NCBI GenBank assembly: GCA_026708015.1
Contig: JAPOVT010000054.1
Span: 1 to 64,000, forward strand
DNA length: 64,000 bases
From: a bacterium
GTDB lineage: Bacteria; Actinomycetota; Acidimicrobiia; Acidimicrobiales; Bin134
Reading direction: 5' to 3'
Shown: piece by piece, positions 1 to 64,000 of the stretch
Numbering within the stretch: the first letter of the stretch is position 1
Layout: every line of letters begins with the position of its first letter
Notes under the pieces: model-generated
What the model saw: only the letters and a program-made list of their open reading frames with translations
The model's database searches: none
What the model was told of the DNA's origin: nothing
Position numbers and translations under genes: made by a program

Positions 1-134
1 TGGGCTTCAGATGCAGGCTGCGCGCCGGCCCCGGCGGCGCCGAGAAGCGACACCAGCAAGCCCGCCGCCACCGCGAGCGCAGCGACCGCTCCCCGGGGCC
101 GCCGATTGCCAAACAGATCAAAAAGCAGAGTCAC
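1..134 (-). CDS. N-terminal fragment of a secreted protein (runs off left edge)
   Basis: Only the first 44 codons are visible. Reading leftwards from a GTG at 134, the product starts VTLLFDLFGNRRPRG, then has a hydrophobic Ala/Val/Leu core and an AGAGAQ segment. This is a classic signal peptide with an arginine pair before the core and a probable cleavage after AGA or GAQ. A possible -10 (TAGCTT, read on the minus strand at 148-143) lies 8 nt upstream of the GTG, which would suit leaderless transcription. The mature protein lies outside the window, so no function can be given. The gene is divergent from the amidohydrolase at 258. Confidence 0.5.
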   Translation of the reverse strand, partial: MTLLFDLFGNRRPRGAVAALAVAAGLLVSLLGAAGAGAQPASEA

Positions 135-257
135 AGAGCGCCAAGCTAGAGGCAGGCCAGTCAACCGGCAAATCGAGGTTCCCCCCTTTTCGTGGAGACA
201 TGCTCTATATGGAACCCCACATACCCCGCCAATCCGCGCAGCCCCTAAGGTTCACCC

Positions 258-1955
258 ATGGCTTCAGGAGATTTGCTGGTTCGCGGGGGAACGGTGGTGG
301 ACGGCACCGGCGCACCCTCGTTCAAGGCTGATGTGCGGGTGCGCTCGGGAAGGATCGTCGAAGTGGGACCTGGATTACGGCCCGACGGCGAGCCGGAGAT
401 CGACGCCGGCGGCGCCCTGGTGACGCCGGGGTTCATCGAGCCCCACACCCACTACGACGGATCGCTGTGGTGGGACCCCCACATCGACCCCATGCCGTCG
501 CACGGCACCACCAGCGTGGTGCTGGCCAACTGCGGCCTGGGCCTAGCCCCACTACGGGAAGCCGACCGCAACCAGCTCATCGAGCTGATGTGCTTCATCG
601 AGGATCTCCCCACCGATGCCTTCGAGACGGCCATCCCGTGGACGTGGGAGACCTGGCCGGAGTACCAGGCCGCCAACGACGAGCACCCCACGGCGCTAAA
701 CGTGGCCGCTTTCTTCCCTCACCAGACCCTGCGGATGTGGGTGATGGGCGCCGACGCGTGGGAGCGGACCGCCACCGAAGCCGAGCGGGCCGAGATGGCC
801 CAACTGCTCAACGAGGGGCTGGCCGCCGGGGCGTTCGGGCTTTCCACCTCGCTGATGGACTTGGACCGCCACAACCGGCTGGTGCCCAGCCGCATGGCCG
901 ACGACCAGGAGTGGGGCGACCTGCTCGACGTGGTGGCCGCCCACCCCGGCGCCACCTTCCAGTTCGTGCCCCGGGCCTTCGAGTTCGAGCACTTCCCCGG
1001 CGACATGGAGCGAATGGCCGCGCTGTGCCGGGATCGGGGTATCCGGGCCAACTGGGGCGGCTTCTTCTCCCAGGAGAACCGGGCCAAAGAGCGCCAGATC
1101 TCCCTCGAGCTGGTGGAGCGGCTCAACGCCGAGGGCGGCCAGATCGCCACGCTGTATTCGGTGCGGCCCGGGTATGTGAACCTCCACTTCGAGCGGTCGA
1201 TCATGTGGAGCGGGGTGGAAGCGTGGCACGAGCTGTGCAACGTGGACGGCGACGAGGCCAAGATGGCCATGCTCCGCGACGACGCCTGGCGAGAGCGGGC
1301 CCGCCACGACTGGGACGCCTGCACCTACACCCTGGCGCCCATCAACCGCCCCCACATGATCCTGCTGGCCTCCGATGAACCCCGCAACGCCGAGTGGACC
1401 GGGCGGTCCATCGCCGATCTGGCCGAGGCCCGGGGCGTGCATCTCTCGGACGCAGTGGCCGATTGGCTGCTGGACAACAACATGGACACCCACCTCAAGA
1501 CCCAGCCCCAGCCGGTGGACAACGAGACGCTGGCGGAGATGGCCCGCTCCCCGATGACGGTGAACGGGGCGTCGGACGCCGGCGCTCACATCCAGATGTT
1601 CGTCGGCGCCGGCGACGCCACTTATTTCTTGACCTCGATGGTGCGCGACCTCGGCTTGCTCACCACCGAGGAGGCGGTGTACTCAGTGACCGGAAAGCAG
1701 GCCGCGTTCTTCGGGATACCGAACCGGGGGGTGGTGGCCGAGGGGGCCGCCGCCGACCTGGCCGTGTTCGCCCTCGACGAGATCGATCTGGGCGACGAGG
1801 TCCGGGTAGACGACCTCCCCACCGGCAGCTGGCGCTACAGCCGCAAGCCGGCCGGCTATCGGGCCACCGTGGTCAACGGCGTGCCCACCTGGGCCGACCA
1901 GCGGTCCACCGGGGCGCTCCCCGGCGAATTCCTCCGCAACTCAGCGGTCGGCTGA
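258..1955 (+). CDS. Amidohydrolase family 3 protein (N-acyl-D-amino-acid deacylase-like)
   Basis: A 565-residue metal-dependent hydrolase of the D-aminoacylase / amidohydrolase-3 group. The N-terminal beta-sandwich reads LLVRGGTVVDGTGAP and is followed by VTPGFIEPHTHYDG (about residues 55-68), the HxH metal site of the superfamily. NGASDAGAHIQMF (about residues 435-447) carries the conserved late Asp/His, and AADLAVFALDEI is the returning C-terminal sandwich strand. Family members hydrolyse N-acyl-D-amino acids or cyclic amides, but the substrate cannot be read from sequence. The start is the ATG at 258, with a TAAGGT -10 hexamer at 246-251, 6 nt upstream, suggesting a leaderless mRNA. It is a single-gene unit, convergent with the membrane gene at 2196-3368. 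Confidence 0.88.
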   Translation: MASGDLLVRGGTVVDGTGAPSFKADVRVRSGRIVEVGPGLRPDGEPEIDAGGALVTPGFIEPHTHYDGSLWWDPHIDPMPSHGTTSVVLANCGLGLAPLREADRNQLIELMCFIEDLPTDAFETAIPWTWETWPEYQAANDEHPTALNVAAFFPHQTLRMWVMGADAWERTATEAERAEMAQLLNEGLAAGAFGLSTSLMDLDRHNRLVPSRMADDQEWGDLLDVVAAHPGATFQFVPRAFEFEHFPGDMERMAALCRDRGIRANWGGFFSQENRAKERQISLELVERLNAEGGQIATLYSVRPGYVNLHFERSIMWSGVEAWHELCNVDGDEAKMAMLRDDAWRERARHDWDACTYTLAPINRPHMILLASDEPRNAEWTGRSIADLAEARGVHLSDAVADWLLDNNMDTHLKTQPQPVDNETLAEMARSPMTVNGASDAGAHIQMFVGAGDATYFLTSMVRDLGLLTTEEAVYSVTGKQAAFFGIPNRGVVAEGAAADLAVFALDEIDLGDEVRVDDLPTGSWRYSRKPAGYRATVVNGVPTWADQRSTGALPGEFLRNSAVG

Positions 1956-2040
1956 ATTTGGCGCGTCACGCCTGGTCAGAGAGCTTGAATGCGATAGATG
2001 GCAGCCGCTATCCTTCATTCAAGCGTGCCTAGGGACGCAA

Positions 2041-2102
2041 GATTGAGCCGGGACGAGCGGCGCTTCCCTGCTAAGTGCGGTGTTGCCCGTCCCGGCTCAA
2101 TC
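2041..2102. repeat. Long perfect inverted repeat between convergent genes (possible bidirectional terminator)
   Basis: The arms GATTGAGCCGGGACG (2041-2055) and CGTCCCGGCTCAATC (2088-2102) are perfectly complementary over 15 bp. Partial further pairing inside the loop would give a stem of about 20 bp. It lies in the 240-bp gap between two genes that converge on it. No T-run follows on either strand, so it is not a canonical intrinsic terminator. Folding of the 3' end or a repeat-element function are alternatives. Confidence 0.5.
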
Positions 2103-2195
2103 GCGACTATAGGCGCGACACCCTGTGGACCATAAGAGGCATTATCGGTTCATTCTGTGGATTTCCCTGGGTTTCCAGAAGATTGCCTGCGGACC

Positions 2196-3368
2196 TTAAC
2201 CGTCTCCCGGATCGGCCTCCTGGCTGAGCTCGGCCAGGTACAGGGCCCGGGTGGCCAGCACCTCTCGGGCCTCGTGGGCCATATCGTCGTAGAAGTGCTC
2301 CCGATAGGCCTTGTCGACGATGGTTGACACGGCGAACTGAAGGGCCGACAGGGTGGCAATGAAACCCGACACCCCTAGCAACTCCCAGGTGAGCACCAGC
2401 TCGTTGCCGAACAAGCCGAAGCGGGCCAGGGGGTCGAGCGCATCCGAGGCCACCCACGACACGATGGTGGCCTCCCTCACCGCCAGCAGACCGAAGGCCA
2501 CATAGAACGCCCCGATCACCACCCCCACCAGCACCACCCGCACCGCTTGAGCGACGAACATCAGCAGCCCGAGGTTCACCCGATCCATGCGGTCGAGGGG
2601 CGGAACATCCGAAGCGGCGAAGCCGGTGGGCGGCTCAGCCGGGGCCAGCGGCGAATCGCACCCGTCGATCAACTGGCATACCTGATCCCAGCTGTCGAAC
2701 CGGGCCAGACCCACCAGCTCAGACGGCACCCGCACTGCCACCGAGCCGAGGGCAATGAGGCCGACAACCCCCAAAACGATGGCGTAGAAGGGCCAGGTGA
2801 AGTTGTGGGCCACCTGCCACACCTCGGCGTTCAAGAACAAGAAGGCGCTGAACACCAGAAGCAGCGGCAGAATCCGCCCCACCAATCGGCCGATCAGGGC
2901 GATCTGGTTGGCCGAGTAGGCCCCGGCCCAAACCAGCATGGGAAGCAGCCCGAAGCTAACCACCACATAGGCCCCCACGAGAAGGGCGATGTTGATCACC
3001 GCCAGACCGGCGGTATCAGACAACCGGTCGTCGGAGAACAGGGCCGGCAGCACGGGGGGAATCAGCACGAACACCGCCATCTCGATGGCGCCCACCCGGT
3101 CGGGAAGCTGAAACAGCCGTCGCCCCCTGAGCCCGTTGACCGCCGCCACTGCTCCCAGGGCAATGGCCGCACCGGCCCAGAACACCCCGAATTGGGCCCA
3201 GCCGTCGAACCGGTCGCCGAAGGAGGCGAATATCTCGATCAGGAACACCAGCGCCAGGAACGGCACCGCCCGGGTGAATACGTCGGTGGTAGCCCGATAG
3301 TCGTGGATGACGTGGGGAACGCCCCGCCGGATGAACCAGCGCTCGACTGCCTCGCGACGAGAGGTCAT
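2196..3368 (-). CDS. Multi-pass membrane protein of unknown function
   Basis: This 390-residue protein has roughly eight hydrophobic spans, for example VPFLALVFLIEIFASF near residue 35, GVFWAGAAIALGAVAAV near 62, AVFVLIPPVLPALF, VINIALLVGAYVVVSFGLLPMLVWAG, LPLLLVFSAFLFLN and FYAIVLGVVGLIALGSVAV, with two more after residue 260. The cytoplasmic N-terminus is basic. I recognise no catalytic motif or transporter signature. It lies 15 bp downstream of the Nfu-like gene on the same strand, so the two are probably co-transcribed. Small hydrophobic residues dominate, with few charged residues in the membrane. It is a real gene by codon bias and length, but of unknown role. Confidence 0.75.
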   Translation of the reverse strand: MTSRREAVERWFIRRGVPHVIHDYRATTDVFTRAVPFLALVFLIEIFASFGDRFDGWAQFGVFWAGAAIALGAVAAVNGLRGRRLFQLPDRVGAIEMAVFVLIPPVLPALFSDDRLSDTAGLAVINIALLVGAYVVVSFGLLPMLVWAGAYSANQIALIGRLVGRILPLLLVFSAFLFLNAEVWQVAHNFTWPFYAIVLGVVGLIALGSVAVRVPSELVGLARFDSWDQVCQLIDGCDSPLAPAEPPTGFAASDVPPLDRMDRVNLGLLMFVAQAVRVVLVGVVIGAFYVAFGLLAVREATIVSWVASDALDPLARFGLFGNELVLTWELLGVSGFIATLSALQFAVSTIVDKAYREHFYDDMAHEAREVLATRALYLAELSQEADPGDG

Positions 3369-3383
3369 CGCCTCCGCCGCCCG

Positions 3384-3746
3384 TCAGTCCCCTTCGGGAA
3401 TAGTGGGAACCTCGACGCCGGGGCCGTAGTAGATGAACAGGTTGGCGATCAGATCGTCGATGCCGTCCCGAGTGCCGCCCTTGGCCAAATCGACGGTGAT
3501 GATGTTGCTGTTCACGTGGATGGCGTCGATACCGCCCCGGTCGAACAGGCGGCGGGCCAGCTCGTCCACCGGCCGCTCCCCGGCAACTTCCCGCCCCACC
3601 GAATAGTGCTCATGGCCGGTACCGGTGATGCTCCGGTTGATCTCATAGCGGATCACCCCCGGGCGGCTAGTCGCCCTCTCCACAACAGTCACCGGCTGTC
3701 CCATACGCCCCGAGATCGTACCCGGTACCCGCAGCCGGACCGACAT
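3384..3746 (-). CDS. Small protein resembling the Nfu/NifU N-terminal (Nfu_N) domain
   Basis: About 120 residues. The run RPGVIRYEINRSITG followed by DRGGIDAIHVNSNIITVDLAKGG resembles the Nfu_N fold, in which an Ala/Ser-rich helix leads to a strand that ends ITV. The C-terminal CxxC NifU-type cluster domain is absent, so this would be a stand-alone N-terminal domain. Two ATG codons (3749 and 3746) follow an AAAGG Shine-Dalgarno. The second has the better spacing and is used here. A TTG at 3761 would add five residues. It heads a probable two-gene operon with the membrane protein downstream. The family assignment is tentative. Confidence 0.5.
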   Translation of the reverse strand: MSVRLRVPGTISGRMGQPVTVVERATSRPGVIRYEINRSITGTGHEHYSVGREVAGERPVDELARRLFDRGGIDAIHVNSNIITVDLAKGGTRDGIDDLIANLFIYYGPGVEVPTIPEGD

Positions 3747-3822
3747 CATCCCTTTCGCCAAGTGGACATAAACAGGTGGGCTATTTCGACGATAGTGCTA
3801 GCGGTTCTGATATCTTGAGCTA

Positions 3823-4029
3823 GTGGCTAAGACATCTGTTTTTGTAGATAGAGATATCGCCCAGCAGGCGGCGGAAATCTTGGGGACGAAAACGCTGCGT
3901 GAGACCATTCATGCCTCTCTTCTCGAGATCGTCAACGCCAAGCGGCGCCTTGAGCTCATCGGTCTGCTCAGCCAGCCCGAGCGCTTCGACTTCGATGCCG
4001 TCGAGACTGCTTGGGGCGGGGACAACTAG
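3823..4029 (+). CDS. Antitoxin of a VapBC-type module
   Basis: A 68-residue protein read from a GTG. It starts MAKTSVFVDRDIAQQAAEILG, a short beta strand and helix of the ribbon-helix-helix type seen in VapB antitoxins (TSVFVD as the DNA-contact strand). A basic central helix and an acidic tail (DFDAVETAWGGD) follow, suited to bind the toxin. The stop codon abuts the TTG start of the PIN-domain gene with no spacer, the normal antitoxin-toxin order. A TATCTT -10 lies at 3811-3816, 6 nt before the GTG, so the mRNA is probably leaderless. By analogy with the family, the complex should autoregulate this promoter. Confidence 0.75.
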   Translation: MAKTSVFVDRDIAQQAAEILGTKTLRETIHASLLEIVNAKRRLELIGLLSQPERFDFDAVETAWGGDN

Positions 4030-4449
4030 TTGCCGCGCACCCTCTTTCTGGCTGACACCAGCGCCCTTTCCCGCTTGTCAAAGCCCACTGTCGCCTCCAC
4101 TGCTGCCCCCCTGATCGCCGAGGGACGCATCGCGGTGTGCGCCCCGGTAGCGTTCGAACTCGGATTCAGCGCCCAACGCCTCGCCGATCACCGAGAACTC
4201 ATGGAAGTGCTGGCCGCCTTCCCCCATATTCCAACCACTGATGCCGACCATAGACGGGCAGTCGAGGTGCAAGGCCTCTTGGCTCAGTCAGGCCAGCACC
4301 GGTCGCTATCACTGGTAGATGCCCTCGTCGCGGCAGCAGCAGAAGCCCGCCAACTCACCGTGCTCCACTACGACGCCGACTTCGAGCGCGTCGCCGCCAT
4401 CACCGGCCAACCCCACCAGTGGATAGTTGAGCGCGGCACTGCCGACTGA
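4030..4449 (+). CDS. vapC: PIN-domain toxin, VapC family ribonuclease
   Basis: A 139-residue PIN domain started by TTG directly after the antitoxin stop codon. The acidic residues of the Mg-dependent active site are visible: Asp in LADTSALSR (near residue 8), Glu in AFELGF (near 44), Asp in SLVDALVAAAA (near 97) and Asp in HYDADFERVA (near 118). VapC toxins cleave RNA, often initiator tRNA or rRNA, when released from VapB. Length is normal and the site looks intact. It converges with rnhB, whose stop lies 4 bp beyond this gene's stop. Confidence 0.85.
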   Translation: MPRTLFLADTSALSRLSKPTVASTAAPLIAEGRIAVCAPVAFELGFSAQRLADHRELMEVLAAFPHIPTTDADHRRAVEVQGLLAQSGQHRSLSLVDALVAAAAEARQLTVLHYDADFERVAAITGQPHQWIVERGTAD

Positions 4450-4453
4450 CTGT

Positions 4454-5128
4454 TCAGAACGGCAAGGCGGTGTCGGGGCCGGAGGGTATGCGGAGGTGGG
4501 CCCAGCCGAGGTTGTCCATGAAGGCCCAGGAACGGCGGTGAAGGGGGGTGGGGCCTTGGGCGGCCAGGGCGGCCCGGTGGCGAGGGCAGGGGTAGCCCTT
4601 GTTGGAGTCGAAGCAGTAGTCGGGGTAGTCGACGGCTGCGGACCGCATGAGCCGGTCGCGGGTGACCTTGGCCAGGATGGACGCCGCGGCGATGGACAGG
4701 CAGGCGACGTCGCCTTTGACCAGTGCCCGGGTCTTGCCGTTGCCCACGAAGTCCCACCGGCCGTCCACCAGCACGGCGTCGGCCTCTAGGCCCAGCCCGT
4801 CCAGCGCCCTCCGAGCGGCCAGTCGCTGAGCCGCCGACATGCCAAGCTGATCGCACTCGTCGTTGCTGGCGTGGCCCGCCGACCAGGCCACGCACCAATC
4901 GACGATCCGGTCGTAGAGCCCCTCCCGCTCGTCTTCGGTCAGAAGCTTGGAATCCCGTACGCGGTAGACCCTCCGATCGGTGGGCAGTACCGCGGCCACC
5001 AGGGTGAGGGGGCCCGCCCATGCGCCCTTGCCCACCTCGTCCATGCCCACGACAACCTGGTGGCCCTCGGCCCACAGGCGGCGCTCAATTGCCAGGGTGG
5101 GGGCAGCCGACTTGAGTGCGGCCCGCAT
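4454..5128 (-). CDS. rnhB: Ribonuclease HII
   Basis: A 224-residue RNase HII, which removes RNA from RNA:DNA hybrids and starts ribonucleotide excision repair. The catalytic signature VGMDEVGKGAWAGPL (about residues 29-43) has the Asp-Glu pair. SIAAASILAKVTRDRLM and YPDYCFDSNKGYPCPRH are the later conserved blocks. It has Gly-Lys-Gly where most family members read Gly-Arg-Gly. The open frame extends further upstream, but the family begins near MRAALKSAAPTLAIERRLW. The ATG at 5128 follows the upstream gene's stop by 13 bp, so 5128 is chosen. It is the last gene of a gpsA / unknown / rnhB operon. Confidence 0.93.
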   Translation of the reverse strand: MRAALKSAAPTLAIERRLWAEGHQVVVGMDEVGKGAWAGPLTLVAAVLPTDRRVYRVRDSKLLTEDEREGLYDRIVDWCVAWSAGHASNDECDQLGMSAAQRLAARRALDGLGLEADAVLVDGRWDFVGNGKTRALVKGDVACLSIAAASILAKVTRDRLMRSAAVDYPDYCFDSNKGYPCPRHRAALAAQGPTPLHRRSWAFMDNLGWAHLRIPSGPDTALPF

Positions 5129-5141
5129 CTCTTCAAGGTAG

Positions 5142-6488
5142 CTAGCGGGATGCGGCCAACAGCGTTTCTCCGGTCGGTTCGTCGCTCGACCACCTCTGGT
5201 CCAAGGCTGGAGCTCGAAGGGTGACCGGCTTTTGGCCTGGGCGGCAGTCCAGCTCCCACAACAGCGCCGGGCGGGCACCGTGCCAGCGCACCGCATACGA
5301 CACTGGGCCGAACCGGGTGGGCAGACCGTAGACCGCCAAGGGCCCGCCTTTCCAGGCCGGTCGAAAGCCGGGGGCCACCAGCAACTCGTCTTCGTGATCG
5401 GCCACCAGCTCGGCCCGCAGCCCTTGGGACGGAGGGTCAGCCGGCCTCAGGTCGAGACGGCGGAGGTCCTGAGCGGCCCGATCCTGGGTTGCGGCGATCA
5501 GAAGGCGCTCGACCGGTGCCACCGGCACCTCTGCGCCGATCCGGGCGGCAGCCTCAACCGCTTCGGCCGCAGCCTCGACAAATCGAACCGCAGCCTGTTG
5601 GTCACCCGTGAGGTCGTGATGGACGGTGAGGGCCCTCAGCCGCTCGGTCGGCGCCTCAGTTGTCCAACGGGCGGCGACCTCGTCCAGCACCAGCTCGGCG
5701 TCGTCGTGGTAGCCGTGGTGGTCGAGCCGCACCGACAGCTCGCAGAGCTCGACAACGTCGGCCGTCTCCATGCGGCCCGTACGCCCCAGCCAGCGGCGTC
5801 GATTGCGATCGATGCGCCGGGCCAAGCCCTCATCGGGCACCTCGATCCGTGCCCCCCGGTCCAGATGGGCCTGCCAACCACGCAGCACCGCATCGGCATC
5901 GGGCAGGTCGGAGGGCGGCGGGAACGATCCCCGGCCGAGCGATGCGCTGACCGCCACCCGGGCGGTATGAGGCAGCGGCCACACCAGGGCGGCAACGTCG
6001 CGACCCCTCCCCTCCAACCCGGTCGTTGCCCCGCCTTCGACCTCCAACAGAGCCTCGACCGCATCGTGCCCGACCGCGGCCCCCGCCGGGGGACGATCCC
6101 ACACCAGCACCGGCTGTCCACCAACGGCCACCCCAGCCTGGTGTACCGTCAGCACCGCCCCCGGAGCCTCCACCACCAGTGCGACCGCGAAGGCGGTGGC
6201 AGCCTCGTTGCCCACCTCCACCACCGCCACCGCCGGTCCCCCGCCAGCGGCCACCGCCCACACCCGCTGCACCGCATCTCCGTCGGGCACCTTCATGCGG
6301 GTCTCCACCACCGCACCGGCCCCCACCTCGCTCTGGCGCACTGCGGCCTCCTGCGATGCCCGGTGCCAGCGGTCGGACGCGCCCACCCACCAGTCCAGCG
6401 TCCATTCCCTGCTGCCCGGTTGAACCAAACCTCGGGCATCTACCTCCCCCCATCCCGGGGCACCGAGAACGTCGAGCGATTTGCTCAC
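5142..6488 (-). CDS. Conserved-looking protein of unknown function
   Basis: This 448-residue soluble protein starts at GTG 6488, MSKSLDVLGAPGWGEVDARG. It is rich in Val, Ala and Trp with few Lys. The first half (to about residue 190) looks like beta-sandwich. The middle (about 205-340) is helical with many Arg-Glu pairs. The end returns to beta strands (PLAVYGLPTRFGPVSYAVRW near 400). The layout, beta then alpha then beta, recalls glycoside-hydrolase-associated proteins, but no catalytic motif is recognised. It sits 19 bp after gpsA and 13 bp before rnhB, so all three are probably co-transcribed. Confidence 0.7.
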   Translation of the reverse strand: MSKSLDVLGAPGWGEVDARGLVQPGSREWTLDWWVGASDRWHRASQEAAVRQSEVGAGAVVETRMKVPDGDAVQRVWAVAAGGGPAVAVVEVGNEAATAFAVALVVEAPGAVLTVHQAGVAVGGQPVLVWDRPPAGAAVGHDAVEALLEVEGGATTGLEGRGRDVAALVWPLPHTARVAVSASLGRGSFPPPSDLPDADAVLRGWQAHLDRGARIEVPDEGLARRIDRNRRRWLGRTGRMETADVVELCELSVRLDHHGYHDDAELVLDEVAARWTTEAPTERLRALTVHHDLTGDQQAAVRFVEAAAEAVEAAARIGAEVPVAPVERLLIAATQDRAAQDLRRLDLRPADPPSQGLRAELVADHEDELLVAPGFRPAWKGGPLAVYGLPTRFGPVSYAVRWHGARPALLWELDCRPGQKPVTLRAPALDQRWSSDEPTGETLLAASR

Positions 6489-6507
6489 CGTGAGTGGAGT
6501 GCGCTGA

Positions 6508-7566
6508 TCATCGAGAGGCGCGGGTGACGAACCGCCAGATACGGCGGAGCCGTGACTTCTTGAAATTGTTGTCCTCCGGCTCGGGGCGGGCTTGGCGCCC
6601 CATCAGCACCCTTGTCGCCTGAGCGGCGGTTCTCGTTCCCTTGACCACGGCGAACACCTCGGCGCTGATGGGCATCTCCATGCCGTGCTCAGCGGCCAGC
6701 TCCACCACCACCCCGGCGGTGAACACTCCCTCGGCCACCTGGTCCATCTCGGCCAGAACTTCCTTGAGCTTCCGACCCCGCCCCAGCTGCTCGCCAACAT
6801 GGCGATTCCGGCTCTGGGGGCTCATGCAAGTGGCCAGAAGGTCGCCCATCCCCGCCAGCCCGGCAAAGGTGTCGGCTCGTCCGCCCATGGCGGTGCCCAG
6901 TCGGCCCATCTCCGCCAAGCCCCGGGTGATCACCGCGGCCCGGGTGTTGTCCCCGGCGCCGAGGCCGTCCACCATGCCCGAGGCCAAAGCGATCACATTC
7001 TTGAGGGTGCCGCCCAACTCGCAGCCGACCACGTCGTCGTTGGTGTAGACCCGGAAGAGGTCGGTGGTGAACACCCCTTGAAGGGCGGTGGCCACCGTGT
7101 CGTCGGCCATGGCGATGACCGAGGTGGCGGCGTGGCCGGCCAAGATCTCCTTGGCCAGATTGGGACCGGTGAGCGCCCCCGCCGGGTGAGCAGGGGCCAC
7201 CTGGTTGATGATCTCGGTCATGCGCCGACGGGTGCCCTGCTCCAGCCCCTTGGTAAGGCTCACCACCGGCACCCACGGGCGCAAGTGAGGAGCCACCCTC
7301 TCCATGACCGGTCGGAATACCGAGGACGGAACACCCATCACCACCACTTCGGCCTCCGACACGGCCTGCTCCAAGTCGGTGGTGGCCCGCAGACTGGGAT
7401 GCAGGTCGAAGCCGGCCAGGTAGCGGGGATTGGCGTGGTGCTCGTTCACGGCGCCAGCCGTCTTGAGATCACGGCACCACAGAACGGTGGGCTCGTTATG
7501 CGCGGCCAGATGGGCAACCGTGGTGCCCCACGACCCTCCGCCGATGACCGCAACCCTGTTCGACAT
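6508..7566 (-). CDS. gpsA: NAD(P)H-dependent glycerol-3-phosphate dehydrogenase
   Basis: About 352 residues. It reduces dihydroxyacetone phosphate to sn-glycerol-3-phosphate, the backbone of phospholipids. The Rossmann motif [14 protein letters not shown] is at the N-terminus. The catalytic lysine lies in [18 protein letters not shown], and [18 protein letters not shown] is the substrate-binding block. The open frame extends 68-70 codons upstream, but homology starts at MSNRVAV (7566), with MPMSN at 7572 as an alternative. The basic tail after about residue 325 ([17 protein letters not shown]) is longer than usual. It heads the operon with the unknown gene and rnhB, and is divergent from cofC. 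Confidence 0.94.
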
Positions 7567-7654
7567 AGGCATTGAGCGTAGACGGGTCGGGTCGAGAATT
7601 AGCCAGCGGTGCCGCGTATAGGCCGAGAGACTGGATGGCCGTAGACTCCCACGG

Positions 7655-8230
7655 GTGAGTCCAAGGCCGACGGTGGCGGTGTTGATTCCGGTGAAGGCCT
7701 TTGCGGAGGCAAAGCACCGGCTGGCACCCGCTCTAGGGGCCACCGAGCGGGCCGCCTTAGCCCGCGATATGGCCACCCACGTAGTTCAGTCGGCCACGCC
7801 CTTGCCGGTGGCGGTGGTGTGCGATGACAGCGGAGTGCGGGACTGGGCCGACTCCGTGGGCGCTGAGGTGGTGTGGCGACCCGGCACCGGGCTGAACGGC
7901 GCGGTGCGCAGCGGGGTAGATCATTTGAAAGAGGCCGAGTTCGACCGGGTGATCGTGGCCCATGGAGACCTGCCTTTGGCCGGATCGCTGGCCCCGCTGG
8001 GCGACTGGCCCGGCATCACCCTGGTGCCCGACCGCCACAACGACGGCACCAACGTGATCGCCCTGCCCACCGACTGCCCATTTGAGTTCTCCTACGGCCG
8101 GGGCTCGTTCGCTCGCCACTTGGCTGAGGCTCAGCGGCTGGGGCGCAGTCTGAGGATTCTGCGCGACTCAACCTTCGGACTCGATATCGATCTTCCCGCC
8201 GACCTCACCGAATTGGCCGTGAGGACATGA
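7655..8230 (+). CDS. cofC: 2-phospho-L-lactate / phosphoenolpyruvate guanylyltransferase (F420 biosynthesis)
   Basis: A 191-residue CofC/FbiD family nucleotidyltransferase that activates a three-carbon phospho-acid with GTP for coenzyme F420 assembly. The N-terminus VAVLIPVKAFAEAKHRLAP has the nucleotide-binding strand and the basic residues of the family. AHGDLPLAGS is the metal-binding Asp region, and DRHNDGTNVIALP and FEFSYGRGSFARHL are the conserved later blocks. It starts at GTG 7655 with TAGACT at 7642-7647 as a probable -10, 7 nt upstream. Its stop overlaps the ATG of the PIG-L gene by 4 bp, so translation is coupled. F420 production fits the LLM-class enzyme at 14,775-15,626. Confidence 0.92.
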   Translation: MSPRPTVAVLIPVKAFAEAKHRLAPALGATERAALARDMATHVVQSATPLPVAVVCDDSGVRDWADSVGAEVVWRPGTGLNGAVRSGVDHLKEAEFDRVIVAHGDLPLAGSLAPLGDWPGITLVPDRHNDGTNVIALPTDCPFEFSYGRGSFARHLAEAQRLGRSLRILRDSTFGLDIDLPADLTELAVRT

Positions 8231-8955
8231 AATCCAAAGACCTGTCCACCCCCGAACGGGCGCTGGCCATCGGCGCGCACCCCGACGACATCGAGCTGAA
8301 GGCCGGGGCCACACTGGCCAAATGGGCCGCCCGAGGCTGCGAGGTGAGCCTGCTGGTATGCACCGACGGCTCCAAGGGCACCTGGGATCCGGATGCCGAC
8401 CTGGACAAGCTGGTGGCCGTGCGCCAAGACGAGCAGCGCGAGTCGGCTCGGCGGCTGGGTGCGGTAGCCGATGTGGTCTTCCTGGGATGGGTCGACGGGG
8501 AGCTGGAGTCGGGTCCTGAACCCCGCCGACAGGTTGCCTCGTGGATCCGCACCCTGCGCCCCAACGTGGTGCTGGGCCACGACCCATGGCGGCGATGGCG
8601 GCTTCATCCCGATCATCGCCACGCCGGCTGGCTGACCGTCGACGGCATCGTGGCCGCCCGCGACCCCCACTTCTTCCCCGAACTGGGAATGGCCCCCCAC
8701 CGCCCCGACGCCCTGCTGCTGTTCGAGGCCGACGAACCCGACCACGCCGAGAACACCGCGGGCTTCGAGGCGGCCAAGGCCAGTGCAATCGAGGCCTTCG
8801 TCAGCCAGTATGAGACCACCCTGGACCTACCCCCCGACCCCGGCGATGCCGACTTAGCCCGATTCCACTCGTGGGTGGCCGACAAGCTGGCCGTGGCAGG
8901 AGTCGAGGCCGGACTGGCCTCGGCCGAATTGTTCAAACTGATCGACGACCTGTAG
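8227..8955 (+). CDS. PIG-L family deacetylase
   Basis: A 242-residue zinc-dependent LmbE/PIG-L fold enzyme. The metal motif IGAHPDDIELKAG is near residue 15, and HPDHRHAGWLTVDGI carries the second histidine motif. Family members deacetylate N-acetylglucosamine conjugates, including the MshB and Mca enzymes of mycothiol metabolism. This protein is shorter than typical MshB, so its substrate is open. It overlaps cofC by 4 bp (ATGA) and is followed after 22 bp by the epimerase gene, forming a three-gene operon. Confidence 0.88.
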   Translation: MKSKDLSTPERALAIGAHPDDIELKAGATLAKWAARGCEVSLLVCTDGSKGTWDPDADLDKLVAVRQDEQRESARRLGAVADVVFLGWVDGELESGPEPRRQVASWIRTLRPNVVLGHDPWRRWRLHPDHRHAGWLTVDGIVAARDPHFFPELGMAPHRPDALLLFEADEPDHAENTAGFEAAKASAIEAFVSQYETTLDLPPDPGDADLARFHSWVADKLAVAGVEAGLASAELFKLIDDL

Positions 8956-8977
8956 CCCCGACCTGTAAGGAACTCCC

Positions 8978-9949
8978 ATGCTGCAAGACCAGAAGATCCT
9001 CATCACCGGCATGACCGGCCAGATCGCCTTTCCCATGGCCGCCTACTTGGCCGAGCACAACGAGGTGTGGGGAATCGCCCGGTTCAGCGCCGAGGGTAGC
9101 CGGGAGATGGTGGATGCCGCCGGAGTTCACACCGAGGTGGTGGACATGGCCGACGGGAATTTTTCCATGCTGCCCGACGATTTCGACTACCTGGTCCACA
9201 TGGCCGCCTTCCAGAGCCAGGGGTTTGACTACGACTGGGCCATCCAGGTGAACGCCGAGGGCACCGGCCTGCTCATGGCCCACTGCCACAAGGCCAAGGC
9301 CGCGCTCATTGCTTCAACCTGCTCGGTGTACCACCCCAATCCCGACCCGTGGCACCTCTACGCCGAGACCGACCGCATCGGCGACTGCCACGCCGTCCAC
9401 GCCCCCACCTACTCGATGTCGAAGATCGGCGGGGAGGCGGTGGCCCGGACCATGGCCCGGGCCTTGAACCTGCCCACCACCATCGCCCGCATCAATGCCA
9501 GCTATGGGCCCAACGGCGGGCTGCCGGTGTACCACATGGACTGGCTGATGAGCGACCAGCCGATCCGGCTGCGGGCACCGGCCCCCTCGCCCTACTCCCC
9601 CATCCACCAAGACGACATGAACGCCCAGGTGGAGCCGCTTCTGGCCGCGGCCACGGTGCCGGCCACGGTGGTCAACTGGGGCGGGGACGAGCACGTCAAA
9701 GCCGAAGACTGGGTGATGCTGCTGGGCGAGCTCTCGGGCAAGATGCCCGAGGTCATCTACGACGTATTCCCGGGCTCCCAGCCCGGTGCGGGCGCCGATC
9801 CGGCCAAGCGGATTTCGCTCACCGGCCCATGCCAGGTGAGCTGGCGAGACGGCCTGGCCGGGGCCTTCGAGGTGCGCTATCCCGGCGGCCAACCCGCTCC
9901 CGGCATCGGCGGCGCCGAGCGTCTGAGCGCGGCCTACGGCAACGACTAA
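8978..9949 (+). CDS. NAD-dependent epimerase/dehydratase family protein (extended SDR)
   Basis: A 323-residue Rossmann protein. It begins MLQDQKILITGMTGQIAFPM with the TGxxGxxA nucleotide motif of extended SDRs. The catalytic YSMSK tetrad residues are in APTYSMSKIGGEAVAR near residue 150, with the serine in STCSVYHP near residue 110. The family acts on nucleotide sugars or related hydroxy compounds, and the substrate is unknown. An AAGGA Shine-Dalgarno precedes the ATG. The last 15 codons are duplicated downstream (see repeat at 9904-10017), as if a second copy had been deleted. Confidence 0.88.
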   Translation: MLQDQKILITGMTGQIAFPMAAYLAEHNEVWGIARFSAEGSREMVDAAGVHTEVVDMADGNFSMLPDDFDYLVHMAAFQSQGFDYDWAIQVNAEGTGLLMAHCHKAKAALIASTCSVYHPNPDPWHLYAETDRIGDCHAVHAPTYSMSKIGGEAVARTMARALNLPTTIARINASYGPNGGLPVYHMDWLMSDQPIRLRAPAPSPYSPIHQDDMNAQVEPLLAAATVPATVVNWGGDEHVKAEDWVMLLGELSGKMPEVIYDVFPGSQPGAGADPAKRISLTGPCQVSWRDGLAGAFEVRYPGGQPAPGIGGAERLSAAYGND

Positions 9950-10017
9950 CCCCCTCGGCGACACCCACCATCAGCGGCTCCGAGCGTCTGAGCGCGGCTT
10001 ACGGCAACGACTAACCC
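9904..10017 (+). repeat. Tandem duplication of the epimerase gene 3' end
   Basis: A 49-bp unit at 9904-9952 (end of the epimerase gene and its stop) recurs at 9969-10017 with only three mismatches, a 65-bp offset. Translated in the same frame, the second copy also ends ERLSAAYGND and stop. The second stop lies on the final codons of the opposite-strand hydrolase gene. It is probably the scar of a deleted tandem paralogue or a recombination remnant. Confidence 0.8.
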
Positions 10018-10925
10018 AGGCGGGAGGCCAATAGGCGGGCCAGCTCAATCGGCTGGTCGCCCTGGATGCTGTGGCCCGCATCGGCCACCACGACCACCTC
10101 GGCATCAGGCTGGCAGCGCAGGAGCTCTTCCACGTCCTCATCGCCCACCACGCTTGAATCCGCCCCCCGATACAGCACTACCGGGCACCCCAGCGCATCC
10201 ACCGCGGTCCACAGGTCGGAGAACTCCGGGCTGCCGGCACCGGGCTTGTCCGGGTCGGTGAGCTTCCAGTCCCGCACCGGGTCCCACCGCCAGGTCCAGC
10301 TGCCGTCGGATTGCTCGAAGGCGTTGTGGATGATGCCTCGCCGCAGGGAGGACTCGGTGCGGGTGGGGTTGAACTCCATGGTGCGGCCCAAGATGTCGTC
10401 GAAGCTCTCAAAAGCCTGGGGTCCGGAGATGAACTCCACTATGGGCTCGGCCTTGGCGTGGTCGGTGCCGGGAGTCACGTCCACCACCGCCAACGAGGGC
10501 ACCAGCTCCGGGTAACGGGCCCCCAGGCAGATGGCGGTCAAACCCCCCAGCGACATGCCGACAATGAGCTCAGCTTTCGGGGCCAGCTCCCGAATCGCCA
10601 CCGCCACGTCGTCGGCCATCGAAGGCGGCCAGTAGTCGTGCTCAGGCCGCCAATCGGAGTGCCCGTGGCCGGGCAGATCTATGGCCACCGCGGGCTCCCC
10701 CAGCGCCAGCACCACGGTGTCCCAGGTGTGGGCGTTCTGAGCGCCCCCGTGAATGAACACCACCCGGGCCGAAGCATCCCCCCACACGATGGCGCTCAAA
10801 CCGAGCCCACCGGGCAACTCCACCCGGCGACGCTCCACTGGAGGCGGCCCGTCCCAGTCGAGCCCCACCTCAGCGGCGTTGTCCGCCAACATGGAGAACT
10901 CGTCGTAGCCCGTCATCGACATCAC
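10011..10925 (-). CDS. Alpha/beta hydrolase
   Basis: About 304 residues. The nucleophile elbow is LIVGMSLGGLTAICLG (Ser near residue 146). The oxyanion region is VVFIHGGAQNAHTWD, and the terminal histidine is VADAGHSIQGDQP near residue 285. These give a complete Ser-Asp-His framework for an esterase, lactonase or C-C hydrolase. A lid-like insertion (about residues 170-230) is rich in Trp and Arg. The start is one of GTG 10925, ATG 10922 or ATG 10916. It converges with the epimerase operon, and its last codons overlap the duplicated 3' end there. Confidence 0.87.
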   Translation of the reverse strand: MMSMTGYDEFSMLADNAAEVGLDWDGPPPVERRRVELPGGLGLSAIVWGDASARVVFIHGGAQNAHTWDTVVLALGEPAVAIDLPGHGHSDWRPEHDYWPPSMADDVAVAIRELAPKAELIVGMSLGGLTAICLGARYPELVPSLAVVDVTPGTDHAKAEPIVEFISGPQAFESFDDILGRTMEFNPTRTESSLRRGIIHNAFEQSDGSWTWRWDPVRDWKLTDPDKPGAGSPEFSDLWTAVDALGCPVVLYRGADSSVVGDEDVEELLRCQPDAEVVVVADAGHSIQGDQPIELARLLASRLG

Positions 10926-10983
10926 TCTGTTTGAATCCGACGCCGACCGCCAATCGGCGTCAGGGATTAGTGTGTCTAGTCGA

Positions 10984-11529
10984 ATGGCTGACTATTCAAC
11001 CTCCGATGCGAGCGGTAAGTCTGCGTTGGACGAGAGTAAACGGTTGGAGCTTGCCCCCCGCAGCCATCGCTTGGCAGCTCGAATCGTCGATTGGTTCGCA
11101 GCTGGAGTCGTTTTGACTGTCATCGAGCGGTCTGCCTGGGGATCTTCCTTTGAAGACGACGCATCCACACTTCAATTTTTCTTGTGGTCGGCGCTCTTCG
11201 CGGTGATCGCGGCAGTCTATGAGATTGCCTTGGTTGCGACCAGGGGTCAGACTTTTGGCAAATTCATAATGGGCATAAGCGTTACTCAAGTGAACAGCAC
11301 TCTTCGACCAGGATGGCAGAGGTCAGCCAAACGCTTTGCCATTCCATACTTGCTCCTCCTCATCCCCTACGCGGGCATTTTCCTGGCGTTGCTTTGCTAC
11401 CTCTCCCCAGTCTGGGACCGCAATCGCCGAGGCTGGCATGACAAGGTTGCCGGCACCCACGTGCTGAAGACCGGGCCAGCGCCGCCGTACCAGTCACGCC
11501 GAACTATTACTAGCCAATCTTCCCGCTAG
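10984..11529 (+). CDS. RDD family membrane protein
   Basis: About 181 residues from the ATG at 10984, with a GTG at 10972 as a possible earlier start. This is an RDD domain: RLAARIVDWFAAGVVL (the Arg-x-x-D/D pattern that names the family) in the first membrane span, VYEIALVATRGQTFGKFIMGI in the middle, and LCYLSPVWDRNRRGWHDKVAGT at the end. RDD proteins are poorly characterised membrane proteins, some of which are proposed ion antiporters. Unlike its three neighbours, it lacks the N-terminal DUF2510 domain. It is the first gene of a four-gene same-strand paralogue cluster. Confidence 0.85.
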   Translation: MADYSTSDASGKSALDESKRLELAPRSHRLAARIVDWFAAGVVLTVIERSAWGSSFEDDASTLQFFLWSALFAVIAAVYEIALVATRGQTFGKFIMGISVTQVNSTLRPGWQRSAKRFAIPYLLLLIPYAGIFLALLCYLSPVWDRNRRGWHDKVAGTHVLKTGPAPPYQSRRTITSQSSR

Positions 11530-11540
11530 CGTGCATTGAT

Positions 11541-12191
11541 GTGAGTGTTTCAGCCTGGGAGCCCGACCCGACAGGACGTCATCAGTACCGCTGGTTCGAT
11601 GGCGAGGAGTGGACTGATCAAGTGGCCGACGACGGTGTGCAGTCGGTTGATCCTGTCAGCGCCGATGAGGCGAGGATTCCCCGACAAACGTCCCCGCCAG
11701 TACTGCCTCCGCCTCCAGGCTCGTTCCCGGGAGTATCTGTGCCCGATTCTAGGGCGCGGTTCCCCGATCCGATTCCGATGCTGGCGTCGAAGGGCCGGCG
11801 GTTCGGGGCGTACCTACTTGAGATCCCGCTGACAATTGTCACCCTGGGCATTGGCTACATCATTTGGATGTTCATCGTCTGGGCACGCGGCCAGACCCCG
11901 GCCAAACAATTGCTAAGGATGCGAGTCGTGCGGTTGGAGGAACGGAGAACCGCTAACTGGGGATGGATGGCTCTGCGGAACTTTGTATTGGGCGTACTCA
12001 TAGGCATCCCCTTGGGGTTGATCTTTCCTGGATTCAGCATTATCTGGCTATTGGCCAATGCAATCGCCCTGCTTGTCAGCAGGCGGAATCAAGCACTATG
12101 GGACATGATGCTGAAGACGGTGGTGGTTCACGACCCCAACCACCTCTTCGACCGTTCCCACCCCTCGTCGCAGATTTGGGAAGACGATTAG
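11541..12191 (+). CDS. DUF2510-RDD membrane protein
   Basis: A 216-residue protein from GTG 11541. The N-terminus is a DUF2510 module (AWEPDPTGRHQYRWFDGEEWT, then VADDGVQS), a short Trp-rich domain that often precedes actinobacterial membrane proteins. A Pro-rich linker follows (about residues 50-75). Then comes an RDD-like membrane part (KGRRFGAYLLEIPLTIVTLG, ARGQTPAKQLLRMRVV). The closing RDD motif is degenerate (SRRNQALWDMMLKTVVV), lacking the WHD seen in the neighbours. It lies 11 bp after the first RDD gene, with which it is probably co-transcribed. Confidence 0.83.
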   Translation: MSVSAWEPDPTGRHQYRWFDGEEWTDQVADDGVQSVDPVSADEARIPRQTSPPVLPPPPGSFPGVSVPDSRARFPDPIPMLASKGRRFGAYLLEIPLTIVTLGIGYIIWMFIVWARGQTPAKQLLRMRVVRLEERRTANWGWMALRNFVLGVLIGIPLGLIFPGFSIIWLLANAIALLVSRRNQALWDMMLKTVVVHDPNHLFDRSHPSSQIWEDD

Positions 12192-12220
12192 TTGGACGAT
12201 TGGCCGTCCCCATCTGAGCT

Positions 12221-13417
12221 GTGACCACCCCAGCCTGGCAGCCTGACCCCTCCGGCCGCCATCAGTACCGTTGGTGGGACGGCGAGCGATGGACCCACCA
12301 TGTCGCCGACGACGGGGTTGCCAACAGCGACCCGGTCACTGGCCTCGACTCCCTACCCACCCCTTCTGGGCCGGCTGGGTCAGAGACCACCGAAGCCGGA
12401 CAATTCCTGTACGGCGGCCGGATGGCCGAGTTCGGCGATGGGCGAAGCGTGACGCTGGCCAGCCCGGGGGCCCGGCTCGGGGCTAGGATCATCGACTCAT
12501 TCCTGGTCACGACACAAATTGCTTTCCCCGCATACTTCACAACAGAAGGTGACATCGACTGGGGCGAAGTCGGCGGCATTTTCGTATCCTCACCGACCGT
12601 TGGAGAGTGGATTGCCTTCGGAGTGCCCCTGTTCATCGCCTTCGTCTATGAAGTCGCGTTCACCGCAACAAAGGGCCAGACCCTGGGCAAGATGGCCGCG
12701 GGGATCAAGATGGTGAACACCAACGACGGCAGCATCCCCACTCTCGGCATGGCGCTGCGCCGGTGGTCTGTCCCCGGCCTGCTGGGCTTGATCCCGTTCG
12801 CTGGGTTGATCTTGCCCCTTCTTTGCTACCTCGCCCTGACTTGGCACCGCGATCGCCGGGGGTGGCACGACTTGGCCGCGGGAACCATGGTGGTGAAAGT
12901 CAACCGGGCTGCATCGCCCAAGGCGACCTGGTCTCGGACAAAGACCGGCCAGGCGGTGCTGCTGGCCACCCCCGGCGCCAGGCTCGGTGCTCGGCTCGTC
13001 GACCTCGCGATCATGGTCGTGTTCTGGCTTGCCTTGCTCTTTCCCACAATCCTTGTATTCGAAGCCCTGGGCTTTTGGGACTATGGGTCATGGTCTGGGT
13101 TGAGGTTTTACTGGCTCGCCATCACTCCGGTGTTCCTTGTGGGCCTGCTGTATGAGGTCACAATGATTTCGGCGGGGGGGCGAACCCTGGGGAAGATGGC
13201 CACCGGGATCCACGTCATCCGCAAAGACAACGGAGACAGGCCAGGGCCCATCCGGTCGGTCCGACGGTGGTTCATACCGGGACTGTTGCTGCTTATCCCG
13301 TTCATCGGGTGGCTGGTGACGCTGTTCTGCCGCCTGTCTCTCACCTGGGGCAATGACCGTCAGGGGTGGCATGACATGGCCGGGAGCACCCTTGTAGTGG
13401 TGAAGCAGTCCCGCTGA
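12221..13417 (+). CDS. DUF2510 protein with two tandem RDD domains
   Basis: A 398-residue protein from GTG 12221. The DUF2510 module (AWQPDPSGRHQYRWWDGERWT) is followed by two complete RDD domains, about residues 80-225 and 245-395. Each begins with a GARLGAR segment, has a central GQTLGKMAAGI or GRTLGKMATGI motif, and ends with a CYLALTWHRDRRGWHDLAAGT-type box. The internal duplication doubles the usual single-RDD size and suggests fusion of two adjacent paralogues. Transport or stress roles are proposed for the family, and no specific function is evident. Confidence 0.87.
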   Translation: MTTPAWQPDPSGRHQYRWWDGERWTHHVADDGVANSDPVTGLDSLPTPSGPAGSETTEAGQFLYGGRMAEFGDGRSVTLASPGARLGARIIDSFLVTTQIAFPAYFTTEGDIDWGEVGGIFVSSPTVGEWIAFGVPLFIAFVYEVAFTATKGQTLGKMAAGIKMVNTNDGSIPTLGMALRRWSVPGLLGLIPFAGLILPLLCYLALTWHRDRRGWHDLAAGTMVVKVNRAASPKATWSRTKTGQAVLLATPGARLGARLVDLAIMVVFWLALLFPTILVFEALGFWDYGSWSGLRFYWLAITPVFLVGLLYEVTMISAGGRTLGKMATGIHVIRKDNGDRPGPIRSVRRWFIPGLLLLIPFIGWLVTLFCRLSLTWGNDRQGWHDMAGSTLVVVKQSR

Positions 13418-13510
13418 CCGACTCTCGGGCCGTCTAGTCCGACTACCACTCTCCGTGCGGTGATCTAGACCGCTGGTGCATAGTCGATCACGAGGTAGCC
13501 TGGCCTCCGC

Positions 13511-14230
13511 ATGAGCGACCCTGCCTGGGAGTCGGACCCCACGACCCGTCACGAGTACCGCTGGTGGGATGGGGAGGAGTGGACAGAGTACGTGGCCGAC
13601 AACGGGGTCCAATCCTTGGATCCCCTCACTGGGGCGGAGAACCTGAGGCCACCTCAGGGCCCTTCTACTCCTCCAGCCGGCGTCTCAGGAGCAACGGCCA
13701 ACCAAGCCAATCTCTCGTCCGGCCAGCCGGTCCAACTAGCCTCTCGCACCGCCCGTTTTGGCGGTCGCCTCATCGATTTTGCTTTCTTTTTTCTGCTGAC
13801 CATTGCTTTGTTGCTTGCCCTTCACTTCACCGACATCAAGCCCATTCCGGTAGGCGAGGAATACAACTCTGACGCCTTAGAGGACTACGCCGAGAGTGTG
13901 GACGGGCTCTTTTGGGTACCGCTCCTGTTCAGCGCAATCTACGAAATCGGACTGACCGCATTGAAGGGCCAGACACTCGGCAAGATGGCAACCAGAACAC
14001 AGGTAGTGCGAGCCGAAGACCTCTTCCAGCCTGAATGGGGTCGCGCTCCCGCATGGGGGCAGTCGATCATCCGCTGGTCATTGCCCGCGGTCTTGCTCAT
14101 TCCCGCCTTCTACCTTTCGTACATTGGGGAGATTCTGTATCTCCTCTGCTATCTGGCCCTGATGTGGGATCGGGATCGACAGGGTTGGCACGACAAAGCA
14201 GCAAGGACCCTGGTCGTATCGAAGCCGTAG
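13511..14230 (+). CDS. DUF2510-RDD membrane protein
   Basis: A 239-residue protein from ATG 13511. The DUF2510 module (AWESDPTTRHEYRWWDGEEWT, VADNGVQSLDP) is joined by a Pro/Ala linker to one RDD domain starting TARFGGRLIDFAFFFLL. The domain continues with YEIGLTALKGQTLGKMATR and closes with CYLALMWDRDRQGWHDKAARTL. A 93-bp gap separates it from the preceding gene, so it may have its own promoter. Its stop is 2 bp from the stop of the convergent, shortened LLM gene. Confidence 0.86.
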   Translation: MSDPAWESDPTTRHEYRWWDGEEWTEYVADNGVQSLDPLTGAENLRPPQGPSTPPAGVSGATANQANLSSGQPVQLASRTARFGGRLIDFAFFFLLTIALLLALHFTDIKPIPVGEEYNSDALEDYAESVDGLFWVPLLFSAIYEIGLTALKGQTLGKMATRTQVVRAEDLFQPEWGRAPAWGQSIIRWSLPAVLLIPAFYLSYIGEILYLLCYLALMWDRDRQGWHDKAARTLVVSKP

Positions 14231-14232
14231 GC

Positions 14233-14769
14233 TCAGCCCTGACCGGGGCCCGAGAAATCTGAATCGCCAGTCAACGACTTGAGCCGTTCAACCAGGTCGC
14301 CGTGTAGATCGAGCTGGTTGCGGATGCGCAGCGCGGCCACTACCAGGGGCAATGCTTGCTTGAAGCGCGGGGTGATCTCGTCGAACGGCACCTCGGCCAG
14401 TTCGAAGTCCACTGGCAGCGCCCCGGATGCGAAACCCGCCCCCACCCGGCCCGGGAAGGCAGCCGCCAGCCAGGCCACCTCCTCGGCGATGAGCGCGTAG
14501 GGCTTCATGGGCAGCAGCAGCGGGCAGGGCGCAGCCCACCCTGATGGCATGGCGGCCAGCAAGAACCCGGCCATCTGCTGGGGGCTGGGGAAATAGCCCG
14601 GGAAGCCAGCGTGGTGCTCCGACACCATGACCCCGTCGTAGCCCACTTCCACCGCCCGCCGAGCCAGTTCGCGCACCTCGTCCAACTGCTCAGCGGCCGG
14701 TCCGTCGTGGGGGTACAGCCGCAGCGACACCGAGCCCTTGGCCATCGGGGGTGCGGTCTGAGCTGACAC
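14233..14769 (-). CDS. LLM-class flavin-dependent oxidoreductase, C-terminally truncated
   Basis: 178 residues resembling the N-terminal half of luciferase-like monooxygenases: VSLRLYPHDGPAAEQLDEV, GYDGVMVSEHHAGFPGYFPSP, AAPCPLLLPMKPYALIAEEVAWLA and FPGRVGAGFASGALPVDFE. Full family members are about 300 residues, and the second half of the barrel is missing. The last 25 residues (after about 153) do not look like the family. The frame stops 2 bp from the end of the convergent RDD gene. It is probably a decaying gene, or a deletion whose right part was replaced by the RDD cluster. It is the gene after the F420-type LLM enzyme. Confidence 0.6.
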   Translation of the reverse strand: MSAQTAPPMAKGSVSLRLYPHDGPAAEQLDEVRELARRAVEVGYDGVMVSEHHAGFPGYFPSPQQMAGFLLAAMPSGWAAPCPLLLPMKPYALIAEEVAWLAAAFPGRVGAGFASGALPVDFELAEVPFDEITPRFKQALPLVVAALRIRNQLDLHGDLVERLKSLTGDSDFSGPGQG

Positions 14770-14774
14770 GGGCC

Positions 14775-15626
14775 TCAGCGCCGGATGAAGGCGTCAGCGA
14801 AGCGGCCCAGGGCGTCCCGCTTGGCCTCGATGGAGGCGTGTGACTGGTCGCCGGGGTACCAGGGCATGGCGATGGTGGAGGTGACCCCGTGCTCGTTCAT
14901 CTTGTCGTGCAGCCGGGGTGACGGGTCGGCGTTGGGGATGACCATTGTCTCGAAGGGCCCGTCCTCTTTGCTGGCCTCCCGGCGCAGCTCGCCCAGGCGG
15001 TCGAGCAGTTGGTGGATCTCGGGCAGGTCGTAGTTCATGCCCACCCAGCCGTCGTTGCGCACCGCCCGGGCCAGAGCGGCCTCCGACTTGCCCCCCACCC
15101 AGATGGAGACCGGCGCTTCGGGCTGGGGATACACCCCGGTGGGGCCGAAATCGAAGAACTCGCCGTGGAACTCGGCGGTGCCGTCGCGCCAGAAGCGACG
15201 GCAGATCTCGATCATCTCATCGGTGCGCCGCCCCCGGGTGCGGGGGTCGGCTCCCAGCAGCTCGATCTCCTCTCGCAGCCAGCCCACTCCTATGCCCAGC
15301 CGGAGCCGGTTGCCCGACAACAGCGACAGGGTTGCCACCTGGCTGGCCACCGAGAACGGGTCGCGCATGGGCAGGATGTACACGTAGGTGAGCACCTCCA
15401 GCGAGGTAGTGGCGCTGAGCATGGCCGACGCGGTGATCAGTGGGTCGGCAAACGGCGAGGTGTGGTCGAAGGGATTCTCCCCCGACGGGTGTACCGAGGC
15501 GAACCCGGCGGGCACGGCCACGTGGTCGGCCAGGGCCACCCCGGTGAACCCCTCTGCCTCGGCGGCCCGGGCGATGTCCACCAGTTGGTCGGTCTCCTCG
15601 AACATCACCGCGGCGTAGTACTTCAC
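14775..15626 (-). CDS. LLM class F420-dependent oxidoreductase
   Basis: A 283-residue luciferase-like (beta/alpha)8 protein. Typical blocks are MFEETDQLVDIARAAEAEGF, GVALADHVAVP, LEVLTYVYILPMRDPFSVA, LRLGIGVGWLREEIELLG and FGPTGVYPQPEAPVSIWVGG. These match the F420-dependent subgroup in which a hydride is moved between F420 and an organic substrate. The window also carries cofC for F420 synthesis. A GGGGAG Shine-Dalgarno precedes GTG 15626. The truncated LLM gene follows after 5 bp. Substrate unknown. Confidence 0.88.
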   Translation of the reverse strand: MKYYAAVMFEETDQLVDIARAAEAEGFTGVALADHVAVPAGFASVHPSGENPFDHTSPFADPLITASAMLSATTSLEVLTYVYILPMRDPFSVASQVATLSLLSGNRLRLGIGVGWLREEIELLGADPRTRGRRTDEMIEICRRFWRDGTAEFHGEFFDFGPTGVYPQPEAPVSIWVGGKSEAALARAVRNDGWVGMNYDLPEIHQLLDRLGELRREASKEDGPFETMVIPNADPSPRLHDKMNEHGVTSTIAMPWYPGDQSHASIEAKRDALGRFADAFIRR

Positions 15627-15669
15627 TAGTTCTCCCCTCGCATCGCGCCTGCTGCCTTGCCCCCGCCGA

Positions 15670-16512
15670 TCAGGCTTCGGGCAGAGCGCCCAGCATCACA
15701 TCGGGGCCCAGCGCCGGGGCGATGAACGGCCCGAAGTCGGGGCCCCGTCGCAGGCTGTGACCGCCGTCGACGTTGATGCACTGCCCGGTGATCCACCGGG
15801 ACTCCGGCCCGATCAGGAACCGGGCCAAATGGCCCACATCCTCGGGCTGGCCGACGTCGGCCATAGGGGTGTTGACGATGTAGCTCTCGTACACGTCGCC
15901 GTCGCGGGGGATGCCTTCCATGATCTCGGTGGCGATGAACCCGGGGCGGATGGCATTGAACCGAATGTTGGCCGGGCCGTACTCGTCGGCCGCGTTGCGC
16001 ATCATGGCCTCGATACCCGCCTTGCCGGGGGTGTAGGCCCCGAAATAGGGGTGGGTGATCTGTCCGGCGATCGACGACATGCCCACGAACGACCCTCCCC
16101 CGGCGGACCTCATCCGGGGAACCGAGTGCTTTATGGTGAGCATGGTGCCCAGCACGTTGAGATGCAGCACCCGCAAGAACTCGTCGGTGTCCTGCACATG
16201 GTAGGGACCCATGCCCCCGCCGCCCCCGGCATTGGCCACCACGCCGTTCAGCGTCCCGGTGGGCTCGGCCGCGGCAGCGATGGCCGCGGCGACCGAGGCC
16301 TCGTCGGTCACGTCGGCCACCACATAGGCCACGCTGCCCCCGTTGTCGGCCACCTTCTCGATACGCTCGGCCGAATCGGCCAGCTTCGACTCGGTGCGTC
16401 CGCAGATTGTGACTGCGGCACCGTCGGCGGCCAGTGCCGCCCCACAGGCGTGGCCAATTCCCGTGCCCCCACCTGTCACCAGCACTCCGTATCCCTTCAC
16501 GCCATCTGCCAT
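15670..16512 (-). CDS. SDR family oxidoreductase
   Basis: A 280-residue classical SDR: GVLVTGGGTGIGHACGAAL is the NAD(P) motif, VVANAGGGGGMGP the NAG motif, and MSSIAGQITHPYFGAYTPGKAG supplies Ser, Tyr and Lys. The end (ESRWITGQCINVDGGHSLRRG) is typical of enoyl-ACP or 3-oxoacyl-type reductases. The open frame extends upstream, but the ATG at 16512 follows a GGGAG Shine-Dalgarno and matches the family start. It is divergent from another SDR at 16598 and is followed by the LLM genes. Likely acts on a hydroxy- or oxoacyl-CoA. Confidence 0.9.
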   Translation of the reverse strand: MADGVKGYGVLVTGGGTGIGHACGAALAADGAAVTICGRTESKLADSAERIEKVADNGGSVAYVVADVTDEASVAAAIAAAAEPTGTLNGVVANAGGGGGMGPYHVQDTDEFLRVLHLNVLGTMLTIKHSVPRMRSAGGGSFVGMSSIAGQITHPYFGAYTPGKAGIEAMMRNAADEYGPANIRFNAIRPGFIATEIMEGIPRDGDVYESYIVNTPMADVGQPEDVGHLARFLIGPESRWITGQCINVDGGHSLRRGPDFGPFIAPALGPDVMLGALPEA

Positions 16513-16597
16513 GATTGCTCCCTGATGAGTCGCACGGGGCTGCCTGCCTTGTGCGGTTGATTGATCTCGGCAGCCGCAAAGGTAACAGGAGGATCTG

Positions 16598-17404
16598 ATG
16601 AAGGCAGACGCGCTGGACGCATTCCGGCTGGACGGCAAAGTGGCGGTGATCACCGGAGCGGCCTCGGGCATCGGGGAAGCAACAGCCGAGTTGTTCGCCG
16701 CGGCCGGGGCCAAAGTGGTGTGCGGCGACCTCGACGTCGAGGGGGCGGAGAACACCGCCAAGCGGATCCGCGAGGACGGTGGCGAGGCCATCGCCCAGGC
16801 CTGCAACGTGACCTCCCGCGATGAGGTCGAGGCGCTGGTGGCCCGTGCGGTGGACGCTTACGGCGGTCTGGACATCATCGCCAACATCGCGGGGGCAATG
16901 TTCCCCGGCTTGATCGAAGACCTCACCGACCAGGACATCGACGCCGGCATCAACTTGAACCTCAAGGGCGTGCTCTACGGGTGCCAGGCCGCCGTCAAAG
17001 CAATGAAAGACGATGGCGGCGGGGTGATCTTGAATATCTCGTCGGGGGCCATCGACCTGGCCTACGAGGGCATCGGGGTATATGCCTTCACCAAGGCCGC
17101 GGTGGCCATGCTGGGCCGCACAATGGCTCTAGAAGTGGGCCGCTACGGCATCCGGGTGTGCACCCTGGCGCCGGGCAGCACTCTGACCCCCTTCACCACC
17201 TGGCGCCTCCACAACGACGACGGAACTCTCAACCAAGAGGCCTACGACGAGTTTTTGGACTACGCCCGAGACCTCTCCCCCATCGGCGCCCTCGGAGAGT
17301 CCATCGACCAGGCTTACCTCATGCTCTACCTGGCCTCAGATGCCGGCAAATTCGCCACCGGCAACGTCTTCCGCTCCAACGGCGGCCAGACGACAACCTT
17401 CTAA
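16598..17404 (+). CDS. SDR family oxidoreductase
   Basis: A 268-residue classical SDR. VAVITGAASGIGEATAELFA binds the cofactor. Asp in CGDLDVEG near residue 47 favours NAD over NADP. IANIAGAMFPG is a variant NAG motif, and ISSGAIDLAYEGIGVYAFTKAAV gives Ser, Tyr and Lys. LAPGSTLTPF and VFRSNGGQTTTF are late blocks. AGGAGG lies before the ATG. Its stop codon overlaps that of the convergent acyl-CoA dehydrogenase by 4 bp. Probably a hydroxyacyl-CoA or alcohol dehydrogenase of a catabolic pathway. Confidence 0.9.
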   Translation: MKADALDAFRLDGKVAVITGAASGIGEATAELFAAAGAKVVCGDLDVEGAENTAKRIREDGGEAIAQACNVTSRDEVEALVARAVDAYGGLDIIANIAGAMFPGLIEDLTDQDIDAGINLNLKGVLYGCQAAVKAMKDDGGGVILNISSGAIDLAYEGIGVYAFTKAAVAMLGRTMALEVGRYGIRVCTLAPGSTLTPFTTWRLHNDDGTLNQEAYDEFLDYARDLSPIGALGESIDQAYLMLYLASDAGKFATGNVFRSNGGQTTTF

Positions 17405-18573
17405 CGGGGAGACCGAGGTAAGCCCATCCCCGCGGTGGCGATGATGTCTCGCTGCACCTCGTTCACTCCCCCGCCAAAGGTTCCCACCGGCGCCCCTCTA
17501 TAGGCCCGCTCCAACTCGCCGGCAAGAACAGCCTCCGGCGTTCCCTTCACCAAGTACGACCGCTGCCCCAGCACCTCCATGAGCGCCTGAAACGACTTCA
17601 CCTTCAGCTCCGTGCCGAACACCTTCATGGCCGAGGCATCAGCGGGCTTCAGCTCGGTGTCCTCCAGCGCGGTGGCCACCTTCCAGTTGTACATCTTGAG
17701 CGCCTCGTTGCGGGCATACACCTCGGCCAGGGCGAGGCGCACCCACTCCTGGTCGATCACCCGGCGGCCGTCGTCCAGGGTGGTCTGGCGGGCCCAATCC
17801 ACCACTCGGCGCAGTGGCCCGTCGATGTTGCCCGCCGGGGCGAGGCCCACCCGCTCGTGGTTGAGCTGGGCGGTGATGAGCTTCCAGCCCCCGTTCACCT
17901 CGCCGATGCGGGCCCAGTCGGGCACCCGGATGTCGTTGTAGTAGGTGGTGTTGGTGTGGCCTCCGCCCAGGAGCCAGATGGGAGTGTGGCTGAATCCCTC
18001 CAGAGTGGTGTCCACCGCGAAGATGGTGATGCCCTTGTGTTTGGGCACATCGGGATCGGTGCGGGTAGCCAGCCATATCCAGTCGGACTCGTGGCCGCCG
18101 GTGGTCCAGATCTTCTGGCCGTTGATGATCCACTCGTCGCCGTCGCGCACCGCCCGGGTCTTCAGCGAAGCCAGGTCGGTGCCTGCGGTGGGCTCGGAGT
18201 AGCCGATGGAAAAGTGCAGCTCCCCGGCCAGGATCTTGGGCAAGAAGAACGCCTTCTGCTCCTCGGTGCCGTATACGTTCAGGGCCGGTCCCACCGTGTT
18301 GAGGGTCACAAACGGCAGGGGCACCCCGGCCCGGTTGGCCTCCTCGAAGAAGATGAGCTGTTCCAGCGGCGTGTAGCCCTGCCCGCCCCACTCCTTGGGC
18401 CAGCCCACCCCCAGCCAGCCGTCCTTGCCCAATTGCCGCACGGTCTCCTTGTACACCGGTCCCCCATGCTCACCTCCTAGGGCGTCCCGCCGCTCCGGGG
18501 TCATGAGGCTGTCGAAGTAGGAGCGCAGGGCGGCTTGCAGGTCAAGCTGGCTTTCGGTGAGATCGAGGAACAT
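17401..18573 (-). CDS. Acyl-CoA dehydrogenase family protein
   Basis: A 390-residue FAD-dependent acyl-CoA dehydrogenase. Blocks: DGWLGVGWPKEWGGQGYTP, LHFSIGYSEPTAGTDLASLKTRAVRDGDEWIINGQKIWTTGG (FAD/acyl site, split here over about residues 135-175), NGGWKLITAQLNHERVGLAP and the C-terminal GTFGGGVNEVQRDIIATAGMGLPR. It introduces an alpha-beta double bond into acyl-CoA. The sequence style resembles the large subunit of the heteromeric dehydrogenases at 44,916 and 49,410, but no small-subunit gene adjoins it. The fused CoA-transferase gene is next upstream (52 bp), so these two may form an operon. Confidence 0.91.
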   Translation of the reverse strand: MFLDLTESQLDLQAALRSYFDSLMTPERRDALGGEHGGPVYKETVRQLGKDGWLGVGWPKEWGGQGYTPLEQLIFFEEANRAGVPLPFVTLNTVGPALNVYGTEEQKAFFLPKILAGELHFSIGYSEPTAGTDLASLKTRAVRDGDEWIINGQKIWTTGGHESDWIWLATRTDPDVPKHKGITIFAVDTTLEGFSHTPIWLLGGGHTNTTYYNDIRVPDWARIGEVNGGWKLITAQLNHERVGLAPAGNIDGPLRRVVDWARQTTLDDGRRVIDQEWVRLALAEVYARNEALKMYNWKVATALEDTELKPADASAMKVFGTELKVKSFQALMEVLGQRSYLVKGTPEAVLAGELERAYRGAPVGTFGGGVNEVQRDIIATAGMGLPRSPR

Positions 18574-18625
18574 CGACGGCCACCCTATTCCTGCCGAAAC
18601 GCCAAGCCTCAGCCGGGCCAGGCTG

Positions 18626-21073
18626 TCAACCCCAGAAAGCGGGGCGAGTGCCGATTACCTGGGTCTCGGCGAGGCGGGCGATCTCGGCGTCGTCGAGGCC
18701 GAGCATGTCGTGGAGTATCTCCTCGTTGTGCTCGCCCAGAGTGGGGGCGGGACGACCGAGGCGGTGGTATTGGCCGTTGAACCGGCCGGGGAAGCTGGGA
18801 TAGGGCACCGCTCCGACCACCACGTGGTTCATCCACTGCTGGTGGCCCCGGGCCGCGATCTGGGGATTGTCTATCGACTCCCGACCAGAGATCACCGGCG
18901 CAGCGGGCACGCCGGCGGCTAGAAGCTCCTCCACGGCGGCGTCCCGGTCCATTCCGGCCACCCAACTGCTGATGGCGGCGTCGATCTCATCGTGGTGGGC
19001 GTGGCGCTCGTCTCGGCTGGTCCACCGATCCCATTCGCGGTGCCCGATCAGCTCGGCCAAGGCGGGCCATTGGGGATCGTCGTCCACCGAGATAACCACC
19101 CAGCGGTCCTCGCCAACCGCGGCATAGATGCCCTGGGGGGCGGCATAGGGCGAACGGTTGCCCTGGCGCTGGAGGAGTTGGCCATAGGCGGTCCACTCGA
19201 TCACCTGTTCGGCGGCGGCGTTGAGCCCGGCCTCGATCAGCGGCACCTCCACCAACTGTGCTTTGCCGGTCTGGGCTCGGTGCTCAACGGCCAGAAGCGT
19301 GGCAAAAACCGCGTGCATCCCGCCCAGTTGGTCGCACATGCCCCGCGGCACCAGCGGGCGGCCATCGGGATCGCCGGTGAGGAAGGCCAGGCCGCTGGCC
19401 TGCTCGATGGTCATAGCGAAGCCGGTTCGGTCGCGCCACGGCCCGGTCAACCCGAAGGCCGGCATCCGCACCATGATGGCATCGGGATTGAGCCGGTGGA
19501 CCTCATCCCAGTCCAAGCCGAAGTTCTCCACCACCCTCGGGGAGTAGTTCTCGATCACGATGTCGGACATCTCGACGAGCCGCTTCACCAACGCCAAGCC
19601 GTCGTCGCTGGCAAGGTCGAGGGTCACCGAGCGCTTGCCGGTGTTGGCCCCGTGGGTCACCGGGCTCCACTCCCACAGGTCGTCGCGTGAAAGCCCGCTG
19701 GCGAAACGCATTCCATCGGGTCGCTGGATGGACTCCACTTTGATCACGTCGGCACCCAGTACCGAGAACAGGCACGACGCCACCGGTCCGGCCCAGAACG
19801 TGGCCAGATCGCAGACCCGGAGGCCAGCTAGCGGAAGCGACGGCTCGGTGCGCGCCGGACCGAGGCTCGGCGCCGGTGCCGAACTTGTCCTTGCGCCCTC
19901 GAGTTCTCCATCGGCTTCGCCCAAGGCGGGCGCAGGCGGCACCGGGCGGGGTGGGCGGGCAGTGAGCTGGTACGGCACTCGGGGCTGGGTGAACCCGCCG
20001 GGGTTCTCCACGTACACCCCCCGGTCGGCAAAGTGGTCGATCTGGGCTACTCGGCTGCCATCGCCGATGGGAGCCACCGGCACTCGCAGCAGGGTGGCCT
20101 TGTCCACGATCGCGTCCACGGTGTGGGCCTGAGTGAAGCGGGCGATGCGGTTCCACACTTCGTCACGGTGGTCCATCCGCCCGTCTCCGCTGGACAGCCT
20201 CGGATCATCGGCCATTTCGGGGTCGTCGATGACCACGCAGAAGTCCTTGAACTGCTGGCCTGTGATGGTGCAAAAGCCCACCCAGCCGTCTTTGGCCGGC
20301 TCCACCGAGGGGATCTCAATCGAGCGGGTAGCCCCGGTGCGGGCCTCGGAGGCGTAGGCCGCATAGAGGTGGGCGTAAACCACGAAGCTGGTGGTCATGG
20401 CCTCATAGGTCGACACGTCCACATGCTCGCCGGGGGCGCCGTCTCGCCGAGCGGCCATCAGCGCGGCCAGTCCCAGTGCCCCGGCATTGGCCGCAACGAG
20501 GAAGTCACCCAACTGGCCCCCCACTCCGAGGGGCATCTCTCCAGGAATACCACGGCTGTGGGTGGAGCCCACCCAGGACTGGAGGGTGAACTCGTTGGCC
20601 GGGCGCTGGTCCCATGGTCCCCCTCGTCCCCACGGCGAGATCGACAGCATCACCAGAGACGGGTTGGCTTCGGCCAGTTCGGCGTGGCCCAAACCCATTG
20701 ACTCGACGACCCCGGCGCCCAAGTCCTCCACGATCAGATCAGCGGAGGCGGCCAACGACCGGAACCGGTCCCGTCCCCGGGGTTCGTCCAGATCGACCAC
20801 CGAGCTGCGCTTGCCGGCGTTGAGGAACTGGAAGAAGGCGCCGTCGCCGTCATCGCCGCCTACGGGCGATCCCGATGCCGACCATGACCGCAGCCGATCA
20901 CCACCAGGGGGCTCGACCTTGATCACCTCAGCGCCAGCATCGGCGAACAGCTTGGCGGTGTAGGCCCCACCGATGGTGCGGGTGACTTCCAGCACCCGCA
21001 CCTGGTCGAGCACCGCCCCCTCGGGGGTGCCCAGCAATTTGCCAGCTATCACCGCTGCCTGTGCCTCAGCCAC
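18626..21073 (-). CDS. Fused double CaiB/BaiF (family III) CoA-transferase
   Basis: 815 residues made of two complete family III CoA-transferase domains. The first, about residues 20-375, starts LDQVRVLEVTRTIGGAYTAKLFADAGAEVIKVEPP. The second, about 410-800, starts LAGLRVCDLATFWAGPVASCLFSVLGADVIKVESI. The active-site aspartate regions are GGQLGDFLVA and RGMCDQLGGM. Normal members are single-domain, about 400 residues, and form interlocked dimers, so the fusion is an intramolecular equivalent. It moves CoA between carboxylic acids, activating a substrate for the nearby acyl-CoA dehydrogenase. It is 10 bp downstream of the cyclase gene. Confidence 0.88.
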   Translation of the reverse strand: MAEAQAAVIAGKLLGTPEGAVLDQVRVLEVTRTIGGAYTAKLFADAGAEVIKVEPPGGDRLRSWSASGSPVGGDDGDGAFFQFLNAGKRSSVVDLDEPRGRDRFRSLAASADLIVEDLGAGVVESMGLGHAELAEANPSLVMLSISPWGRGGPWDQRPANEFTLQSWVGSTHSRGIPGEMPLGVGGQLGDFLVAANAGALGLAALMAARRDGAPGEHVDVSTYEAMTTSFVVYAHLYAAYASEARTGATRSIEIPSVEPAKDGWVGFCTITGQQFKDFCVVIDDPEMADDPRLSSGDGRMDHRDEVWNRIARFTQAHTVDAIVDKATLLRVPVAPIGDGSRVAQIDHFADRGVYVENPGGFTQPRVPYQLTARPPRPVPPAPALGEADGELEGARTSSAPAPSLGPARTEPSLPLAGLRVCDLATFWAGPVASCLFSVLGADVIKVESIQRPDGMRFASGLSRDDLWEWSPVTHGANTGKRSVTLDLASDDGLALVKRLVEMSDIVIENYSPRVVENFGLDWDEVHRLNPDAIMVRMPAFGLTGPWRDRTGFAMTIEQASGLAFLTGDPDGRPLVPRGMCDQLGGMHAVFATLLAVEHRAQTGKAQLVEVPLIEAGLNAAAEQVIEWTAYGQLLQRQGNRSPYAAPQGIYAAVGEDRWVVISVDDDPQWPALAELIGHREWDRWTSRDERHAHHDEIDAAISSWVAGMDRDAAVEELLAAGVPAAPVISGRESIDNPQIAARGHQQWMNHVVVGAVPYPSFPGRFNGQYHRLGRPAPTLGEHNEEILHDMLGLDDAEIARLAETQVIGTRPAFWG

Positions 21074-21083
21074 CGTCTGGCGT

Positions 21084-21986
21084 CTAGCCGATGACCACCG
21101 GGTTGATGGGGCTGCCGGTAGCTCCAGTCACGTTCAGCGGTGACACGGTCATGAAGCCCTCGTAGCAGCCGTCGGCGGCCATCTCTGAAAAGTTCAAAAA
21201 CTCCAGCATGTAGATGCCCGCGCCCACCAGCAGGATCTTGTGGACAGTGAGGAAGTCGTTCTCGTCGAACGGGATGACCTCGATGGCCGCGTTGTCGGAC
21301 CCTACGGCCACCACGTCGTGGGCCATCAGCCACTCGGCCCCGTCGTTGTTGATGCCGGGCTGGGCGAAGGGCTGCTCGGCGGTGGGGTCGGCCTCAATCG
21401 ACCACCACATGTCGAGGTAGCCGGTGCGGATCAACACGATGTCGCCCGCTCGCACCGGGGTGCCCTGGGCGTCGGCGCAGGCGGCTAGGTCGGCCCCGCT
21501 GATCGGCGTGCCCGCTTCCAGCCACTTGTCGGCACCCATGTGGGCCACCATGTCCAACAGGATGGCCCGCCCGGCGATGGCGCCCACCTTCTCAATGCCC
21601 AGCCGGGAGGCCCCGGTGTGGGTCTTCATGGCCTCTTTGGAGAAGCCGTTGTAGTGCTGGTTTTGGCCGTACACATGGCACAGGGCGTCCATGTGGCTGG
21701 TGGTGTGGGAGGCGAACACCAGCACGTCCTCGTGGGCGCCGGTGCCGGCGTGGCACCCGTAGGCCTCGTAGATGCCCTCGTCGGAGGCATTCTGGAGGGT
21801 GAGGCGCATGGGCGTACCCCGGTAGTCCATGATGGGAACGCCCTGCGACTGGATGGGAATGCCCAGCGGGTACACCTTGCCGGAAGTGATCGAGGCACTG
21901 GCCTCTTTCACAACATCGGGGGTGAGCAAGTTCAGCGCCCCCCGCTCATCCTCGTCGCCCCATCTTCCCCAATTGTTCTCAGTCAT
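21084..21986 (-). CDS. Cyclase family protein (kynurenine formamidase-like hydrolase)
   Basis: A 300-residue metal-dependent hydrolase of the cyclase family (PF04199 type). WGRWGDEDERGALNLLTPDVV is the typical start, and HTTSHMDALCHVYGQNQHYNG carries the His/Asp metal ligands (family consensus HxGTHxDxxxH, here with Ser for Gly-Thr). GIEKVGAIAGRAILLDMVAHMG and VRAGDIVLIRTGYLDMWW are later blocks. TAGAGT, read on the minus strand at 21999-21994, is 7 nt upstream of the ATG, pointing to a leaderless mRNA. It heads an operon with the fused CoA-transferase and acyl-CoA dehydrogenase. Such enzymes hydrolyse amides, esters or cyclic substrates. Confidence 0.88.
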   Translation of the reverse strand: MTENNWGRWGDEDERGALNLLTPDVVKEASASITSGKVYPLGIPIQSQGVPIMDYRGTPMRLTLQNASDEGIYEAYGCHAGTGAHEDVLVFASHTTSHMDALCHVYGQNQHYNGFSKEAMKTHTGASRLGIEKVGAIAGRAILLDMVAHMGADKWLEAGTPISGADLAACADAQGTPVRAGDIVLIRTGYLDMWWSIEADPTAEQPFAQPGINNDGAEWLMAHDVVAVGSDNAAIEVIPFDENDFLTVHKILLVGAGIYMLEFLNFSEMAADGCYEGFMTVSPLNVTGATGSPINPVVIG

Positions 21987-22036
21987 GGCCGAAACTCTAG
22001 TGATGCCAGAGCTGGCCGGTCATCCCAACGAACCGG

Positions 22037-22726
22037 TCATCCACTGGGGGTAGACGGCGGTTTCATGCCGAGATCCCCTAGGCGGCGCTCCACCAGGTCC
22101 ATCATGCCGGGGAAGCCGGGGATGCGGCGCAGGCGGCGGTCGAGGTACAGGCCCACGCCCAGAATCGTCGCAATCGATGCCCCCCAGTTGACGCCCAGGC
22201 GTATGAACACGAATTTATTGATTGAGGCGTTCCGAAGCAGCCAGATGTCGAATCCGACGCTGGCGAACACGATCAGCGCCACCGCGACGGAGACCCGCCG
22301 GGTGGCGGCTCGGTATTCAGGGTGGGACTTGGTGTCGCTGTCGATGGGCACCAGAAGCGGCAGGGCGTAGCCGGTGGCGTTCCGCCGCATGGCCGCGGAG
22401 ATCAACAGGGCTAGAGCAGCCAGTGCCTTGGCCGAGATGCCGATGCCGAAGTACACGTCCTCGCTGTCGTAGATGATGCCGAACGTGCCCCGGATGAGCA
22501 GGTACACCACGATGATCGGCATCACTCGTCCCAGCGGCAGTCCTCGGCGGTACCGGCTGACCTGGGCCTTGACGGCCCACAGCGTCATGGCCACGATGGC
22601 AGGGACCAAGCCAAACGCGCTGTTGAGCACCAAGAACAGCCCGATGGGCATGTACTGATCGAACACATCGGCCCGAGTGGGGATCGACGGCATCGGCGCT
22701 GGTGGTGGTGGTGTGTCGTCGGCCAT
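22037..22726 (-). CDS. Membrane protein of unknown function (DUF3159/VC0807-like layout)
   Basis: About 229 residues from ATG 22726, after which a Pro-rich cytoplasmic start (DDTPPPPAPMPSIPTRADVF) leads into six hydrophobic segments. Examples are IGLFLVLNSAFGLVPAIVAMTLWAV, GRVMPIIVVYLLIRGTFGII, LAALALLISAAM, SVAVALIVFASVGFDIWLL and FIRLGVNWGASIATILGVGLYL. The early NSAFGL turn and basic cytoplasmic loop (YRRGLPLGR) recall DUF3159 or VC0807-type proteins, but this is a weak match by eye. It follows the MDMPI-type gene by 20 bp, on the same strand. Confidence 0.65.
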   Translation of the reverse strand: MADDTPPPPAPMPSIPTRADVFDQYMPIGLFLVLNSAFGLVPAIVAMTLWAVKAQVSRYRRGLPLGRVMPIIVVYLLIRGTFGIIYDSEDVYFGIGISAKALAALALLISAAMRRNATGYALPLLVPIDSDTKSHPEYRAATRRVSVAVALIVFASVGFDIWLLRNASINKFVFIRLGVNWGASIATILGVGLYLDRRLRRIPGFPGMMDLVERRLGDLGMKPPSTPSG

Positions 22727-22746
22727 GGCCAGGCTGCTCCGCGGCT

Positions 22747-23484
22747 CTAGCGGGACAGGGCGAACCAGGCTCGGGCGGCGGCGTCGTCGCCGAAGGTCTC
22801 CACGCCGGGGCTGTTGAGCCCGATGCGCTCCCACACCAGCAACAGCAGATCGGTGCCGCCGGCCCGCACCGCGGCGTCGCCCTTGGCGTGCTCGAAGCTC
22901 ATCTTGATGCGGCCCCCGTCATTCACCAGAAGCCATTCCCCTTCGCCGTCGGTGCGGTGCAGATGCAAGCTGGCGTCGGGCAGGGTCATGTCCCAGTTGG
23001 CCACCGCAAACGGCAGAACCACTTCGAACAGCTCACTCACGCCGTCGGCCCCCAGGTCGGAGTCAATTGGTCCGGGAGCTCCGAAGGCGGCCTCGGCGTC
23101 CCAGCGGTGTACCGCGGTCTCATGGGCCATGCGGCGGAAATAGAAGGCCATGGTGTTCTGCCCGGCCCAGCTCCACACCGCTTCATTGGGATCGGCCTCA
23201 TCGAGTGCTTCCTGCACGAACTGGTGGCCTTCCTCGAACCAATCCACGATGGCGGCGCCCTCGGGGGGACGGGGAATCTCGTCGGCGGGGATCATCTCGG
23301 TGGCCCGCTCGGCCACATGGCGCCCCACCGAGCGGTATACCCGGCCCACATGGGCCAGCAGCTTGTGTACGGTCCAGCCGGGACACGACGGCACGACGGC
23401 GTCGATGCCCCTCCGCCCGGCGGCGGCGATGGCCTCACCGTCGGATCGCAGAGCTTGCTGATAGACGGCCCGGTCGATGCTCAT
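22747..23484 (-). CDS. Mycothiol-dependent maleylpyruvate isomerase family protein
   Basis: A 245-residue protein with an N-terminal DinB-like MDMPI_N domain and a C-terminal MDMPI_C part. CPGWTVHKLLAHVGRVYR (near residue 35) and RMAHETAVHRWDAEAAFG (near 120) supply the histidines that bind the divalent metal. VRAGGTDLLLLVWERI is the typical final block. The family uses mycothiol as cofactor for isomerase or transferase reactions, so its presence supports an actinobacterial host. Minus-strand TACCGT at 23496-23491 is 6 nt before the ATG, a leaderless arrangement. Confidence 0.88.
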   Translation of the reverse strand: MSIDRAVYQQALRSDGEAIAAAGRRGIDAVVPSCPGWTVHKLLAHVGRVYRSVGRHVAERATEMIPADEIPRPPEGAAIVDWFEEGHQFVQEALDEADPNEAVWSWAGQNTMAFYFRRMAHETAVHRWDAEAAFGAPGPIDSDLGADGVSELFEVVLPFAVANWDMTLPDASLHLHRTDGEGEWLLVNDGGRIKMSFEHAKGDAAVRAGGTDLLLLVWERIGLNSPGVETFGDDAAARAWFALSR

Positions 23485-23531
23485 GGCGCGACGGTACCAA
23501 CCCCAACTAGCCCGACCACTAAGTTGAGCCC

Positions 23532-23936
23532 ATGATCGAAGCCAATTGGGACCTCAATACCCTCCGGGTATTCCTCCACATCCTGGGCGCTGCGGTGTGG
23601 GTGGGAGGCCAGGTGATAGTGGCCGCCCTGGTGCCAGCCCTGCGCCGGATCGGTCCCGAGGCCACCCAGGCCGCGGCCCAGCAGTTCGCCCGAGTGGCGT
23701 GGCCATTCTTCTGGCTGGCGGTGCTGTCGGGCCTGTGGAACCTGCTCGAAGTCGAGTTCGACGACGCCGCCAACAGCTACCACATCACCCTCACCATCAA
23801 GATCGTGCTGGTGATTGCCACCGGGGTAACCGCTTGGCTGCACACCAAGGCTGCCGACCGTCGCCGCATCGCCATGATGGGGTCGCTGTCGGGCGCAGCC
23901 TCAATCGGCGCCGTGCTGGTGGGCGTGGCGCTGTAG
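23532..23936 (+). CDS. Small CopD-like membrane protein
   Basis: A 134-residue protein with four hydrophobic spans: LRVFLHILGAAVWVGGQVIVAALV, WPFFWLAVLSGLWNLL, ITLTIKIVLVIATGVTAWLH and MMGSLSGAASIGAVLVGVAL. The His in the first span followed by Gly-Ala-x-Val-Trp-Val-Gly-Gly matches the copper-resistance CopD-like fold, a possible heme or copper ligand. TAAGTT at 23520-23525 sits 6 nt before the ATG. It is divergent from the MDMPI-type gene and stands alone. Function is not established. Confidence 0.75.
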   Translation: MIEANWDLNTLRVFLHILGAAVWVGGQVIVAALVPALRRIGPEATQAAAQQFARVAWPFFWLAVLSGLWNLLEVEFDDAANSYHITLTIKIVLVIATGVTAWLHTKAADRRRIAMMGSLSGAASIGAVLVGVAL

Positions 23937-23966
23937 AGCACGCACATACTCCTGTCTCAGATTGTC

Positions 23967-25154
23967 TCAGAACTCGAAGTCTCCGAAGATCTCGGGGAGA
24001 GTGAGGTCGAATCCCACCTCGAAGGCCGCCCGAGCCCCGAACAGGGAGTCCATCGCGGCACTGGTCATTTCGTAGGCGGCCCGGATCTCCACCAGAGCTG
24101 CCGAGCCGACCACTGCTCGGGCTTCGATCAACGCGTCGGCGGCCACCGCTCGGTTCTCAACTAGCAGGGCATCGACCGAGTCGCATGCCGCCTGGGCCCG
24201 GCGCCGGAACTCCTTGGCCTCGATGACCACGTCCCGGGCCGCGTCGTAGACATCTGCCGGGGTCTCGGAATCGCTGAACGAATACGCCAGGGCCGATGCC
24301 GCATGGACGTCTTCAGCGCCGCCACGGTCGCCGGCGGCCGCTTGGATCTCGAAGACTGTGGCAGTGGCCGCGGCCAAATTCGTCCGGGCCTCTGCCAATG
24401 CCCCCCACAGCTCGTCGGCAATCTCGGCGTTATATGCAGTGCGGGTCACCGCCAGGGCGGTCAGCGCCGAACGGAACTCGCCGATGGACGTCGCCCGGAT
24501 GTCGTCGGCCACTGCGGTCTTCAAGTCAGCGGCCAACGCGGTTTGCGCTGCGGCCAGCGAGTCTTTGAGGTACGCGGTACGGGCATTGGCCAGCAGGACT
24601 AGTGCCTCGTCAACTGCCCTATAGGCAGACCGGGCCCCTGCCAACACCGAAAGTGTGTTGGCCATCTTGGCATAGCCGGCTTCGTCTGATTCCGAATCAA
24701 CCTCCCTTTCCCGCTCCTCCACCAGTGCAACCAGGGCACGGGCCAAGTGGCCGGAGAACGCTCCTTCTTCATCTTCGCTTGCGTCTGCGGCATCGCCATC
24801 GGTGGCTCCCGCGCCCACGATGGCGCTGCTGGGCGTGTCGGGCGCGGCGAAGGCGGCGGTCACCTCGGCCAGCGTGCTGCGGGCGGCGTCGGCGTAGGCG
24901 GCAACCGCCCCCTTGGCCCGCAAAGCCTCGGCCATGGCCATAACGGCGGCCTTGTCGGCATCGTGGGCTGAGGCGTCAGCCTCATCGTTCCAGCCGGTGA
25001 TGTCAGAAAAGAACCGGGCCCGCTGGGCCGCATCGGCCGCCTCTCCTATGTGAGCACAAGAACTTCGCAGGGCCTCAACCGCTCCGGCGTAGTAGCGGGA
25101 GTCGGCGACGACGCCTCCCGCAGAGAACTCCGTGCCCATTTCCGGCTCGGCCAT
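23967..25154 (-). CDS. Alanine-rich helical-repeat protein of unknown function
   Basis: About 395 residues with very high Ala content and no membrane span or signal peptide. From about residue 150 onward, short helical units recur with an Ala-Arg-Thr/Ser-Ala-Tyr core: GARSAYRAVDEALVLL, NARTAYLKDSLAAAQ, VTRTAYNAEIADELW and LAEARTNLAAAT. These look like a degenerate tandem repeat, suited to a coiled coil or alpha-solenoid. An acidic low-complexity stretch (DGDAADASEDEEGAF) lies near 125-140. The start is the ATG at 25154, 7 nt after a minus-strand TACCCT -10. No family is recognised. Confidence 0.65.
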   Translation of the reverse strand: MAEPEMGTEFSAGGVVADSRYYAGAVEALRSSCAHIGEAADAAQRARFFSDITGWNDEADASAHDADKAAVMAMAEALRAKGAVAAYADAARSTLAEVTAAFAAPDTPSSAIVGAGATDGDAADASEDEEGAFSGHLARALVALVEEREREVDSESDEAGYAKMANTLSVLAGARSAYRAVDEALVLLANARTAYLKDSLAAAQTALAADLKTAVADDIRATSIGEFRSALTALAVTRTAYNAEIADELWGALAEARTNLAAATATVFEIQAAAGDRGGAEDVHAASALAYSFSDSETPADVYDAARDVVIEAKEFRRRAQAACDSVDALLVENRAVAADALIEARAVVGSAALVEIRAAYEMTSAAMDSLFGARAAFEVGFDLTLPEIFGDFEF

Positions 25155-25161
25155 GGGCAAA

Positions 25162-25171
25162 AGGGTAGTTT
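25162..25171. promoter_or_regulatory. Overlapping divergent -10 elements sharing one TA
   Basis: The top strand reads AGGGTAGTTT. Read rightwards, TAGTTT (25166-25171) is 6 nt upstream of the FNT ATG at 25178. Read leftwards, TACCCT (25167-25162) is 7 nt upstream of the Ala-rich protein ATG at 25154. Both hexamers use the same T25166-A25167 step, so the two genes appear to have mirror-image leaderless promoters in only 23 bp of intergenic DNA. Confidence 0.6.
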
Positions 25172-25177
25172 GGCAGC

Positions 25178-25996
25178 ATGTCAGAGGCCTTGACCCCCGA
25201 GGAGATTGCCCGAAAGATCAAGCGGGCCGGAATCGGCAAGGCCCAATTCGACTTCACCCAGACCTCCATCCTCGGCATCATGGCCGGGGCGTTCATCGCC
25301 CTGGGCGGGGTGTTCGCCCTCACCATCGCGGTCAGCCCGGAGCTGGGCACCGGGCCAGCCCGACTGCTCATCGGGGCGGGCTTCTCGCTGGGGCTGTTCT
25401 TGGTGGTGGTCACCGGATCGGAGCTGTTCACCGGCAACAACCTGATGGTGGCCAGCTTCTTCAGCCGCCGCATCAGCGGGCCGGAGCTCACCCGCAACTG
25501 GGCGCTGGCCTTCGTGGCCAACCTCGTCGGCTCGCTGGTGATCGTATTCCTGCTGTACTTCAGCCGGTGGTGGGCCCAGGCCGACTACGCCTTCTCGGTG
25601 CGGACCATCCAGATCGCCAACGACAAGGTGAACCTGTCGTTCGGCACTGCGTTCGTGCGGGGGCTGCTGGCCAACATGCTGGTGTGCCTGGCGGTGTGGA
25701 TGGCGGTGGCCGGCCGCTCGCTGGTGGACAAGATGATCGGTATCCTCCTGCCCATCACCGCCTTCGTGGCCGCCGGCTTCGAGCACAGCATCGCCAACAT
25801 GTTCTTCCTGCCCCTGGGCTGGCTGGTGTCCACCGACGCCGAAGCCCTGGCCGCCGCCGGCCTCACCGCCGATCAAGTCGACCGCCTCAACTTCGGTTGG
25901 GTGGCCCACAACCTCGTCGCCGTCACCCTCGGCAACATCGTCGGCGGTGCCCTCGTCGGCCTCACCAACTGGACCGTTTACCTAAGACGGCAGTAG
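25178..25996 (+). CDS. Formate/nitrite transporter (FNT) family channel
   Basis: A 272-residue pentameric anion-channel family protein. FTQTSILGIMAGAFIALGGVFALTI is the first membrane helix. LGLFLVVVTGSELFTGNNLMVASFF carries the TGNN selectivity block. NWALAFVANLVGSLVIVFLLYF, LLANMLVCLAVWMAVAGRSLVDK, FVAAGFEHSIANMFFLPLGW and WVAHNLVAVTLGNIVGGALVG complete the six-helix FNT signature, with the conserved His in GFEHSIANM. It would move formate, nitrite or a similar small monovalent anion. No metabolic partner gene adjoins it, and the defence island begins directly after. Confidence 0.92.
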   Translation: MSEALTPEEIARKIKRAGIGKAQFDFTQTSILGIMAGAFIALGGVFALTIAVSPELGTGPARLLIGAGFSLGLFLVVVTGSELFTGNNLMVASFFSRRISGPELTRNWALAFVANLVGSLVIVFLLYFSRWWAQADYAFSVRTIQIANDKVNLSFGTAFVRGLLANMLVCLAVWMAVAGRSLVDKMIGILLPITAFVAAGFEHSIANMFFLPLGWLVSTDAEALAAAGLTADQVDRLNFGWVAHNLVAVTLGNIVGGALVGLTNWTVYLRRQ

Positions 25997-26064
25997 CGGT
26001 CCCAGGACAGAACTCTGTCCCAACGAGCGTTGTGATCAAAGCCTGAGGTCGCTACCCTGACTGC

Positions 26065-26244
26065 GTGCCCAAACCTTCGCCCGAATCCCCTATTCCGGGC
26101 CTCAGCTACACAGCTCTTGAAAGGTTGTTCAAGGACGCAGAAGCCGACCTGCAAGCTCGCATCGCACAGGGCCATACATTCACCGACCTGGTGACTTGCG
26201 ATGACATACGAGAGCGAGTCGAGCGCATGCGTTCTCTGACTTAG
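26065..26244 (+). CDS. Small helical protein, candidate antitoxin
   Basis: A 59-residue protein starting at GTG 26065 and ending at 26244. A Pro-rich start (PKPSPESPIPGLSY) is followed by two amphipathic helices (ALERLFKDAEADLQARI and CDDIRERVERMRSL). It is charged and soluble. TACCCT at 26053-26058 is 6 nt upstream of the GTG, a leaderless-type promoter. A small gene on the same strand follows after 22 bp with RelE/ParE-like strands, so an antitoxin-toxin order is likely. The assignment rests on size, charge and context only. Confidence 0.55.
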   Translation: MPKPSPESPIPGLSYTALERLFKDAEADLQARIAQGHTFTDLVTCDDIRERVERMRSLT

Positions 26245-26266
26245 CGCATTCGCCCGCCTTAGCAGA

Positions 26267-26518
26267 ATGCCCTGGCGATTCTCATCGCTGGATGTACATC
26301 TGGACGCTTGGGCAGCAGGTCAGGGCTCTGAAGACATCGAGCAACTGCTGCTGGGCCTGCAAGATCTAGCCAACCGGCCCCTCAACGAGTTGCCAGGCAA
26401 TCGCTTCCCTGGGCTGTCACCCATGTGGCGCTGGGCAAGAGTGAGAAGCGTGTACGTGGTCTTTCTCGTTGTCGAACCAGAGGGCGTGCTATCCGTGCTA
26501 GCAATCACTGACGAGTAG
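26267..26518 (+). CDS. Small protein, candidate RelE/ParE-type toxin
   Basis: 83 residues. An amphipathic helix (DIEQLLLGLQDLANRPL near residues 23-39) is followed by a Gly/Pro turn and three predicted beta strands ending RSVYVVFLVVEPEGVLSVLAITD. This order (helices, then an antiparallel sheet with an Arg-rich strand MWRWARVRSVYVV) is typical of RelE/ParE toxins. It follows the 59-residue gene by 22 bp, which is a plausible antitoxin. No active-site residue can be assigned with confidence. The pair forms the left edge of the defence island. Confidence 0.5.
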   Translation: MPWRFSSLDVHLDAWAAGQGSEDIEQLLLGLQDLANRPLNELPGNRFPGLSPMWRWARVRSVYVVFLVVEPEGVLSVLAITDE

Positions 26519-26571
26519 GTCCAGCCTCCCTAGCTCTGTCGTAGGATCAATTGGCTCCTGCCAGTATCCAA

Positions 26572-27870
26572 CTATCTTCCATCACGCAAAAGATCTCCAT
26601 CCCTTATACACCTTGTTGTCCCGCCACTCCAACCTTCACTCTTCCGCTCATACAATAGCTTTCGTCCAAGATGTACGATCACATATATGAGTAGACATGC
26701 GGCCCAGAACATCCATGCCAAGCTGAAATAACCATTTGAGACTGAGACTTCAAATATTCCACTGTCTTCTGTGACTGCAAGAAGTACTAGACAAATGAGT
26801 GTATTGGCCAGTAGATACACAGTAATGGCACGTCTCAAGACATAGAGTTCGATATCATCATTTCGTTCTGCTCCTGGGATATCGCAGTTTGCTTCCAATC
26901 TTGTTCGAGAACCAAAAAATATTATGTACGTTCCTTTTGCGACCTGCAATGAATTTCTAAGAATGACTGGCGATAAGTCTAATAGGTACCGAATTCCACG
27001 CCAGACACACTTGATGACTCTTCGAGGTTGGACAATGCTCAATGCTGCCATAGCAGCGACAAATAATACCGACAATATCAATGTGGTCAATGAGGTCCAG
27101 AACCACACCCAAAGCCTGATTGCGATTGCTTGCTTTATCAGCATTGGACCATGCGTTTCGATTGGAGGATGGTTCTTGCCAGTTTTGGGCACTACAAGCG
27201 AAAGGACATTCGGCGACATCTCATCAGGATCGATGAATTTAGGCTGTGGTTTTGGGCCGTCAGGTGTCCTAGCGGATACCAACGTTACAATTGAGTCCCC
27301 TTCAGTTGTCAAGCAGCGCCTTCTTATATCCACTTGGTAGACTACAACCCGGTGTCCTAGATTGAATGAGGCGCCACTATCGACAATTGCAATCTCCTGT
27401 TTTCTACGAAGACTCAATCTGCCCAGTGGGCTGGGCTTGATGGATCGATAGAAGTGATCTAGATTTTCCGACATATGCAATCTTGCAATTATCCTAAATC
27501 CTCCTAATTGCAGCCCATCTATGCTTTTATCTGTGCCAGAACCAGATTGAATGTCTATGCTATCCACAACAAAAGCAGGTTTTCGAGAAGATGGTCGAAG
27601 AAAGAGGGCCGCAAGAATGCACCTAAGGTGGAAATGAAGTGCAAGTAACGGGTTAGGCGAATCTGGCGTGGCTATCTCCAAAGGAACCCGCCCTGATGTC
27701 GCTATGACTTGACTACTTGCACTTCTGGCAATTCGCAAAAGATAGCCACGATGGATTAATTTATTTCGAATTCTCGTGCTTTCGCTGGGCGTGCTATCTC
27801 CGATTGCCCTCCACAAAAAAGCCGCTATAGTACAGCTGGCCGCAACGATATACAATATTTGAGCCGCCAT
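26572..27870 (-). CDS. Unrecognised membrane protein in the DUF499/DUF1156 operon
   Basis: A 432-residue protein, visibly A+T-richer than the surrounding genes, which suggests recent transfer. Hydrophobic spans are seen at the N-terminus (QILYIVAASCTIAAFLW), at about 250-285 (LWVWFWTSLTTLILSVLFVAAMAALSIV), 350-370 (VYLLANTLICLVLLAV) and 385-405 (LAWMFWAACLLIYVIVHLG). The 220 residues between the first and second span form a soluble domain with basic and beta-rich segments. I recognise no family. It starts 48 bp downstream of the DUF499 gene on the same strand and so may be the third member of that operon, possibly a membrane effector. Confidence 0.65.
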   Translation of the reverse strand: MAAQILYIVAASCTIAAFLWRAIGDSTPSESTRIRNKLIHRGYLLRIARSASSQVIATSGRVPLEIATPDSPNPLLALHFHLRCILAALFLRPSSRKPAFVVDSIDIQSGSGTDKSIDGLQLGGFRIIARLHMSENLDHFYRSIKPSPLGRLSLRRKQEIAIVDSGASFNLGHRVVVYQVDIRRRCLTTEGDSIVTLVSARTPDGPKPQPKFIDPDEMSPNVLSLVVPKTGKNHPPIETHGPMLIKQAIAIRLWVWFWTSLTTLILSVLFVAAMAALSIVQPRRVIKCVWRGIRYLLDLSPVILRNSLQVAKGTYIIFFGSRTRLEANCDIPGAERNDDIELYVLRRAITVYLLANTLICLVLLAVTEDSGIFEVSVSNGYFSLAWMFWAACLLIYVIVHLGRKLLYERKSEGWSGGTTRCIRDGDLLRDGR

Positions 27871-27918
27871 AGTGAACGGTGATTTCTATAGCTGGTGGTA
27901 TGGCCAAGTGTAGCAGTA

Positions 27919-30900
27919 CTACTCAAACTCGGAAGCGGTAGCGCCGAGGTTGGAGGCGTTTTCGGACACTGTACGTTGGGTGGATTCGTTGAAGCCGTCA
28001 GGGTTGGTGGCTCGTACTTCTAGGACGAGCTCGACGTCGGGGCCGAGGTGGGCGCTTATGTGTTCGGCGATCTCACCAAGCTCCTTGATGCAGCGCACGG
28101 GGTCGAGGTCGAACTGGGCGTAGAACTGGGTTGAACCCTGGGTTGGCGCTGACTCGGCGCCAACCCCCTGGTCACCTGGGGGAGATGTCTCGGGGCCGCC
28201 TTCAGGACGCTCAACCGTGAGCTCTGGTTCTGCGGGTTCAGGCAGTCGGTCGGGGTGAACGAGGAGACCACTAGGAGCGGGGATGACGTGTTGGCCGGTT
28301 TGGATCCCGACCCAGGTTGACCCGTCGTGGGCATCCGCGTAGGCGAAGGTCTCTTGGGCCCAATCGGTGCTGGCAGTTCCCGCGCTTATGGCAGAGTCGA
28401 GCACATGAGGTGATGAGAGCCTCGGCATGTGGGGATAGCGGGCGTAGATTTCTCGCAGCTCCCTCAAGGTCACGTCGCCCTGTTCTGTCCACAGGTCACG
28501 GCGGTCGATGTCCATGCGCACCCGCACTCCGCTGTAGGCGGCGATCATCTTTTCCTCAGTGGCCAACTTCTTGGACACCCGAGCTCCTATGTCGCCACTG
28601 GCGGTTGCCCTCGTGGTCTGCCACTCAATTTCGGAGGTGCCAGCTTCCTGTTTAGGAGTAAGCACCTGGGTGAACGTCTCTGAAATCAAGCTGTCCACCT
28701 GCTGAGAGACTTCCTTCATTTTGCTCTCAGCCTGTCCCTTCTGGTGGGGGGTCAGGTCAAGGGGCTCGTGTTCATCGACGATGGACCGCCAAGCCAGATA
28801 CAGCCGAGCTGCGTCGCGGAGCTCGCTCAACCGATTGGCCGAGGCGGCCACGAATACGAGCAGGTTGCGATTCAGGCGGGGACCGCCGTGGCGCTGATCC
28901 AAGATGTTCTGGGCCAGGGCTACGGCCGGAGAGTGCTCGTCATTGGCTGAATGGGTGGCATCAGGTTCGAGTACCACGAGCCGCACACCGTCATCGTCGT
29001 CCGGGACGTCGCCCGGTCCCTCGGCAAACACCTGCACCGCGGCAAAGTCACCTCGGTCCCGTTGATTGGCGAGCCGGACCTTCACTTCATCATCGGCGTG
29101 ATTGTCGGTGTAGTTCGAAGCGGCCCGGTCTGCAGCCATCCTGGTGACATTGGGCTGGAGCGAATACCAATACTGGGCACCATCCACGTATAGGTGGGTG
29201 GCCTCCCCCGAGAGCCGACGAAGCGCGTCAGCGAATTGACCGATTGGCTCGCCGGGCTGCACACAGCCCAGCACCACCGACTTCAGGTCAACTCCCCGCT
29301 TGCCATCGGGCCGGGACGCCGAGCCCATGTACACGGTTCGGGCCGCTCGCCTGGTGGCGGAAAGTCGGCCAAAATGGCTGTTGGCGTTGTCAATGCGAAG
29401 CGGTAAGGCGTTGGCGCCATCGACGTCCGACTTGATGACTGGATCCCAGGCTTCCTCCAGATACTTCTTCATCTCGCTGACCAGCGCCCCAGAGTCCATC
29501 GGCAAGTTGCCCGGCATGATCAAAAGCGACTGGTCGCCGCGCTGCCACAGCTGGGAGATGGCCAGCGCCATCAGCCGCAACACACCGCGGGTTCGCTGGA
29601 ACTTGTCCAGGGCAGACCAGTCGTCGAAAAGCCGGTCGAACAGCTCAGGGTGGATCGGGTACGACAACTCCATCCGCTTGCGATAGTCGGCCTCGCCCAC
29701 TCCCGACGGGAACTCCTTGGCCTGGTCCCGGTACATATCGCAGTACGCCCGAATGACTCCGTCGCGCACCCTGGCCATCTCTGACGGCACCGGGTCGAAC
29801 AGCCGCCGCCGAACAATTTCAAACGACTCATCGGGTGATGCCGGCTGCCACTGGGCTGCCTTGCGGGTGACCACGTTCTTCAGCTTCTCCAGCGCTGTGC
29901 GCCCTCGCTCGGCACCCACTTCGACGTCGGAAGCGGGTATCGACACCAGCACTACCACGTTGGAAACTGCCCCGGCGGCTTCGGTGAGCGCCTGGGCAAA
30001 GGTGAACTGGGTGTCGAAGTCGCCGCCAACGAGGAGCGGCCCATCGCCGCCGTCGCGCAGCTGTCGGGCGTAGGCCACCCATTCATCGATTAGCACCACT
30101 GCCGGGCCGCACTGCTGGAAAAGCGTTCTTAGCGCTGCCCCCGGGTTGGTCCCTGCCTCGTCATCAACTCTGACCAGCTCATAGGCATCCCGTCCGCCAA
30201 GTTGATAGGCCATCCGGCCCCACAAGGTGTGAAGAGATACGCCGTCTTCTACCTGCTCAGGCTTCGACGGGGAGATCATCTGGCCGACCATCACCGCCCG
30301 AGACACATCATCAGGCAATGACAAGCCTTCTTCAGCAAGGATCTCCCCCACTCCGGGCAACTCTTTGGCCTGCACGCCCGAGGCCAGGTGGTAGAGCGCA
30401 ATCAGACTGTGGGTCTTGCCGCCTCCGAAGTTGGTCTGCAACTCGATGATCGGGTCGCCCCCACCCCCCGACAGCCGGCGAGCAGCCCCAACGAGTAGAT
30501 CCCGCAGACCCTGGGTGATGTAGGTGCGAGCGAAGAACTCCTGAGGATCCTGATACTCCGGTTCAGCGTTGCCGCTCAGCACCTCGAACAAATCGGCTGC
30601 GAATTCGGCTTGCTCAAAGTTCCCCTGAGCTACATCAGCGTGGGGCGTGATGATCTCTCGCCACGGAGTCAATCCCGCGGTGGGATGGCCCTCGGTGGGC
30701 TTGGCCGCCGTCTTGCGACGCTCGGCGCGAGATTCCTCCTCCACCATCTGGCGCATGAGGTCGCGGCGAAGATTTCGGATTTGCTGGCGCTCATCGAGAT
30801 TGCCGAAGGCCTCCAGCAACCGTTCCATCGAGTCGAGTGCCCGCGCCGTGTCGTCGGTGGACAAGGCTTGCTGGTGCGCCCAGCTGTTGCGAGCATCGGC

Positions 30901-31158
30901 CACCTCGAACACCAGCGCCCGGATCGCCGGCGGAAAGCCATGGCCGAATACTTCCTGCCAAGTGGCCTTCATCCCCTTGAACAGAAATGCGGCATCTTCA
31001 GTGGATGGATTGCGATCAGGAGTGTGCAGCCGACTGTTGACCGTCTCGAGCCACCCGTCGCCGTAGAACCCCTGCCACGTATCCTCGCACTTCGGCCGCA
31101 TCCCATCGCGCAACAAGTCGAGCGCCCGAGCAATCCGCTCGGTATTGGCCATCACCAT
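27919..31158 (-). CDS. HEPN(Swt1-type)-DUF499 AAA+ ATPase, predicted anti-phage protein
   Basis: 1,079 residues. Residues about 5-115 form a Swt1-type HEPN domain with the RNSWAH motif (Arg90, His95), the RX4H pattern of HEPN ribonucleases. Then comes DUF499: LTPWREIITPHADVAQGNF, Walker A in LQTNFGGGKTHSLIAL (about 240-254), Walker B in AVVLIDEWVAYARQ (about 353-366), and a long C-terminal part to a Pro-rich linker near 995. DUF499 ATPases occur beside DUF1156 methyltransferases and SNF2 helicases in predicted defence loci, as here. An ACGGAGAAC Shine-Dalgarno precedes ATG 31158. The DUF1156 gene lies 244 bp upstream, and the membrane gene 48 bp downstream. Confidence 0.9.
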   Translation of the reverse strand: MVMANTERIARALDLLRDGMRPKCEDTWQGFYGDGWLETVNSRLHTPDRNPSTEDAAFLFKGMKATWQEVFGHGFPPAIRALVFEVADARNSWAHQQALSTDDTARALDSMERLLEAFGNLDERQQIRNLRRDLMRQMVEEESRAERRKTAAKPTEGHPTAGLTPWREIITPHADVAQGNFEQAEFAADLFEVLSGNAEPEYQDPQEFFARTYITQGLRDLLVGAARRLSGGGGDPIIELQTNFGGGKTHSLIALYHLASGVQAKELPGVGEILAEEGLSLPDDVSRAVMVGQMISPSKPEQVEDGVSLHTLWGRMAYQLGGRDAYELVRVDDEAGTNPGAALRTLFQQCGPAVVLIDEWVAYARQLRDGGDGPLLVGGDFDTQFTFAQALTEAAGAVSNVVVLVSIPASDVEVGAERGRTALEKLKNVVTRKAAQWQPASPDESFEIVRRRLFDPVPSEMARVRDGVIRAYCDMYRDQAKEFPSGVGEADYRKRMELSYPIHPELFDRLFDDWSALDKFQRTRGVLRLMALAISQLWQRGDQSLLIMPGNLPMDSGALVSEMKKYLEEAWDPVIKSDVDGANALPLRIDNANSHFGRLSATRRAARTVYMGSASRPDGKRGVDLKSVVLGCVQPGEPIGQFADALRRLSGEATHLYVDGAQYWYSLQPNVTRMAADRAASNYTDNHADDEVKVRLANQRDRGDFAAVQVFAEGPGDVPDDDDGVRLVVLEPDATHSANDEHSPAVALAQNILDQRHGGPRLNRNLLVFVAASANRLSELRDAARLYLAWRSIVDEHEPLDLTPHQKGQAESKMKEVSQQVDSLISETFTQVLTPKQEAGTSEIEWQTTRATASGDIGARVSKKLATEEKMIAAYSGVRVRMDIDRRDLWTEQGDVTLRELREIYARYPHMPRLSSPHVLDSAISAGTASTDWAQETFAYADAHDGSTWVGIQTGQHVIPAPSGLLVHPDRLPEPAEPELTVERPEGGPETSPPGDQGVGAESAPTQGSTQFYAQFDLDPVRCIKELGEIAEHISAHLGPDVELVLEVRATNPDGFNESTQRTVSENASNLGATASEFE

Positions 31159-31402
31159 AGGTGTTGTTCTCCGTCAACCACGCTCACACCCCCACAATGC
31201 CACGCACCAGCGAAACGTTCCCTGCCCAGTGCCAAAACGATGATAGAAAACAACCAATGTACGCCCCACCCGCCACGTCCGAGATTCCACTTCCTGACGG
31301 GCAGCCCAGCCTTGCCGATTTGCTGTCCAATACCGCCGGAGTGGGCGACATCGACTTCGAGGTTACTCAGATCCACGAAGCCGCTCAGCCTGCCGGATTC
31401 GA

Positions 31403-34165
31403 CTAGAGCATCGATTCTTGGACGGGGCCCGCAGCGGAGGCGGCCGTAGCATCGGCCCCGGCCCGGAGGTTGGGCCAGGCCGTAATGAGACCGTTGTAGG
31501 CCCCGGCTTCTGCTGCCCAGCCCTTGTCGTTGGCCTTCTGATAGAGGAGATAGGCAAGCAGGCGGACCCGCTCGCTGTAGCCGCCGAGAGCGTGCAGGAG
31601 CTCCGCTGCCTCTGATTCCGACCGCTCCAATGCTGCGACCAGATATTGGAGCGCCTCCCACACCGTGAGACGAGGGTCCGTAGTCGGTAACCAACCTTCA
31701 GCAAGTTCAGATCGCTCGTAGAGGCGGAACTTGCCGGCCCGGGCCTCACCAATACCCGATTCTTCAATACCCGCCAGAGAGGTGTTCTTGGCATTAGCCA
31801 CGCTGTCGGCGTCTCCTGAGGGGCCTGGGTTGTAGCCATGTTCTGAGAACCAGGTGAGGGCGAACCGGGTGTCACGATCTAACTCCGCTTCTTCGCCATC
31901 GAGCACCTCGCCCAGTACGTCGTTGATGATTGCCAGCGCCGCCGAGACCGGCATGGATGAACCATCGGCTTCTACGACCTTGGCATACCGTGAGAACACC
32001 TTGATTCCTGGCCCGATGGTCGACTGTGCCATATCCACCGGGGCGATATTCCCGGATTGGAGAATGCACACCGCCTCAGGAAGCTCCTCGCGCAGCGCCG
32101 CCATGAACTCGCCGCGCGTGGCCAGCGATGCCGAAGCAGGCCGGGGACGACAGGCCAGCACGATTGATGAGGCCAGAGCATTGCTCTTTGAAGCCACCAA
32201 CCGGTTGCCCAATTCGGTTCTCATGGGCCAAGTGGCATTGACCTGCAAGCCTGCATCTAGAACCGCCTGGAGGAACGTGTCCCAGCCGGTAACGCGCAGT
32301 TCGCCGTCGCGGGCCTCGGTCGCCTTGTACGCGTAATAGAGCGTTGCTGGCAGCTCGGCTGGCTGGCACTCGGCGACCTGGTCCATGAACTCGAACATCC
32401 CCGACTCGAAGTGCTCCTCGGCCGCTTCCTTGGACCCGGCTCGATGCCGATTGGCGATCAGCTCCTCAGCCTTGGGCGTCAACAATGTGGAGCACTCATC
32501 AGGCCAGATATCTAGGAGGCCATTGCGGAGCCAAACAAAGAAGAAGTCGGAGAGATAGGAATACCCCACATTGTCGTAGTAGGGCGGATCGGTAGAAATA
32601 GCCGCCCCAGTGGATTCCCTTACACGAGCCCGGGCATCTCGCTGGAGAGCTTCGCCATGAGTCTCAGATGGAAGATGCTCCAAGGCCTTGCGAACCCATG
32701 CGACCATGGCAGTCCAATTACCAGCAGAGTTGGAAAATGGATTGCACTCAGCGAAATCCCAAGTCATGGGGATCGCCTGGCGCCCGAAAGTATTGCGAAC
32801 TAGCTCTCTGGAGTTATGCCAGGTGCAGATGTTCGACCAGTAGTCTGCGCCTTTGTCCACCGCGAATGCCAAGCACGTGACCACAGCGTCGGCATAGGCC
32901 TTCGCGCCGCGGCCGCCGTCGCGTAGCCGCACGCCATCGTCAGCCATACCCGCAGCGAGGGCATCCGAAGCCACCTGCTCGGCTACCTCGGCAAGAAGAT
33001 CAGAAAACGTGGTCAGCGCGGTGAGCTGGCGGGGTGTGAACAACTTCTGATACTCGTCCACCCCATAAATGTGTATCGAGATGCTCCTGGGATAAAGGTC
33101 CAAGCGTTGCGACGGAGCATTTGCGGGTGTTTCAACTACGGCAGCTGAAACATCGGAAGACTTGGCTTCGCAATACCATCTACCCAATTCTCCTTCAGCA
33201 ACGACAGACATCAGATGCTGTCGGAGTCTCCCTTGCCTGCTCTGCTCTCTGATGTAATCAACGTGGATCGCCGCTCCAGTGGCTATGCAGGTGCCGTTGC
33301 CCCGGTTCACAGTCCTCTCGTATGCCGGTTCGCCGCCCTCGCGAATCTCGTAGCTGACGGTCTGGGTTTCCCGGTCGATAATCGGCTCAATCCACACCCT
33401 AGGCTTGCCTGGCTTGTTGACAAGCGTCCACGACGCCACCAATGGCACATGCCCCGACCAGCTGGGATCAGGCGACTCCACCGTCCGAGCCCATATCCAG
33501 GCAATCGGCGTCAGCTTCTCCCCATCCGGACCCGTTGCATCCGGGTACAGGTGCCCGATCCGCCGCTCAGCATCATCTCGCATCCACTCCCCATAGGCCT
33601 CCACGTCCGCAGCCAACCCCTGCGCCCGCTCCCAAGTGGTCAAGGTCTTGTCAATGTCCGGATGAACTGGAGGCATCCCAGTAAAGCGCGGCGGTATCTC
33701 AATCATCGCCTTGTTGATCAACACCGCCACCGGGTTCAGATCACCAGCCAAGGCCTTCAACCCGAGCCGCTGCGCCTCCAGGGGAATCGCTCCACCGCCG
33801 GCAAACGGATCCAGAATCGGCGGAGGCCCATCCGGAAAACAGCGGTCGATCTCTGCTCGCGCCTCAGCTAGCACTTCAGGGTTGTTGGAGTTCTCCCATT
33901 TCACCAGCCGCTCCAGAATGCGAAACAACCGCTGCCGTTCTCCTTCCTGCTCCTCTGGGGTAAGCGACTCATCCCCTGACGGATCATCCACCAGCGACGC
34001 CCAAATCACCGCTCGAGCCGCCGCCAGTGGCCGCCGAGCCCACCACAAGTGCAACGTCGATGGATGCCCATGCCGAATCGACTTCTCCCGCGCCGCCTCC
34101 GCGTTAATCGCCGCCAACGGCAACGCCACCTCAATCAGCTTCGACTTGTATCCCCCATCACTCAC
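31403..34165 (-). CDS. DUF1156 domain DNA methyltransferase, predicted anti-phage
   Basis: About 920 residues. KLIEVALPLAAINAEAAREK followed by SIRHGHPSTLHLWWARRPLA is the DUF1156 signature at the N-terminus. ILDPFAGGGAIPLEAQRLGL (about 120-140) is the SAM-binding motif, and STDPPYYDNVGYSYLSDFFF (about 530-550) holds the DPPY catalytic motif of N6-adenine or N4-cytosine methylases. The open frame continues to an ATG at 34258 with no ribosome site. The GTG at 34165 sits just before the conserved start and is used here. It should modify host DNA so that the locus's nuclease function spares it. It opens an operon with the DUF499 gene and faces the Fic gene. Confidence 0.88.
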   Translation of the reverse strand: MSDGGYKSKLIEVALPLAAINAEAAREKSIRHGHPSTLHLWWARRPLAAARAVIWASLVDDPSGDESLTPEEQEGERQRLFRILERLVKWENSNNPEVLAEARAEIDRCFPDGPPPILDPFAGGGAIPLEAQRLGLKALAGDLNPVAVLINKAMIEIPPRFTGMPPVHPDIDKTLTTWERAQGLAADVEAYGEWMRDDAERRIGHLYPDATGPDGEKLTPIAWIWARTVESPDPSWSGHVPLVASWTLVNKPGKPRVWIEPIIDRETQTVSYEIREGGEPAYERTVNRGNGTCIATGAAIHVDYIREQSRQGRLRQHLMSVVAEGELGRWYCEAKSSDVSAAVVETPANAPSQRLDLYPRSISIHIYGVDEYQKLFTPRQLTALTTFSDLLAEVAEQVASDALAAGMADDGVRLRDGGRGAKAYADAVVTCLAFAVDKGADYWSNICTWHNSRELVRNTFGRQAIPMTWDFAECNPFSNSAGNWTAMVAWVRKALEHLPSETHGEALQRDARARVRESTGAAISTDPPYYDNVGYSYLSDFFFVWLRNGLLDIWPDECSTLLTPKAEELIANRHRAGSKEAAEEHFESGMFEFMDQVAECQPAELPATLYYAYKATEARDGELRVTGWDTFLQAVLDAGLQVNATWPMRTELGNRLVASKSNALASSIVLACRPRPASASLATRGEFMAALREELPEAVCILQSGNIAPVDMAQSTIGPGIKVFSRYAKVVEADGSSMPVSAALAIINDVLGEVLDGEEAELDRDTRFALTWFSEHGYNPGPSGDADSVANAKNTSLAGIEESGIGEARAGKFRLYERSELAEGWLPTTDPRLTVWEALQYLVAALERSESEAAELLHALGGYSERVRLLAYLLYQKANDKGWAAEAGAYNGLITAWPNLRAGADATAASAAGPVQESML

Positions 34166-34461
34166 AGCGAGCCACGCTACCCCAATGCAGGAGCCTTCCT
34201 GGCCCCCAACGGACCTCTGTTCAGCTTCACTCAAGGACTGCGGAAAGGAGGGCTTCATGACGCTTTTGGAATTTCGTGTTGCCGAGAAATGGCAGATAGG
34301 TAAACTCCTGAGAATGACATGCTTGGAACTTCACAGCATGGAGAACCGGATGGGCAATGGCTGCACCCCGCATCAACCTGCTCATCCACGTTGCTGCTGC
34401 CTGGGAGTAACAACCTTTGGTTCTCTCTCAAAGAGTGCTAAATCTGGCCTGGAATAGTCCC

Positions 34462-35652
34462 ATGAGCAAGTCAGTGACCGTTGCCCAGCTAGCCCAACAA
34501 GCAGATATGGACTTGGACGATGCACTAGCCGATCTCTGGGATGCTGGTATCGACGAGGTCCTTGACCCTGATGACCTCATTCCACCGAAAATGCTCAAGG
34601 CAGCTGAACAAGCCCTAAATGTTGTGAACCATAAGCAGCAACTCCGAATCGACTATTGGTTGGAGCGAACTGGCCTTACTAGAATTGAATTTGAAGAAAT
34701 GGCAAGCTCTATCGGGGTACGCATAAAACCAAACATGCGCAAATTGCCGAAGGGTGGACTCCGACGCATAAAGCGACAATTCCAAACTGTACAACCAAAG
34801 ATAGAGCAGACGGAGACTGAACCAATAGAAAGTCCGCCATTTAAGTGGTTTCAGGTTGGAAATCGGCGTCCTAGTGCATATTTGTTTGAAGAGGACATTC
34901 TTGGGATACATGAATCGCTTGTATTGGACTTTGCTATGTCAGATGATCCTATTTCTCCGTCGGAAGTAAGGGATGTAAATCTGATTGGGTCAGCAATCTC
35001 TCGCCAGCATACATCTTTGGGCCATGAGCTAAAGTACGAGACCGTTGAGATGGCTGCAGCAGCCCTAATGCATTCCTTAGTATTCAATCACTGCTTTTAT
35101 AATGGGAACAAGCGGACTGCATTGGTCTCAATGTTGGCTTTCTTGGACATGAATTCAGTGATTGCAACTTGCACTGAAAATGACTTATACCAATTTACTC
35201 TGAATATTGCTCGACATAAGATTGTGGATTCACGTTATGACCAACTCGATGATCGTGAAGTGTTGGAAATGGCCTTGTGGATAAGATCTAACAGTAGACG
35301 GGTCGAAAAGGGCGAGCGACCAATTCCGTGGCTTCGATTGAGAAGGATTCTCAATCGATATAATTGCGAGTTTTCGACAGATACTGGTAAGGGAAACCGC
35401 CTAATAATTCAACGAAGAGTGGAGAACCGTGGGCGAATGCGACGAAAAAAAAGGGCGCTTCTTGAAAGTCGTGTTACATGGAGTGGTGATGGCTCCACTG
35501 TTGGAAGAGGGGTTCTACATCAAATCAGGAAAGACCTCGAACTTGACGCAGAACATGGAGTTGATTCAAAGGTCTTTTACGAGGCAGAAGCGGAACCAGA
35601 TGACTTCATTCAGGTCTATCGTAAGGTTCTGAACAGGCTAGCAAGACTTTAG
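34462..35652 (+). CDS. Fic/Doc family protein with a HicA-like C-terminal part
   Basis: About 396 residues from ATG 34462, with an upstream start possible at 34417. The N-terminal 60 residues (VTVAQLAQQADMDLDDALADL) resemble the small helical domain found at the start of IF2. The central Doc-like domain has HSLVFNHCFYNGNKRTALVS. The Fic motif is H-C-F-Y-N-G-N-K-R, with Asn where Asp or Glu normally binds the metal. The end (LRRILNRYNCEFSTDTGKGN, then TVGRGVLHQIRKDL) looks like a HicA toxin fold. The gene is A+T-rich. It lies opposite and divergent to the methyltransferase. It may AMP-ylate or phosphorylate a target, if active. Confidence 0.78.
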   Translation: MSKSVTVAQLAQQADMDLDDALADLWDAGIDEVLDPDDLIPPKMLKAAEQALNVVNHKQQLRIDYWLERTGLTRIEFEEMASSIGVRIKPNMRKLPKGGLRRIKRQFQTVQPKIEQTETEPIESPPFKWFQVGNRRPSAYLFEEDILGIHESLVLDFAMSDDPISPSEVRDVNLIGSAISRQHTSLGHELKYETVEMAAAALMHSLVFNHCFYNGNKRTALVSMLAFLDMNSVIATCTENDLYQFTLNIARHKIVDSRYDQLDDREVLEMALWIRSNSRRVEKGERPIPWLRLRRILNRYNCEFSTDTGKGNRLIIQRRVENRGRMRRKKRALLESRVTWSGDGSTVGRGVLHQIRKDLELDAEHGVDSKVFYEAEAEPDDFIQVYRKVLNRLARL

Positions 35653-35708
35653 ATGGCATCTCATACTTCTTTTAACTTGGATCGGACCTTCTCTATTGTC
35701 TGGTCCAT

Positions 35709-37010
35709 TTATTCAATTGCGGGAACCCCAGCCACGTCTTGATATTTGACTGGATTGCTTAGATCTTTCACCACCTTCTTCACCCAAGCTGCTGTGTAGC
35801 CGTATCCACCTAGCAATCGATCCCATTGACAGTAGCGATCATCTGTTTCTTCTGGGATATCTGATTTGCCAGGTGGTCGGACGCCATAGTACTTCCAGCA
35901 CAGGGTGTGCGTATGCATCGTAAAGCGGAACGGCAATTGCTCGGCGACTTGGTCTACTACTTCCGATGGCTTGAGTAGATCGGCAGATGCCACTGGTCTG
36001 ATTCTCACCCTAGTCACAACTTTCGTTTCAGGAAGCTGCGACGCGAATTCGGGGGTAACTTCTTCAGGCGTGATGAAATGTACGACCTCATCGGCTGATT
36101 GCTTCCGGTTCGCAGTGGTATGGACGAAGAAGATTCGACGAGTGTATTTCGGGCTCGTAATGACTTCGTCCTCTAATTCTGCACTGTGACGAGCCAGATA
36201 GCTTTGGATATCTTCGGGGAGTTGGCCCTGTGCTTTGCGTAAAGCTGACAAAGAGCCATCATTTCGGAATCCGCTTAGCTGCAACGGAACAGCCAGAAGC
36301 TCGCCAAGCGCTGCGCCCTGGCCGAACTCTTTGATTAGAATATCCTCAAAGTTGAGAAGCATCGCTTGAGATTTGCCGACGGTCTGATTGTCGAGTGCTG
36401 GCAAATACCGATGGGCGATCTGATTCCTAAGCCCGATGAAGAAGTCTAGATTCGCGCGAACAGGCCGATTGTCTTTGCCGCTCAGCGCGAGTTCCACTAG
36501 CTCCCAGGTGCCCAGAACCTTTACTCGCCCCCCTATCAATACCTCATTCCCATCATCGTCGCGCTCGTAGTAGTCAGTCCCCGAACGCTCCAGCAAGGCT
36601 TGGAGCAGTGAATTCCACGCTCCGATCATCAGGACGACGAAGGCCTCTGTCCTATATCCCGCTAGCGGGTCGTTGTAGATCCGGATCGCCGCTAGGGCAC
36701 TCTCTCTAGCATTCGCGAGCAGGCGATACTCCTCACCGAGGTCGCCATCCCCTCCGGGTGAAATCCCGTTGGCGCGCAGGACTGCTTCTAATTCCTCGAT
36801 TCGGATGCTCTGACGCGACCGTCGTTCCGTATCTTCGCCTGTCCACCTCTTGACAAACGTTGTGAAGACCTTGCCATGCGCGGTCGTGTTGCTGAAGTAC
36901 TCCTCCTCCAGCCTCGACTTCGGCTCGCCGTTCCTCCACCGGTTGTACATCTCGGTTGCGATCTGGATGTGCTCTTGATCATTGGCCCGCTCGTTGTCGT
37001 TATCTTCCAC
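35709..37010 (-). CDS. DUF3644 domain protein with HEPN-type motif
   Basis: A 433-residue protein from GTG 37010 behind an AAGGAAGAG ribosome site. A DUF3644 domain spans about residues 100-215: RESALAAIRIYNDPLAGYRTEAFVVLM (here about 102-128) and IGLRNQIAHRYLPALDN. The segment R195-N-Q-I-A-H200 is the RX4H motif of HEPN ribonucleases. The C-terminal half has an EVTPEFASQLPETKV stretch and a Trp/Tyr-rich end. DUF3644 proteins are mostly found in defence islands but have no agreed activity. Its neighbour on the left is the convergent Fic gene. Confidence 0.82.
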   Translation of the reverse strand: MEDNDNERANDQEHIQIATEMYNRWRNGEPKSRLEEEYFSNTTAHGKVFTTFVKRWTGEDTERRSRQSIRIEELEAVLRANGISPGGDGDLGEEYRLLANARESALAAIRIYNDPLAGYRTEAFVVLMIGAWNSLLQALLERSGTDYYERDDDGNEVLIGGRVKVLGTWELVELALSGKDNRPVRANLDFFIGLRNQIAHRYLPALDNQTVGKSQAMLLNFEDILIKEFGQGAALGELLAVPLQLSGFRNDGSLSALRKAQGQLPEDIQSYLARHSAELEDEVITSPKYTRRIFFVHTTANRKQSADEVVHFITPEEVTPEFASQLPETKVVTRVRIRPVASADLLKPSEVVDQVAEQLPFRFTMHTHTLCWKYYGVRPPGKSDIPEETDDRYCQWDRLLGGYGYTAAWVKKVVKDLSNPVKYQDVAGVPAIE

Positions 37011-37237
37011 GGCTCTTCCTTGGCTGTCTCAGGCCGACTGCCTGAGCACGTCAGAAACAGGGAAGCCTGGCGGTCCAATATTACAAGGGTGGAAGTTACT
37101 TCAAAACCGCTTTCTGCCTCGAGGACCGGCTAGCCGCAGCGTGGTCCCGTAGAAGCGGGCCTCAACGTACCGCTACCTCTCCCAACAAGCGTCCAGCGTC
37201 TCCATTTAGGCCTTCGACCAGGTACATTGGGCTCAAA

Positions 37238-37639
37238 ATGCAGCAGACAAATGACCAAGGGAACCTCTACGAGGGCCAGCCACGCGACGACAAAGGACGA
37301 TACGCCTCTTGGGGCCTGGCGGGAGACGGCATCACGGAATCCGCAGACGTGCTTGAGCAACAGCTCGATGGCGGCACCACAGCCGAAATCGTGACATCCG
37401 CTCAAAAGCTCGCGGCCGCCGTCAATCGCGTGCCAACCATTACCCCAGCCGAAGCCCGACAAATCTTGTCCGTCATCAACTCCTTCGGCGCCGGGCCAAT
37501 CCCAACCGACATTTGGCTCGACCTCGACCGAGCGTGCCGCAACGCATCCCCATCTGCCAAAGACCAACGAGTCACCATCGACAAGAAACGCTTAACCTCC
37601 CGAGCCCAACGAGACAGGTCGGAAATCAACAGGCAGTAG
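37238..37639 (+). CDS. Small hypothetical protein
   Basis: A 133-residue acidic-to-neutral soluble protein. It begins MQQTNDQGNLYEGQPRDDKG and has a helical centre (ADVLEQQLDGGTTAEIVTSA, AEARQILSVINSF) and a basic tail rich in Arg/Lys (RVTIDKKRLTSRAQRDRSE). No family is recognised. The frame is far more protein-like than the opposite strand, which supports it as a gene. TACATT lies 9 nt upstream of the ATG, a loose match to the leaderless -10 pattern. It sits in the accessory island between the DUF3644 and NYN genes and is convergent with the small pair at 37646-38021. Confidence 0.5.
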   Translation: MQQTNDQGNLYEGQPRDDKGRYASWGLAGDGITESADVLEQQLDGGTTAEIVTSAQKLAAAVNRVPTITPAEARQILSVINSFGAGPIPTDIWLDLDRACRNASPSAKDQRVTIDKKRLTSRAQRDRSEINRQ

Positions 37640-37645
37640 ATGGCG

Positions 37646-37870
37646 TCAGCAGTCCGCCAGCCTGTCCAAGATCTCCTTGTGGTGCCTGAGATTCCGCTTC
37701 AGCCGTTCCTGGAACCCGGGGTCGCGGCGACGCGTCTCTACGAGCTCAAGGAGAGTAGGGCGGGATGTTGAGGGGGTCTCTGGAGGACTGGGAACCGGCC
37801 CCTTGAGCTTGCCCTCCTCCGAGTGCTCGGATGTCGGCCCTTTCGGAGCCTCACAAGATGATGTCGACAT
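37646..37870 (-). CDS. Small charged protein, possible antitoxin-like partner
   Basis: A 74-residue protein. A disordered Ser/Pro/Glu-rich first half (to about residue 40) is followed by a highly charged helix LLELVETRRRDPGFQERLKR and NLRHHKEILDRLADC. The helix resembles the C-terminal part of small actinobacterial antitoxins. Its start overlaps the end of the 56-residue gene by 20 bp, so the two form a tight operon. No function can be given from sequence alone. Confidence 0.5.
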   Translation of the reverse strand: MSTSSCEAPKGPTSEHSEEGKLKGPVPSPPETPSTSRPTLLELVETRRRDPGFQERLKRNLRHHKEILDRLADC

Positions 37871-38021
37871 AGCCGCCGCCGAATTTCTCTACCAGGTAGT
37901 CCGTGGCGGCCTTTTCCGCCTCGGCCCACGTCGAGTGAGTTGAGTCCGGATAGTGGGCGCTCGGTGCCCGCACCTCCCACAGATCATCGCGCTTTCTCAC
38001 CACCAAGCGTTTCTCTGGCAT
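37851..38021 (-). CDS. 56-residue DUF2188-like protein
   Basis: This short gene starts at ATG 38021 and ends at 37851. It reads MPEKRLVVRKRDDLWEVRAP at the start, then a Thr-Trp-Ala-Glu-Ala-Glu helix and an AATDYLVEKFGGGYVDI ending. A beta hairpin with a conserved Trp, then a helix, then a final strand is the DUF2188 pattern of small single-domain proteins. It is the first gene of a two-gene minus-strand unit (the 74-residue gene overlaps it by 20 bp). It is divergent from the NYN ribonuclease gene, and the two start codons are 57 bp apart. Confidence 0.6.
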   Translation of the reverse strand: MPEKRLVVRKRDDLWEVRAPSAHYPDSTHSTWAEAEKAATDYLVEKFGGGYVDIIL

Positions 38022-38078
38022 ATCAACTCATTTCGATATATTAGAAGAATTGCCGTTAACCCACTATACACTGCCACG

Positions 38079-38729
38079 ATGCGAGTCGGGGCCTACATTG
38101 ATGGCCTGAACCTCTACTACGGAGGCCGCCACCTGTGCGGTCGAGGCACCCCTGGATGGCGCTGGCTGGACGTTCCGAAGCTTGTTGAGCTTCTGGTCAG
38201 CCGCAACAAGGACTGGATTGACCAGCAGGCCGTGGTACATCGCATCGCATACTGCTCAGCGATGATCGACGGCGTTCCCGACGCCCATGCACCCCAAAGG
38301 CAGCGGACATACTTGGCAGCGCTCGAAGCAGACTCGCGGGTCGCTATCGAACTCGGGACCTTTGTCAACCGCAACGTCAAGGGCATCGACGTCTCAACTG
38401 GGGCAATTCAAACCGTCCAAGTGCCCGAAGAGAAGGGGTCCGACGTAAATGTGGCCTCACATCTCTTGATCGATGTCCTGACTCACAGGATCGACGCCGC
38501 CGTCTTGATTACCAATGACAGCGATCTACGCCTGCCAGCCCAGCGCGCTCGGGACCACCTGCCGCTGGGCACTGTCAACCCCAGAGGCACCCCAACCGCA
38601 CAAGCACTGCGAGGCCGACCCGACGACGGCGCTAGCGGGCACTGGTGGTACTCCCTAACCGCCGAAGACTTCTTCTCATGCCAACTCTCCGACGCGGTTG
38701 GCGAGCACCGGAAGCCAGCGGGTTGGTAG
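38079..38729 (+). CDS. NYN domain protein (predicted endoribonuclease)
   Basis: A 216-residue NYN/PIN-like domain. VGAYIDGLNLYYGGRHL holds the first catalytic Asp. EEKGSDVNVASHLLIDVLTHRI holds the second Asp, and AAVLITNDSDLRLPAQRARD the third and the Asn. These residues form the metal-binding site of NYN RNases. The protein would cleave RNA, consistent with other RNase-type genes in this island. The open frame runs 42 codons further upstream, but the ATG at 38079 has TACACT 6 nt before it (38067-38072) and matches the family start. Confidence 0.85.
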   Translation: MRVGAYIDGLNLYYGGRHLCGRGTPGWRWLDVPKLVELLVSRNKDWIDQQAVVHRIAYCSAMIDGVPDAHAPQRQRTYLAALEADSRVAIELGTFVNRNVKGIDVSTGAIQTVQVPEEKGSDVNVASHLLIDVLTHRIDAAVLITNDSDLRLPAQRARDHLPLGTVNPRGTPTAQALRGRPDDGASGHWWYSLTAEDFFSCQLSDAVGEHRKPAGW

Positions 38730-38783
38730 TCGCCACGTTAGAAATTCAGCCCAAATATTGCTGGCATCGACCTATCGCTGGCG

Positions 38784-38839
38784 GTACAGTGCTTGTACCC
38801 ACCCGGTGCTCACCTAGGGAGTCGAAAGCTCACCTAGGG
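38784..38839. repeat. Short inverted and direct repeats 3' of the NYN and helicase genes
   Basis: GGTAC-N7-GTACC forms an inverted repeat at about 38782-38798. The 12-mer GCTCACCTAGGG recurs at 38808-38819 and 38828-38839, exactly 20 bp apart, and contains the palindrome CCTAGG. Both lie in the 160-bp gap between the ends of the convergent NYN and helicase genes. They could be terminator stems or protein sites, and no function is evident. Confidence 0.45.
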
Positions 38840-38889
38840 TGTGCCGGGTCTTTCTGTTGTGGGCGCCCAAGACACTGGATATCTGCTGG

Positions 38890-41800
38890 TCAGCAGGGGT
38901 CTTGGGCGACTTCCAGAAGATCGGCGACAGTGAGAGGTACGCCGGGTTGGGCGAAGTGGAGGGTGACATCTCGGAAGGGGTCGACTAGGTATCGCACGGT
39001 GGGGGGTTCGGTGGGATCGTCAGGGACGGAGACTACGGCTAAGCGCCAGTGCTCGGGGAGAGATTTGGCTTTGCTGATTTGCTGGGCGCTGATGTGGATT
39101 TCGGTGGTACGGGGGAGGTGGCCTTTGACTTCGATGAAGTAGTGGGTGCCGGTGTCGGGGTCGATGGAAAGCACGTCGTAGCCGGGATTGCTGTGGGCCT
39201 GGGCCTCAGGGTTACGGCCGAGGGCTCGCTCGGCTTCTAGGACGGCGGCAACGGCTCGACGGTCGGTCTCCATCTTGTCGGCAGTTTCTTCGGGGTCGGG
39301 AGGTGTGCCTCGGAACTGATCGATGAGTCCTCGAGGAACCACGATTGCCGCACCGACAATGTTGGGCGGGCTGTTGTGGAGGTCGCTTTCTCGGTCTAGA
39401 TCGAGCCGCCGGCGGGTTAGCCGAGTGGCCAATTCGTCGGCCCGAGCCCGGGCTCGACCGGAATTGATCCGGGGTTTTTGGCCGGCCAACTCCTGTCTCT
39501 TCAACTCCTCGGCCCGCTGGTCCCAGTAGCGGATCTCCGCTTCGAGACGCTCTCGAACAGCCTCGCTGACCTTAGCCACTCGAGCTTCAGTGACACGGTG
39601 GATTTCTTCGAAGTGCGGCTGAGACAGGTGCTCGATGGCCCAGATCTTGGCCGTCTCCTCAGCAGTGTGATCGGCCCAGTCCAAGTCGAGATGGCCTTCG
39701 AGCAGCGTTCGGTCTTCATCAGTCAGCGGGGCGTAGCCGATATATGGCTCATTACCAGCGTTCTGGGCGTTTCCTTGTTGGTCGATCTCTACATACTGGA
39801 ACCGCCGGGATACCACTTGGCGATGCCCGTGGACCTGTCGTCCGTCGGTGACAGAGTGATCGAGGTACACCAGCAGGCGTGGCTCGGTTGACTGGTCTTG
39901 GGGGTCGGTCAAGGTCGCACCCCGAAACAGCGTGTGCTCATGGTCGGCGAGCACTTTGTTGATGACTGCGGTGAGTAGCGGGGTGCCCGGTGAGATCAGC
40001 TCGGCCCGGTCACCTCCATCGAATTGGACGAAGGCCTTGTCGAAAGTGACCCGTTCGTAGCGGTCGTGTACCGGGCCGAGATTGGAATCGGCAAACGAGC
40101 GGACCGAGGATGGGATGCGGGTTATCTCGTATCGGCCCCTCTCCCGACCGGTGATGCGCCCTCCATATTGGCGAAGAGCCTCGGAGAAGAACCCGTGGAC
40201 AAACCACGGTTGCAGCTTGCGGGCCCGAGCCCGTTCCATGTCCCCTTTGATCTTGTCGTTGAGCGCCGGATCGGCGAGACCTCCGACGAAGGCCCTCTCT
40301 TTCAGCACGTCCTCAAGCTGCTTGCCGATGTCGCCTTCGATGACTTCTTGCATGTATTCGAGGTGGGCAGGATCGTCGTCGGCAGTGATGGCCTTGAGCA
40401 GGAGTTCTTGGAGTGAGGTGTTGATATGGGAGTCCCCCAGCACGTCGTACACCTGGTCGCCATACACACCCCGCTGCTGCTCGATCTTCTCGAACAGCCG
40501 GGTGAACACCACTCCCTCCCTGGTCTGGTGGGCGACCATGTTCCACAGATGGCAAGGCCGCTGCTGACCGATGCGGTGGATGCGGCCAAACCGCTGCTCG
40601 ATGCGGTTCGGGTTCCACGGCAGGTCGTAGTTGACCATCATGTTGGCCACTTGGAGGTTCACACCCTCGCCGGCGGCGTCGGTGGCCACCAGCACCCGAA
40701 CCGTGGGGTCGACTCGGAACCGGTCTTGAATGGCCCGGCGGTCGTGGCGCTTGATGCCACCATGGATGACCGCCACCGTCTCGGGACGGCCCAGCTCAGC
40801 AGTGATCCGCTCGGCCACGTAGTCGAGGGTGTCTTTGTGCTCGGAGAACACGATCAGCTTGCACGGGCCTGCTGGCGCATCGTCGCCGTCGGGATTCTCG
40901 CCCTTGCCGGTTCGGAACTGCTCTGACCGCAGCAGACCCCGAAGCTGAATCCACTTGGTGTCTTCTCCGCTGGTCCGCACCGTGTCGGCCAGCTTGACCA
41001 GACCTCCCAGCTCAACCACTTCTGCCTCGATCTCCTCGGCGGTGGCAGAAGCGGTGGCGGCGTCGATGACGTGGTCTTCAAGCTCTTCGAGCTCCACGTC
41101 GTCGAAGTTGTCGAAATCGAAGTCTTCCAGGTCGGCGAACCGCACTCCCCTGGGCAGGTCCGCTACTGGCACGGGTTTGCCCCCCGCAGTCAGACGACGC
41201 AGTTCGGAGGCTTGCTCGGAGAGCCGGTCGCGGCGCCGGCGCAGGGAGTGGTAGATGGCCGCCGGTGATGAAGCCAGCCGGCGCTGTAGTGCGGCAAGAG
41301 CGAACCCGAAAATGATCCCCCGGCGGCGGTCCCCCTCCTCCTGCATCCGAGAGGCCCGGTCCATGCCGCTGCGCACATAGTCGGAAACCGCCTCGTACAA
41401 CTCCTGTTCGGGTTCAGACAGCTCGAAGTTGACGCTGTGGGCGAATCGCTGAGGAAACAGCCGGCGTCCTTCAAATGTGGTCAAGTTCTCCTTCACCAAC
41501 CGGCGCATCACGTCGTCGGTCTCGGGCAATTCGTTATCCCGAAGACGCCCGGCAAACCGCTCAGGATCGATGAGGGTCATGAAGGCCAAAAAGTCCTCGT
41601 TCTTGCCGTTGTGAGGGGTGGCCGACAACAGCAGGAAATGGCGGGCTCGGTCGCGCAGCACCTCGCCCAGCTCGAAGCGCCTGGTCTTGCGCAACTCGTC
41701 GCCGTAGAGGTGAGCCGACATCTTGTGGGCCTCGTCGACGATCACCAAGTCCCAGTCGGCCAGCTTGAGCTTTTCGATGAGATCCTCGGCCCGTGACAGT

Positions 41801-42426
41801 TGGTCGACCCGGGCCACCAACAGGTTCTTCTCCAGAAATGGGTTGCCGGTGCGCGACGCCTCCACCGCCGAGCGCGACATCAACTCGAAGCTGAGGCCGA
41901 ACTTGTCCCATAACTCGTCTTGCCACTGCTCCACCAGGCTGCCGGGGGCGACTATGAGACAGCGGGCCACATCGCCTCGCAGCATCAGCTCTCTAATCAG
42001 CAGCCCCGACATGATGGTCTTGCCCGCTCCGGGATCGTCGGCCAGCAGGAACTTGAGCGGGCGCTGTTCTAAGAAACGGTTGTAGACGGCATCGATCTGG
42101 TGGGGGTAAGGCTCGATGTTGGAGGTGTCCACTGCGGCGTATGGGTCGGCCAAGTGCGCCGACTGCATGCGGCGGGCCTCAGAGGCCAGGCGAAACGCCG
42201 CTCCGTCGGCATCGAATGACCACCGCTGCTCGGAGACCTCCTGGATCCGGGCAAGATCGTCGAGCGTGACGATGCGCTCGCCGAGACCTCCGTTAGCCGA
42301 ACGATAGGTAAGGGTGGCCGACCCCGTTCCATGGACGTCTACGGCCACGACGGTCACATCGCCATCGGCCACCACTCCCGACAGCCGTTTGCCGACAGTG
42401 AGTTCGTCGAACTCCAGGCCAGTCAT
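38890..42426 (-). CDS. SNF2-type helicase with C-terminal DUF3883 nuclease-like domain (DrmD-like)
   Basis: About 1,178 residues from ATG 42426. Motif I is LLADDPGAGKTIMSGLL (about residues 128-144) and motif II is VIVDEAHKMS (DEAH, about 228-237). LLLSATPHNGKNEDFL, KLIVFSEHKDTLDYVAERI, VLVATDAAGEGVNLQVANMM and FGRIHRIGQQRP are SNF2 helicase motifs III to VI. The C-terminus (about 1070-1130) reads YDVLSIDPDTGTHYFIEVKG, with an Asp and an ExK suited to a PD-(D/E)XK-like site (DUF3883). Such helicases act in DISARM-related and DUF499/DUF1156 defence loci. A GTG at 42435 is possible, but TAGCGT sits 7 nt before the ATG. It starts 24 bp from the divergent SDR start. Confidence 0.9.
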   Translation of the reverse strand: MTGLEFDELTVGKRLSGVVADGDVTVVAVDVHGTGSATLTYRSANGGLGERIVTLDDLARIQEVSEQRWSFDADGAAFRLASEARRMQSAHLADPYAAVDTSNIEPYPHQIDAVYNRFLEQRPLKFLLADDPGAGKTIMSGLLIRELMLRGDVARCLIVAPGSLVEQWQDELWDKFGLSFELMSRSAVEASRTGNPFLEKNLLVARVDQLSRAEDLIEKLKLADWDLVIVDEAHKMSAHLYGDELRKTRRFELGEVLRDRARHFLLLSATPHNGKNEDFLAFMTLIDPERFAGRLRDNELPETDDVMRRLVKENLTTFEGRRLFPQRFAHSVNFELSEPEQELYEAVSDYVRSGMDRASRMQEEGDRRRGIIFGFALAALQRRLASSPAAIYHSLRRRRDRLSEQASELRRLTAGGKPVPVADLPRGVRFADLEDFDFDNFDDVELEELEDHVIDAATASATAEEIEAEVVELGGLVKLADTVRTSGEDTKWIQLRGLLRSEQFRTGKGENPDGDDAPAGPCKLIVFSEHKDTLDYVAERITAELGRPETVAVIHGGIKRHDRRAIQDRFRVDPTVRVLVATDAAGEGVNLQVANMMVNYDLPWNPNRIEQRFGRIHRIGQQRPCHLWNMVAHQTREGVVFTRLFEKIEQQRGVYGDQVYDVLGDSHINTSLQELLLKAITADDDPAHLEYMQEVIEGDIGKQLEDVLKERAFVGGLADPALNDKIKGDMERARARKLQPWFVHGFFSEALRQYGGRITGRERGRYEITRIPSSVRSFADSNLGPVHDRYERVTFDKAFVQFDGGDRAELISPGTPLLTAVINKVLADHEHTLFRGATLTDPQDQSTEPRLLVYLDHSVTDGRQVHGHRQVVSRRFQYVEIDQQGNAQNAGNEPYIGYAPLTDEDRTLLEGHLDLDWADHTAEETAKIWAIEHLSQPHFEEIHRVTEARVAKVSEAVRERLEAEIRYWDQRAEELKRQELAGQKPRINSGRARARADELATRLTRRRLDLDRESDLHNSPPNIVGAAIVVPRGLIDQFRGTPPDPEETADKMETDRRAVAAVLEAERALGRNPEAQAHSNPGYDVLSIDPDTGTHYFIEVKGHLPRTTEIHISAQQISKAKSLPEHWRLAVVSVPDDPTEPPTVRYLVDPFRDVTLHFAQPGVPLTVADLLEVAQDPC

Positions 42427-42433
42427 CCGGGCC

Positions 42434-42443
42434 ACGCTACCCT
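42434..42443. promoter_or_regulatory. Overlapping divergent -10 elements (helicase / SDR)
   Basis: The top strand reads ACGCTACCCT. TACCCT (42438-42443) ends 6 nt before the SDR ATG at 42450. The same T42438-A42439 step starts TAGCGT on the minus strand (42439-42434), ending 7 nt before the helicase ATG at 42426. Two leaderless promoters would share one TA. This resembles the divergent element at 25,162. Confidence 0.6.
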
Positions 42444-42449
42444 GCGACC

Positions 42450-43355
42450 ATGAGCAAGAGGCTTGATGACAAAGCGGCGATGGTGACGGGGGCAGGCAAT
42501 GGCATTGGGCGGGCTATTGCGCTGTTGTTGGCCGAGCATGGGGCGCAGGTGGTGGTGAACGACCTGGGGACCGATGAGCAGGGTGACGGGACTGACGCCT
42601 CTCATGCGGCTCGGACGGTGGCCGACATCGAGGCTGACGGGGGGACGGCGGTGGCCAACCACAGCGACGTGGCCACTTTTGAGGGGGCTGGAGCGGTGGT
42701 GCAGCAGACGGTGGACGCCTACGGGCGCATCGACATCGCGGTGAACTGCGCCGGAGCGGCCATCGAGGGATCGATATACGAGATGGCGCCCGAGCTGTAC
42801 CACAAGACCATCGCCTTGCAGATGTCCCAGAAGTGGTTCATCGCCCGCCACGCGGTGCCGCAGATGGTGGCCCAGGGCTGGGGCCGGGTGGTGAACACCA
42901 CCTCGCACGGGGCGCTGGGCGATTTGGGCCAGCCAGCCTTCGCGGCGGCCATGGGCGGGGTGATCTCCATGACCAAAGCGCTGGCCACCGAGACGGCGGG
43001 AACCGGTGTGACCGTGAACTGCCTGGCGCCGGGGGCGGCAACCCGGCTGCACGCCAAGACACACGACGACTTCAAGGCTTGGCACGAGCAGGGCATCATC
43101 GACGACGAGATGTGGCAGAGCTACCTCACCACTCCCCCGCCCGAGTACGTGGCCCCCGCGGTCGTTTGGCTGTGTACCGATGCCGCCGACTACATCAGCG
43201 GCCACGTAGTCCACGCGGCCGGCGGTCAGGTAGCGGTGTTCAATGAGCTGCGGGAGGAGCGGGCCATCTACCGGGGCGACCACGCCCAGGTCGACCCCTG
43301 GACCCTGGACGAGCTCGACCACCTGTTCCCCCGCAATCTTCTGCCCCGGCCCTGA
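42450..43355 (+). CDS. SDR family protein lacking the catalytic Tyr and Lys
   Basis: 301 residues. The cofactor motif MVTGAGNGIGRAIALLLAEHG, the VNDLGTDEQGDG segment and the VNCAGAAIEG block are those of an SDR, possibly of the 3-hydroxyacyl-CoA dehydrogenase type. The expected YxxxK is missing. Ser152 is present in NTTSHGALG, but the aligned segment QPAFAAAMGGVISM has Phe164 and Met168 instead of Tyr and Lys. The enzyme may be inactive, or use another general acid, or act as a partner subunit. A -10 TACCCT 6 nt upstream gives a leaderless start. It is divergent from the helicase gene. Confidence 0.83.
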   Translation: MSKRLDDKAAMVTGAGNGIGRAIALLLAEHGAQVVVNDLGTDEQGDGTDASHAARTVADIEADGGTAVANHSDVATFEGAGAVVQQTVDAYGRIDIAVNCAGAAIEGSIYEMAPELYHKTIALQMSQKWFIARHAVPQMVAQGWGRVVNTTSHGALGDLGQPAFAAAMGGVISMTKALATETAGTGVTVNCLAPGAATRLHAKTHDDFKAWHEQGIIDDEMWQSYLTTPPPEYVAPAVVWLCTDAADYISGHVVHAAGGQVAVFNELREERAIYRGDHAQVDPWTLDELDHLFPRNLLPRP

Positions 43356-43379
43356 TGCCCGGCTAGGCCGCCCCCGCGG

Positions 43380-43958
43380 TCAGAGGACGTGCTGGCAGAC
43401 CCAACGGTGCATGGCGATGCCGGAGGCCACCCCCGCGTTGATGGAGCGGGTGGAGCCGAACTGGGTTATGGCCAACACCGCCTCACAGGCCTCCACCGCC
43501 TCGGACGACAGGCCGGGGCCCTCTTGGCCGAACAGCAGCACACAGCGCTCGGGCAGCGAATAGCCCTCGATGGGCTCGGTGCCGGGGCCGTTGTCGATGC
43601 CCAGGATCGGCAGCTCGGCCTCAGCGGCCCAGGCGACCAGGTCGTCCAGCTCCGGGTGGTGCAGCACATGGAGGTAGCGGTCGGTGACCATGGCCCCCCG
43701 ACGGTTCCAGCGCCGCCTACCCACGATGTGGACCGCGGCGGCCCCGAAGGCGTTGGCGTTGCGGACCATGGTCCCGATGTTGAGGTCGTGCTGCCAGTTC
43801 TCCACCGCCACATGGAACCCGTGGCGGCGGTCGTCCAAGTGGGCCACGATGGCCTCGTGGTGCCAAAAGCGGTAGGCGTCCACCACATTGCGGGTGTCGC
43901 CTTCCTCGATCAGCTCGGGATCGAGGTGGGGCGGGAGGCGCTCAGTCCAGCGGCGCAC
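43380..43958 (-). CDS. TrmH family (SPOUT) RNA methyltransferase
   Basis: About 192 residues. The trefoil-knot blocks are seen: VENWQHDLNIGTMVRNANAFGA (here about 50-70), VHIVGRRRWNRRGAM, ERCVLLFGQEGPGLS and LAITQFGSTRSINAGVASGI. The enzyme moves a methyl group from SAM to a ribose 2'-OH of tRNA or rRNA. The open frame extends far upstream but only as a shadow of the acyl-CoA dehydrogenase. The chosen GTG at 43958 overlaps that gene's end by 17 bp, and TTG 43967 is an alternative. Its link to the neighbouring catabolic genes is likely only positional. Confidence 0.88.
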   Translation of the reverse strand: MRRWTERLPPHLDPELIEEGDTRNVVDAYRFWHHEAIVAHLDDRRHGFHVAVENWQHDLNIGTMVRNANAFGAAAVHIVGRRRWNRRGAMVTDRYLHVLHHPELDDLVAWAAEAELPILGIDNGPGTEPIEGYSLPERCVLLFGQEGPGLSSEAVEACEAVLAITQFGSTRSINAGVASGIAMHRWVCQHVL

Positions 43959-44913
43959 CGAGGCCAAACTGATCCGCTCCCACCAAGTTGGCGATGCGCT
44001 CGGCGTGATAGTCCAGCGAACCGAAGCACGGGGTGAGCGCCCAAGCCCGCTTGAGGTAGAGGTGGGCGTCGATCTCCCATGTGAAGCCCATGCCCCCGTG
44101 GACCTGCACGCAGTCCTTGCCGTTGTGGTCGGCGGCTTCGGCAGCCAGGATGCGGGCGCCCGACACCGCCCGGTCCTCGTCGGCAAGTTCGGGAGCGTCG
44201 AGCACGCAACTGGCGTAGTACAGAGCGGCTCGGGCCACCTCTTCGCGGCTGTACATGTCGGCGCACTTGTGCTTGACGGCCTGGAATTGGCCGATGGGCT
44301 TTCCGAACTGCTGGCGCTCCTGCGCATAGGCCACGGCCAGCTCCCGAGCGCCAGTGGCCAGGCCCACTTGGAGGGCCGAGCACAAGAACACCGCACGGTT
44401 GACCCAGCCGTAGCAGCCGCCGACCTCGTCACCCTGGGGCAGCTCGGCCACTCGGCCCACCGCGGTCAGCGGGTCCACCGACTGGGCCGGCTCGAACGAC
44501 AGCTCCGCGGCGTCCACCCGCCACACACCGTCACCGTCGAGCACCAGCAGGGCGTCGATCACGTCGGGATACTCCACCAAGGCAGGCCCTTTGGTGCGCT
44601 CGACGAGGCCGACCACAGAGTCATCCACCACCCCCGCGGCCAACAGAGTTCCCACCAGCGGCCCGGGCACCAGAGCCCGGCCGAGCTGCTCGAACACCAG
44701 CCCGGCTTCAGCCCAACCCAGTCCGACCCCGCCCTCCTCCTCGGGCACCATTAACGAGAACACCCCGGTGTCGGCCAGCTCGCCCCATAGTTGGCGGTCC
44801 ACCCCGCCGCAGTCGGCCAGACCCCGCACGGTGTCGATGTCGAAGCGGCCCTGGCACAGGTCCCGGATGCCGTCGCACAGGGCAACCTGGTCGTCGGATA
44901 GCTCGAAGTCCAT
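43942..44913 (-). CDS. Acyl-CoA dehydrogenase, small (second) subunit type
   Basis: 323 residues, shorter than the usual 380-400. MDFELSDDQVALCDGIRDLC at the start and LVFEQLGRALVPGPLVGTLL are family blocks. So are QQFGKPIGQFQAVKHKCADM and CVQVHGGMGFTWEIDAHLYL at the end. The FAD-binding GxT/S block is weak, as is usual in the partner subunit of heteromeric acyl-CoA dehydrogenases that act on steroid-derived acyl-CoAs. It lies 2 bp from the large subunit (44,916-46,109), so the two are coupled and should form an alpha2beta2 enzyme. TrmH overlaps its end. Confidence 0.88.
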   Translation of the reverse strand: MDFELSDDQVALCDGIRDLCQGRFDIDTVRGLADCGGVDRQLWGELADTGVFSLMVPEEEGGVGLGWAEAGLVFEQLGRALVPGPLVGTLLAAGVVDDSVVGLVERTKGPALVEYPDVIDALLVLDGDGVWRVDAAELSFEPAQSVDPLTAVGRVAELPQGDEVGGCYGWVNRAVFLCSALQVGLATGARELAVAYAQERQQFGKPIGQFQAVKHKCADMYSREEVARAALYYASCVLDAPELADEDRAVSGARILAAEAADHNGKDCVQVHGGMGFTWEIDAHLYLKRAWALTPCFGSLDYHAERIANLVGADQFGLGAPLD

Positions 44914-44915
44914 GC

Positions 44916-46109
44916 CTACCGCTCCTTGGGCAAGCCCAGAATGCGCTCGCCGATGATGTTTCGTTGGATCTCGGAAGTGCCAGCGGCGATCGACAGGCTG
45001 AGCACGTAGAGCCGGCTGGCCACCATGTCGCCGCCGGTCTGTTCGTCACCGCCGCCCTCGGCTAGCACCAGGGCGCCACGCTCCAGCATGCGGTGGGCCA
45101 AGTCGGCCATGCGCTTTTTAACCTCGGCGTAGTAGAGCTTGAACACCGACCCGCCGGGGCCGGGCACCCCGGTGCGCTGAGCCTGCGAAACAACCCGCTT
45201 GGTGAGCGCCCACAGGGCGTCGTATTCGGCCTGGAGATGGCCGATCTCCCGGCGAATCTCGTCGTCATCCCAGGCGGTAGACCCGTTGCGGCGGATGCCC
45301 CGAGCCAATTCGGCCATCTCGGCCAGTTGGTTCATCGTGCCCAGCAGCTCGCTGATGAAAGCGGTGCCGCGCTCGAAGCTGAACGTGACCATGGCCACCC
45401 GCCAGCCGTCGTTCTCGTCTCCCACCCGGTTCTCCACCGGGATGCGGACCTCGTCGAAGAACACCTCGCAGAATTCGCTGGAACCGGCCACGGTGGTGAT
45501 GGGCCGCACTTCGATTCCGGGCAGGTCCATGGGACAGATCAGCCAGGTGATGCCCCGGTGCTTGGGGGCCTCTTGATCGGTGCGCACCAGCAGCTCGCAG
45601 TAGTCGGCCACATGGCCGAACGACGTCCAGATCTTCTGGCCGGTCACCACGTAGTGGTCGCCGTCGTGGATGGCCCGGGTGGACAGCGAGGCCAGATCGG
45701 ACCCGGCGTTGGGCTCCGAGAACCCCTGGCACCAAACCTCCTCGCCCTTCAACATGGCGGGCAAGTGGCGGGCCTGCTGCTCGGCAGTGGCCTCCAGTAT
45801 GAGGGTGGGGCCGGCGTGGAGCTGGGCGACGAAGTTCATCCCCACGTACGGCGCGCCCATCCTGGTGGTCTCCTCCAGAAAGATCAGGTGCTCGGTGGGA
45901 GTGGAGCCCCGGCCGCCGAACTCCGACGGCCAGTTAATGCCCGCGTATCCGGCGTCGTAGAGCTTGCGCTGCCAGCCCATGTCCCATTTCCGGCGAGCGG
46001 TCCAATCATCGCGGTCGGGAGGATCACCCAGCGTGGGCAGCACTTCGCCGAGCCAGTCGCGCAGCTCGTCGCGGAACGCGATCTCTTCTGCGGAGAATCG
46101 AATATCCAT
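44916..46109 (-). CDS. Acyl-CoA dehydrogenase, large (first) subunit type
   Basis: 397 residues: FRDELRDWLGEVLPTLG, YAGINWPSEFGGRGSTPTEHL, WCQGFSEPNAGSDLASLSTR (FAD site), TGQKIWTSFGHVADYCELLV, ENDGWRVAMVTFSFERGTAF and the C-terminal AAGTSEIQRNIIGERILGLP. It catalyses alpha-beta desaturation of an acyl-CoA, with electron-transferring flavoprotein as acceptor. It pairs with the small subunit 2 bp downstream. Minus-strand TACCAT lies 8 nt before the ATG. Sequence style matches the actinobacterial steroid/side-chain FadE group, and ipd genes lie 7 kb away. Confidence 0.91.
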   Translation of the reverse strand: MDIRFSAEEIAFRDELRDWLGEVLPTLGDPPDRDDWTARRKWDMGWQRKLYDAGYAGINWPSEFGGRGSTPTEHLIFLEETTRMGAPYVGMNFVAQLHAGPTLILEATAEQQARHLPAMLKGEEVWCQGFSEPNAGSDLASLSTRAIHDGDHYVVTGQKIWTSFGHVADYCELLVRTDQEAPKHRGITWLICPMDLPGIEVRPITTVAGSSEFCEVFFDEVRIPVENRVGDENDGWRVAMVTFSFERGTAFISELLGTMNQLAEMAELARGIRRNGSTAWDDDEIRREIGHLQAEYDALWALTKRVVSQAQRTGVPGPGGSVFKLYYAEVKKRMADLAHRMLERGALVLAEGGGDEQTGGDMVASRLYVLSLSIAAGTSEIQRNIIGERILGLPKER

Positions 46110-46130
46110 CGGCTGCGATGGTACCGACCT

Positions 46131-46649
46131 TCAGAGAAGGGTCAGTAGTCGATCCATCAGGGAGTCGATCTCTTGGGCGCAGGCGATGAAGATGTCTTCA
46201 TCAAAGCCGCCGGGGTCTACCACCTCCTCGCCGTAGGGCAGCGGGGCGTCGGCCAGGTTGAGGGCGGCCACCCGCTGGGCCAAGGACTCGGGACCAGGCG
46301 GCAGCTCGTCGACGAGGCGCTTGATGGTGGCGGTGCGGGCCGCGGCCTCAGGGTGGACTCGGCGCACGTAGTCCACGTGCTCCGGGGCAAATGCCACAAT
46401 GAGATCGGCGCCTCGGGCGTCGGCGGCGGTGAGCTGGTGGCTGCGGTGGCTTCCGTCGGCCAGTCCCAAGGATTCCAGCGCCCGCCGGGTTCGCCCGCTC
46501 ATGGGCAAGCCCTCAATGCTGTGGGTGCCGGCGCCCACAAATCGCACCGCGTCGGTGCGGGCCCGTCCGATGACGGTGGCCATCACGGATCGGGCGGCGT
46601 TGCCGGTACACAGCATCACCACCACCGGCCGAGAATCAGACCCGGTCAT
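46131..46649 (-). CDS. Low-molecular-weight protein tyrosine phosphatase-like protein
   Basis: 172 residues. The N-terminal VVVMLCTGNAARSVMATVIG has the phosphatase P-loop Cys14-X5-Arg20-Ser21. The general-acid Asp is expected in VVDPGGFDEDIFIA near residue 145. ALESLGLADGSHRSHQLT is the usual substrate-side block. The enzyme would remove phosphate from tyrosine, or possibly reduce arsenate, since this fold is shared by arsenate reductases. Its ATG overlaps the thioesterase stop by 4 bp. The family's regulatory target is not evident. Confidence 0.88.
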   Translation of the reverse strand: MTGSDSRPVVVMLCTGNAARSVMATVIGRARTDAVRFVGAGTHSIEGLPMSGRTRRALESLGLADGSHRSHQLTAADARGADLIVAFAPEHVDYVRRVHPEAAARTATIKRLVDELPPGPESLAQRVAALNLADAPLPYGEEVVDPGGFDEDIFIACAQEIDSLMDRLLTLL

Positions 46650-47128
46650 GACCGCTCGGCAGCGGGACGGACGAACAGGGCCTCGGCTTCTGCGGTGAGC
46701 CGGCCATCGGCATGGCATTGGCCTGCGGCGATGACCCGCCGGCTGCGGACATTGGTCAATCGGCCGGTGAGAACCAGTTCGGCATTCAGCGGTGTCAGCG
46801 CCCGGTACCGAACGGTGAGCCGGCCCGTGAATGCTCCCTTTTGCCCGGTCAGGCGGTAGGGCAGCACCCCCAGCAGGTTGTCGAACATGGCGGCCAGGTA
46901 GCCGCCGTGGACGGCGCCGGGCGGCCCCTGATAATCCTCGCCCAAGCACACCACCGCGGTCACGGTGGGATGGCCGAAGTCGTCGGCGGCGTAGCTCACC
47001 TCCAAAGCTGGAGGAAGCAGATTGGGCCCGCCCAGTCGCCCCGATTCGCTCACGATGCTTCCCGGATCAACCAGGACGCCGGTGGACTCTTCACGCCGAT
47101 TGGGCTCGGTTCTGAGCCTCCTCGGCAA
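46646..47128 (-). CDS. PaaI-like hotdog thioesterase
   Basis: 160 residues with a hotdog fold: GPPGAVHGGYLAAMFDNLLG (the HGG catalytic helix), FTGRLTVRYRALTPLNAELV and the final GRLTAEAEALFVRPA. It would hydrolyse an acyl- or aryl-CoA thioester. It overlaps the phosphatase by 4 bp and the SRPBCC gene by 38 bp, so all three are co-transcribed. The long upstream overlap suggests the true start may be an internal codon near residue 20, but no clear ATG or GTG is visible there. Confidence 0.85.
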   Translation of the reverse strand: MPRRLRTEPNRREESTGVLVDPGSIVSESGRLGGPNLLPPALEVSYAADDFGHPTVTAVVCLGEDYQGPPGAVHGGYLAAMFDNLLGVLPYRLTGQKGAFTGRLTVRYRALTPLNAELVLTGRLTNVRSRRVIAAGQCHADGRLTAEAEALFVRPAAERS

Positions 47129-47540
47129 TACCGGCGGCGAACTTGGCCACCGCCGAGGCCATCAACTGCCGCAGTATCCCGCCAGTAAGTGGAATGACAA
47201 TTTCGAACCAGGAGTCCCAGTGCAGGTCGCAACTCGCCCCGTCTTCGCTGCCCACCAGCACCATCTCGGAGCGGTAGTTGCGTATGGGCAGCGGCGCGCT
47301 CAATAACCGGTAAGCCATGCGGTGGGGAGGGTCGAAGGCGGTGACTTCCTCGCGGGTGCTCACCGGGCCAGTACGAAACGCCCGAACCGCCCCGACGCCG
47401 TTGCGATAGGGCGATCCCTCGACCTCAAGATCAACCCGAGAACTGGGCGACCATCGAGAGTAGAGCTGGTGATCGGTCATCACCTCCCAAACGATCTCAG
47501 GCGGCGCTGAGATTGGCGTGGAAGAGGAAAAGGTCTGCAT
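47091..47540 (-). CDS. SRPBCC family protein (polyketide cyclase/START-like)
   Basis: 149 residues: FSSSTPISAPPEIVWEVMTD, YSRWSPSSRVDLEVEGSPYR, HRMAYRLLSAPLPIRNYRSE and CDLHWDSWFEIVIPLTGGILR. These show the helix-grip fold with a large hydrophobic cavity that binds lipids, polyketides or other apolar molecules. Its enzymatic status is open. It starts the thioesterase-phosphatase gene set and follows the LivG-type ATPase after 9 bp. The fold would suit a carrier of a hydrophobic acyl intermediate. Confidence 0.83.
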   Translation of the reverse strand: MQTFSSSTPISAPPEIVWEVMTDHQLYSRWSPSSRVDLEVEGSPYRNGVGAVRAFRTGPVSTREEVTAFDPPHRMAYRLLSAPLPIRNYRSEMVLVGSEDGASCDLHWDSWFEIVIPLTGGILRQLMASAVAKFAAGIAEEAQNRAQSA

Positions 47541-47549
47541 AGGCGACTG

Positions 47550-48368
47550 CTATCCCAGATAGGCGTCGCGCACAGCGGGGTTGTTGCGGACTTCCTCGGG
47601 CGAGCCCTCGCCAATGACTTGGCCCAGGTTCAACACGGTGATCAGGTCGCACTGGGCCATCACAAAGGCCACGTCGTGCTCCACCAGCAGCACCGAGCAC
47701 TGGTCTTCAGACCGGATGGTCTGGATGATCTGGCCGAGCTGTTCGGCCTCCTCGTGCTCAATGCCGGAGGTGGGCTCGTCCAGCAGCAGCAGTTTGGGAC
47801 GAGACACGATGGCCCGGCCCAGCTCCACCATGCGGGCTCGGGCGATGGGCAGCTCCCCCGCCGGGGTGTCTTTGATGTCGGTGAGGCCGCACAATTCCAG
47901 CACTTGGTCTACTCGCTCACGCCGCTTCGCCTCGATGCGTCGGCGGGCGGGAAGAGCAATCAGGTCGGCAGTGATGCCGCCCCCACCCCCTTCCCATTCC
48001 AGGGCCGACAGCACGTTGTCGGCCACCGACAGCCATCCGAAAGGCTGCTGACGCTGGAAGGTCCGGCGGATACCCCGACGGGCCCGCCAGGTAGCCGGGC
48101 GGCCGGTCATCTCCTCGCCCTCCAAGCGGATAGAGCCGGCTGCCGGGGTATTCACGCCCGTGATGCTGTCGAACAGGGTGGTCTTACCCGCGCCGTTGGG
48201 TCCAATGAGACCCCTGACCTGGCCCGACGGAACCGACATGGTCACGTTGTCCACCGCCACCACGCCGCCGAAGCGAACGGTGACCCCCTCGACGGCCAAG
48301 AGGGACTGGCCCGAACCAGCGGGACGCTCAGCCACCGCAGTGGCGCCTTCGGTGCTCACCTCCGTCAC
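47550..48368 (-). CDS. ABC transporter ATP-binding protein (LivG/branched-chain type), orphan
   Basis: About 272 residues. Walker A GLIGPNGAGKTTLFDSITGV, Q-loop and GRPATWRARRGIRRTFQRQQPFG, signature LPIARARMVELGRAIVSRP, Walker B LLLLDEPTSGIEHEE and the H-loop LLVEHDVAFVMAQ are all seen. The family signature is modified (PIARARM instead of LSGGQ), as in LivG-type ATPases. No permease, LivF or binding protein genes are nearby. The GTG at 48368 has GGAG 4 nt upstream, and GTG 48359 is an alternative. It precedes the SRPBCC gene. Confidence 0.88.
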   Translation of the reverse strand: MTEVSTEGATAVAERPAGSGQSLLAVEGVTVRFGGVVAVDNVTMSVPSGQVRGLIGPNGAGKTTLFDSITGVNTPAAGSIRLEGEEMTGRPATWRARRGIRRTFQRQQPFGWLSVADNVLSALEWEGGGGGITADLIALPARRRIEAKRRERVDQVLELCGLTDIKDTPAGELPIARARMVELGRAIVSRPKLLLLDEPTSGIEHEEAEQLGQIIQTIRSEDQCSVLLVEHDVAFVMAQCDLITVLNLGQVIGEGSPEEVRNNPAVRDAYLG

Positions 48369-48426
48369 GCTACTCCAGAGCAGACCGACACGACCGGTTG
48401 ACCTGCCGGGTGTACGGGTCAGGGAC

Positions 48427-49407
48427 TCAGATGCCCAATGCGGCGGCGATGCGGTTGCGGTGCCAGGCACCGTCTCCCCAGGCGGCCGACAGGGCCCAAC
48501 CCCGCTTCATCCAGAGGTGCAGGTCGTACTCAAAGGTATACCCGATGGCGCCGTGGCACTGGAGGGCGGTGCGAGCAGCCAAGTCCACTGCCTCGGAGGC
48601 CAAGGCCTTGGCCAGCGACACATCCCGGCTGCGGTGGGGATCGCCGGCGGCGATGCACCAGGCGGCGTGGCGGGCGGCGGGACGGGCGAACTCGATCTTG
48701 AGAGCGGTATTGGCCAGGTGGTGCTTGACCGCCTGGTAGGTACCCACCGGCTTGCCGAACTGGTAGCGCTGGGCCACGTACTCCACAGTGGCGTCCAACA
48801 GGTGCTGGGCCACGCCCACGCATTGGGCGGCGGCCGCCCCCACCGCCCGGTCGAAGGCCAGCGAGGGATCGGCGTCGAGCACCACCGCGTCGCCGTCCAC
48901 TTCAAACAGCCGCCGGGACCCGTCGATCGATCGGTGCTCGACCAACGACGCTCCGTCCACCGGCACGGCCCGAACCTGATCGCCAATGAGCAACACCAAA
49001 TCGCACGCTGCCGCCCCAACTGCGTAGCCGGCTTCGGGGCCCGCGCCCAGGGTTGCCACCCCGCCTGCGGCCCGCTCCAACCAGGCCTCGGCCACCGGTC
49101 CCCCTGCCTCGGCCAGGGTGGGGATTCCCACCGCGGTGTGCTCCAGCAGGGGCTCGGGCAACGCGGCCCGTCCCGCCTCCTCCAACAGCAGCACCAGGTC
49201 GGTCTCGTCCATGCCCAAACCGCCGGCCGACTCGGGGGCGGTCATGCCCACCACGCCCATCTCGGCCAGCGCCCCCCAAAGACCGTCGCTGCGCCCGGTG
49301 TCGTTCTCCCAGGCTGCTCTGACCACCTCGGGCAGGCACTCGTTGGCCAAGAGGTCTCGGACCGCCTCCTGGAACATGACCTGATCGTCGCTGAACGAGA
49401 AATCCAC
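48427..49407 (-). CDS. Acyl-CoA dehydrogenase, small subunit type
   Basis: About 326 residues from GTG 49407, VDFSFSDDQVMFQEAVRDLL. Blocks: VGMTAPESAGGLGMDETDLV, LLEEAGRAALPEPLLEHTAV, YQFGKPVGTYQAVKHHLANT and ALQCHGAIGYTFEYDLHLWM. It lacks the typical FAD/substrate loop residues of the large subunit and is shorter, as in the 43,942 gene. It lies 2 bp from the large-subunit gene upstream (49,410-50,552), repeating the heteromeric arrangement. Together they would desaturate a bulky acyl-CoA. Confidence 0.88.
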   Translation of the reverse strand: MDFSFSDDQVMFQEAVRDLLANECLPEVVRAAWENDTGRSDGLWGALAEMGVVGMTAPESAGGLGMDETDLVLLLEEAGRAALPEPLLEHTAVGIPTLAEAGGPVAEAWLERAAGGVATLGAGPEAGYAVGAAACDLVLLIGDQVRAVPVDGASLVEHRSIDGSRRLFEVDGDAVVLDADPSLAFDRAVGAAAAQCVGVAQHLLDATVEYVAQRYQFGKPVGTYQAVKHHLANTALKIEFARPAARHAAWCIAAGDPHRSRDVSLAKALASEAVDLAARTALQCHGAIGYTFEYDLHLWMKRGWALSAAWGDGAWHRNRIAAALGI

Positions 49408-49409
49408 GC

Positions 49410-50552
49410 CTACCGCCTCGGGAGTCCCAGAACTCGCTCGGAGATGATGTTCCTCTGGATCTCGTTGGTACCGGCGTAGATCGGGCCCGACAGCGCGAAC
49501 ACGTAGCCGTCCATCCATGAGCTGTCGGCCCGCTCCCCGTCGCGGCCCAACAGGCGCAGGGCCGTGGCGTGCAACTCCACGTCAAGCTCCGACCAGAGCA
49601 CCTTCATGAAGCTGGCCTCCGATCCGATGGGGGCGCCGCCTCGAAGGCGGGATTCGGTGGCGTAGGTCTGCCAGCGATAAGCCTGGGCCCCCATCCAGGC
49701 GCTCACCACCTGATCGCGGCGGTCCAGATCGGGTCCTCGGCTGTCGGCCAGCTCCTGGTAGAGGCCCACCAGCCGGTCGGCCGCGGCCATGAACCGGCCC
49801 GGCGCCCGCAGGTTCAGCCCCCGCTCGCTGCCGGTGGTGGCCATGGCCACCGCCCAGCCCTCACCCTCGCCACCCAGCAGATATCGCTCGTGTACCCGGG
49901 CGCCGTCGAAGAACAGCTCAGCGAAACCGGGCTCGCCGTCCAAGCGGCCGATGGCCCGAGCCTCCAGGCCCTCAGTATCGCCGGGAACCAGCAGATAGCT
50001 CAGCCCGGCGTGGCGCTCGGAGTCGGGGTCGGTGCGCACCAAACAGAAGAACCAGTCGGCGAACGCCCCCCGGGAGCACCAAGTCTTCTGGCCGTCGATA
50101 ACAAAGTGGTCGCCGTCGCGAGGGGCCTTGGTCTTGATCCCGGCGAGGTCTGACCCGGCGTCGGGCTCCGACCAGCCCTGGGCCCAGATCTCGTCGCCCC
50201 GGGCCATGGGCCGCAAGAAGCGGTCCTGCTGCTCGGGGGCGCCGAAGTCGAAGATGGTAGGAGCCAGCAGGCTCACCCCGTTGGAAGAGACCCGTCCCGG
50301 GGCGCCCGACGCCCAGTACTCCTCCTCGAAGATCAACCATTCCACCAGCGAGGCCTCCCGGCCGCCGTAGCGCTCGGGCCACGACACCACCGCCCACCCG
50401 GCGTCGAACAGGATGTGCTCCCAAGCCCGGTGCTCTTCAAAGCCGTCTGGGGTGTCCATCGACCCCAGCGGCTCGGCGGGCACATTCTCGGCCAGCCAAG
50501 TGCGGGCCTCCTCCCGGAACGCCTCCTCGGTAGACGTGAACGACAGATCCAT
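49410..50552 (-). CDS. Acyl-CoA dehydrogenase, large subunit type
   Basis: 380 residues: EEAFREEARTWLAENVPAEP, WAVVSWPERYGGREASLVEW, WAQGWSEPDAGSDLAGIKTK, IDGQKTWCSRGAFADWFFCL, GEGWAVAMATTGSERGLNLR and SGPIYAGTNEIQRNIISERV near the end. It is a FAD acyl-CoA dehydrogenase, probably working with the small subunit coded 2 bp downstream. The second such pair in 6 kb, it supports a pathway with repeated oxidation of ring- or side-chain-derived acyl-CoA. It begins after the VapC gene on the same strand, 76 bp apart. Confidence 0.91.
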   Translation of the reverse strand: MDLSFTSTEEAFREEARTWLAENVPAEPLGSMDTPDGFEEHRAWEHILFDAGWAVVSWPERYGGREASLVEWLIFEEEYWASGAPGRVSSNGVSLLAPTIFDFGAPEQQDRFLRPMARGDEIWAQGWSEPDAGSDLAGIKTKAPRDGDHFVIDGQKTWCSRGAFADWFFCLVRTDPDSERHAGLSYLLVPGDTEGLEARAIGRLDGEPGFAELFFDGARVHERYLLGGEGEGWAVAMATTGSERGLNLRAPGRFMAAADRLVGLYQELADSRGPDLDRRDQVVSAWMGAQAYRWQTYATESRLRGGAPIGSEASFMKVLWSELDVELHATALRLLGRDGERADSSWMDGYVFALSGPIYAGTNEIQRNIISERVLGLPRR

Positions 50553-50628
50553 CAGCGCAGCACTCTAGAGCCGAGAAAGAGTCACAGGCGATACTTGGGG
50601 AACATCGGAGCAAGGGGCCAAGAGAAGA

Positions 50629-51042
50629 TCAAGGGCGAGCGTCAAGGGTTTGCAGGGGACCGTTCCAGGCGAGGATGGCTCGGTCTATGGTGGCCAGTTC
50701 ACAGCCCTCGGACAGAGCGGTGGCAACGAGTAGCCGGTCGACTGGGTCGCTGGTAGGGAAGCCCTCTCCATAGAGCGAGGCAGCACGAATACCGGCTCGA
50801 ACGGCAAGGGGCGCTTCCTTGATGCCGTGGGTTGAAGCGGAAAGCCACAGGTGGGCTACGTCGATCTCTCTCGGCAGTCGTTTCTTTTGGTTCAGCACTC
50901 CGATCTCAAAGAACGAGAGCGGAGACATCGCTACCTGACCGCGGAGGTTGGCCTGGTCGATGCGTCTTGTCGCAGTCGGGGCCAAGTCTGCCTCATAACC
51001 GGCATAGAGGCGCAAGAGCACATTCGTATCCAGAAGGATCAT
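50629..51042 (-). CDS. vapC: PIN-domain toxin, VapC family
   Basis: 137 residues from ATG 51042. The acidic residues of the PIN active site are seen as Asp in LLDTNVLLRL (residue 5), Glu in SFFEIGVLNQ, Asp in SDPVDRLLVATA and Asp in LATIDRAILAW. Length and motif order are normal for an active RNase toxin. The ATG overlaps the antitoxin stop by 4 bp (ATGA), so the toxin is translated only after its partner. Next downstream are the acyl-CoA dehydrogenase genes, so the module sits inside a catabolic cluster. Confidence 0.88.
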   Translation of the reverse strand: MILLDTNVLLRLYAGYEADLAPTATRRIDQANLRGQVAMSPLSFFEIGVLNQKKRLPREIDVAHLWLSASTHGIKEAPLAVRAGIRAASLYGEGFPTSDPVDRLLVATALSEGCELATIDRAILAWNGPLQTLDARP

Positions 51043-51377
51043 TCGCCATCCGCAGTGTTGGGCGGGCCGTTCCAGGTCGCCAGCAGGTCGCTCTCCCACC
51101 CCTCAAACAGGTCTTCGGTCTTGATGTCGAACCCGGGGGGAACGCTTTGCGCTCCCTTGCCGAAACCCAACAGCGTCTCAGGGACAGTGGCCGGGGCGAG
51201 GGGAACAACTTGGACAACCGGCTCCCCATAGCGGGTGAGCACGATCGCCTCCCCTGTGTCGCGCACCCAGTCCACCATGGCGGAGAATTGGGCCCGAAAG
51301 CGGTTACCCGGAACCACTCGAGGGCCCCCCGCCTGTCCTTGTTGAACCTCGCCTGTTATTCCTTCCTGCTGGCTCAT
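51039..51377 (-). CDS. Phd/YefM-type antitoxin
   Basis: 112 residues. The N-terminal segment NRFRAQFSAMVDWVRDTGEA followed by IVLTRYGEPVVQVVPLAP is the Phd/YefM DNA-binding and dimer fold. The acidic, less ordered C-terminus (GFDIKTEDLFEGWESDLL) would wrap the VapC toxin. It overlaps vapC by 4 bp and comes first, the usual order. A pairing of Phd-fold antitoxin with PIN toxin is common in actinobacteria. The 276 bp downstream of its start hold no convincing gene. Confidence 0.83.
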   Translation of the reverse strand: MSQQEGITGEVQQGQAGGPRVVPGNRFRAQFSAMVDWVRDTGEAIVLTRYGEPVVQVVPLAPATVPETLLGFGKGAQSVPPGFDIKTEDLFEGWESDLLATWNGPPNTADGE

Positions 51378-51653
51378 CAGCTGAACACCTCGGTTCTCCT
51401 AACTCGCCCAAACCCTACATGTGTTGTACGGCTTCGTACAACAATGAGTCGGCTGAATCGACCTCATGGCAGATTGGCAGGGGCAACAGCGAGATTTTCT
51501 GCCAGCGCTCCAGAATGAAGGCGACGATCCCATACGGCCACAACCAGATCAGGCATGCCAATTTCCAAGGCACTCGCCAGGTGGCGAGAGCGCGGCCGCG
51601 GCCTGCCCGAAGCATCGACAATACAACTAGCGCTTGTGCATGACAGGTTCCTT

Positions 51654-52724
51654 CTAGGCCTGACTAGCCCCGGCCAGGCGGTCCAAGACCTGTACGGCTT
51701 CGGCGATTACTGAGTCGATGATCTCTTGGCAGCTGGGGAGGGCGTCGATGTTGCCCACCACTTGGCCGGTGGGCAGGATGCCGACCTCGGGGTGGCCGTC
51801 CACCATGGCGGCCTTGGTCATCATGGGGGCGTTGGCCGCCATGGCCATCTGGGCCCAAGTTAGGTTGAGGCTGCGGCGCATGGCCAAACCCTCCGAGAGC
51901 AGCTGGCGATAACCCGCCCCGGTGAGGGCTCGGAACCTCAGCGCGTTGCGGGCGGCCCGGAGGAACGACAGCGGTCCCGACCGCTCCAGCCGCGAGATCA
52001 CGTTGGTATTGATCACCCGCTGGGGCACGCCGTCCACCGCGGTGGTGACCACCGTGCCGGTGAGCTTGGTGTCGAGGTAGATGGCCTTCACATGGTCGGG
52101 GACGTCACTGTCGGACGACAAGAGAAAGCGGGTGCCCATGGCGATGCCGTCGGCCCCGAAGGCCAGGGCGGCGGCCAGCGAGCGGCCGTCCACCATGCCA
52201 CCGGCGGCGATAACCGGGATGTCCACGGTGTCGACCACCGCGGGCAAAAGAAGCGTGGTGGCGATGGGGCCGGTGTGGCCCCCGCCCTCTGCCCCTTGGG
52301 CGATGACTGCGTCGACGCCCCAGGCAGCCACCTTCTCGGCGTGGCGGGGGGCACCGATGGTGGGCACCACCACCACTCCGGCGTCTTTCAGCTTCTTGAC
52401 GATGGCCTCACCAGGGGCTTGGGCGAAGCTGGCCACTGGTATCCCGGCAGCAATGATGTGGTCGACCCGTTGGTCGATATCGGCGGCATCGGTGCGGAGA
52501 TTGACCCCGAAGGGACGGTCGGTGGCCCCGGCAACATCATCGATGGTCTCGACCATCTGGTCGAACGTCAACGGCGCAGCCGCGATGATGCCCAGGCCGC
52601 CGGCATTGGAGGTGGCCGCCGTCAGCCGAGCGCCTGACACCCACCCCATGCCGGTCTGCACGATGGGGTGCTCCACCCCGAACAATTCGCACACCCGAGT
52701 CTGAAGGCGGGGGTCAGCGTTCAT
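51654..52724 (-). CDS. ipdC: Nitronate monooxygenase-family flavin oxidoreductase, IpdC-like
   Basis: 356 residues. HPIVQTGMGWVSGARLTAAT, SNAGGLGIIAAA, PFGVNLRTDAADIDQRV, VIAQGAEGGGHTGPIATTLL and VIAAGGMVDGRSLAAALAFG are the FMN-binding blocks of the 2-nitropropane dioxygenase family. From memory the sequence is close to M. tuberculosis Rv3553 (IpdC), which acts after ring opening in steroid C/D-ring (HIP) degradation. It follows ipdA-ipdB in the same order as in mycobacteria. A 14-codon leader reading frame overlaps its ATG. Probably reduces a double bond in a ring-derived acyl-CoA. Confidence 0.85.
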   Translation of the reverse strand: MNADPRLQTRVCELFGVEHPIVQTGMGWVSGARLTAATSNAGGLGIIAAAPLTFDQMVETIDDVAGATDRPFGVNLRTDAADIDQRVDHIIAAGIPVASFAQAPGEAIVKKLKDAGVVVVPTIGAPRHAEKVAAWGVDAVIAQGAEGGGHTGPIATTLLLPAVVDTVDIPVIAAGGMVDGRSLAAALAFGADGIAMGTRFLLSSDSDVPDHVKAIYLDTKLTGTVVTTAVDGVPQRVINTNVISRLERSGPLSFLRAARNALRFRALTGAGYRQLLSEGLAMRRSLNLTWAQMAMAANAPMMTKAAMVDGHPEVGILPTGQVVGNIDALPSCQEIIDSVIAEAVQVLDRLAGASQA

Positions 52725-52765
52725 CAGGAAAACCCCTTGAATCGAGTGCGGGGGTCAGCGCTCAT
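52724..52765 (-). CDS. Leader mini-ORF overlapping the ipdC start
   Basis: The 14 codons encode MSADPRTRFKGFS and a stop whose final A is the first base of the ipdC ATG (TGATG). Its first 18 bp copy the first 18 bp of ipdC with one mismatch, at 41-bp spacing (52748-52765 and 52707-52724). It may be a duplication scar or a translated leader that couples ipdC to ipdB, which ends 7 bp before it. No evidence that the peptide itself has a function. Confidence 0.4.
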   Translation of the reverse strand: MSADPRTRFKGFS

Positions 52766-52772
52766 TGGGAGC

Positions 52773-53540
52773 TCAGAGAAACTCAGCCTTGCGGGCCTCG
52801 GTGGGGTCGAGCACCTCGCGGATAAGGTGAAGCTCTTCGTCGGTGGGTAGTCGGGTCTCGGCCGCATCGTCGATTCCGGCCAGCTCGAAGGCAGTGGCCT
52901 CCACCACCTGATCAACGGTCACTCCGGGGTGGATGGAGGCGATCCTCATGCGGTTGTCGTCGGTTTGGAAGTCGAACACACCGAGGTTGGACACCACTCG
53001 GCGCACCTCGTGGTCGCGGTTGCTCGGCGCGCCCAGCTCCCGCATCCGGTCGTACCCCGGCCCCGAAACAACGTCCACCGACGCCACGAACGAGCGGATG
53101 GAGTGGTTAGGCACCCAATAGCTGGTGGTGTGGTTGACCAGGTTGCCGGGGGCGCCCCGCAAACCGAGAAGCTGGGCCTTGGGCTGGTGGAAATCGCCGA
53201 TGGCGGCGATGTTCTGGTTGCCCCACTGGTCGATCTGGCTGGCGCCCATCATCACGTGGCGCTTGCCCGACCACACGATGTCGAACACGGTGCGGTATGG
53301 CACCCACGACTCCACCACCTTGGGGGCGTCGGGATCGCCCACCGGGAAGTTGTTGGCCGGCAGCACCGACACGGTGTCGGTGTACACCAGGTCGGGCTCG
53401 AAAGTGGCCCGGGCCAGGCGACCGCCCACGATGGGCACGGTGCCGATGGGATTGCACAGGATCTCGCCGTCGCCCCGGAAGGCCTCGGCACAGGCCACCA
53501 CGCAGACCTCGTCGATGGTTGCTTCAGCGAGCGAACTCAT
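52773..53540 (-). CDS. ipdB: CoA-transferase-like beta subunit, IpdB-like (steroid ring-opening hydrolase)
   Basis: About 255 residues from ATG 53540. EVCVVACAEAFRGDGEILCN, GGRLARATFEPDLVYTDTVS, IVWSGKRHVMMGASQIDQWG, QPKAQLLGLRGAPGNLVNHTT and VRRVVSNLGVFDFQTDDNRM match the class I CoA-transferase beta fold and, in my memory, M. tuberculosis Rv3552 (IpdB). IpdAB hydrolyses a cyclic CoA intermediate (COCHEA-CoA), opening the last steroid ring. The long upstream extension of the frame is ignored. The ATG overlaps ipdA by 4 bp, giving equal synthesis of the two subunits. Confidence 0.88.
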   Translation of the reverse strand: MSSLAEATIDEVCVVACAEAFRGDGEILCNPIGTVPIVGGRLARATFEPDLVYTDTVSVLPANNFPVGDPDAPKVVESWVPYRTVFDIVWSGKRHVMMGASQIDQWGNQNIAAIGDFHQPKAQLLGLRGAPGNLVNHTTSYWVPNHSIRSFVASVDVVSGPGYDRMRELGAPSNRDHEVRRVVSNLGVFDFQTDDNRMRIASIHPGVTVDQVVEATAFELAGIDDAAETRLPTDEELHLIREVLDPTEARKAEFL

Positions 53541-54391
53541 GATCGAGCCTCCAGCGCCTCCAGGTAGTCGGCATGGGAGGGAGCGTCGAGGTAGGTGGAG
53601 CGGAACGCATCCCACGCCTCGGGGTCGCGGGCGGTGGCGGCGTACTCCCGCTGGAAGGACTCGTCGCGCCCGTAGTCGGGCGGGCACTCGGTGAAGTGCG
53701 CCCCATGGGGGGCCTCCACCACGCCGTCGGTGAAAATGCGCGGGATGCGCAGCGTGTGTACCGGCCCCTCGTCCAGCAGGTTCTCGGTGGGCACGATCTT
53801 CTCGGTACTCAAGTAGGTCTTGTCGGCGGCCATGGCGAACAGATCGTCAAAATACAGATCGGGCCCGAGAAACTGGCCGTTGCCGGCGGCATCGGCCCGG
53901 TTCATGTGGATCAGCGCCGCGTCCAGCTTGAAAGCGGGGATGGCCACTAGCTCTTCCCCGTCGTCATACGGCGACGTCACCGTGCGCAGCTCGGGGTTCA
54001 TGGTCAACATGTCGGATCCCAACCCGGCTCGAGTGGGATAGAACGGCACCCGGTGGGAGGCGGCCAGAAGCCCCAGATAGAAGGCCCCCTCATCCAGCTC
54101 GGTGAACTCGATAGCCCCGCTCTGGCGAGCCTGGCGGAAATGGGGCTCGAGCGGGATGGAGTCCAGCGACACGAATCCGTACACCGCCCGGCGCAGCTTG
54201 CCCGCCGCGCACAGCAGCCCGATATCGGGCCCTCCGTAGGCCACCACGGTCAGATCCTTGAGGTTGGAGCGCAATATGGTCCGCACCAGCGACATGGGCT
54301 TGCGCCGGGACCCCCAGCCGCCGATGCCGATGGTCATCCCATCCTTCAACTCTGAGATGACTTCGTCTTCGGTCATCCGCTTGTCGACCAT
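53537..54391 (-). CDS. ipdA: CoA-transferase-like alpha subunit, IpdA-like (steroid ring-opening hydrolase)
   Basis: About 284 residues. VISELKDGMTIGIGGWGSRR, SNLKDLTVVAYGGPDIGLLC, RRAVYGFVSLDSIPLEPHFR, PFYPTRAGLGSDMLTMNPEL, DLYFDDLFAMAADKTYLSTE and VVEAPHGAHFTECPPDYGRD match Rv3551 (IpdA) closely. It forms the ring-cleaving hydrolase with IpdB. The frame runs to 54496, but the mycobacterial protein starts at the residue aligned with ATG 54391, used here. ATG 54460 is the alternative. An 11-bp direct repeat (CACACTGGCAG, 54426-54436 and 54483-54493) lies in the divergent region between it and the SDR. Confidence 0.88.
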   Translation of the reverse strand: MVDKRMTEDEVISELKDGMTIGIGGWGSRRKPMSLVRTILRSNLKDLTVVAYGGPDIGLLCAAGKLRRAVYGFVSLDSIPLEPHFRQARQSGAIEFTELDEGAFYLGLLAASHRVPFYPTRAGLGSDMLTMNPELRTVTSPYDDGEELVAIPAFKLDAALIHMNRADAAGNGQFLGPDLYFDDLFAMAADKTYLSTEKIVPTENLLDEGPVHTLRIPRIFTDGVVEAPHGAHFTECPPDYGRDESFQREYAATARDPEAWDAFRSTYLDAPSHADYLEALEARS

Positions 54392-54495
54392 GGCGGCGAC
54401 GATAGCCCGCTCCTGCAACCCGGCCCACACTGGCAGAACGGCCTCCTTCGGCGTGGTCATGCTCCCGGTGGCCCGTATGGGGCACACTGGCAGCA

Positions 54496-55284
54496 ATGGA
54501 TGACCTCGATTTCACCGGCAAGACCGCCATCATCAGCGGCGGCACCAAGGGGCTGGGCCGGGGGATAGCCCTCCGCTTCTTGGCCGCAGGCGCCGACGTG
54601 GTGATCTGCGCCCGCCGCCCGCCGAAAGAACCGGTGGCCGCAGCTAGCCGGGAGGCGCTGTTCGTAGCCGCTGACGTGCGGGACCCTGAGCAGATCGCCG
54701 GGGTGGTCGATGCCGCGGTGGAGCGCACCGGGCGGGTGGACACCCTCATCAACAATGCGGGCGGGGCTCCTCCGGCCGACTCGGCCACGGTGTCGCCTCG
54801 GTTCAACGAGAAGATCGTGGCCCTGAACCTGATGGCCCCCATGGCGTTCAGCCAGGCGGTGTATCCGGTGATGCAGAACCAGGACAGCGGCGGGGTGATC
54901 CTCAACATCTCGTCGGTGTCGGGCATCCGGCCCAACCCCATGGGCATCGCCTATGGGGCGGCCAAGGCGGGGTTGGTGAACTTGAGCGAGACCCTGGCGG
55001 TGGAATGGGGGCCCAAGATCCGGGTGCTGACCGTGACCGTGGGGCTGATCGTGACCGAGGACGCCTACCTCTACTACGGCGACGAGGCCGGAATCGCCGC
55101 GGTGGGCGAGACCATTGCCATGGGCCGAATGGGCCAACCCGACGACGTGGCCGACGTGTGCCTGTTCTTGGCCTCGCCCATGGCCCGGTGGATGACCGGG
55201 GCCAACATCAAGGTCCACGGCGGCGGCGAGAAGCCCGCCTATTTGGGGGTCTCCACCGGCGAGGTGGCCGGCGAAGAAAGCTGA
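54496..55284 (+). CDS. SDR family oxidoreductase, Rv3549c-like
   Basis: 262 residues. AIISGGTKGLGRGIALRFLA binds the cofactor, INNAGGAPPADSATVS is the NAG block, and ISSVSGIRPNPMGIAYGAAK gives Ser, Tyr and Lys. The final WMTGANIKVHGGGEKPAYLG is close to Rv3549c of M. tuberculosis, a gene of the same KstR2-controlled group as ipdABC. This suggests oxidation or reduction of a hydroxyl on a ring-derived acyl-CoA. It faces ipdA across a 104-bp divergent region and is followed by the MBL gene after 10 bp. Its own -10 is not clear. Confidence 0.9.
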   Translation: MDDLDFTGKTAIISGGTKGLGRGIALRFLAAGADVVICARRPPKEPVAAASREALFVAADVRDPEQIAGVVDAAVERTGRVDTLINNAGGAPPADSATVSPRFNEKIVALNLMAPMAFSQAVYPVMQNQDSGGVILNISSVSGIRPNPMGIAYGAAKAGLVNLSETLAVEWGPKIRVLTVTVGLIVTEDAYLYYGDEAGIAAVGETIAMGRMGQPDDVADVCLFLASPMARWMTGANIKVHGGGEKPAYLGVSTGEVAGEES

Positions 55285-55294
55285 TCGCCTCACG

Positions 55295-56197
55295 ATGGCG
55301 GTGAGCATCCCGTTTGCGACCGAGCCCGAGGTGGAATACGGCGCGGTGGTGGAGATGGCCCCCGGCCTGCGCCGAGTGGTGGCCAACAACCCGAGCAAGT
55401 TCACCTACCGGGGCACCGGCACCTACATCGTGGGCCGGGGCCGGGTGGCCATCGTCGATCCCGGCCCCGACGACGCCGACCACATCAAGGCCGTTCTGGC
55501 CGCGGCGGACGGCGAGCAGGTGGAAGCCCTGCTCATCACCCACACCCATCGGGACCACTCGCCCGCGTCACAGGCGGTGGGCGAGGCCACCGGCGCTCCG
55601 GCTTATGGGTTCGGGCCCCATCCAGCGGCGGATGACGACGACGGCAAGAGCGAGGAGCGGGGCGATCTCGAGTTCGCCCCCGATGCCGCGGTGGTCCACG
55701 GCGATGTTGTCGAGGGACCGGGGTGGAGCTTCGAGTGCCTCCACACCCCCGGCCACATCTCCAACCACATCGCCTACCGCTGGCGGGAATCAGCCGGAGT
55801 GTTCACCGGCGACCACATCATGGGCTGGTCCACCACCATCGTCCCCCCACCCGACGGCGACATGACCGACTACTTGGCCAGCCTGCGGCTGTTGGCCGGC
55901 TGTCCCGACGACCAGGTGTATTGGCCCACCCACGGCCCCCCGGTCACCGAGCCCCACACCCTTGTGGAAACCCTCTACGCCCACCGACTGGACCGGGAGC
56001 GACAAATCCTGGAGTGCCTGGGAGCTGGGCCGCAGACCATCGCCGAGATGGTGGAGGTGATGTACGCCGACGTGGCCTCAGAGCTGCACGAGCCTGCCGC
56101 CCGCTCCGTGCTGGCCCACCTCATCGCCATGGTCGCCGACGGCCGGGTGGGCACCGACGCCCAGCCCACTGCTGAGGCGGTGTACTGCCGGGAGTAG
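55295..56197 (+). CDS. MBL-fold metallo-hydrolase
   Basis: 300 residues. LLITHTHRDHSPASQAVGEA holds the HxHxDH metal motif near residue 82, ECLHTPGHISNHIAY the third histidine, FTGDHIMGWSTTI the bridging Asp and YWPTHGPPV the last His. The part after about residue 240 is a winged-helix-like tail (IAEMVEVMYADVASELHEPA), as in LACTB2-type endoribonucleases and thioesterase-like relatives. The substrate may be RNA or a thioester. It is 10 bp after the Rv3549c-like SDR, suggesting co-transcription with a catabolic gene. Confidence 0.9.
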   Translation: MAVSIPFATEPEVEYGAVVEMAPGLRRVVANNPSKFTYRGTGTYIVGRGRVAIVDPGPDDADHIKAVLAAADGEQVEALLITHTHRDHSPASQAVGEATGAPAYGFGPHPAADDDDGKSEERGDLEFAPDAAVVHGDVVEGPGWSFECLHTPGHISNHIAYRWRESAGVFTGDHIMGWSTTIVPPPDGDMTDYLASLRLLAGCPDDQVYWPTHGPPVTEPHTLVETLYAHRLDRERQILECLGAGPQTIAEMVEVMYADVASELHEPAARSVLAHLIAMVADGRVGTDAQPTAEAVYCRE

Positions 56198-56224
56198 AGA
56201 AACGGGGGGTGCCGCTGCCGACTT

Positions 56225-56330
56225 GTCGACTAGCTCCTGCACTATAGGGACGGTGAAGTCGATGCGGTACGACTTGCGGGGACCGCTTTGCTGCCAGTCC
56301 ACGTAGATGGACACGTTGGCGTCCTGCACC
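56225..56330 (-). pseudogene. Fragment of the secreted-protein gene (upstream copy of a 106-bp direct repeat)
   Basis: This 106-bp block is about 90 percent identical, without gaps, to 58139-58244, which lies in the 3' part of the secreted-protein gene at 57,959-59,127. On the minus strand it still reads VQDANVSIYVDWQQSGPRKS and YRIDFTVPIVQELVD, against VQDINVSIYVDWQQSGPRKS and YRIDLTVPVVQRLVD in the parent. No complete gene surrounds it. The 292-bp gap between the MBL and AAA ATPase genes otherwise holds the operator repeats at 56408. Confidence 0.75.
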
Positions 56331-56407
56331 ACCGAGCCAGTTCGCTTGCCGAGCAGCCCCGCCACCACCACGACCGCGGCACCATATGAGTCTCGGGTCC
56401 GATTTAT

Positions 56408-56467
56408 AGTGCGGACACTTGATGCGTAATGCGGACACTTAGTGCGTAGTGCGGACACTTAGTGAAG
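56408..56467 (+). promoter_or_regulatory. Three 20-bp iterons upstream of the AAA ATPase gene
   Basis: The core (A/G-rich) TGCGGACACTT occurs at 56410-56420, 56430-56440 and 56450-56460, exactly 20 bp apart. Each unit begins A(G/A)TGCGGACACTT and contains an imperfect dyad AGTG-N4-CACT. The period of about two helix turns places all three on one face of DNA. The last copy ends 11 bp before the TAAAGT -10 at 56478-56483 that serves the ATPase gene, so they are probably the operator for a repressor or activator. Confidence 0.65.
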
Positions 56468-56489
56468 TAAATCGGGCTAAAGTAGGGGT

Positions 56490-57794
56490 ATGGAAGACCA
56501 CTCCGAGCTTCTCCCCAACCCGTTTACGCCCGACTTCGGACGGAGGCCTGCCCTACTGGTCGGCAGGCAGTCGCTCTTGGAAAGCGTTGGACGATCCCTA
56601 TCCATCGGGCCAGATGCCCAGGGATTCACAAGATTGATCCTAGGACAGCGCGGCTCGGGAAAGACCACCATCCTCGCTGAGGTCAGAGAGCAGGCCGCCT
56701 TCAATGGGCTACTGGTGCTCAGTGTTGACGCAGCCACGCCGGGGCTGCTGGATCGCATCTCGTCGTGCATCGCCGACGCCAGGGAACGCTACGAAGCAGC
56801 TGATCCGTCAAATGCCCTCGCCCCCCGTCGGGACCGAAGAATGGCTGGATTCACACTTGGGCCGGTTGGCATCAATTGGCAGGACATGCCGGAGCAGCGT
56901 CCCCGATGGAGCCTCGGGTACTACTTGGAGACCTTGAGCTCATGGGCTGCCGACCAGGAATCTGCCGTGCTGCTCACAGTGGATGAGATGCACGCTGGCG
57001 ACAGGGGGGAACTGCGTCGTCTGGCCTCCGACATCCAAGACATCACCAAGATCAAGGAACTCCCTCTGGGATTTGTGGGTGCTGGTCTTCCTGAGATGGC
57101 CCACACCATCTTGGAAGACAAGAAGATGACGTTTTTCCACAGGTGTTTGCGAAACGGAATGCCGTCGATCAGCCACGATGACGCTTGGCGGTGTTTGCGC
57201 CTCACGGTGGAAGAGTCCGACGGCGAGATCAACGACGATGCACTCCGGCTGATGGCGTCCGCCGCCGCTGACGGGCTGCCTTACAAGCTCCAGAGCATCG
57301 GACATCACGCCTGGGAATTGTCAGGGTCGCCAGAAAGGCCCATCGATGCCAGAGTCGCGGAGATGGCGATTGAGTTGGCAGATCAAGACATGGCTGAGAA
57401 GGTCATTTCTCCGATGTGGCACGACCTTGGGGAAACCGATCAGTCCTTCCTGAAGGCATTGTCGGCGTGCGGGGGAACAGGTGCGCCTCGCGACATCTCT
57501 CACAGACTCCCAGGCTTGACGGGCCGCAGCCTGGCCCGAGCTGAGCGCCGGCTCACTGCCGCAGGCCATGTGCATCGCACAGACGGAGGCAACGTGCAAT
57601 TGGCAGGACCACTCACAGCCGAGGCGATCCAAGGCTTCGCCGCCAGCGAGGCTGACTACGATCTCAGCAACATCGATCCTGCTTCGCTCTCCCCAAATGA
57701 GAGCACCGGAACCTGTAATGCTTATATGCCTCGGGTAAGGGCAAAATGTGTGCTCGCCCGGGGCCACAAGGGCGGTCACAGGTCTAAAAAATAG
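56490..57794 (+). CDS. AAA/STAND-type ATPase with C-terminal winged helix and Cys/His tail
   Basis: 434 residues. Walker A is ILGQRGSGKTTILAEV near residue 55, and Walker B AVLLTVDEMHAGDRGELRRL near residue 155. The sensor segment GFVGAGLPEMAHTILEDKKM and the region after about 310 (winged helix, GLTGRSLARAERRLTAAGHV) resemble archaeal-type ATPases of the Orc1/Cdc6-like STAND group. The last 30 residues have a CNAYMPRVRAKCVLARGHKGG-type Cys-Cys-His-His ending, a possible zinc motif. TAAAGT is 6 nt before the ATG. Three 20-bp operator-like repeats precede it and a 106-bp direct repeat brackets it. Confidence 0.82.
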   Translation: MEDHSELLPNPFTPDFGRRPALLVGRQSLLESVGRSLSIGPDAQGFTRLILGQRGSGKTTILAEVREQAAFNGLLVLSVDAATPGLLDRISSCIADARERYEAADPSNALAPRRDRRMAGFTLGPVGINWQDMPEQRPRWSLGYYLETLSSWAADQESAVLLTVDEMHAGDRGELRRLASDIQDITKIKELPLGFVGAGLPEMAHTILEDKKMTFFHRCLRNGMPSISHDDAWRCLRLTVEESDGEINDDALRLMASAAADGLPYKLQSIGHHAWELSGSPERPIDARVAEMAIELADQDMAEKVISPMWHDLGETDQSFLKALSACGGTGAPRDISHRLPGLTGRSLARAERRLTAAGHVHRTDGGNVQLAGPLTAEAIQGFAASEADYDLSNIDPASLSPNESTGTCNAYMPRVRAKCVLARGHKGGHRSKK

Positions 57795-57958
57795 GCTCGC
57801 CCGCTTCTATGAGCCTCCAATGCTCCAGACTGGTTCTGCTGAGCACGGCTCAACGGATGCTTGCGAATCGGAAGTGGCCACTGTTGAGCGAGGGGACGAT
57901 GCAGCGGGTGAAGGCTGCTGGTGATCGGACGTCGGGGATGTGTGGCGCTCAGCAGCGG

Positions 57959-59127
57959 TCACTGCGTCCACGGGACCGACAGTCCGGCGCGGGTGAGCAC
58001 GGCGGATGCCTCTTGCAGCGCCGCCGTCTGGCTTGGGACCGCGCACCCGTCGAGCTTCGCGGCCTCGTCGCGCGCCCACACAGAGCCCAGCAGTTCGCAC
58101 GCCTTCACCTTCGCCGCCCGCTTCGCCGACGCCGACTCGTCGACTAGCCGCTGCACGACCGGGACGGTGAGGTCGATGCGGTACGACTTGCGGGGTCCGC
58201 TTTGCTGCCAATCCACGTAGATAGACACGTTGATGTCCTGCACCGTCGCGGTGTAGAGCGGGATAGCGAGCAACGCCGGCTTGCTGGAGGGATACCCCCG
58301 GAACAGCCCTGACCGGTCGCACACCCATTCGTCGTCTATCCCGGCCCGGGCCAGGTCGCCCGACGAGCATGCCCGCAGCCACCACGAGCCGGCAGGGCTG
58401 GCGGGTACGCCGTCGTCGCCGGAGCAGCCCACATCCATGCCTGAGAAGTACTGGTCGATCAGGTCGTGGGTGCATGTGAATATGCCCCTGTGCTGATGGG
58501 GGAGGCCTACTGAGCGCTGCTCGCTGGGGGTGAGTCGCAGGATCTGGCCGCCGCCGCCGAAGTTCGGGTAGGAGAGGTTGCCCTCGGGTGCGGTGAGCGT
58601 GATCGGCTCGCAGTTCAGATTGGCCACGTCGGTCGGCGGGGCGCCCCCTTCCGTGTTGGTGCAGAGGACTGGGTTGTCGTTGTTCGAAGAGGCGCCGTAG
58701 TTGAACGGTCCAGCTAATGTGCCGTCCCCGAATTTCGCGGCGTCGCCCCTCGTAGAGATCGTCAAACGGGTAGGGATAGTGTCGCCTGCGGTGGCGAACG
58801 AGCAGAGCAGGAACCAGTCCGCGGCACCGTGGTGGACGTAGGGGAAGCGCCGGCCGTCAGCGGCGGAGAGGTTGCCAGTGCGGCACAACCAGCTGACGTT
58901 CTCTAACCCCCCCCCCCCCCAAACGCGTCGCGTGCACTGTCGATGGCGACAGGGGCCACGTTCAGCGAGTCCTGCGCTTGCGCTTTGCCACTGTCGGTCG
59001 CGGCCAGCATCGCCAAGAACACCGCAGTCGCCGTCACAAGCGCCACGACCCCCAACTTCGAGAGGCACACCCGGCACACGCACATCATCGGGCATCTACG
59101 GCGATCAGAGGGCGGAACCAGTACCAT
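57959..59127 (-). pseudogene. Secreted protein gene, frame broken at a 14-G tract (frameshift or phase-variable)
   Basis: The minus strand encodes a signal peptide (LSKLGVVALVTATAVFLAML then GKAQAQ) in one frame from 59127 to the G-run, followed by a 315-residue body in another frame that begins LENVSWLCRTGNLSAADGRR. Both frames meet at 58907-58920, where 14 C (G on the minus strand) are counted. A 12- or 15-G tract would join them. Here the first frame ends at a TAG just past the tract. The body is Cys-containing and extracellular-looking, ending in VSIYVDWQQSGPRKSYRIDL. TACAGT lies 5 nt before ATG 59127. Function unknown. Confidence 0.72.
58907..58920 (-). repeat. Homopolymer of 14 G (minus strand) inside a coding sequence
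   Basis: The top strand has 14 consecutive C. On the coding strand this is an uninterrupted G-run placed just after the signal-peptide region. Length changes of one or two bases would switch the downstream frame on or off. A sequencing or assembly miscount is the other simple explanation. See the finding on this tract. Confidence 0.9.
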
Positions 59128-59209
59128 AGGCAACTGTAGCTCGCTTGTGGCAGAACCTCAAGAAACTTTGGATTGAGTTTTACCAGTCACCCGACACCAA
59201 ACAAATCAA

Positions 59210-59905
59210 CTACGAGACCGTCACCGGAGACGCGTCCAAGTAGCAGGCGGTAAGGGCTGCCGCCACCTCGTCTTGTGCCGCCCCGAAGCCTTCTCCGGTG
59301 TCGACCACCATGGCGTCCCTCACAACGTCTCGTAGCCCGTCAACCGAGATCTGGGAGGCGATGCATTGGGCTCGATCTACCGGCTCGCCCTCTGAGACCA
59401 AGACCTGGACCACGAAGTTCCGCCAATCGACACAGCCCAAAGCCAGATTCTCGAGATCGAACGCCTCCCGGTCAGAAATGTCGAACCAAGCCCCGAAAAC
59501 AAACAGTCCCGGCTGCCGATATGCCTCAGCAAACGAGTCGGGGTTGAGGCCCAGTTCGCCCAGCCGCTCGTCGGTGAAAGTGTCAAATGCCCCCTCGGCC
59601 AGGCAGTTGATCTCCTGTTGCGTCATGAAGGTGGTGACCAGTTCGTCCGCCAAGACCAGCTCCGAAAACGTGTCAGCCAACTGCTGCCTGTCGGTTGGGG
59701 GTGGGCGGCCGTCTTCGACCTGCTCGCCATTGTCGGAGCCAGCGGCGACGGTAGACGGCGGACTGGGGGCTTCTACCGCCTCAGTGGGTTGGACAGCAGG
59801 AGCCTGGGTGGCCGGCACTGTCGGCGCGCTGTCCTCGCTATCGCTCGAACAAGCCGCGGCCAAAAGGGCTGCCACGACTATCGGGATGAACCAGCCGCGA
59901 CGCAT
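59210..59905 (-). CDS. Lipoprotein of unknown function
   Basis: 231 residues. The start (RRGWFIPIVVAALLAAACSS) is a lipoprotein signal peptide with a LAAAC lipobox. Then comes a Ser/Thr/Pro-rich linker (to about residue 75) and a soluble domain with Cys at about 99, 158, 182 and 223 that may form disulfides (EINCLAEG, ALGCVDWR, AQCIASQI, LTACYLDA). The Thr-Gln-Gln-Glu-Ile-Asn-Cys-Leu segment resembles the Thr-Gln-Gln-Glu region in the neighbouring cyclophilin lipoprotein. Anchored outside the membrane. No enzymatic motif. Codirectional with the cyclophilin gene, 15 bp apart. Confidence 0.75.
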   Translation of the reverse strand: MRRGWFIPIVVAALLAAACSSDSEDSAPTVPATQAPAVQPTEAVEAPSPPSTVAAGSDNGEQVEDGRPPPTDRQQLADTFSELVLADELVTTFMTQQEINCLAEGAFDTFTDERLGELGLNPDSFAEAYRQPGLFVFGAWFDISDREAFDLENLALGCVDWRNFVVQVLVSEGEPVDRAQCIASQISVDGLRDVVRDAMVVDTGEGFGAAQDEVAAALTACYLDASPVTVS

Positions 59906-59920
59906 AGGAGGGTTCTTGTC

Positions 59921-61024
59921 TTAGCCGGTTTCTTCAATGGTGACGGAATTAACGTACACAGGAGGCTCGGGACCGCCGCCCAACGGATTGTCGGGCTGGT
60001 CGACGTGACTGGCCAATATGGCCTCGGCCACCGCCAGGCTCGCATCGTCCATCTGGCCGAACACCACGTAGGTGCCCTGGCTGTTGAGCAGAGCGGTGTT
60101 CTCGTTCACCGCGAAGAAGAACTGGGCGCTGGCGCTGTCGGGCGCCGCAGTACGGGCCATCACGATCTGGCCCGGCTCATAGGTGAACCCGGCGCCTTCG
60201 TCGGGAATGGTGTAGCCCGGCCCCGGATCAGACGGTGAGTTGGTGTGGGGCGCCCCGCCCTGGATGATGCCGATGCTGGGATCGGTGCGGAACAGCAGCG
60301 TGCCGTCGTAGTAGTGGTACCGCGCCAGCACCGCGAAGTTGTTGGCCGTGATCGGCGTGTTCACCATGTCCAGGTCAATCCTCATCTCCCCCGCCGTGGT
60401 GTCGAACACCGCGGTGTGCTGGCTGGACTGGTCCAAGCACATCGGCTGGGGACCGTCGAAATCGAGAACCTGGGGCCCCGATCCGTCAGCGGGCGGACAT
60501 GGCTGGGAGCCTGTCTCCATTGGTGGCGCGGGATCTGCGGGGGTGAACCCCATCATCTCCTGTTCTTGCTGGGTCAGGCACATGGTCTGTATCCGGAAGA
60601 GGTCGGCAATGACCTGCGGCGGCTCCTCGGTGGGCTCTGACTCGGCGAACTCGACGTATGCGTCAACCATTTCGTCTGTGATGTTGTCGACCACGCACTG
60701 TGCGCTCGACTCGGAAATCCCGGCTTCTTGGACCAAACTCCGGTAGACGAGCCCCCGGAAGTCGGTTTGGCTTGGGTCGACACCCGATGAGGACTCCGAA
60801 CCAGACTCTGCTTCTTGGAGGGCATCTGCCCCCTGAGTGGCCTCAGGGGCAGGGGTAGGCTCGGCATCCGATGCGCCTCCTGGAGACTCGGTTTCTGCCT
60901 GAGGCACCAGCTCCGCACCCCCGGACGAGCCGTCGTCGTCATCGCCGCCTGAGCAGCCTGCGGCAATCAAGCAGACCAGGGCTAAGGGCAAGACCAGTTT
61001 CAAGAAGCGCACGATGGCACCCAC
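59921..61024 (-). CDS. Cyclophilin-type peptidyl-prolyl isomerase lipoprotein
   Basis: 367 residues from GTG 61024. LVLPLALVCLIAAGCSGG gives a lipobox with Cys near residue 24. An acidic Ser/Gly/Glu-rich linker (to about 85) and a helical middle (SLVQEAGISESSAQCVVDNI) precede the cyclophilin domain from about 205: TAVFDTTAGEMRIDLDMVNT, ITANNFAVLARYHYYDGTLLF, GIIQGGAPHTNSPS and ARTAAPDSASAQFFFAVNEN. The QFF residues are typical of the active site. It should help fold secreted proteins outside the membrane. It precedes the unknown lipoprotein in a probable two-gene unit. Confidence 0.88.
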   Translation of the reverse strand: MGAIVRFLKLVLPLALVCLIAAGCSGGDDDDGSSGGAELVPQAETESPGGASDAEPTPAPEATQGADALQEAESGSESSSGVDPSQTDFRGLVYRSLVQEAGISESSAQCVVDNITDEMVDAYVEFAESEPTEEPPQVIADLFRIQTMCLTQQEQEMMGFTPADPAPPMETGSQPCPPADGSGPQVLDFDGPQPMCLDQSSQHTAVFDTTAGEMRIDLDMVNTPITANNFAVLARYHYYDGTLLFRTDPSIGIIQGGAPHTNSPSDPGPGYTIPDEGAGFTYEPGQIVMARTAAPDSASAQFFFAVNENTALLNSQGTYVVFGQMDDASLAVAEAILASHVDQPDNPLGGGPEPPVYVNSVTIEETG

Positions 61025-61093
61025 TTTCCAATACGACGCTCTAACGCTACGAGCAGTTCCAACAGAATTGGCGGCTTTGCCGATCTGAATCCC

Positions 61094-62233
61094 TCAGGCC
61101 ACTGCACCTGACGACCGGAGCGCCTCCACCTCCCCGGCGGAATAGCCCAGCTCGGCCAGAACTGCGTCGGTGTCGGCCCCTGGGGGTTGCGATGACTTCG
61201 CCGGCTCTGAAGGGGTGCCTTCGAAGCGAGGGGCGGGCCGGGGCTGGGTCATCCCGTCAAAGCCGAAGAACGAATCGCGGGCTTGGGCGTGGGGGTGGGC
61301 CGGGGTTTGCCCCATGGTCAGCACCGGGGAAACACAGGCGTCGGTCCCGTCGAACACTTCAGTCCACTCGTCGAGAGTGCGGGCGGCGATGATCTCCCCC
61401 ACCCGCTGCTTCATCTCCGGCCACCGGTCCCGGTCCATCTGATCGGGCAGGTCGTCGGCGTCGGCCAGATCGATCCCGGCCATGAACTCGGCGTGGAACT
61501 GGGGCTCGATGGCCCCCACCGCCAGCCACTTGCCGTCGGCGGTGCCGTACACCTCGTAGAAGTAGGCCCCGGAGTCCAAGAAGTTGGCCCCATAGTCGTC
61601 GGTCCAGAAGCCGCTGGCGTGGGCCGCGTACAGCGGCGACAGCAGATAGGCGGCCCCGTCCACCATGGCGGCGTCCACCACTTGGCCGTCACCGCCACGG
61701 GCCACCTCCAGCAGGGCCGCCACCATGCCCAGCACCAGGAACACCGAGCCGCCGCCGAAGTCGCCGATGAGGTTGAGCGGCACCGAGGGGGGCTGGCCCG
61801 TCCGGCCGATGTGGGCCAACGGGCCGGCCAAGGAGATGTAGTTGATGTCGTGACCGGCCCGGTCGGCCAATGGGCCGGTTTGCCCCCAACCGGTCATCCG
61901 CCCGTAGACCAGCTTGGGGTTGCGGGCCAAACAGGCGTCGGGGCCGACCCCGAGACGCTCGGCCACCCCCGCCCGAAATCCCTCGAACAACCCGTCGGAC
62001 GCCTCGACCAGTTGGAGCACCGCCTCGACGCCTTCGGGCTGCTTGAGATTGAAGGCCACGGTTCGCTTGCCCCGCTCCATGGGTCCTGACTGCGAGGCCA
62101 CCGGATTGCCCGACCCGCCCACCCGGTCGACCCGGATCACCTCGGCGCCCATGTCCGACAGCATCATGCCGGCGAACGGGGTCGGCCCGATCCCGGCCAA
62201 CTCGACGATGCGCATTCCCTTCAGCGGACCCAT
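61094..62233 (-). CDS. CaiB/BaiF-family CoA-transferase (alpha-methylacyl-CoA racemase-like)
   Basis: About 379 residues from ATG 62233. GMRIVELAGIGPTPFAGMML, RTVAFNLKQPEGVEAVLQLV, GWGQTGPLADRAGHDINYIS, GDFGGGSVFLVLGMVAALLE and GDGQVVDAAMVDGAAYLLSP are family III blocks. The GHDINY segment and the His/Asp-rich active site (residues about 125 and 155) fit alpha-methylacyl-CoA racemases, used to reset methyl-branched chains such as sterol side chains before beta-oxidation. Minus-strand TACCGT is 6 nt before the ATG. It is divergent from the SDR at 62,284. Confidence 0.9.
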   Translation of the reverse strand: MGPLKGMRIVELAGIGPTPFAGMMLSDMGAEVIRVDRVGGSGNPVASQSGPMERGKRTVAFNLKQPEGVEAVLQLVEASDGLFEGFRAGVAERLGVGPDACLARNPKLVYGRMTGWGQTGPLADRAGHDINYISLAGPLAHIGRTGQPPSVPLNLIGDFGGGSVFLVLGMVAALLEVARGGDGQVVDAAMVDGAAYLLSPLYAAHASGFWTDDYGANFLDSGAYFYEVYGTADGKWLAVGAIEPQFHAEFMAGIDLADADDLPDQMDRDRWPEMKQRVGEIIAARTLDEWTEVFDGTDACVSPVLTMGQTPAHPHAQARDSFFGFDGMTQPRPAPRFEGTPSEPAKSSQPPGADTDAVLAELGYSAGEVEALRSSGAVA

Positions 62234-62283
62234 GGCCCTACGGTATGCCCGCGAGACGGAGCAACCGAAAGGCAGAGAACCAG

Positions 62284-63102
62284 ATGAGCGCCACCGGACC
62301 AAAGACCGCCCTGGTCACCGGAGCCAGCAGGGGCATCGGAAAGGCCAGCGCCATCGCCCTGGCCCGAGCCGGATTCGACGTGGCCGTGTCGGCCCGCACT
62401 CTGGTGGACGGCGCGGGCCGAGACATGTACAACCCCGACCTGGCCATCCCTGGCGGCCTCGACACCACCGTGGCCGCCATCGAAGCCGAGGGCCAGCAGG
62501 GACTCGCCCTTGCCATGGACTTGCTGGACCGGGAAAGCGTGACAGCGTGCATTGATGGAGCGTTGGAGCACTTCGGCCATCTGGATGTGCTGGTGAACAA
62601 CGCCATCTACCAGGGCAAAGTGAGCATGACCCCGATCATGGAGATGGAGGAGCCTGAGGTTCACAAATTGTTCGAGGGCAACGTGTTCGCCCAGATGGCG
62701 ATCACCGAGCGGGTGCTGGCCGCGATGGTGGAGCGGGGCTCGGGCACCATCGTGAACATGATCTCGGCCTCGGCCTACACCGACCCGCCCGGCCCCATCG
62801 GCAAAGGGGGCTGGGGCATGGCCTACGCCATGAGCAAAGGGGCCTTCACCCGCATGACCCCGCACATCCACGTGGAACACGGCCCCGACGGAATCCGGTG
62901 CTTCAGCATCGACCCCGGCTACGTGATCACCGAGGCCGCCCGGGCCCGCAATACCGCCGGATCGTTCCCCTATCCCGGCGGGGAGCCCGCCACCATCGGA
63001 GCGGTGGTGGCCTGGCTGGCCACTTCTCCTGATGCCGACGAGCACTTGGGAGGCATCGTGTACGCTCAGAGCGAGTTCAAGAAGCAGGGCCTGTCGGCGT
63101 GA
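62284..63102 (+). CDS. SDR family oxidoreductase
   Basis: About 272 residues from ATG 62284. ALVTGASRGIGKASAIALAR is the cofactor motif, LVNNAIYQGKVSMTPI a variant NAG block, and MISASAYTDPPG plus GMAYAMSKGAFTRMTPHIHV supply Ser, Tyr and Lys. VSARTLVDGAGRDMYNPDLA is an unusual insertion after the second strand. AGGCAGAG before the ATG is a possible ribosome site. A frame upstream (from 62245) is not needed. Its 3' end overlaps a truncated PIN-toxin frame on the other strand by 26 bp. Probably oxidises a hydroxyacyl-CoA. Confidence 0.9.
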   Translation: MSATGPKTALVTGASRGIGKASAIALARAGFDVAVSARTLVDGAGRDMYNPDLAIPGGLDTTVAAIEAEGQQGLALAMDLLDRESVTACIDGALEHFGHLDVLVNNAIYQGKVSMTPIMEMEEPEVHKLFEGNVFAQMAITERVLAAMVERGSGTIVNMISASAYTDPPGPIGKGGWGMAYAMSKGAFTRMTPHIHVEHGPDGIRCFSIDPGYVITEAARARNTAGSFPYPGGEPATIGAVVAWLATSPDADEHLGGIVYAQSEFKKQGLSA

Positions 63103-63307
63103 GGGCGGTGCGCCACACAGAGGGATGGCAGCCCAAGTCGATGCGCTCTTGGAGGTGAAGGCGCGTGGCCTCCATGAAGGTGGCCGACGAGACGGCTACG
63201 CCGCCATCACCCAACACAGACTCCACTTGTGCTTTGAACGACTTGCTGATTCTTGAACTGTCGGCAACCAACCTCAGCAAAATGTTGGTGTCCAGCAAAA
63301 TGGTCAC
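63077..63307 (-). pseudogene. Truncated PIN-domain (VapC) toxin gene
   Basis: 76 residues beginning MTILLDTNILLRLVADSSRI. They hold the first Asp and the Glu of SATFMEATRLHLQERIDLG but lack the last two acidic residues of a normal 130-140-residue PIN toxin. The frame continues from about residue 62 into sequence that overlaps the SDR gene's end and does not look like the family. The toxin is probably inactive, cut by a recombination next to the SDR. Its ATG overlaps the antitoxin stop by 4 bp. Confidence 0.65.
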
Positions 63308-63606
63308 GCTCCGCCCTCAGGATTGAGGATCCGTTCAGGACGGGCGACAACATCCCAGTCATCCAAGGGGATAGCTGGCTCGGCATCGATGTCAGACAAA
63401 ATCCGAAGCTGGCCAACGCACGATCCCACCAACTTGGGCTGGTCCTCACGAAACGGGCTGACCCGCACAACCGGTCGGCGGTGCTTCGTGACCACGATCT
63501 CCGCGCCAGTCTCCTGCACTTCGTCCATCAGCCGTAAGCAGTTGGTCTTGAACTCCCCAGCCGGCACGAAGCGCCCTGCTGACTGGGTCCCCGCTGGTGT
63601 TTCCAT
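63304..63606 (-). CDS. Phd/YefM-type antitoxin (paired with a truncated toxin)
   Basis: 100 residues. SAGRFVPAGEFKTNCLRLMD, then EIVVTKHRRPVVRVSPF, is the Phd/YefM fold. It resembles the antitoxin at 51,039-51,377 in having the same layout, with an acidic C-terminal part (AEPAIPLDDWDVV). It is followed in the same operon by the 76-residue PIN remnant, overlapping by 4 bp. It may now act alone as an orphan antitoxin. An A+T-rich stretch lies upstream at about 63,610-63,650, a likely promoter. Confidence 0.75.
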   Translation of the reverse strand: METPAGTQSAGRFVPAGEFKTNCLRLMDEVQETGAEIVVTKHRRPVVRVSPFREDQPKLVGSCVGQLRILSDIDAEPAIPLDDWDVVARPERILNPEGGA

Positions 63607-63656
63607 TCCCCCATTATTGTCATATTCATATGACTATGGTTGATAGATTTTGTGAC

Positions 63657-64000
63657 TCAGGCCAAGAACGACTCTCGCAGGCGTTCGATGGTCTGGGGCT
63701 TGACGCCATAGGACAAGGCGAAGCCCTCGGTACCGTCCCACCGATCTTCAATGATCTCCAACAATTCGGTCATGGCACTCGTCGGGGCAGTGGTGATGTC
63801 GTCGGGCAGCCGCTCCCAGACCTGGGCCAAGTCGGGCAGCTCGGACAGGGACCGCTCCCGGATGTAGGGAACGGCAGGAGCGGTGGCCGCATAGTCGGCC
63901 ACGATGTCTTGTCGGTCTACCCCGACCAGGCCCAGGATCAACGCAGCCAGACATCCGGTGCGGTCCTTGCCGGCCATGCAGAAGAAGGCGGTCGGCCAAT
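63657..64000 (-). CDS. Tyrosine phosphatase-like protein, partial (runs off right edge)
   Basis: The last 114 codons of a gene that begins to the right of the window. The first visible residues include FFCMAGKDRTGCLAALILGL, the Cys-X5-Arg phosphatase P-loop of the atypical tyrosine phosphatase group (Y_phosphatase3). The rest (EIIEDRWDGTEGFALSYGVK, then PQTIERLRESFL) is a helical C-terminus typical of this family. It would dephosphorylate protein tyrosine or phosphoinositide-like substrates. The ATG at 63977 inside the P-loop is not the real start. Confidence 0.8.
   Translation of the reverse strand, partial: WPTAFFCMAGKDRTGCLAALILGLVGVDRQDIVADYAATAPAVPYIRERSLSELPDLAQVWERLPDDITTAPTSAMTELLEIIEDRWDGTEGFALSYGVKPQTIERLRESFLA

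Follow-up and report, generated by a model that had tools for sequence, protein, structure and literature searches.

The gene at 34462-35652 (+ strand) of the 64,000-nucleotide stretch of actinobacterial DNA analysed here (the window) encodes a 396-aa protein, recognised by its open frame, its Pfam Fic and TIGR01550 matches and its homologues, in which an IF2N-like start precedes a Doc-type Fic domain and a HicA-like domain that lacks the catalytic histidine. Phages, satellites and bacteria all carry the Doc and HicA-like pair joined in this way, in part at known phage-defence sites. We propose, giving the idea about an even chance of being right, that one gene here suffices as a self-contained anti-phage toxin from a subfamily of Doc; on this reading the protein is probably a Doc-like phosphotransferase directed against translation, in which the dead HicA fold would serve as sensor, brake or docking module. 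What is new here is the family-wide unit of Doc and nuclease-dead HicA, its setting as cargo of phage satellites, and its meeting with the Hma system.

The frame is intact (0 stops), and its translation contains both of the C-terminal strings quoted in the initial annotation, which had described an unusual three-part chain of IF2N, Fic and HicA elements. That chain is both real and unusual, each part being supported by Pfam and TIGR01550 or by profiles, and it recurs in other actinobacteria; the initial annotation had suggested looking for it in other genomes. The HMM search of each third, also suggested there, named the middle part (Fic, TIGR01550) and failed in Pfam for the N- and C-terminal parts, which were recovered by profile-profile comparison; scans with Pfam, NCBIfam and PADLOC all left these two parts unnamed. 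Matches to the PADLOC candidates PDC-S23/S05/M59B are confined to the Fic core, and filing the protein under them was rejected on that ground. The AlphaFold model of the whole protein has a mean pLDDT of 63.8, with both ends weak and the C-terminus of low confidence. The gene is AT-rich, at about 43-46% GC versus about 58-63% for the surrounding locus, and from this we infer that it probably arrived in the locus separately.

Twenty-three sequences carry both the Doc and the HicA-like parts. This set omits viral loci that lack the C-terminal part (L047-L056, L103, L115 and L116) and repeats of the same contigs (L039-L042, L095, L097-L102, L104-L107 and L110-L113), still contains the near copies L033/L046, L035/L036 and L108/L109, and represents the broken copies by one uninterrupted piece each (200 aa of L032, 289 aa of L058). 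In a tree with 47 ordinary Docs, the 23 family Doc domains form one side of a branch (support 76/94, recovered in 74% of bootstrap trees), and a single fusion event is the history that we favour, as one not proven by these sequences. The full form is rare: within the order, 87 of 397 genomes have Doc-like matches and four match the full model of Doc plus C-terminal part; within the phylum, Doc-like matches occur in 49 of 296 genomes, and beyond the window genome G111 alone reaches the C-terminal end (residue 394) without an internal stop, two weaker, stop-broken matches ending at residues 320-331.

A form of 240-odd residues that lacks the N-terminal modules corresponds to PHROG 18015, which shares the whole Doc and HicA-like length and has no function assigned to it; its profile matches the window protein with E 2.5e-25 over residues 144-303 and the Salmonella/E. 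coli inovirus member with E 5e-175, and matches in 3/396 genomes add one more, G726, to the carriers. Proteins of this type are encoded in Vibrio filamentous phage records (the one opened is frameshifted), an inovirus-like Salmonella plasmid, an E. coli inovirus remnant, Klebsiella plasmids and IMG/VR contigs. Among 5426 E. coli genomes, one form is present in 8 and another in 5 (coverage of at least 80%). RefSeq names the relatives 'type II toxin-antitoxin system death-on-curing family toxin', and a search of the open-access subset of the literature found no paper joining Fic domain, Doc, HicA and fusion.

The middle of the window protein belongs to the Doc branch of the Fic/Doc superfamily. 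PF02661 (Fic) matches residues 141-228 (E 1.5e-12, 48.6 bits versus a cut-off of 24) and TIGR01550 (Doc) residues 143-253 (E 1.8e-13, 50.7 bits versus a curated cut-off of 38.65), and residues 138-279 of the model (34873-35298, + strand) superpose by VIA-align on P1 Doc (3dd7_A) with Z 16.9 and an rmsd of 1.7 over 122/123 aligned positions. The model of a relative, L035, reaches Z 15.2 against P1 Doc, Doc-fold matches overall spanning Z 14.6-16.9. Within this domain, the altered Fic motif described in the initial annotation, HCFYNGNKR, is present at residues 210-218 (35089-35115, + strand), with Asn in the place of the metal ligand. This fifth motif position is Asn in 23/23 family members and Asp in all 47 distinct motifs of ordinary Docs taken from genomes of this phylum and order, these being drawn from 54 loci of ordinary Doc matches, three of them without the motif. 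The acidic residue of HxFx[D/E]GN[G/K]R is therefore missing throughout the Doc and HicA-like family, which fits only a published Asn group, so that as a novelty the motif was anticipated: the motif section of Khater and Mohanty (2015) sorts Fic/Doc motifs into five groups, HxxxN[A|G]NKR being one, and there allows for possible inactivity or a different function (PMC4454073). That group is defined in the section by motif only, and the section mentions neither a HicA-like fusion nor a defence setting (PMC4454073). A literature search combining Fic motif, death-on-curing and asparagine found no paper. Column 252 is a second constant difference from ordinary Docs, with His in all 23 members and Gly in the 20 of 47 ordinary Docs that a simple pattern could place.

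In two prophage contigs (L039 5950-7227 and L044 5980-7200) Doc genes lie in tandem, a short Asn-motif Doc (HPFFNANKR) standing directly before the Doc and HicA-like gene; since these short upstream Docs also have Asn, the residue by itself does not mark the fusion.

With Asn in place of Asp at the metal ligand, the enzyme may be dead. On such a reading, which we consider unlikely and yet the strongest of the rivals, the Asn-motif Doc domain would transfer nothing and the protein would be an RNA- or ribosome-binding regulator; the exchange at the metal ligand in 23/23 members would be explained, as would the presence of three potential binding modules and the positive charge (net +10) of the window protein's C-terminal domain. 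Against this, the H, N, K and R of the motif together with H252 and E266 are invariant in 23/23, as expected for a working active site, and two copies are frameshifted (L032 and L058), as is often the case for costly toxin genes. If the domain is active, phosphotransfer of the Doc type would be likelier than AMPylation, in view of its grouping with Doc and its NKR in place of NGR. The family may show whether an Asn-motif Doc is active, a question that dates from 2015. Compared with P1 Doc and TIGR01550, then, the Fic fold over the whole domain, the Lys-containing HxFx-ANKR/GNKR type of motif and the RefSeq annotation of the relatives are held in common, whereas Asn for Asp, His at column 252, the HicA-like domain with its tail, the absence of a Phd partner and, in the actinobacterial branch, the IF2_N-like start set this family apart.

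The missing partner was sought directly, among 333 frames of at least 30 aa lying within 500 bp of 18 family genes. No partner frame is conserved across the 18 loci; matches between loci occur between close pairs only: the window and L002 share the HmaB flank, L038 and L117 a downstream frame on the minus strand (in L117, the integrase), L044 and L109 the upstream Doc pair, and the Salmonella and Klebsiella loci a single match of 26 aa. The standard arrangement of phd-doc or hicBA, with a shared antitoxin or HicB neighbour, was looked for in the same 18 loci and set aside on this result. The search thus speaks against a toxin-antitoxin unit of two genes; a partner in the form of an RNA or a highly divergent peptide is compatible with it.

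An ordinary toxin of the phd-doc type, its antitoxin being unlinked, an RNA or a fast-evolving small protein, is an alternative that we regard as improbable, a little more so than a catalytically dead Doc. It would agree with the RefSeq name of the relatives and has a precedent in SoFic, which by the account given in PMC12249575 has an overlooked 47-aa antitoxin gene; it sits badly with the lack of any shared neighbour frame of that minimum length outside close pairs, and with the carriage of the gene alone, as cargo, in P4-like satellites. SoFic itself, in that same account, resembles the self-contained toxin that we propose in being a single Fic gene in phage defence and a self-inhibited toxin, which holds here by proposal, but it differs in being a class II AMPylase with an N-terminal inhibitory helix (PMC12249575), where the present protein is of Doc type and has no such motif.

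In the C-terminal part of the window protein, PF07927 (HicA) finds no match at E <= 1. A profile of the 23 C-termini, compared by hhalign with 24 HicA sequences, nonetheless gives a probability of 90.3% (P 1.5e-6), set against 0.6% for a reversed target and 2.7% for the best of 100 column shuffles; the same profile scores 3.9% against IF2_N and 0.2% against dsrm, and this general dsRNA-binding family was rejected in favour of HicA. The AlphaFold model of L035 (14 rows, mean pLDDT 86) has the order helix-strand-strand-strand-helix in this part, and by VIA-align its residues 145-205 match E. coli HicA (6hpb_A) with Z 7.2, rmsd 2.1 and 57/57, and its residues 140-218 match 1whz, a structure that a HicA query also finds, with Z 7.3, rmsd 2.6 and 69/70; a Z of about 7 is in the range that the tool calls common or middling, and the weight lies in sequence profile and fold agreeing. 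The fold assignment is made on this relative, the window protein's C-terminus being poorly modelled: a fold search with the window protein's own weak model placed no HicA chain among the listed matches, and searching BFVD assigned the C-terminal part to no clear family. Taken together, profile and fold bear out the structural likeness to HicA put forward in the initial annotation, and place a HicA-like domain at residues ~288-365 (35323-35556, + strand).

This domain seems to have lost its catalytic residue. The catalytic histidine of strand 2 is present in 24/24 HicA sequences and in 0/23 family members, and a review describes this residue, in the portion concerned with HicA, as required for RNase activity (PMC7180214). 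Since it is absent from all 23, an RNase role, which the initial annotation had entertained, is unlikely, and judged from sequence and model the domain is HicA-like but is not a HicA toxin. A double toxin in which the Doc and HicA-like domains are both catalytic, the latter as an mRNA interferase, has the fold and profile in its favour, but we find it highly improbable and have dropped it for want of this histidine, the more so as the domain's net charge, +10 in the window protein, falls to about zero or below in several members from phages. Beside HicA toxins (PF07927), therefore, the alpha-beta-beta-beta-alpha domain and the profile match are shared, whereas the catalytic His and HicB are lacking here and the fusion to Doc is added. 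The text of Gerdes (2024), so far as its main account goes, sets out 14 HicA contexts, including HicB and SMC fusions and Viperin neighbours, and contains no words beginning 'Fic' or 'Doc' (PMC10865869); if our reading is true, this catalogue would gain a Doc fusion.

Beyond the HicA-like domain lies a family-specific tail (residues 366-396; 35557-35649, + strand) made up of a DSxxFY motif and a C-terminal helix, in which D, S, F, Y and L393 are invariant in 23/23. This tail may bear on regulation. When the L035 model was used for a fold search, 15 class III Fic rows (ranks 4-18) aligned out to model residues 237-242, and the alignments of two NmFic mutants, the deletion 3se5 and the double mutant 3sn9, stopped at 136-139, at the Fic core; these alignment ranges, which are not residue correspondences, suggest on the model that the tail helix takes the position held in class III Fic proteins by their inhibitory helix. 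With the weaker model of the window protein, this result was not reproduced. The window protein lacks [ST]xxxE[GN], the inhibitory pattern of classes II and III, which occurs in 4/23 family members, three times at the tail and once inside the Fic motif.

Drawing on these findings, we propose a speculative model of how such a protein might act, each step of which we hold less firmly than the general reading of a self-contained anti-phage toxin. As a lone toxin gene, it would need a brake of its own, and we suggest that in the uninfected cell the Doc active site is held inactive in cis by the C-terminal part. On infection this restraint would be relieved, and the freed Doc domain would then modify a translation factor, with EF-Tu as the known Doc target, such that growth stops and the infection is aborted; the relevant passage of a review states that Doc phosphorylates EF-Tu and stops translation (PMC7180214). 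The HicA-like and IF2_N-like parts would serve as binding modules (for RNA, ribosome or a phage product) and not as nucleases. The proposed logic is like that of the CapRel type of fused toxin and sensor, described in part of PMC10865869 as a toxin held by its own phage-sensing C-terminal domain; there, the toxin is unrelated to Doc, and here, sensing is only proposed. If true, the 'death-on-curing toxins' would include a separate, self-regulated defence family in which a dead toxin fold is reused as a regulator.

The start of the protein resembles two IF2_N-like units. No match to PF04760 (IF2_N) was found in the N-terminal part at E <= 1; by hhalign, the whole N-terminal part scores 69.9% against IF2_N (shuffles at most 3.8%), unit 1 (residues ~2-55; 34465-34626, + strand) 84.2% against 29 IF2_N sequences, and unit 2 (residues ~56-112; 34627-34797, + strand) 64.5%, with 11.2% as the best of 100 shuffles. 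Each unit thus resembles IF2_N by itself; compared with each other they score 0.2%, so that a duplication is not shown. The query profile comprises five sequences only and, with no Pfam match beside it, makes the claim to IF2_N weaker than that to HicA. The start is complete in the window, L059, L060 and L094, and in the frameshifted L058 it lies on a separate piece upstream; the start of L003 is shorter and of another kind, and L002 and the phage members are without the IF2_N-like part. A putative role in targeting the ribosome is plausible.

In the 8 E. coli genomes with the first of the two forms counted above, five were opened, and in 5/5 the fused gene belongs to a P4-like element in which nothing else is annotated from psu to the integrase. 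The psu-int interval is a P4 hotspot of anti-phage systems according to the main text of the paper that describes it, from which the words 'Fic' and 'Doc' are absent (PMC9122126). These satellite copies offer an immediately testable gene, whose product is WP_073464939.1 (242 aa). In one E. coli P4-like element (L211 8462-8729) the copy has kwaA (Kiwa) in its vicinity, on the far side of a second integrase. A prophage copy (L114 1799-5628) lies near an ATPase-like gene, and the product of another nearby gene resembles, by eye, an FRG-domain protein.

The window gene has a different address, inside an Hma system with HmaA, HmaB and HmaC, where it stands between HmaB and a DUF3644 gene. HmaB (31403-34258, - strand; PADLOC 1054 bits), an N6-adenine methyltransferase with DUF1156, is divergent from the Fic gene at a distance of 203 bp; HmaC (27919-31158, - strand; PADLOC 932 bits) is a DUF499 ATPase with an N-terminal Swt1-like HEPN domain (HEPN_Swt1, E 1e-22); and HmaA (38890-42435, - strand; PADLOC 1282 bits) is a SNF2 helicase. 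Between them, the DUF3644 protein (35709-37010, - strand; PF12358, E 9.6e-38) is the PADLOC candidate PDC-S19 (E 1.7e-81), and DUF3644 is listed as a new HEPN family in a section of PMC3710099. The main text of a 2026 survey equates Hma with 'Type-1 BR', a BREX-related, restriction-like system with HEPN-DUF499, and lists nuclease effectors for Type-1 BREX-related loci, with 'Fic' absent from that text (PMC12839542).

Hma genes are nearby in 4/7 actinobacterial loci (the window, L002, G726 and G400). In L002, HmaB is 90% identical to that of the window, and on this likeness the two are probably the same locus, leaving about three of the four associations independent; in G726 HmaC is directly upstream on the same strand, and in G400 HmaA is 6 kb away. 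No Hma genes were seen in G453, G593 and G111, over 13.6, 7 and 3 kb of DNA, respectively. Across the order, HmaB is present in 60/397 genomes and in 3 of the 4 with a full Doc and HicA-like match, an overlap with a chance probability of about 0.01 by a hand calculation that ignores relatedness. The Fic chain was also considered as a core Hma gene and rejected as such on these counts, with a full match in 4/397 genomes versus HmaB in 60/397. We speculate that the window copy would be a reserve effector alongside the restriction-like Hma system; Hma and other Type-1 BREX-related loci would then gain a protein-modifying effector. In its widest and most tentative form, which we think possible but put well short of an even chance, the proposal is of an unnamed one-gene defence system, in which a Doc-type transferase with an active-site-stripped HicA as cis sensor and brake is spread by filamentous phages and P4-like satellites, and to which actinobacteria add tandem IF2_N-like ribosome-docking modules, recruiting it as a suicide effector of Hma/BREX-related loci.

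Several neighbours deserve a brief mention. The Swt1-like HEPN of HmaC is an expected RNase effector of Type-1 BREX-related loci. Also within the window's Hma locus, 37953-38729 (+ strand) encodes a NYN-domain protein matching the PADLOC candidate HEC-09 (E 4.7e-26), and beside HmaC lies an AT-rich frame of 432 aa (26572-27870, - strand) to which neither Pfam nor PADLOC gives a match. In G400, a gene with an Abi_C domain (L087 1617-2429; E 3.1e-22) immediately precedes a frameshifted Fic chain, which is one more defence setting.

Follow-up and report, generated by a model that had tools for sequence, protein, structure and literature searches.

In Bifidobacterium breve UCC2003, the genes bbr_0113 and bbr_1889 are each split by a G-tract into an ORF carrying a Sec signal and an ORF carrying the pilin body (PMC9187656). 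In these sortase-pilus loci the length of the tract decides whether the signal and surface-protein ORFs are joined, and they provide the closest actinobacterial likeness to the locus analyzed here. Homopolymer-driven switching in actinobacteria has also been described for the tracts of Gardnerella (PMC11287997) and for phase variants of Mycobacterium tuberculosis (PMC11898584). In Campylobacter, Neisseria and Helicobacter, tens of homopolymer tracts are reported to switch surface and other genes (PMC6321876, PMC5084427, PMC2823697). Most work on phase variation has dealt with cultured pathogens and gut bacteria. Here, we analyzed a tract of 14 G found in a 64-kb stretch of DNA (the window) from a member of the Acidimicrobiia. 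The tract is quite likely to be a contingency locus, at which slipped-strand mispairing would give phase variation of a secreted-protein gene.

The G14 tract and the gene it interrupts

A first-pass annotation of this DNA had described a run of 14 G at which a signal-peptide frame and a 315-residue body frame meet, the two halves fusing at 12 or 15 G and ending at a TAG with 14. The run is present and uninterrupted (Table 1), and it is the sole G/C run longer than 7 nt in the window, where 149 runs of length 5, 40 of length 6, one of length 7, none of 8-13 and one of 14 were counted. Fourth-order statistics predict 0.001 runs of at least 14 in 64 kb, against the one observed, and the repeat is thus long beyond chance, as is characteristic of contingency loci. 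The excess is not visible in a plain 9-mer scan (6 overlapping matches, 4.0 expected), because dinucleotide shuffles were used and the one tract was counted six times.

Table 1. Features of the window, and other tract genes of the same genome, with their positions and the basis or sequence context of each.
Feature	Position	Strand	Basis or tract context
G14 tract, proposed slippage switch	58907..58920	-	run counts (14 uninterrupted C on +)
Signal-peptide half, ATGATG start, MMCVCRVCLSKLGVVALVTATAVFLAMLAATDSGKAQA/QDSLNVAPVAIDSARDAF, reaches tract	58921..59088	-	codon scores, computed products
Body half, LENVSWLCRT...LSVPWTQ, 315 codons + stop; cysteine-rich orphan	57959..58906	-	coding score +83
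Alternative ATG, frame open across 14 G, 378 aa, without signal peptide	59093..59095	-	ORF list, computed products
Insertion of ~3 kb between metallo-beta-lactamase-fold gene and lipoprotein gene	56205..59206	.	congener comparison; boundaries approximate
P-loop ATPase (AAA_16-like), on insertion	56490..57794	+	
Partial degenerate body copy	56174..56335	-	67% over 54 aa
L048, Calx-beta protein			ATG TTG C G12
L040			GGAGGG-ATTGCA-ATG GTG T C14, then signal peptide
L041			ATG T C15
L024, fn3 protein			ATG AAC CAT A C17
L023 and L050, RCC1-type family paralogues			G15 in both, same site
L056, type IIG restriction-modification gene	contig C53, 3840-3852 and 5142-5152		G13 and G11
L053, another type IIG restriction-modification gene			tract at N gap
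L028, phage-integrase-type (tyrosine) recombinase			ATG A C16

The signal-peptide frame runs on the minus strand from the ATGATG at 59088 up to the tract (MMCVCRVCLSKLGVVALVTATAVFLAMLAATDSGKAQA/QDSLNV...RDAF). Codon scores favor frame 0 on both sides of the tract (+14.9 against -10.3 and -28.8 upstream, +10.7 against -23.9 and -14.7 downstream), and the halves therefore join only if the number of G is divisible by three. Indeed, the products computed from the signal-peptide start are 375, 376 and 377 aa long with 12, 15 and 18 G, while 13 G gives 76 aa and 14 G gives 61 aa, ending at the TAG. Codon scores and computed products thus agree that a change of 1 nt at the tract breaks or restores the frame, and the geometry proposed in the first-pass annotation stands.

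One of its statements holds only in part: the frame ends at 14 G when read from the signal-peptide start, but from the ATG at 59095 an ORF stays open across the tract. Such an open frame is what a switch of protein location would use, 14 or 17 G joining the body to this ATG to give 378-379 aa without a signal peptide. The codon score of its N-terminal frame is, however, negative (non-coding), and at 64% GC open frames often overlap one another; a location switch is hardly credible, and the frame is probably open at 14 G by chance.

For the slipped-strand switch, replication slippage would add or remove Gs in the tract, and lengths divisible by three would join the signal peptide to the body. 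A cell with 12, 15 or 18 G would export the full protein (ON), whereas one with 13 or 14 G would make a short dead-end peptide (OFF). The assembly captures an OFF length, 14 G. The ON form is predicted to be secreted.

The body has no family match in Pfam, PADLOC or NCBIfam and, a neighboring partial copy excepted, no homologue among the genomes of the family (22) and of the class (395) or among GTDB and viral contigs. A match in genome G314 (E 7e-4) was rejected as chance, being to an unrelated ORF that by eye resembles a YceI-type protein. The AlphaFold model of the body, computed without relatives, was unusable (pLDDT 39.6).

The gene lies on an insertion that also holds the partial body copy and the P-loop ATPase gene. 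In 15 congeners (L259-L273) the flanking metallo-beta-lactamase-fold and lipoprotein genes are adjacent and the insertion is missing. Being unique to the window's genome in this comparison, the insertion makes the tract gene accessory DNA. The partial copy is 1.9 kb from the body gene, with 120 nt at 56211-56330 that are 88% identical to 58125-58244. In addition, three 20-nt repeats stand head-to-tail at 56407-56466 (TAGTGCGGACACTTGATGCG and variants). A unique insertion holding a degenerate partial gene copy could suggest a decayed pseudogene on transient DNA, with the tract as an accident of decay. This is very unlikely, as the body is open over 315 codons with a strong codon score, both halves are coding right up to the tract, and the tract is one of a class found throughout the genome.

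Long G/C tracts in the genome and its relatives

The window's genome (3.5 Mb, a 67-contig draft, 95.7% complete) carries 39 G/C tracts of at least 10 nt. Leaving out those at contig ends, at N gaps or in impure stretches, 22 clean tracts of 11-17 nt remain. The genome-wide expectation for runs of at least 14 is 0.07 under fourth-order statistics; simple base frequencies predict, by our own arithmetic, about 40 runs of at least 10 per genome. Chance in GC-rich DNA was rejected as an explanation for the class, as run lengths drop sharply at 7-9 and climb again at 11-17.

The clean tracts are found preferentially next to genes for secreted proteins. Across this genome and its congeners, 27/95 lie beside a signal-peptide ORF, against 2/149 runs of 6-7 nt taken from the same loci as controls (Fisher p = 1.3e-10); the difference is large, even allowing for a home-made signal-peptide detector and for the non-independence of paralogous tracts. 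In the window's genome alone, 7/22 clean tracts adjoin a signal-peptide gene (p = 7e-6), and codon analysis indicates that many of its tracts link a start to a secreted protein. Moreover, the class extends to restriction-modification and recombinase genes (Table 1). The PADLOC matches of the type IIG gene L056 have E values of 6.5e-200 and 9.9e-37, and tracts matching those of this gene occur at L096, L125, L070, L089 and L137. In relatives, the tract genes include HsdM, HmaB, fn3 and RCC1 proteins. Thus several genomic tracts lie in surface and restriction-modification genes, as is typical of contingency loci, and the phase variation reading of the G14 tract is supported by where the class lies, namely at the 5' ends of genes for secreted proteins, restriction-modification and recombinases. 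Read from the nearest start, every start-adjacent tract of the window's genome is OFF, a slightly odd result that speaks against phase variation.

Beyond the window, on the same contig (76.8 kb), a 15-nt tract is found near the end of a 324-codon frame (L046:3002-3016, contig C54). The tracts at L024 and L030 (contigs C22 and C29) have a 48-nt upstream flank in common (98%) and different downstream sequence; since these flanks match on one side only, recombination may also act at the tract.

Tract lengths differ between otherwise matching loci. Among tract pairs with flanks matched on both sides, the length was unequal in 12/16. The clearest case comes from three MAGs (JAJDUJ, JAJDYE and JAJDYU) that share a recombinase locus with tracts of C12, C16 and C18 five nt behind the ATG, of which only 16 keeps the frame; the ~880 nt of flanks are identical except at 4 positions, which all lie at one far end. 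In this tyrosine recombinase family, the ATG is followed within a few nt by a C-tract at L186, L188, L193 and L028. At a second locus the tracts are C14, C14 and C10 between nearly identical flanks, and in an fn3 family (ATG-A-Cn-AG) both ON and OFF registers occur among the copies, which have 14, 10, 16 and 14 C. Tracts are also carried by G495, a genome of family f89 with two large contigs of 2.55 and 0.64 Mb, where the signal peptides of tandem paralogues contain tracts of G11 and G14. Some of its tandem paralogous secreted genes (L176 and L175) have one tract upstream and another inside the signal peptide, and at L175 a tract directly precedes the apparent start codon.

This variation between near-identical loci is what slipped-strand phase variation predicts. 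As no relative searched carries the tract gene itself, we infer from these loci that the G14 tract would vary in length within the population. A tract of this length is in principle enough for polymerase slippage, and some full-length protein could then arise from a tract fixed at 14 G, by slippage during transcription or by ribosomal frameshifting; however, variation in DNA length, as seen at the analogous loci, is something that this explanation does not need, and we consider it extremely unlikely.

Across the order, 124/198 genomes have no tract of at least 12, and high tract counts are limited to a few lineages, among them the window's genus, f89 and f91. In two congeners assembled as single contigs, tracts of at least 10 number only 3 and 1; tract richness therefore varies by species.

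Sequencing artifacts, mismatch repair and lifestyle

Illumina reads across G-tracts degenerate into G (PMC9187656). Part of the tract class does carry sequencing artifacts: impure or gap- and end-adjacent tracts occur on contigs C7, C41 and C67 of the window's genome and are many in the congener G003, and reads that run off into G account for the impure poly-G beside N gaps and at contig ends. The impure poly-G stretches in public MAGs are probably artifacts of this kind. At L052, L053 and L054 and at the G003 loci L088-L106, impure poly-G was seen by N gaps, at contig ends and in an AMP-ligase-like gene. A poly-G artifact was ruled out for the class as a whole, since both flanks of a clean tract belong to a single gene, paralogues have the tract at a common site, and the assembly of G495 in two large contigs carries tracts too.

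For the G14 tract itself, a homopolymer length error in the assembly would mean a true tract fixed at 12 or 15 and a gene that is always ON. Homopolymers are error-prone, the behavior of Illumina reads in G-tracts is as described above, and several tracts of this genome border N gaps or contig ends. Even so, run statistics would mark a fixed tract, too, as an extreme outlier, and within the same tract class lengths differ by as much as 6 nt between loci that are otherwise nearly identical. An assembly error is thus unlikely, and phase variation remains our preferred reading.

Regarding the organism, the first-pass annotation had taken it to be probably free-living, which the relatives make unlikely. 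The congener MAG Sva0996 bin134 (G003, MPNQ01000014) comes from the sponge Aplysina aerophoba (PMC5649159). The other congener MAGs are JAJDYE (G011), JAJEGM (G007), JAJDUJ (G013) and JAJDYU (G012), and a relative of the recombinase was found in Candidatus Poriferisocius aerobius. Given these congener MAGs and the recombinase relative, the window's organism is probably a sponge symbiont.

Of the mismatch repair proteins, MutS was found in none, and NucS in all, of the six genus genomes tested. The NucS of M. smegmatis leaves 1-2-nt indels unrepaired, which its authors tie to phase variation (PMC11551767). With MutS not found and NucS blind to such indels, slippage in this genus should go uncorrected. 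The absence of MutS, with NucS alone, would offer a simple reason for lasting tract mutability in actinobacteria.

In a sponge host, switching might be advantageous by evading phage or host recognition. The phase-variable tyrosine recombinases (ATG..C12-18..) may add DNA rearrangement as a second switch. Tentatively, we picture sponge-associated Acidimicrobiia with a large system of two switching tiers, dozens of slippage-switched secreted and restriction-modification genes on the one hand and phase-variable recombinases that possibly rearrange DNA on the other; together they would make up a switchable gene set not described before in uncultured animal symbionts. If the phase variation reading is true, many surface and defense genes would be missing or cut short in published MAG annotations, where they are called pseudogenes or split ORFs, and existing reads could be used to test for variation between individuals of a symbiont population.

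Comparison with described phase-variable systems

The slippage mechanism is classical and already known. In the titles and abstracts of the open-access literature searched, no description of phase variation in Acidimicrobiia was found; neither the lineage nor the extent of its switchable gene set appears to have been reported. The Gardnerella and M. tuberculosis systems are from human-associated species and involve other genes. Campylobacter, Neisseria and Helicobacter belong to a different phylum, while here the tracts are those of a GC-rich, uncultured, probable symbiont and their genes include a tyrosine recombinase family.

As in B. breve, the computed products join a signal ORF and a body ORF through the G-tract. 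The B. breve proteins are LPXTG-bearing pilins accompanied by a sortase gene and have been experimentally tested, whereas the window gene is an orphan on a unique insertion, in a genome with many unrelated tract genes. No pilin domain was found in the body with Pfam, PADLOC and NCBIfam, and the LPXTG motif is absent from it, its C-terminal end being ...ALQEASAVLTRAGLSVPWTQ. Judged from its sequence, the window protein would work like the B. breve switch while standing outside that pilin family.
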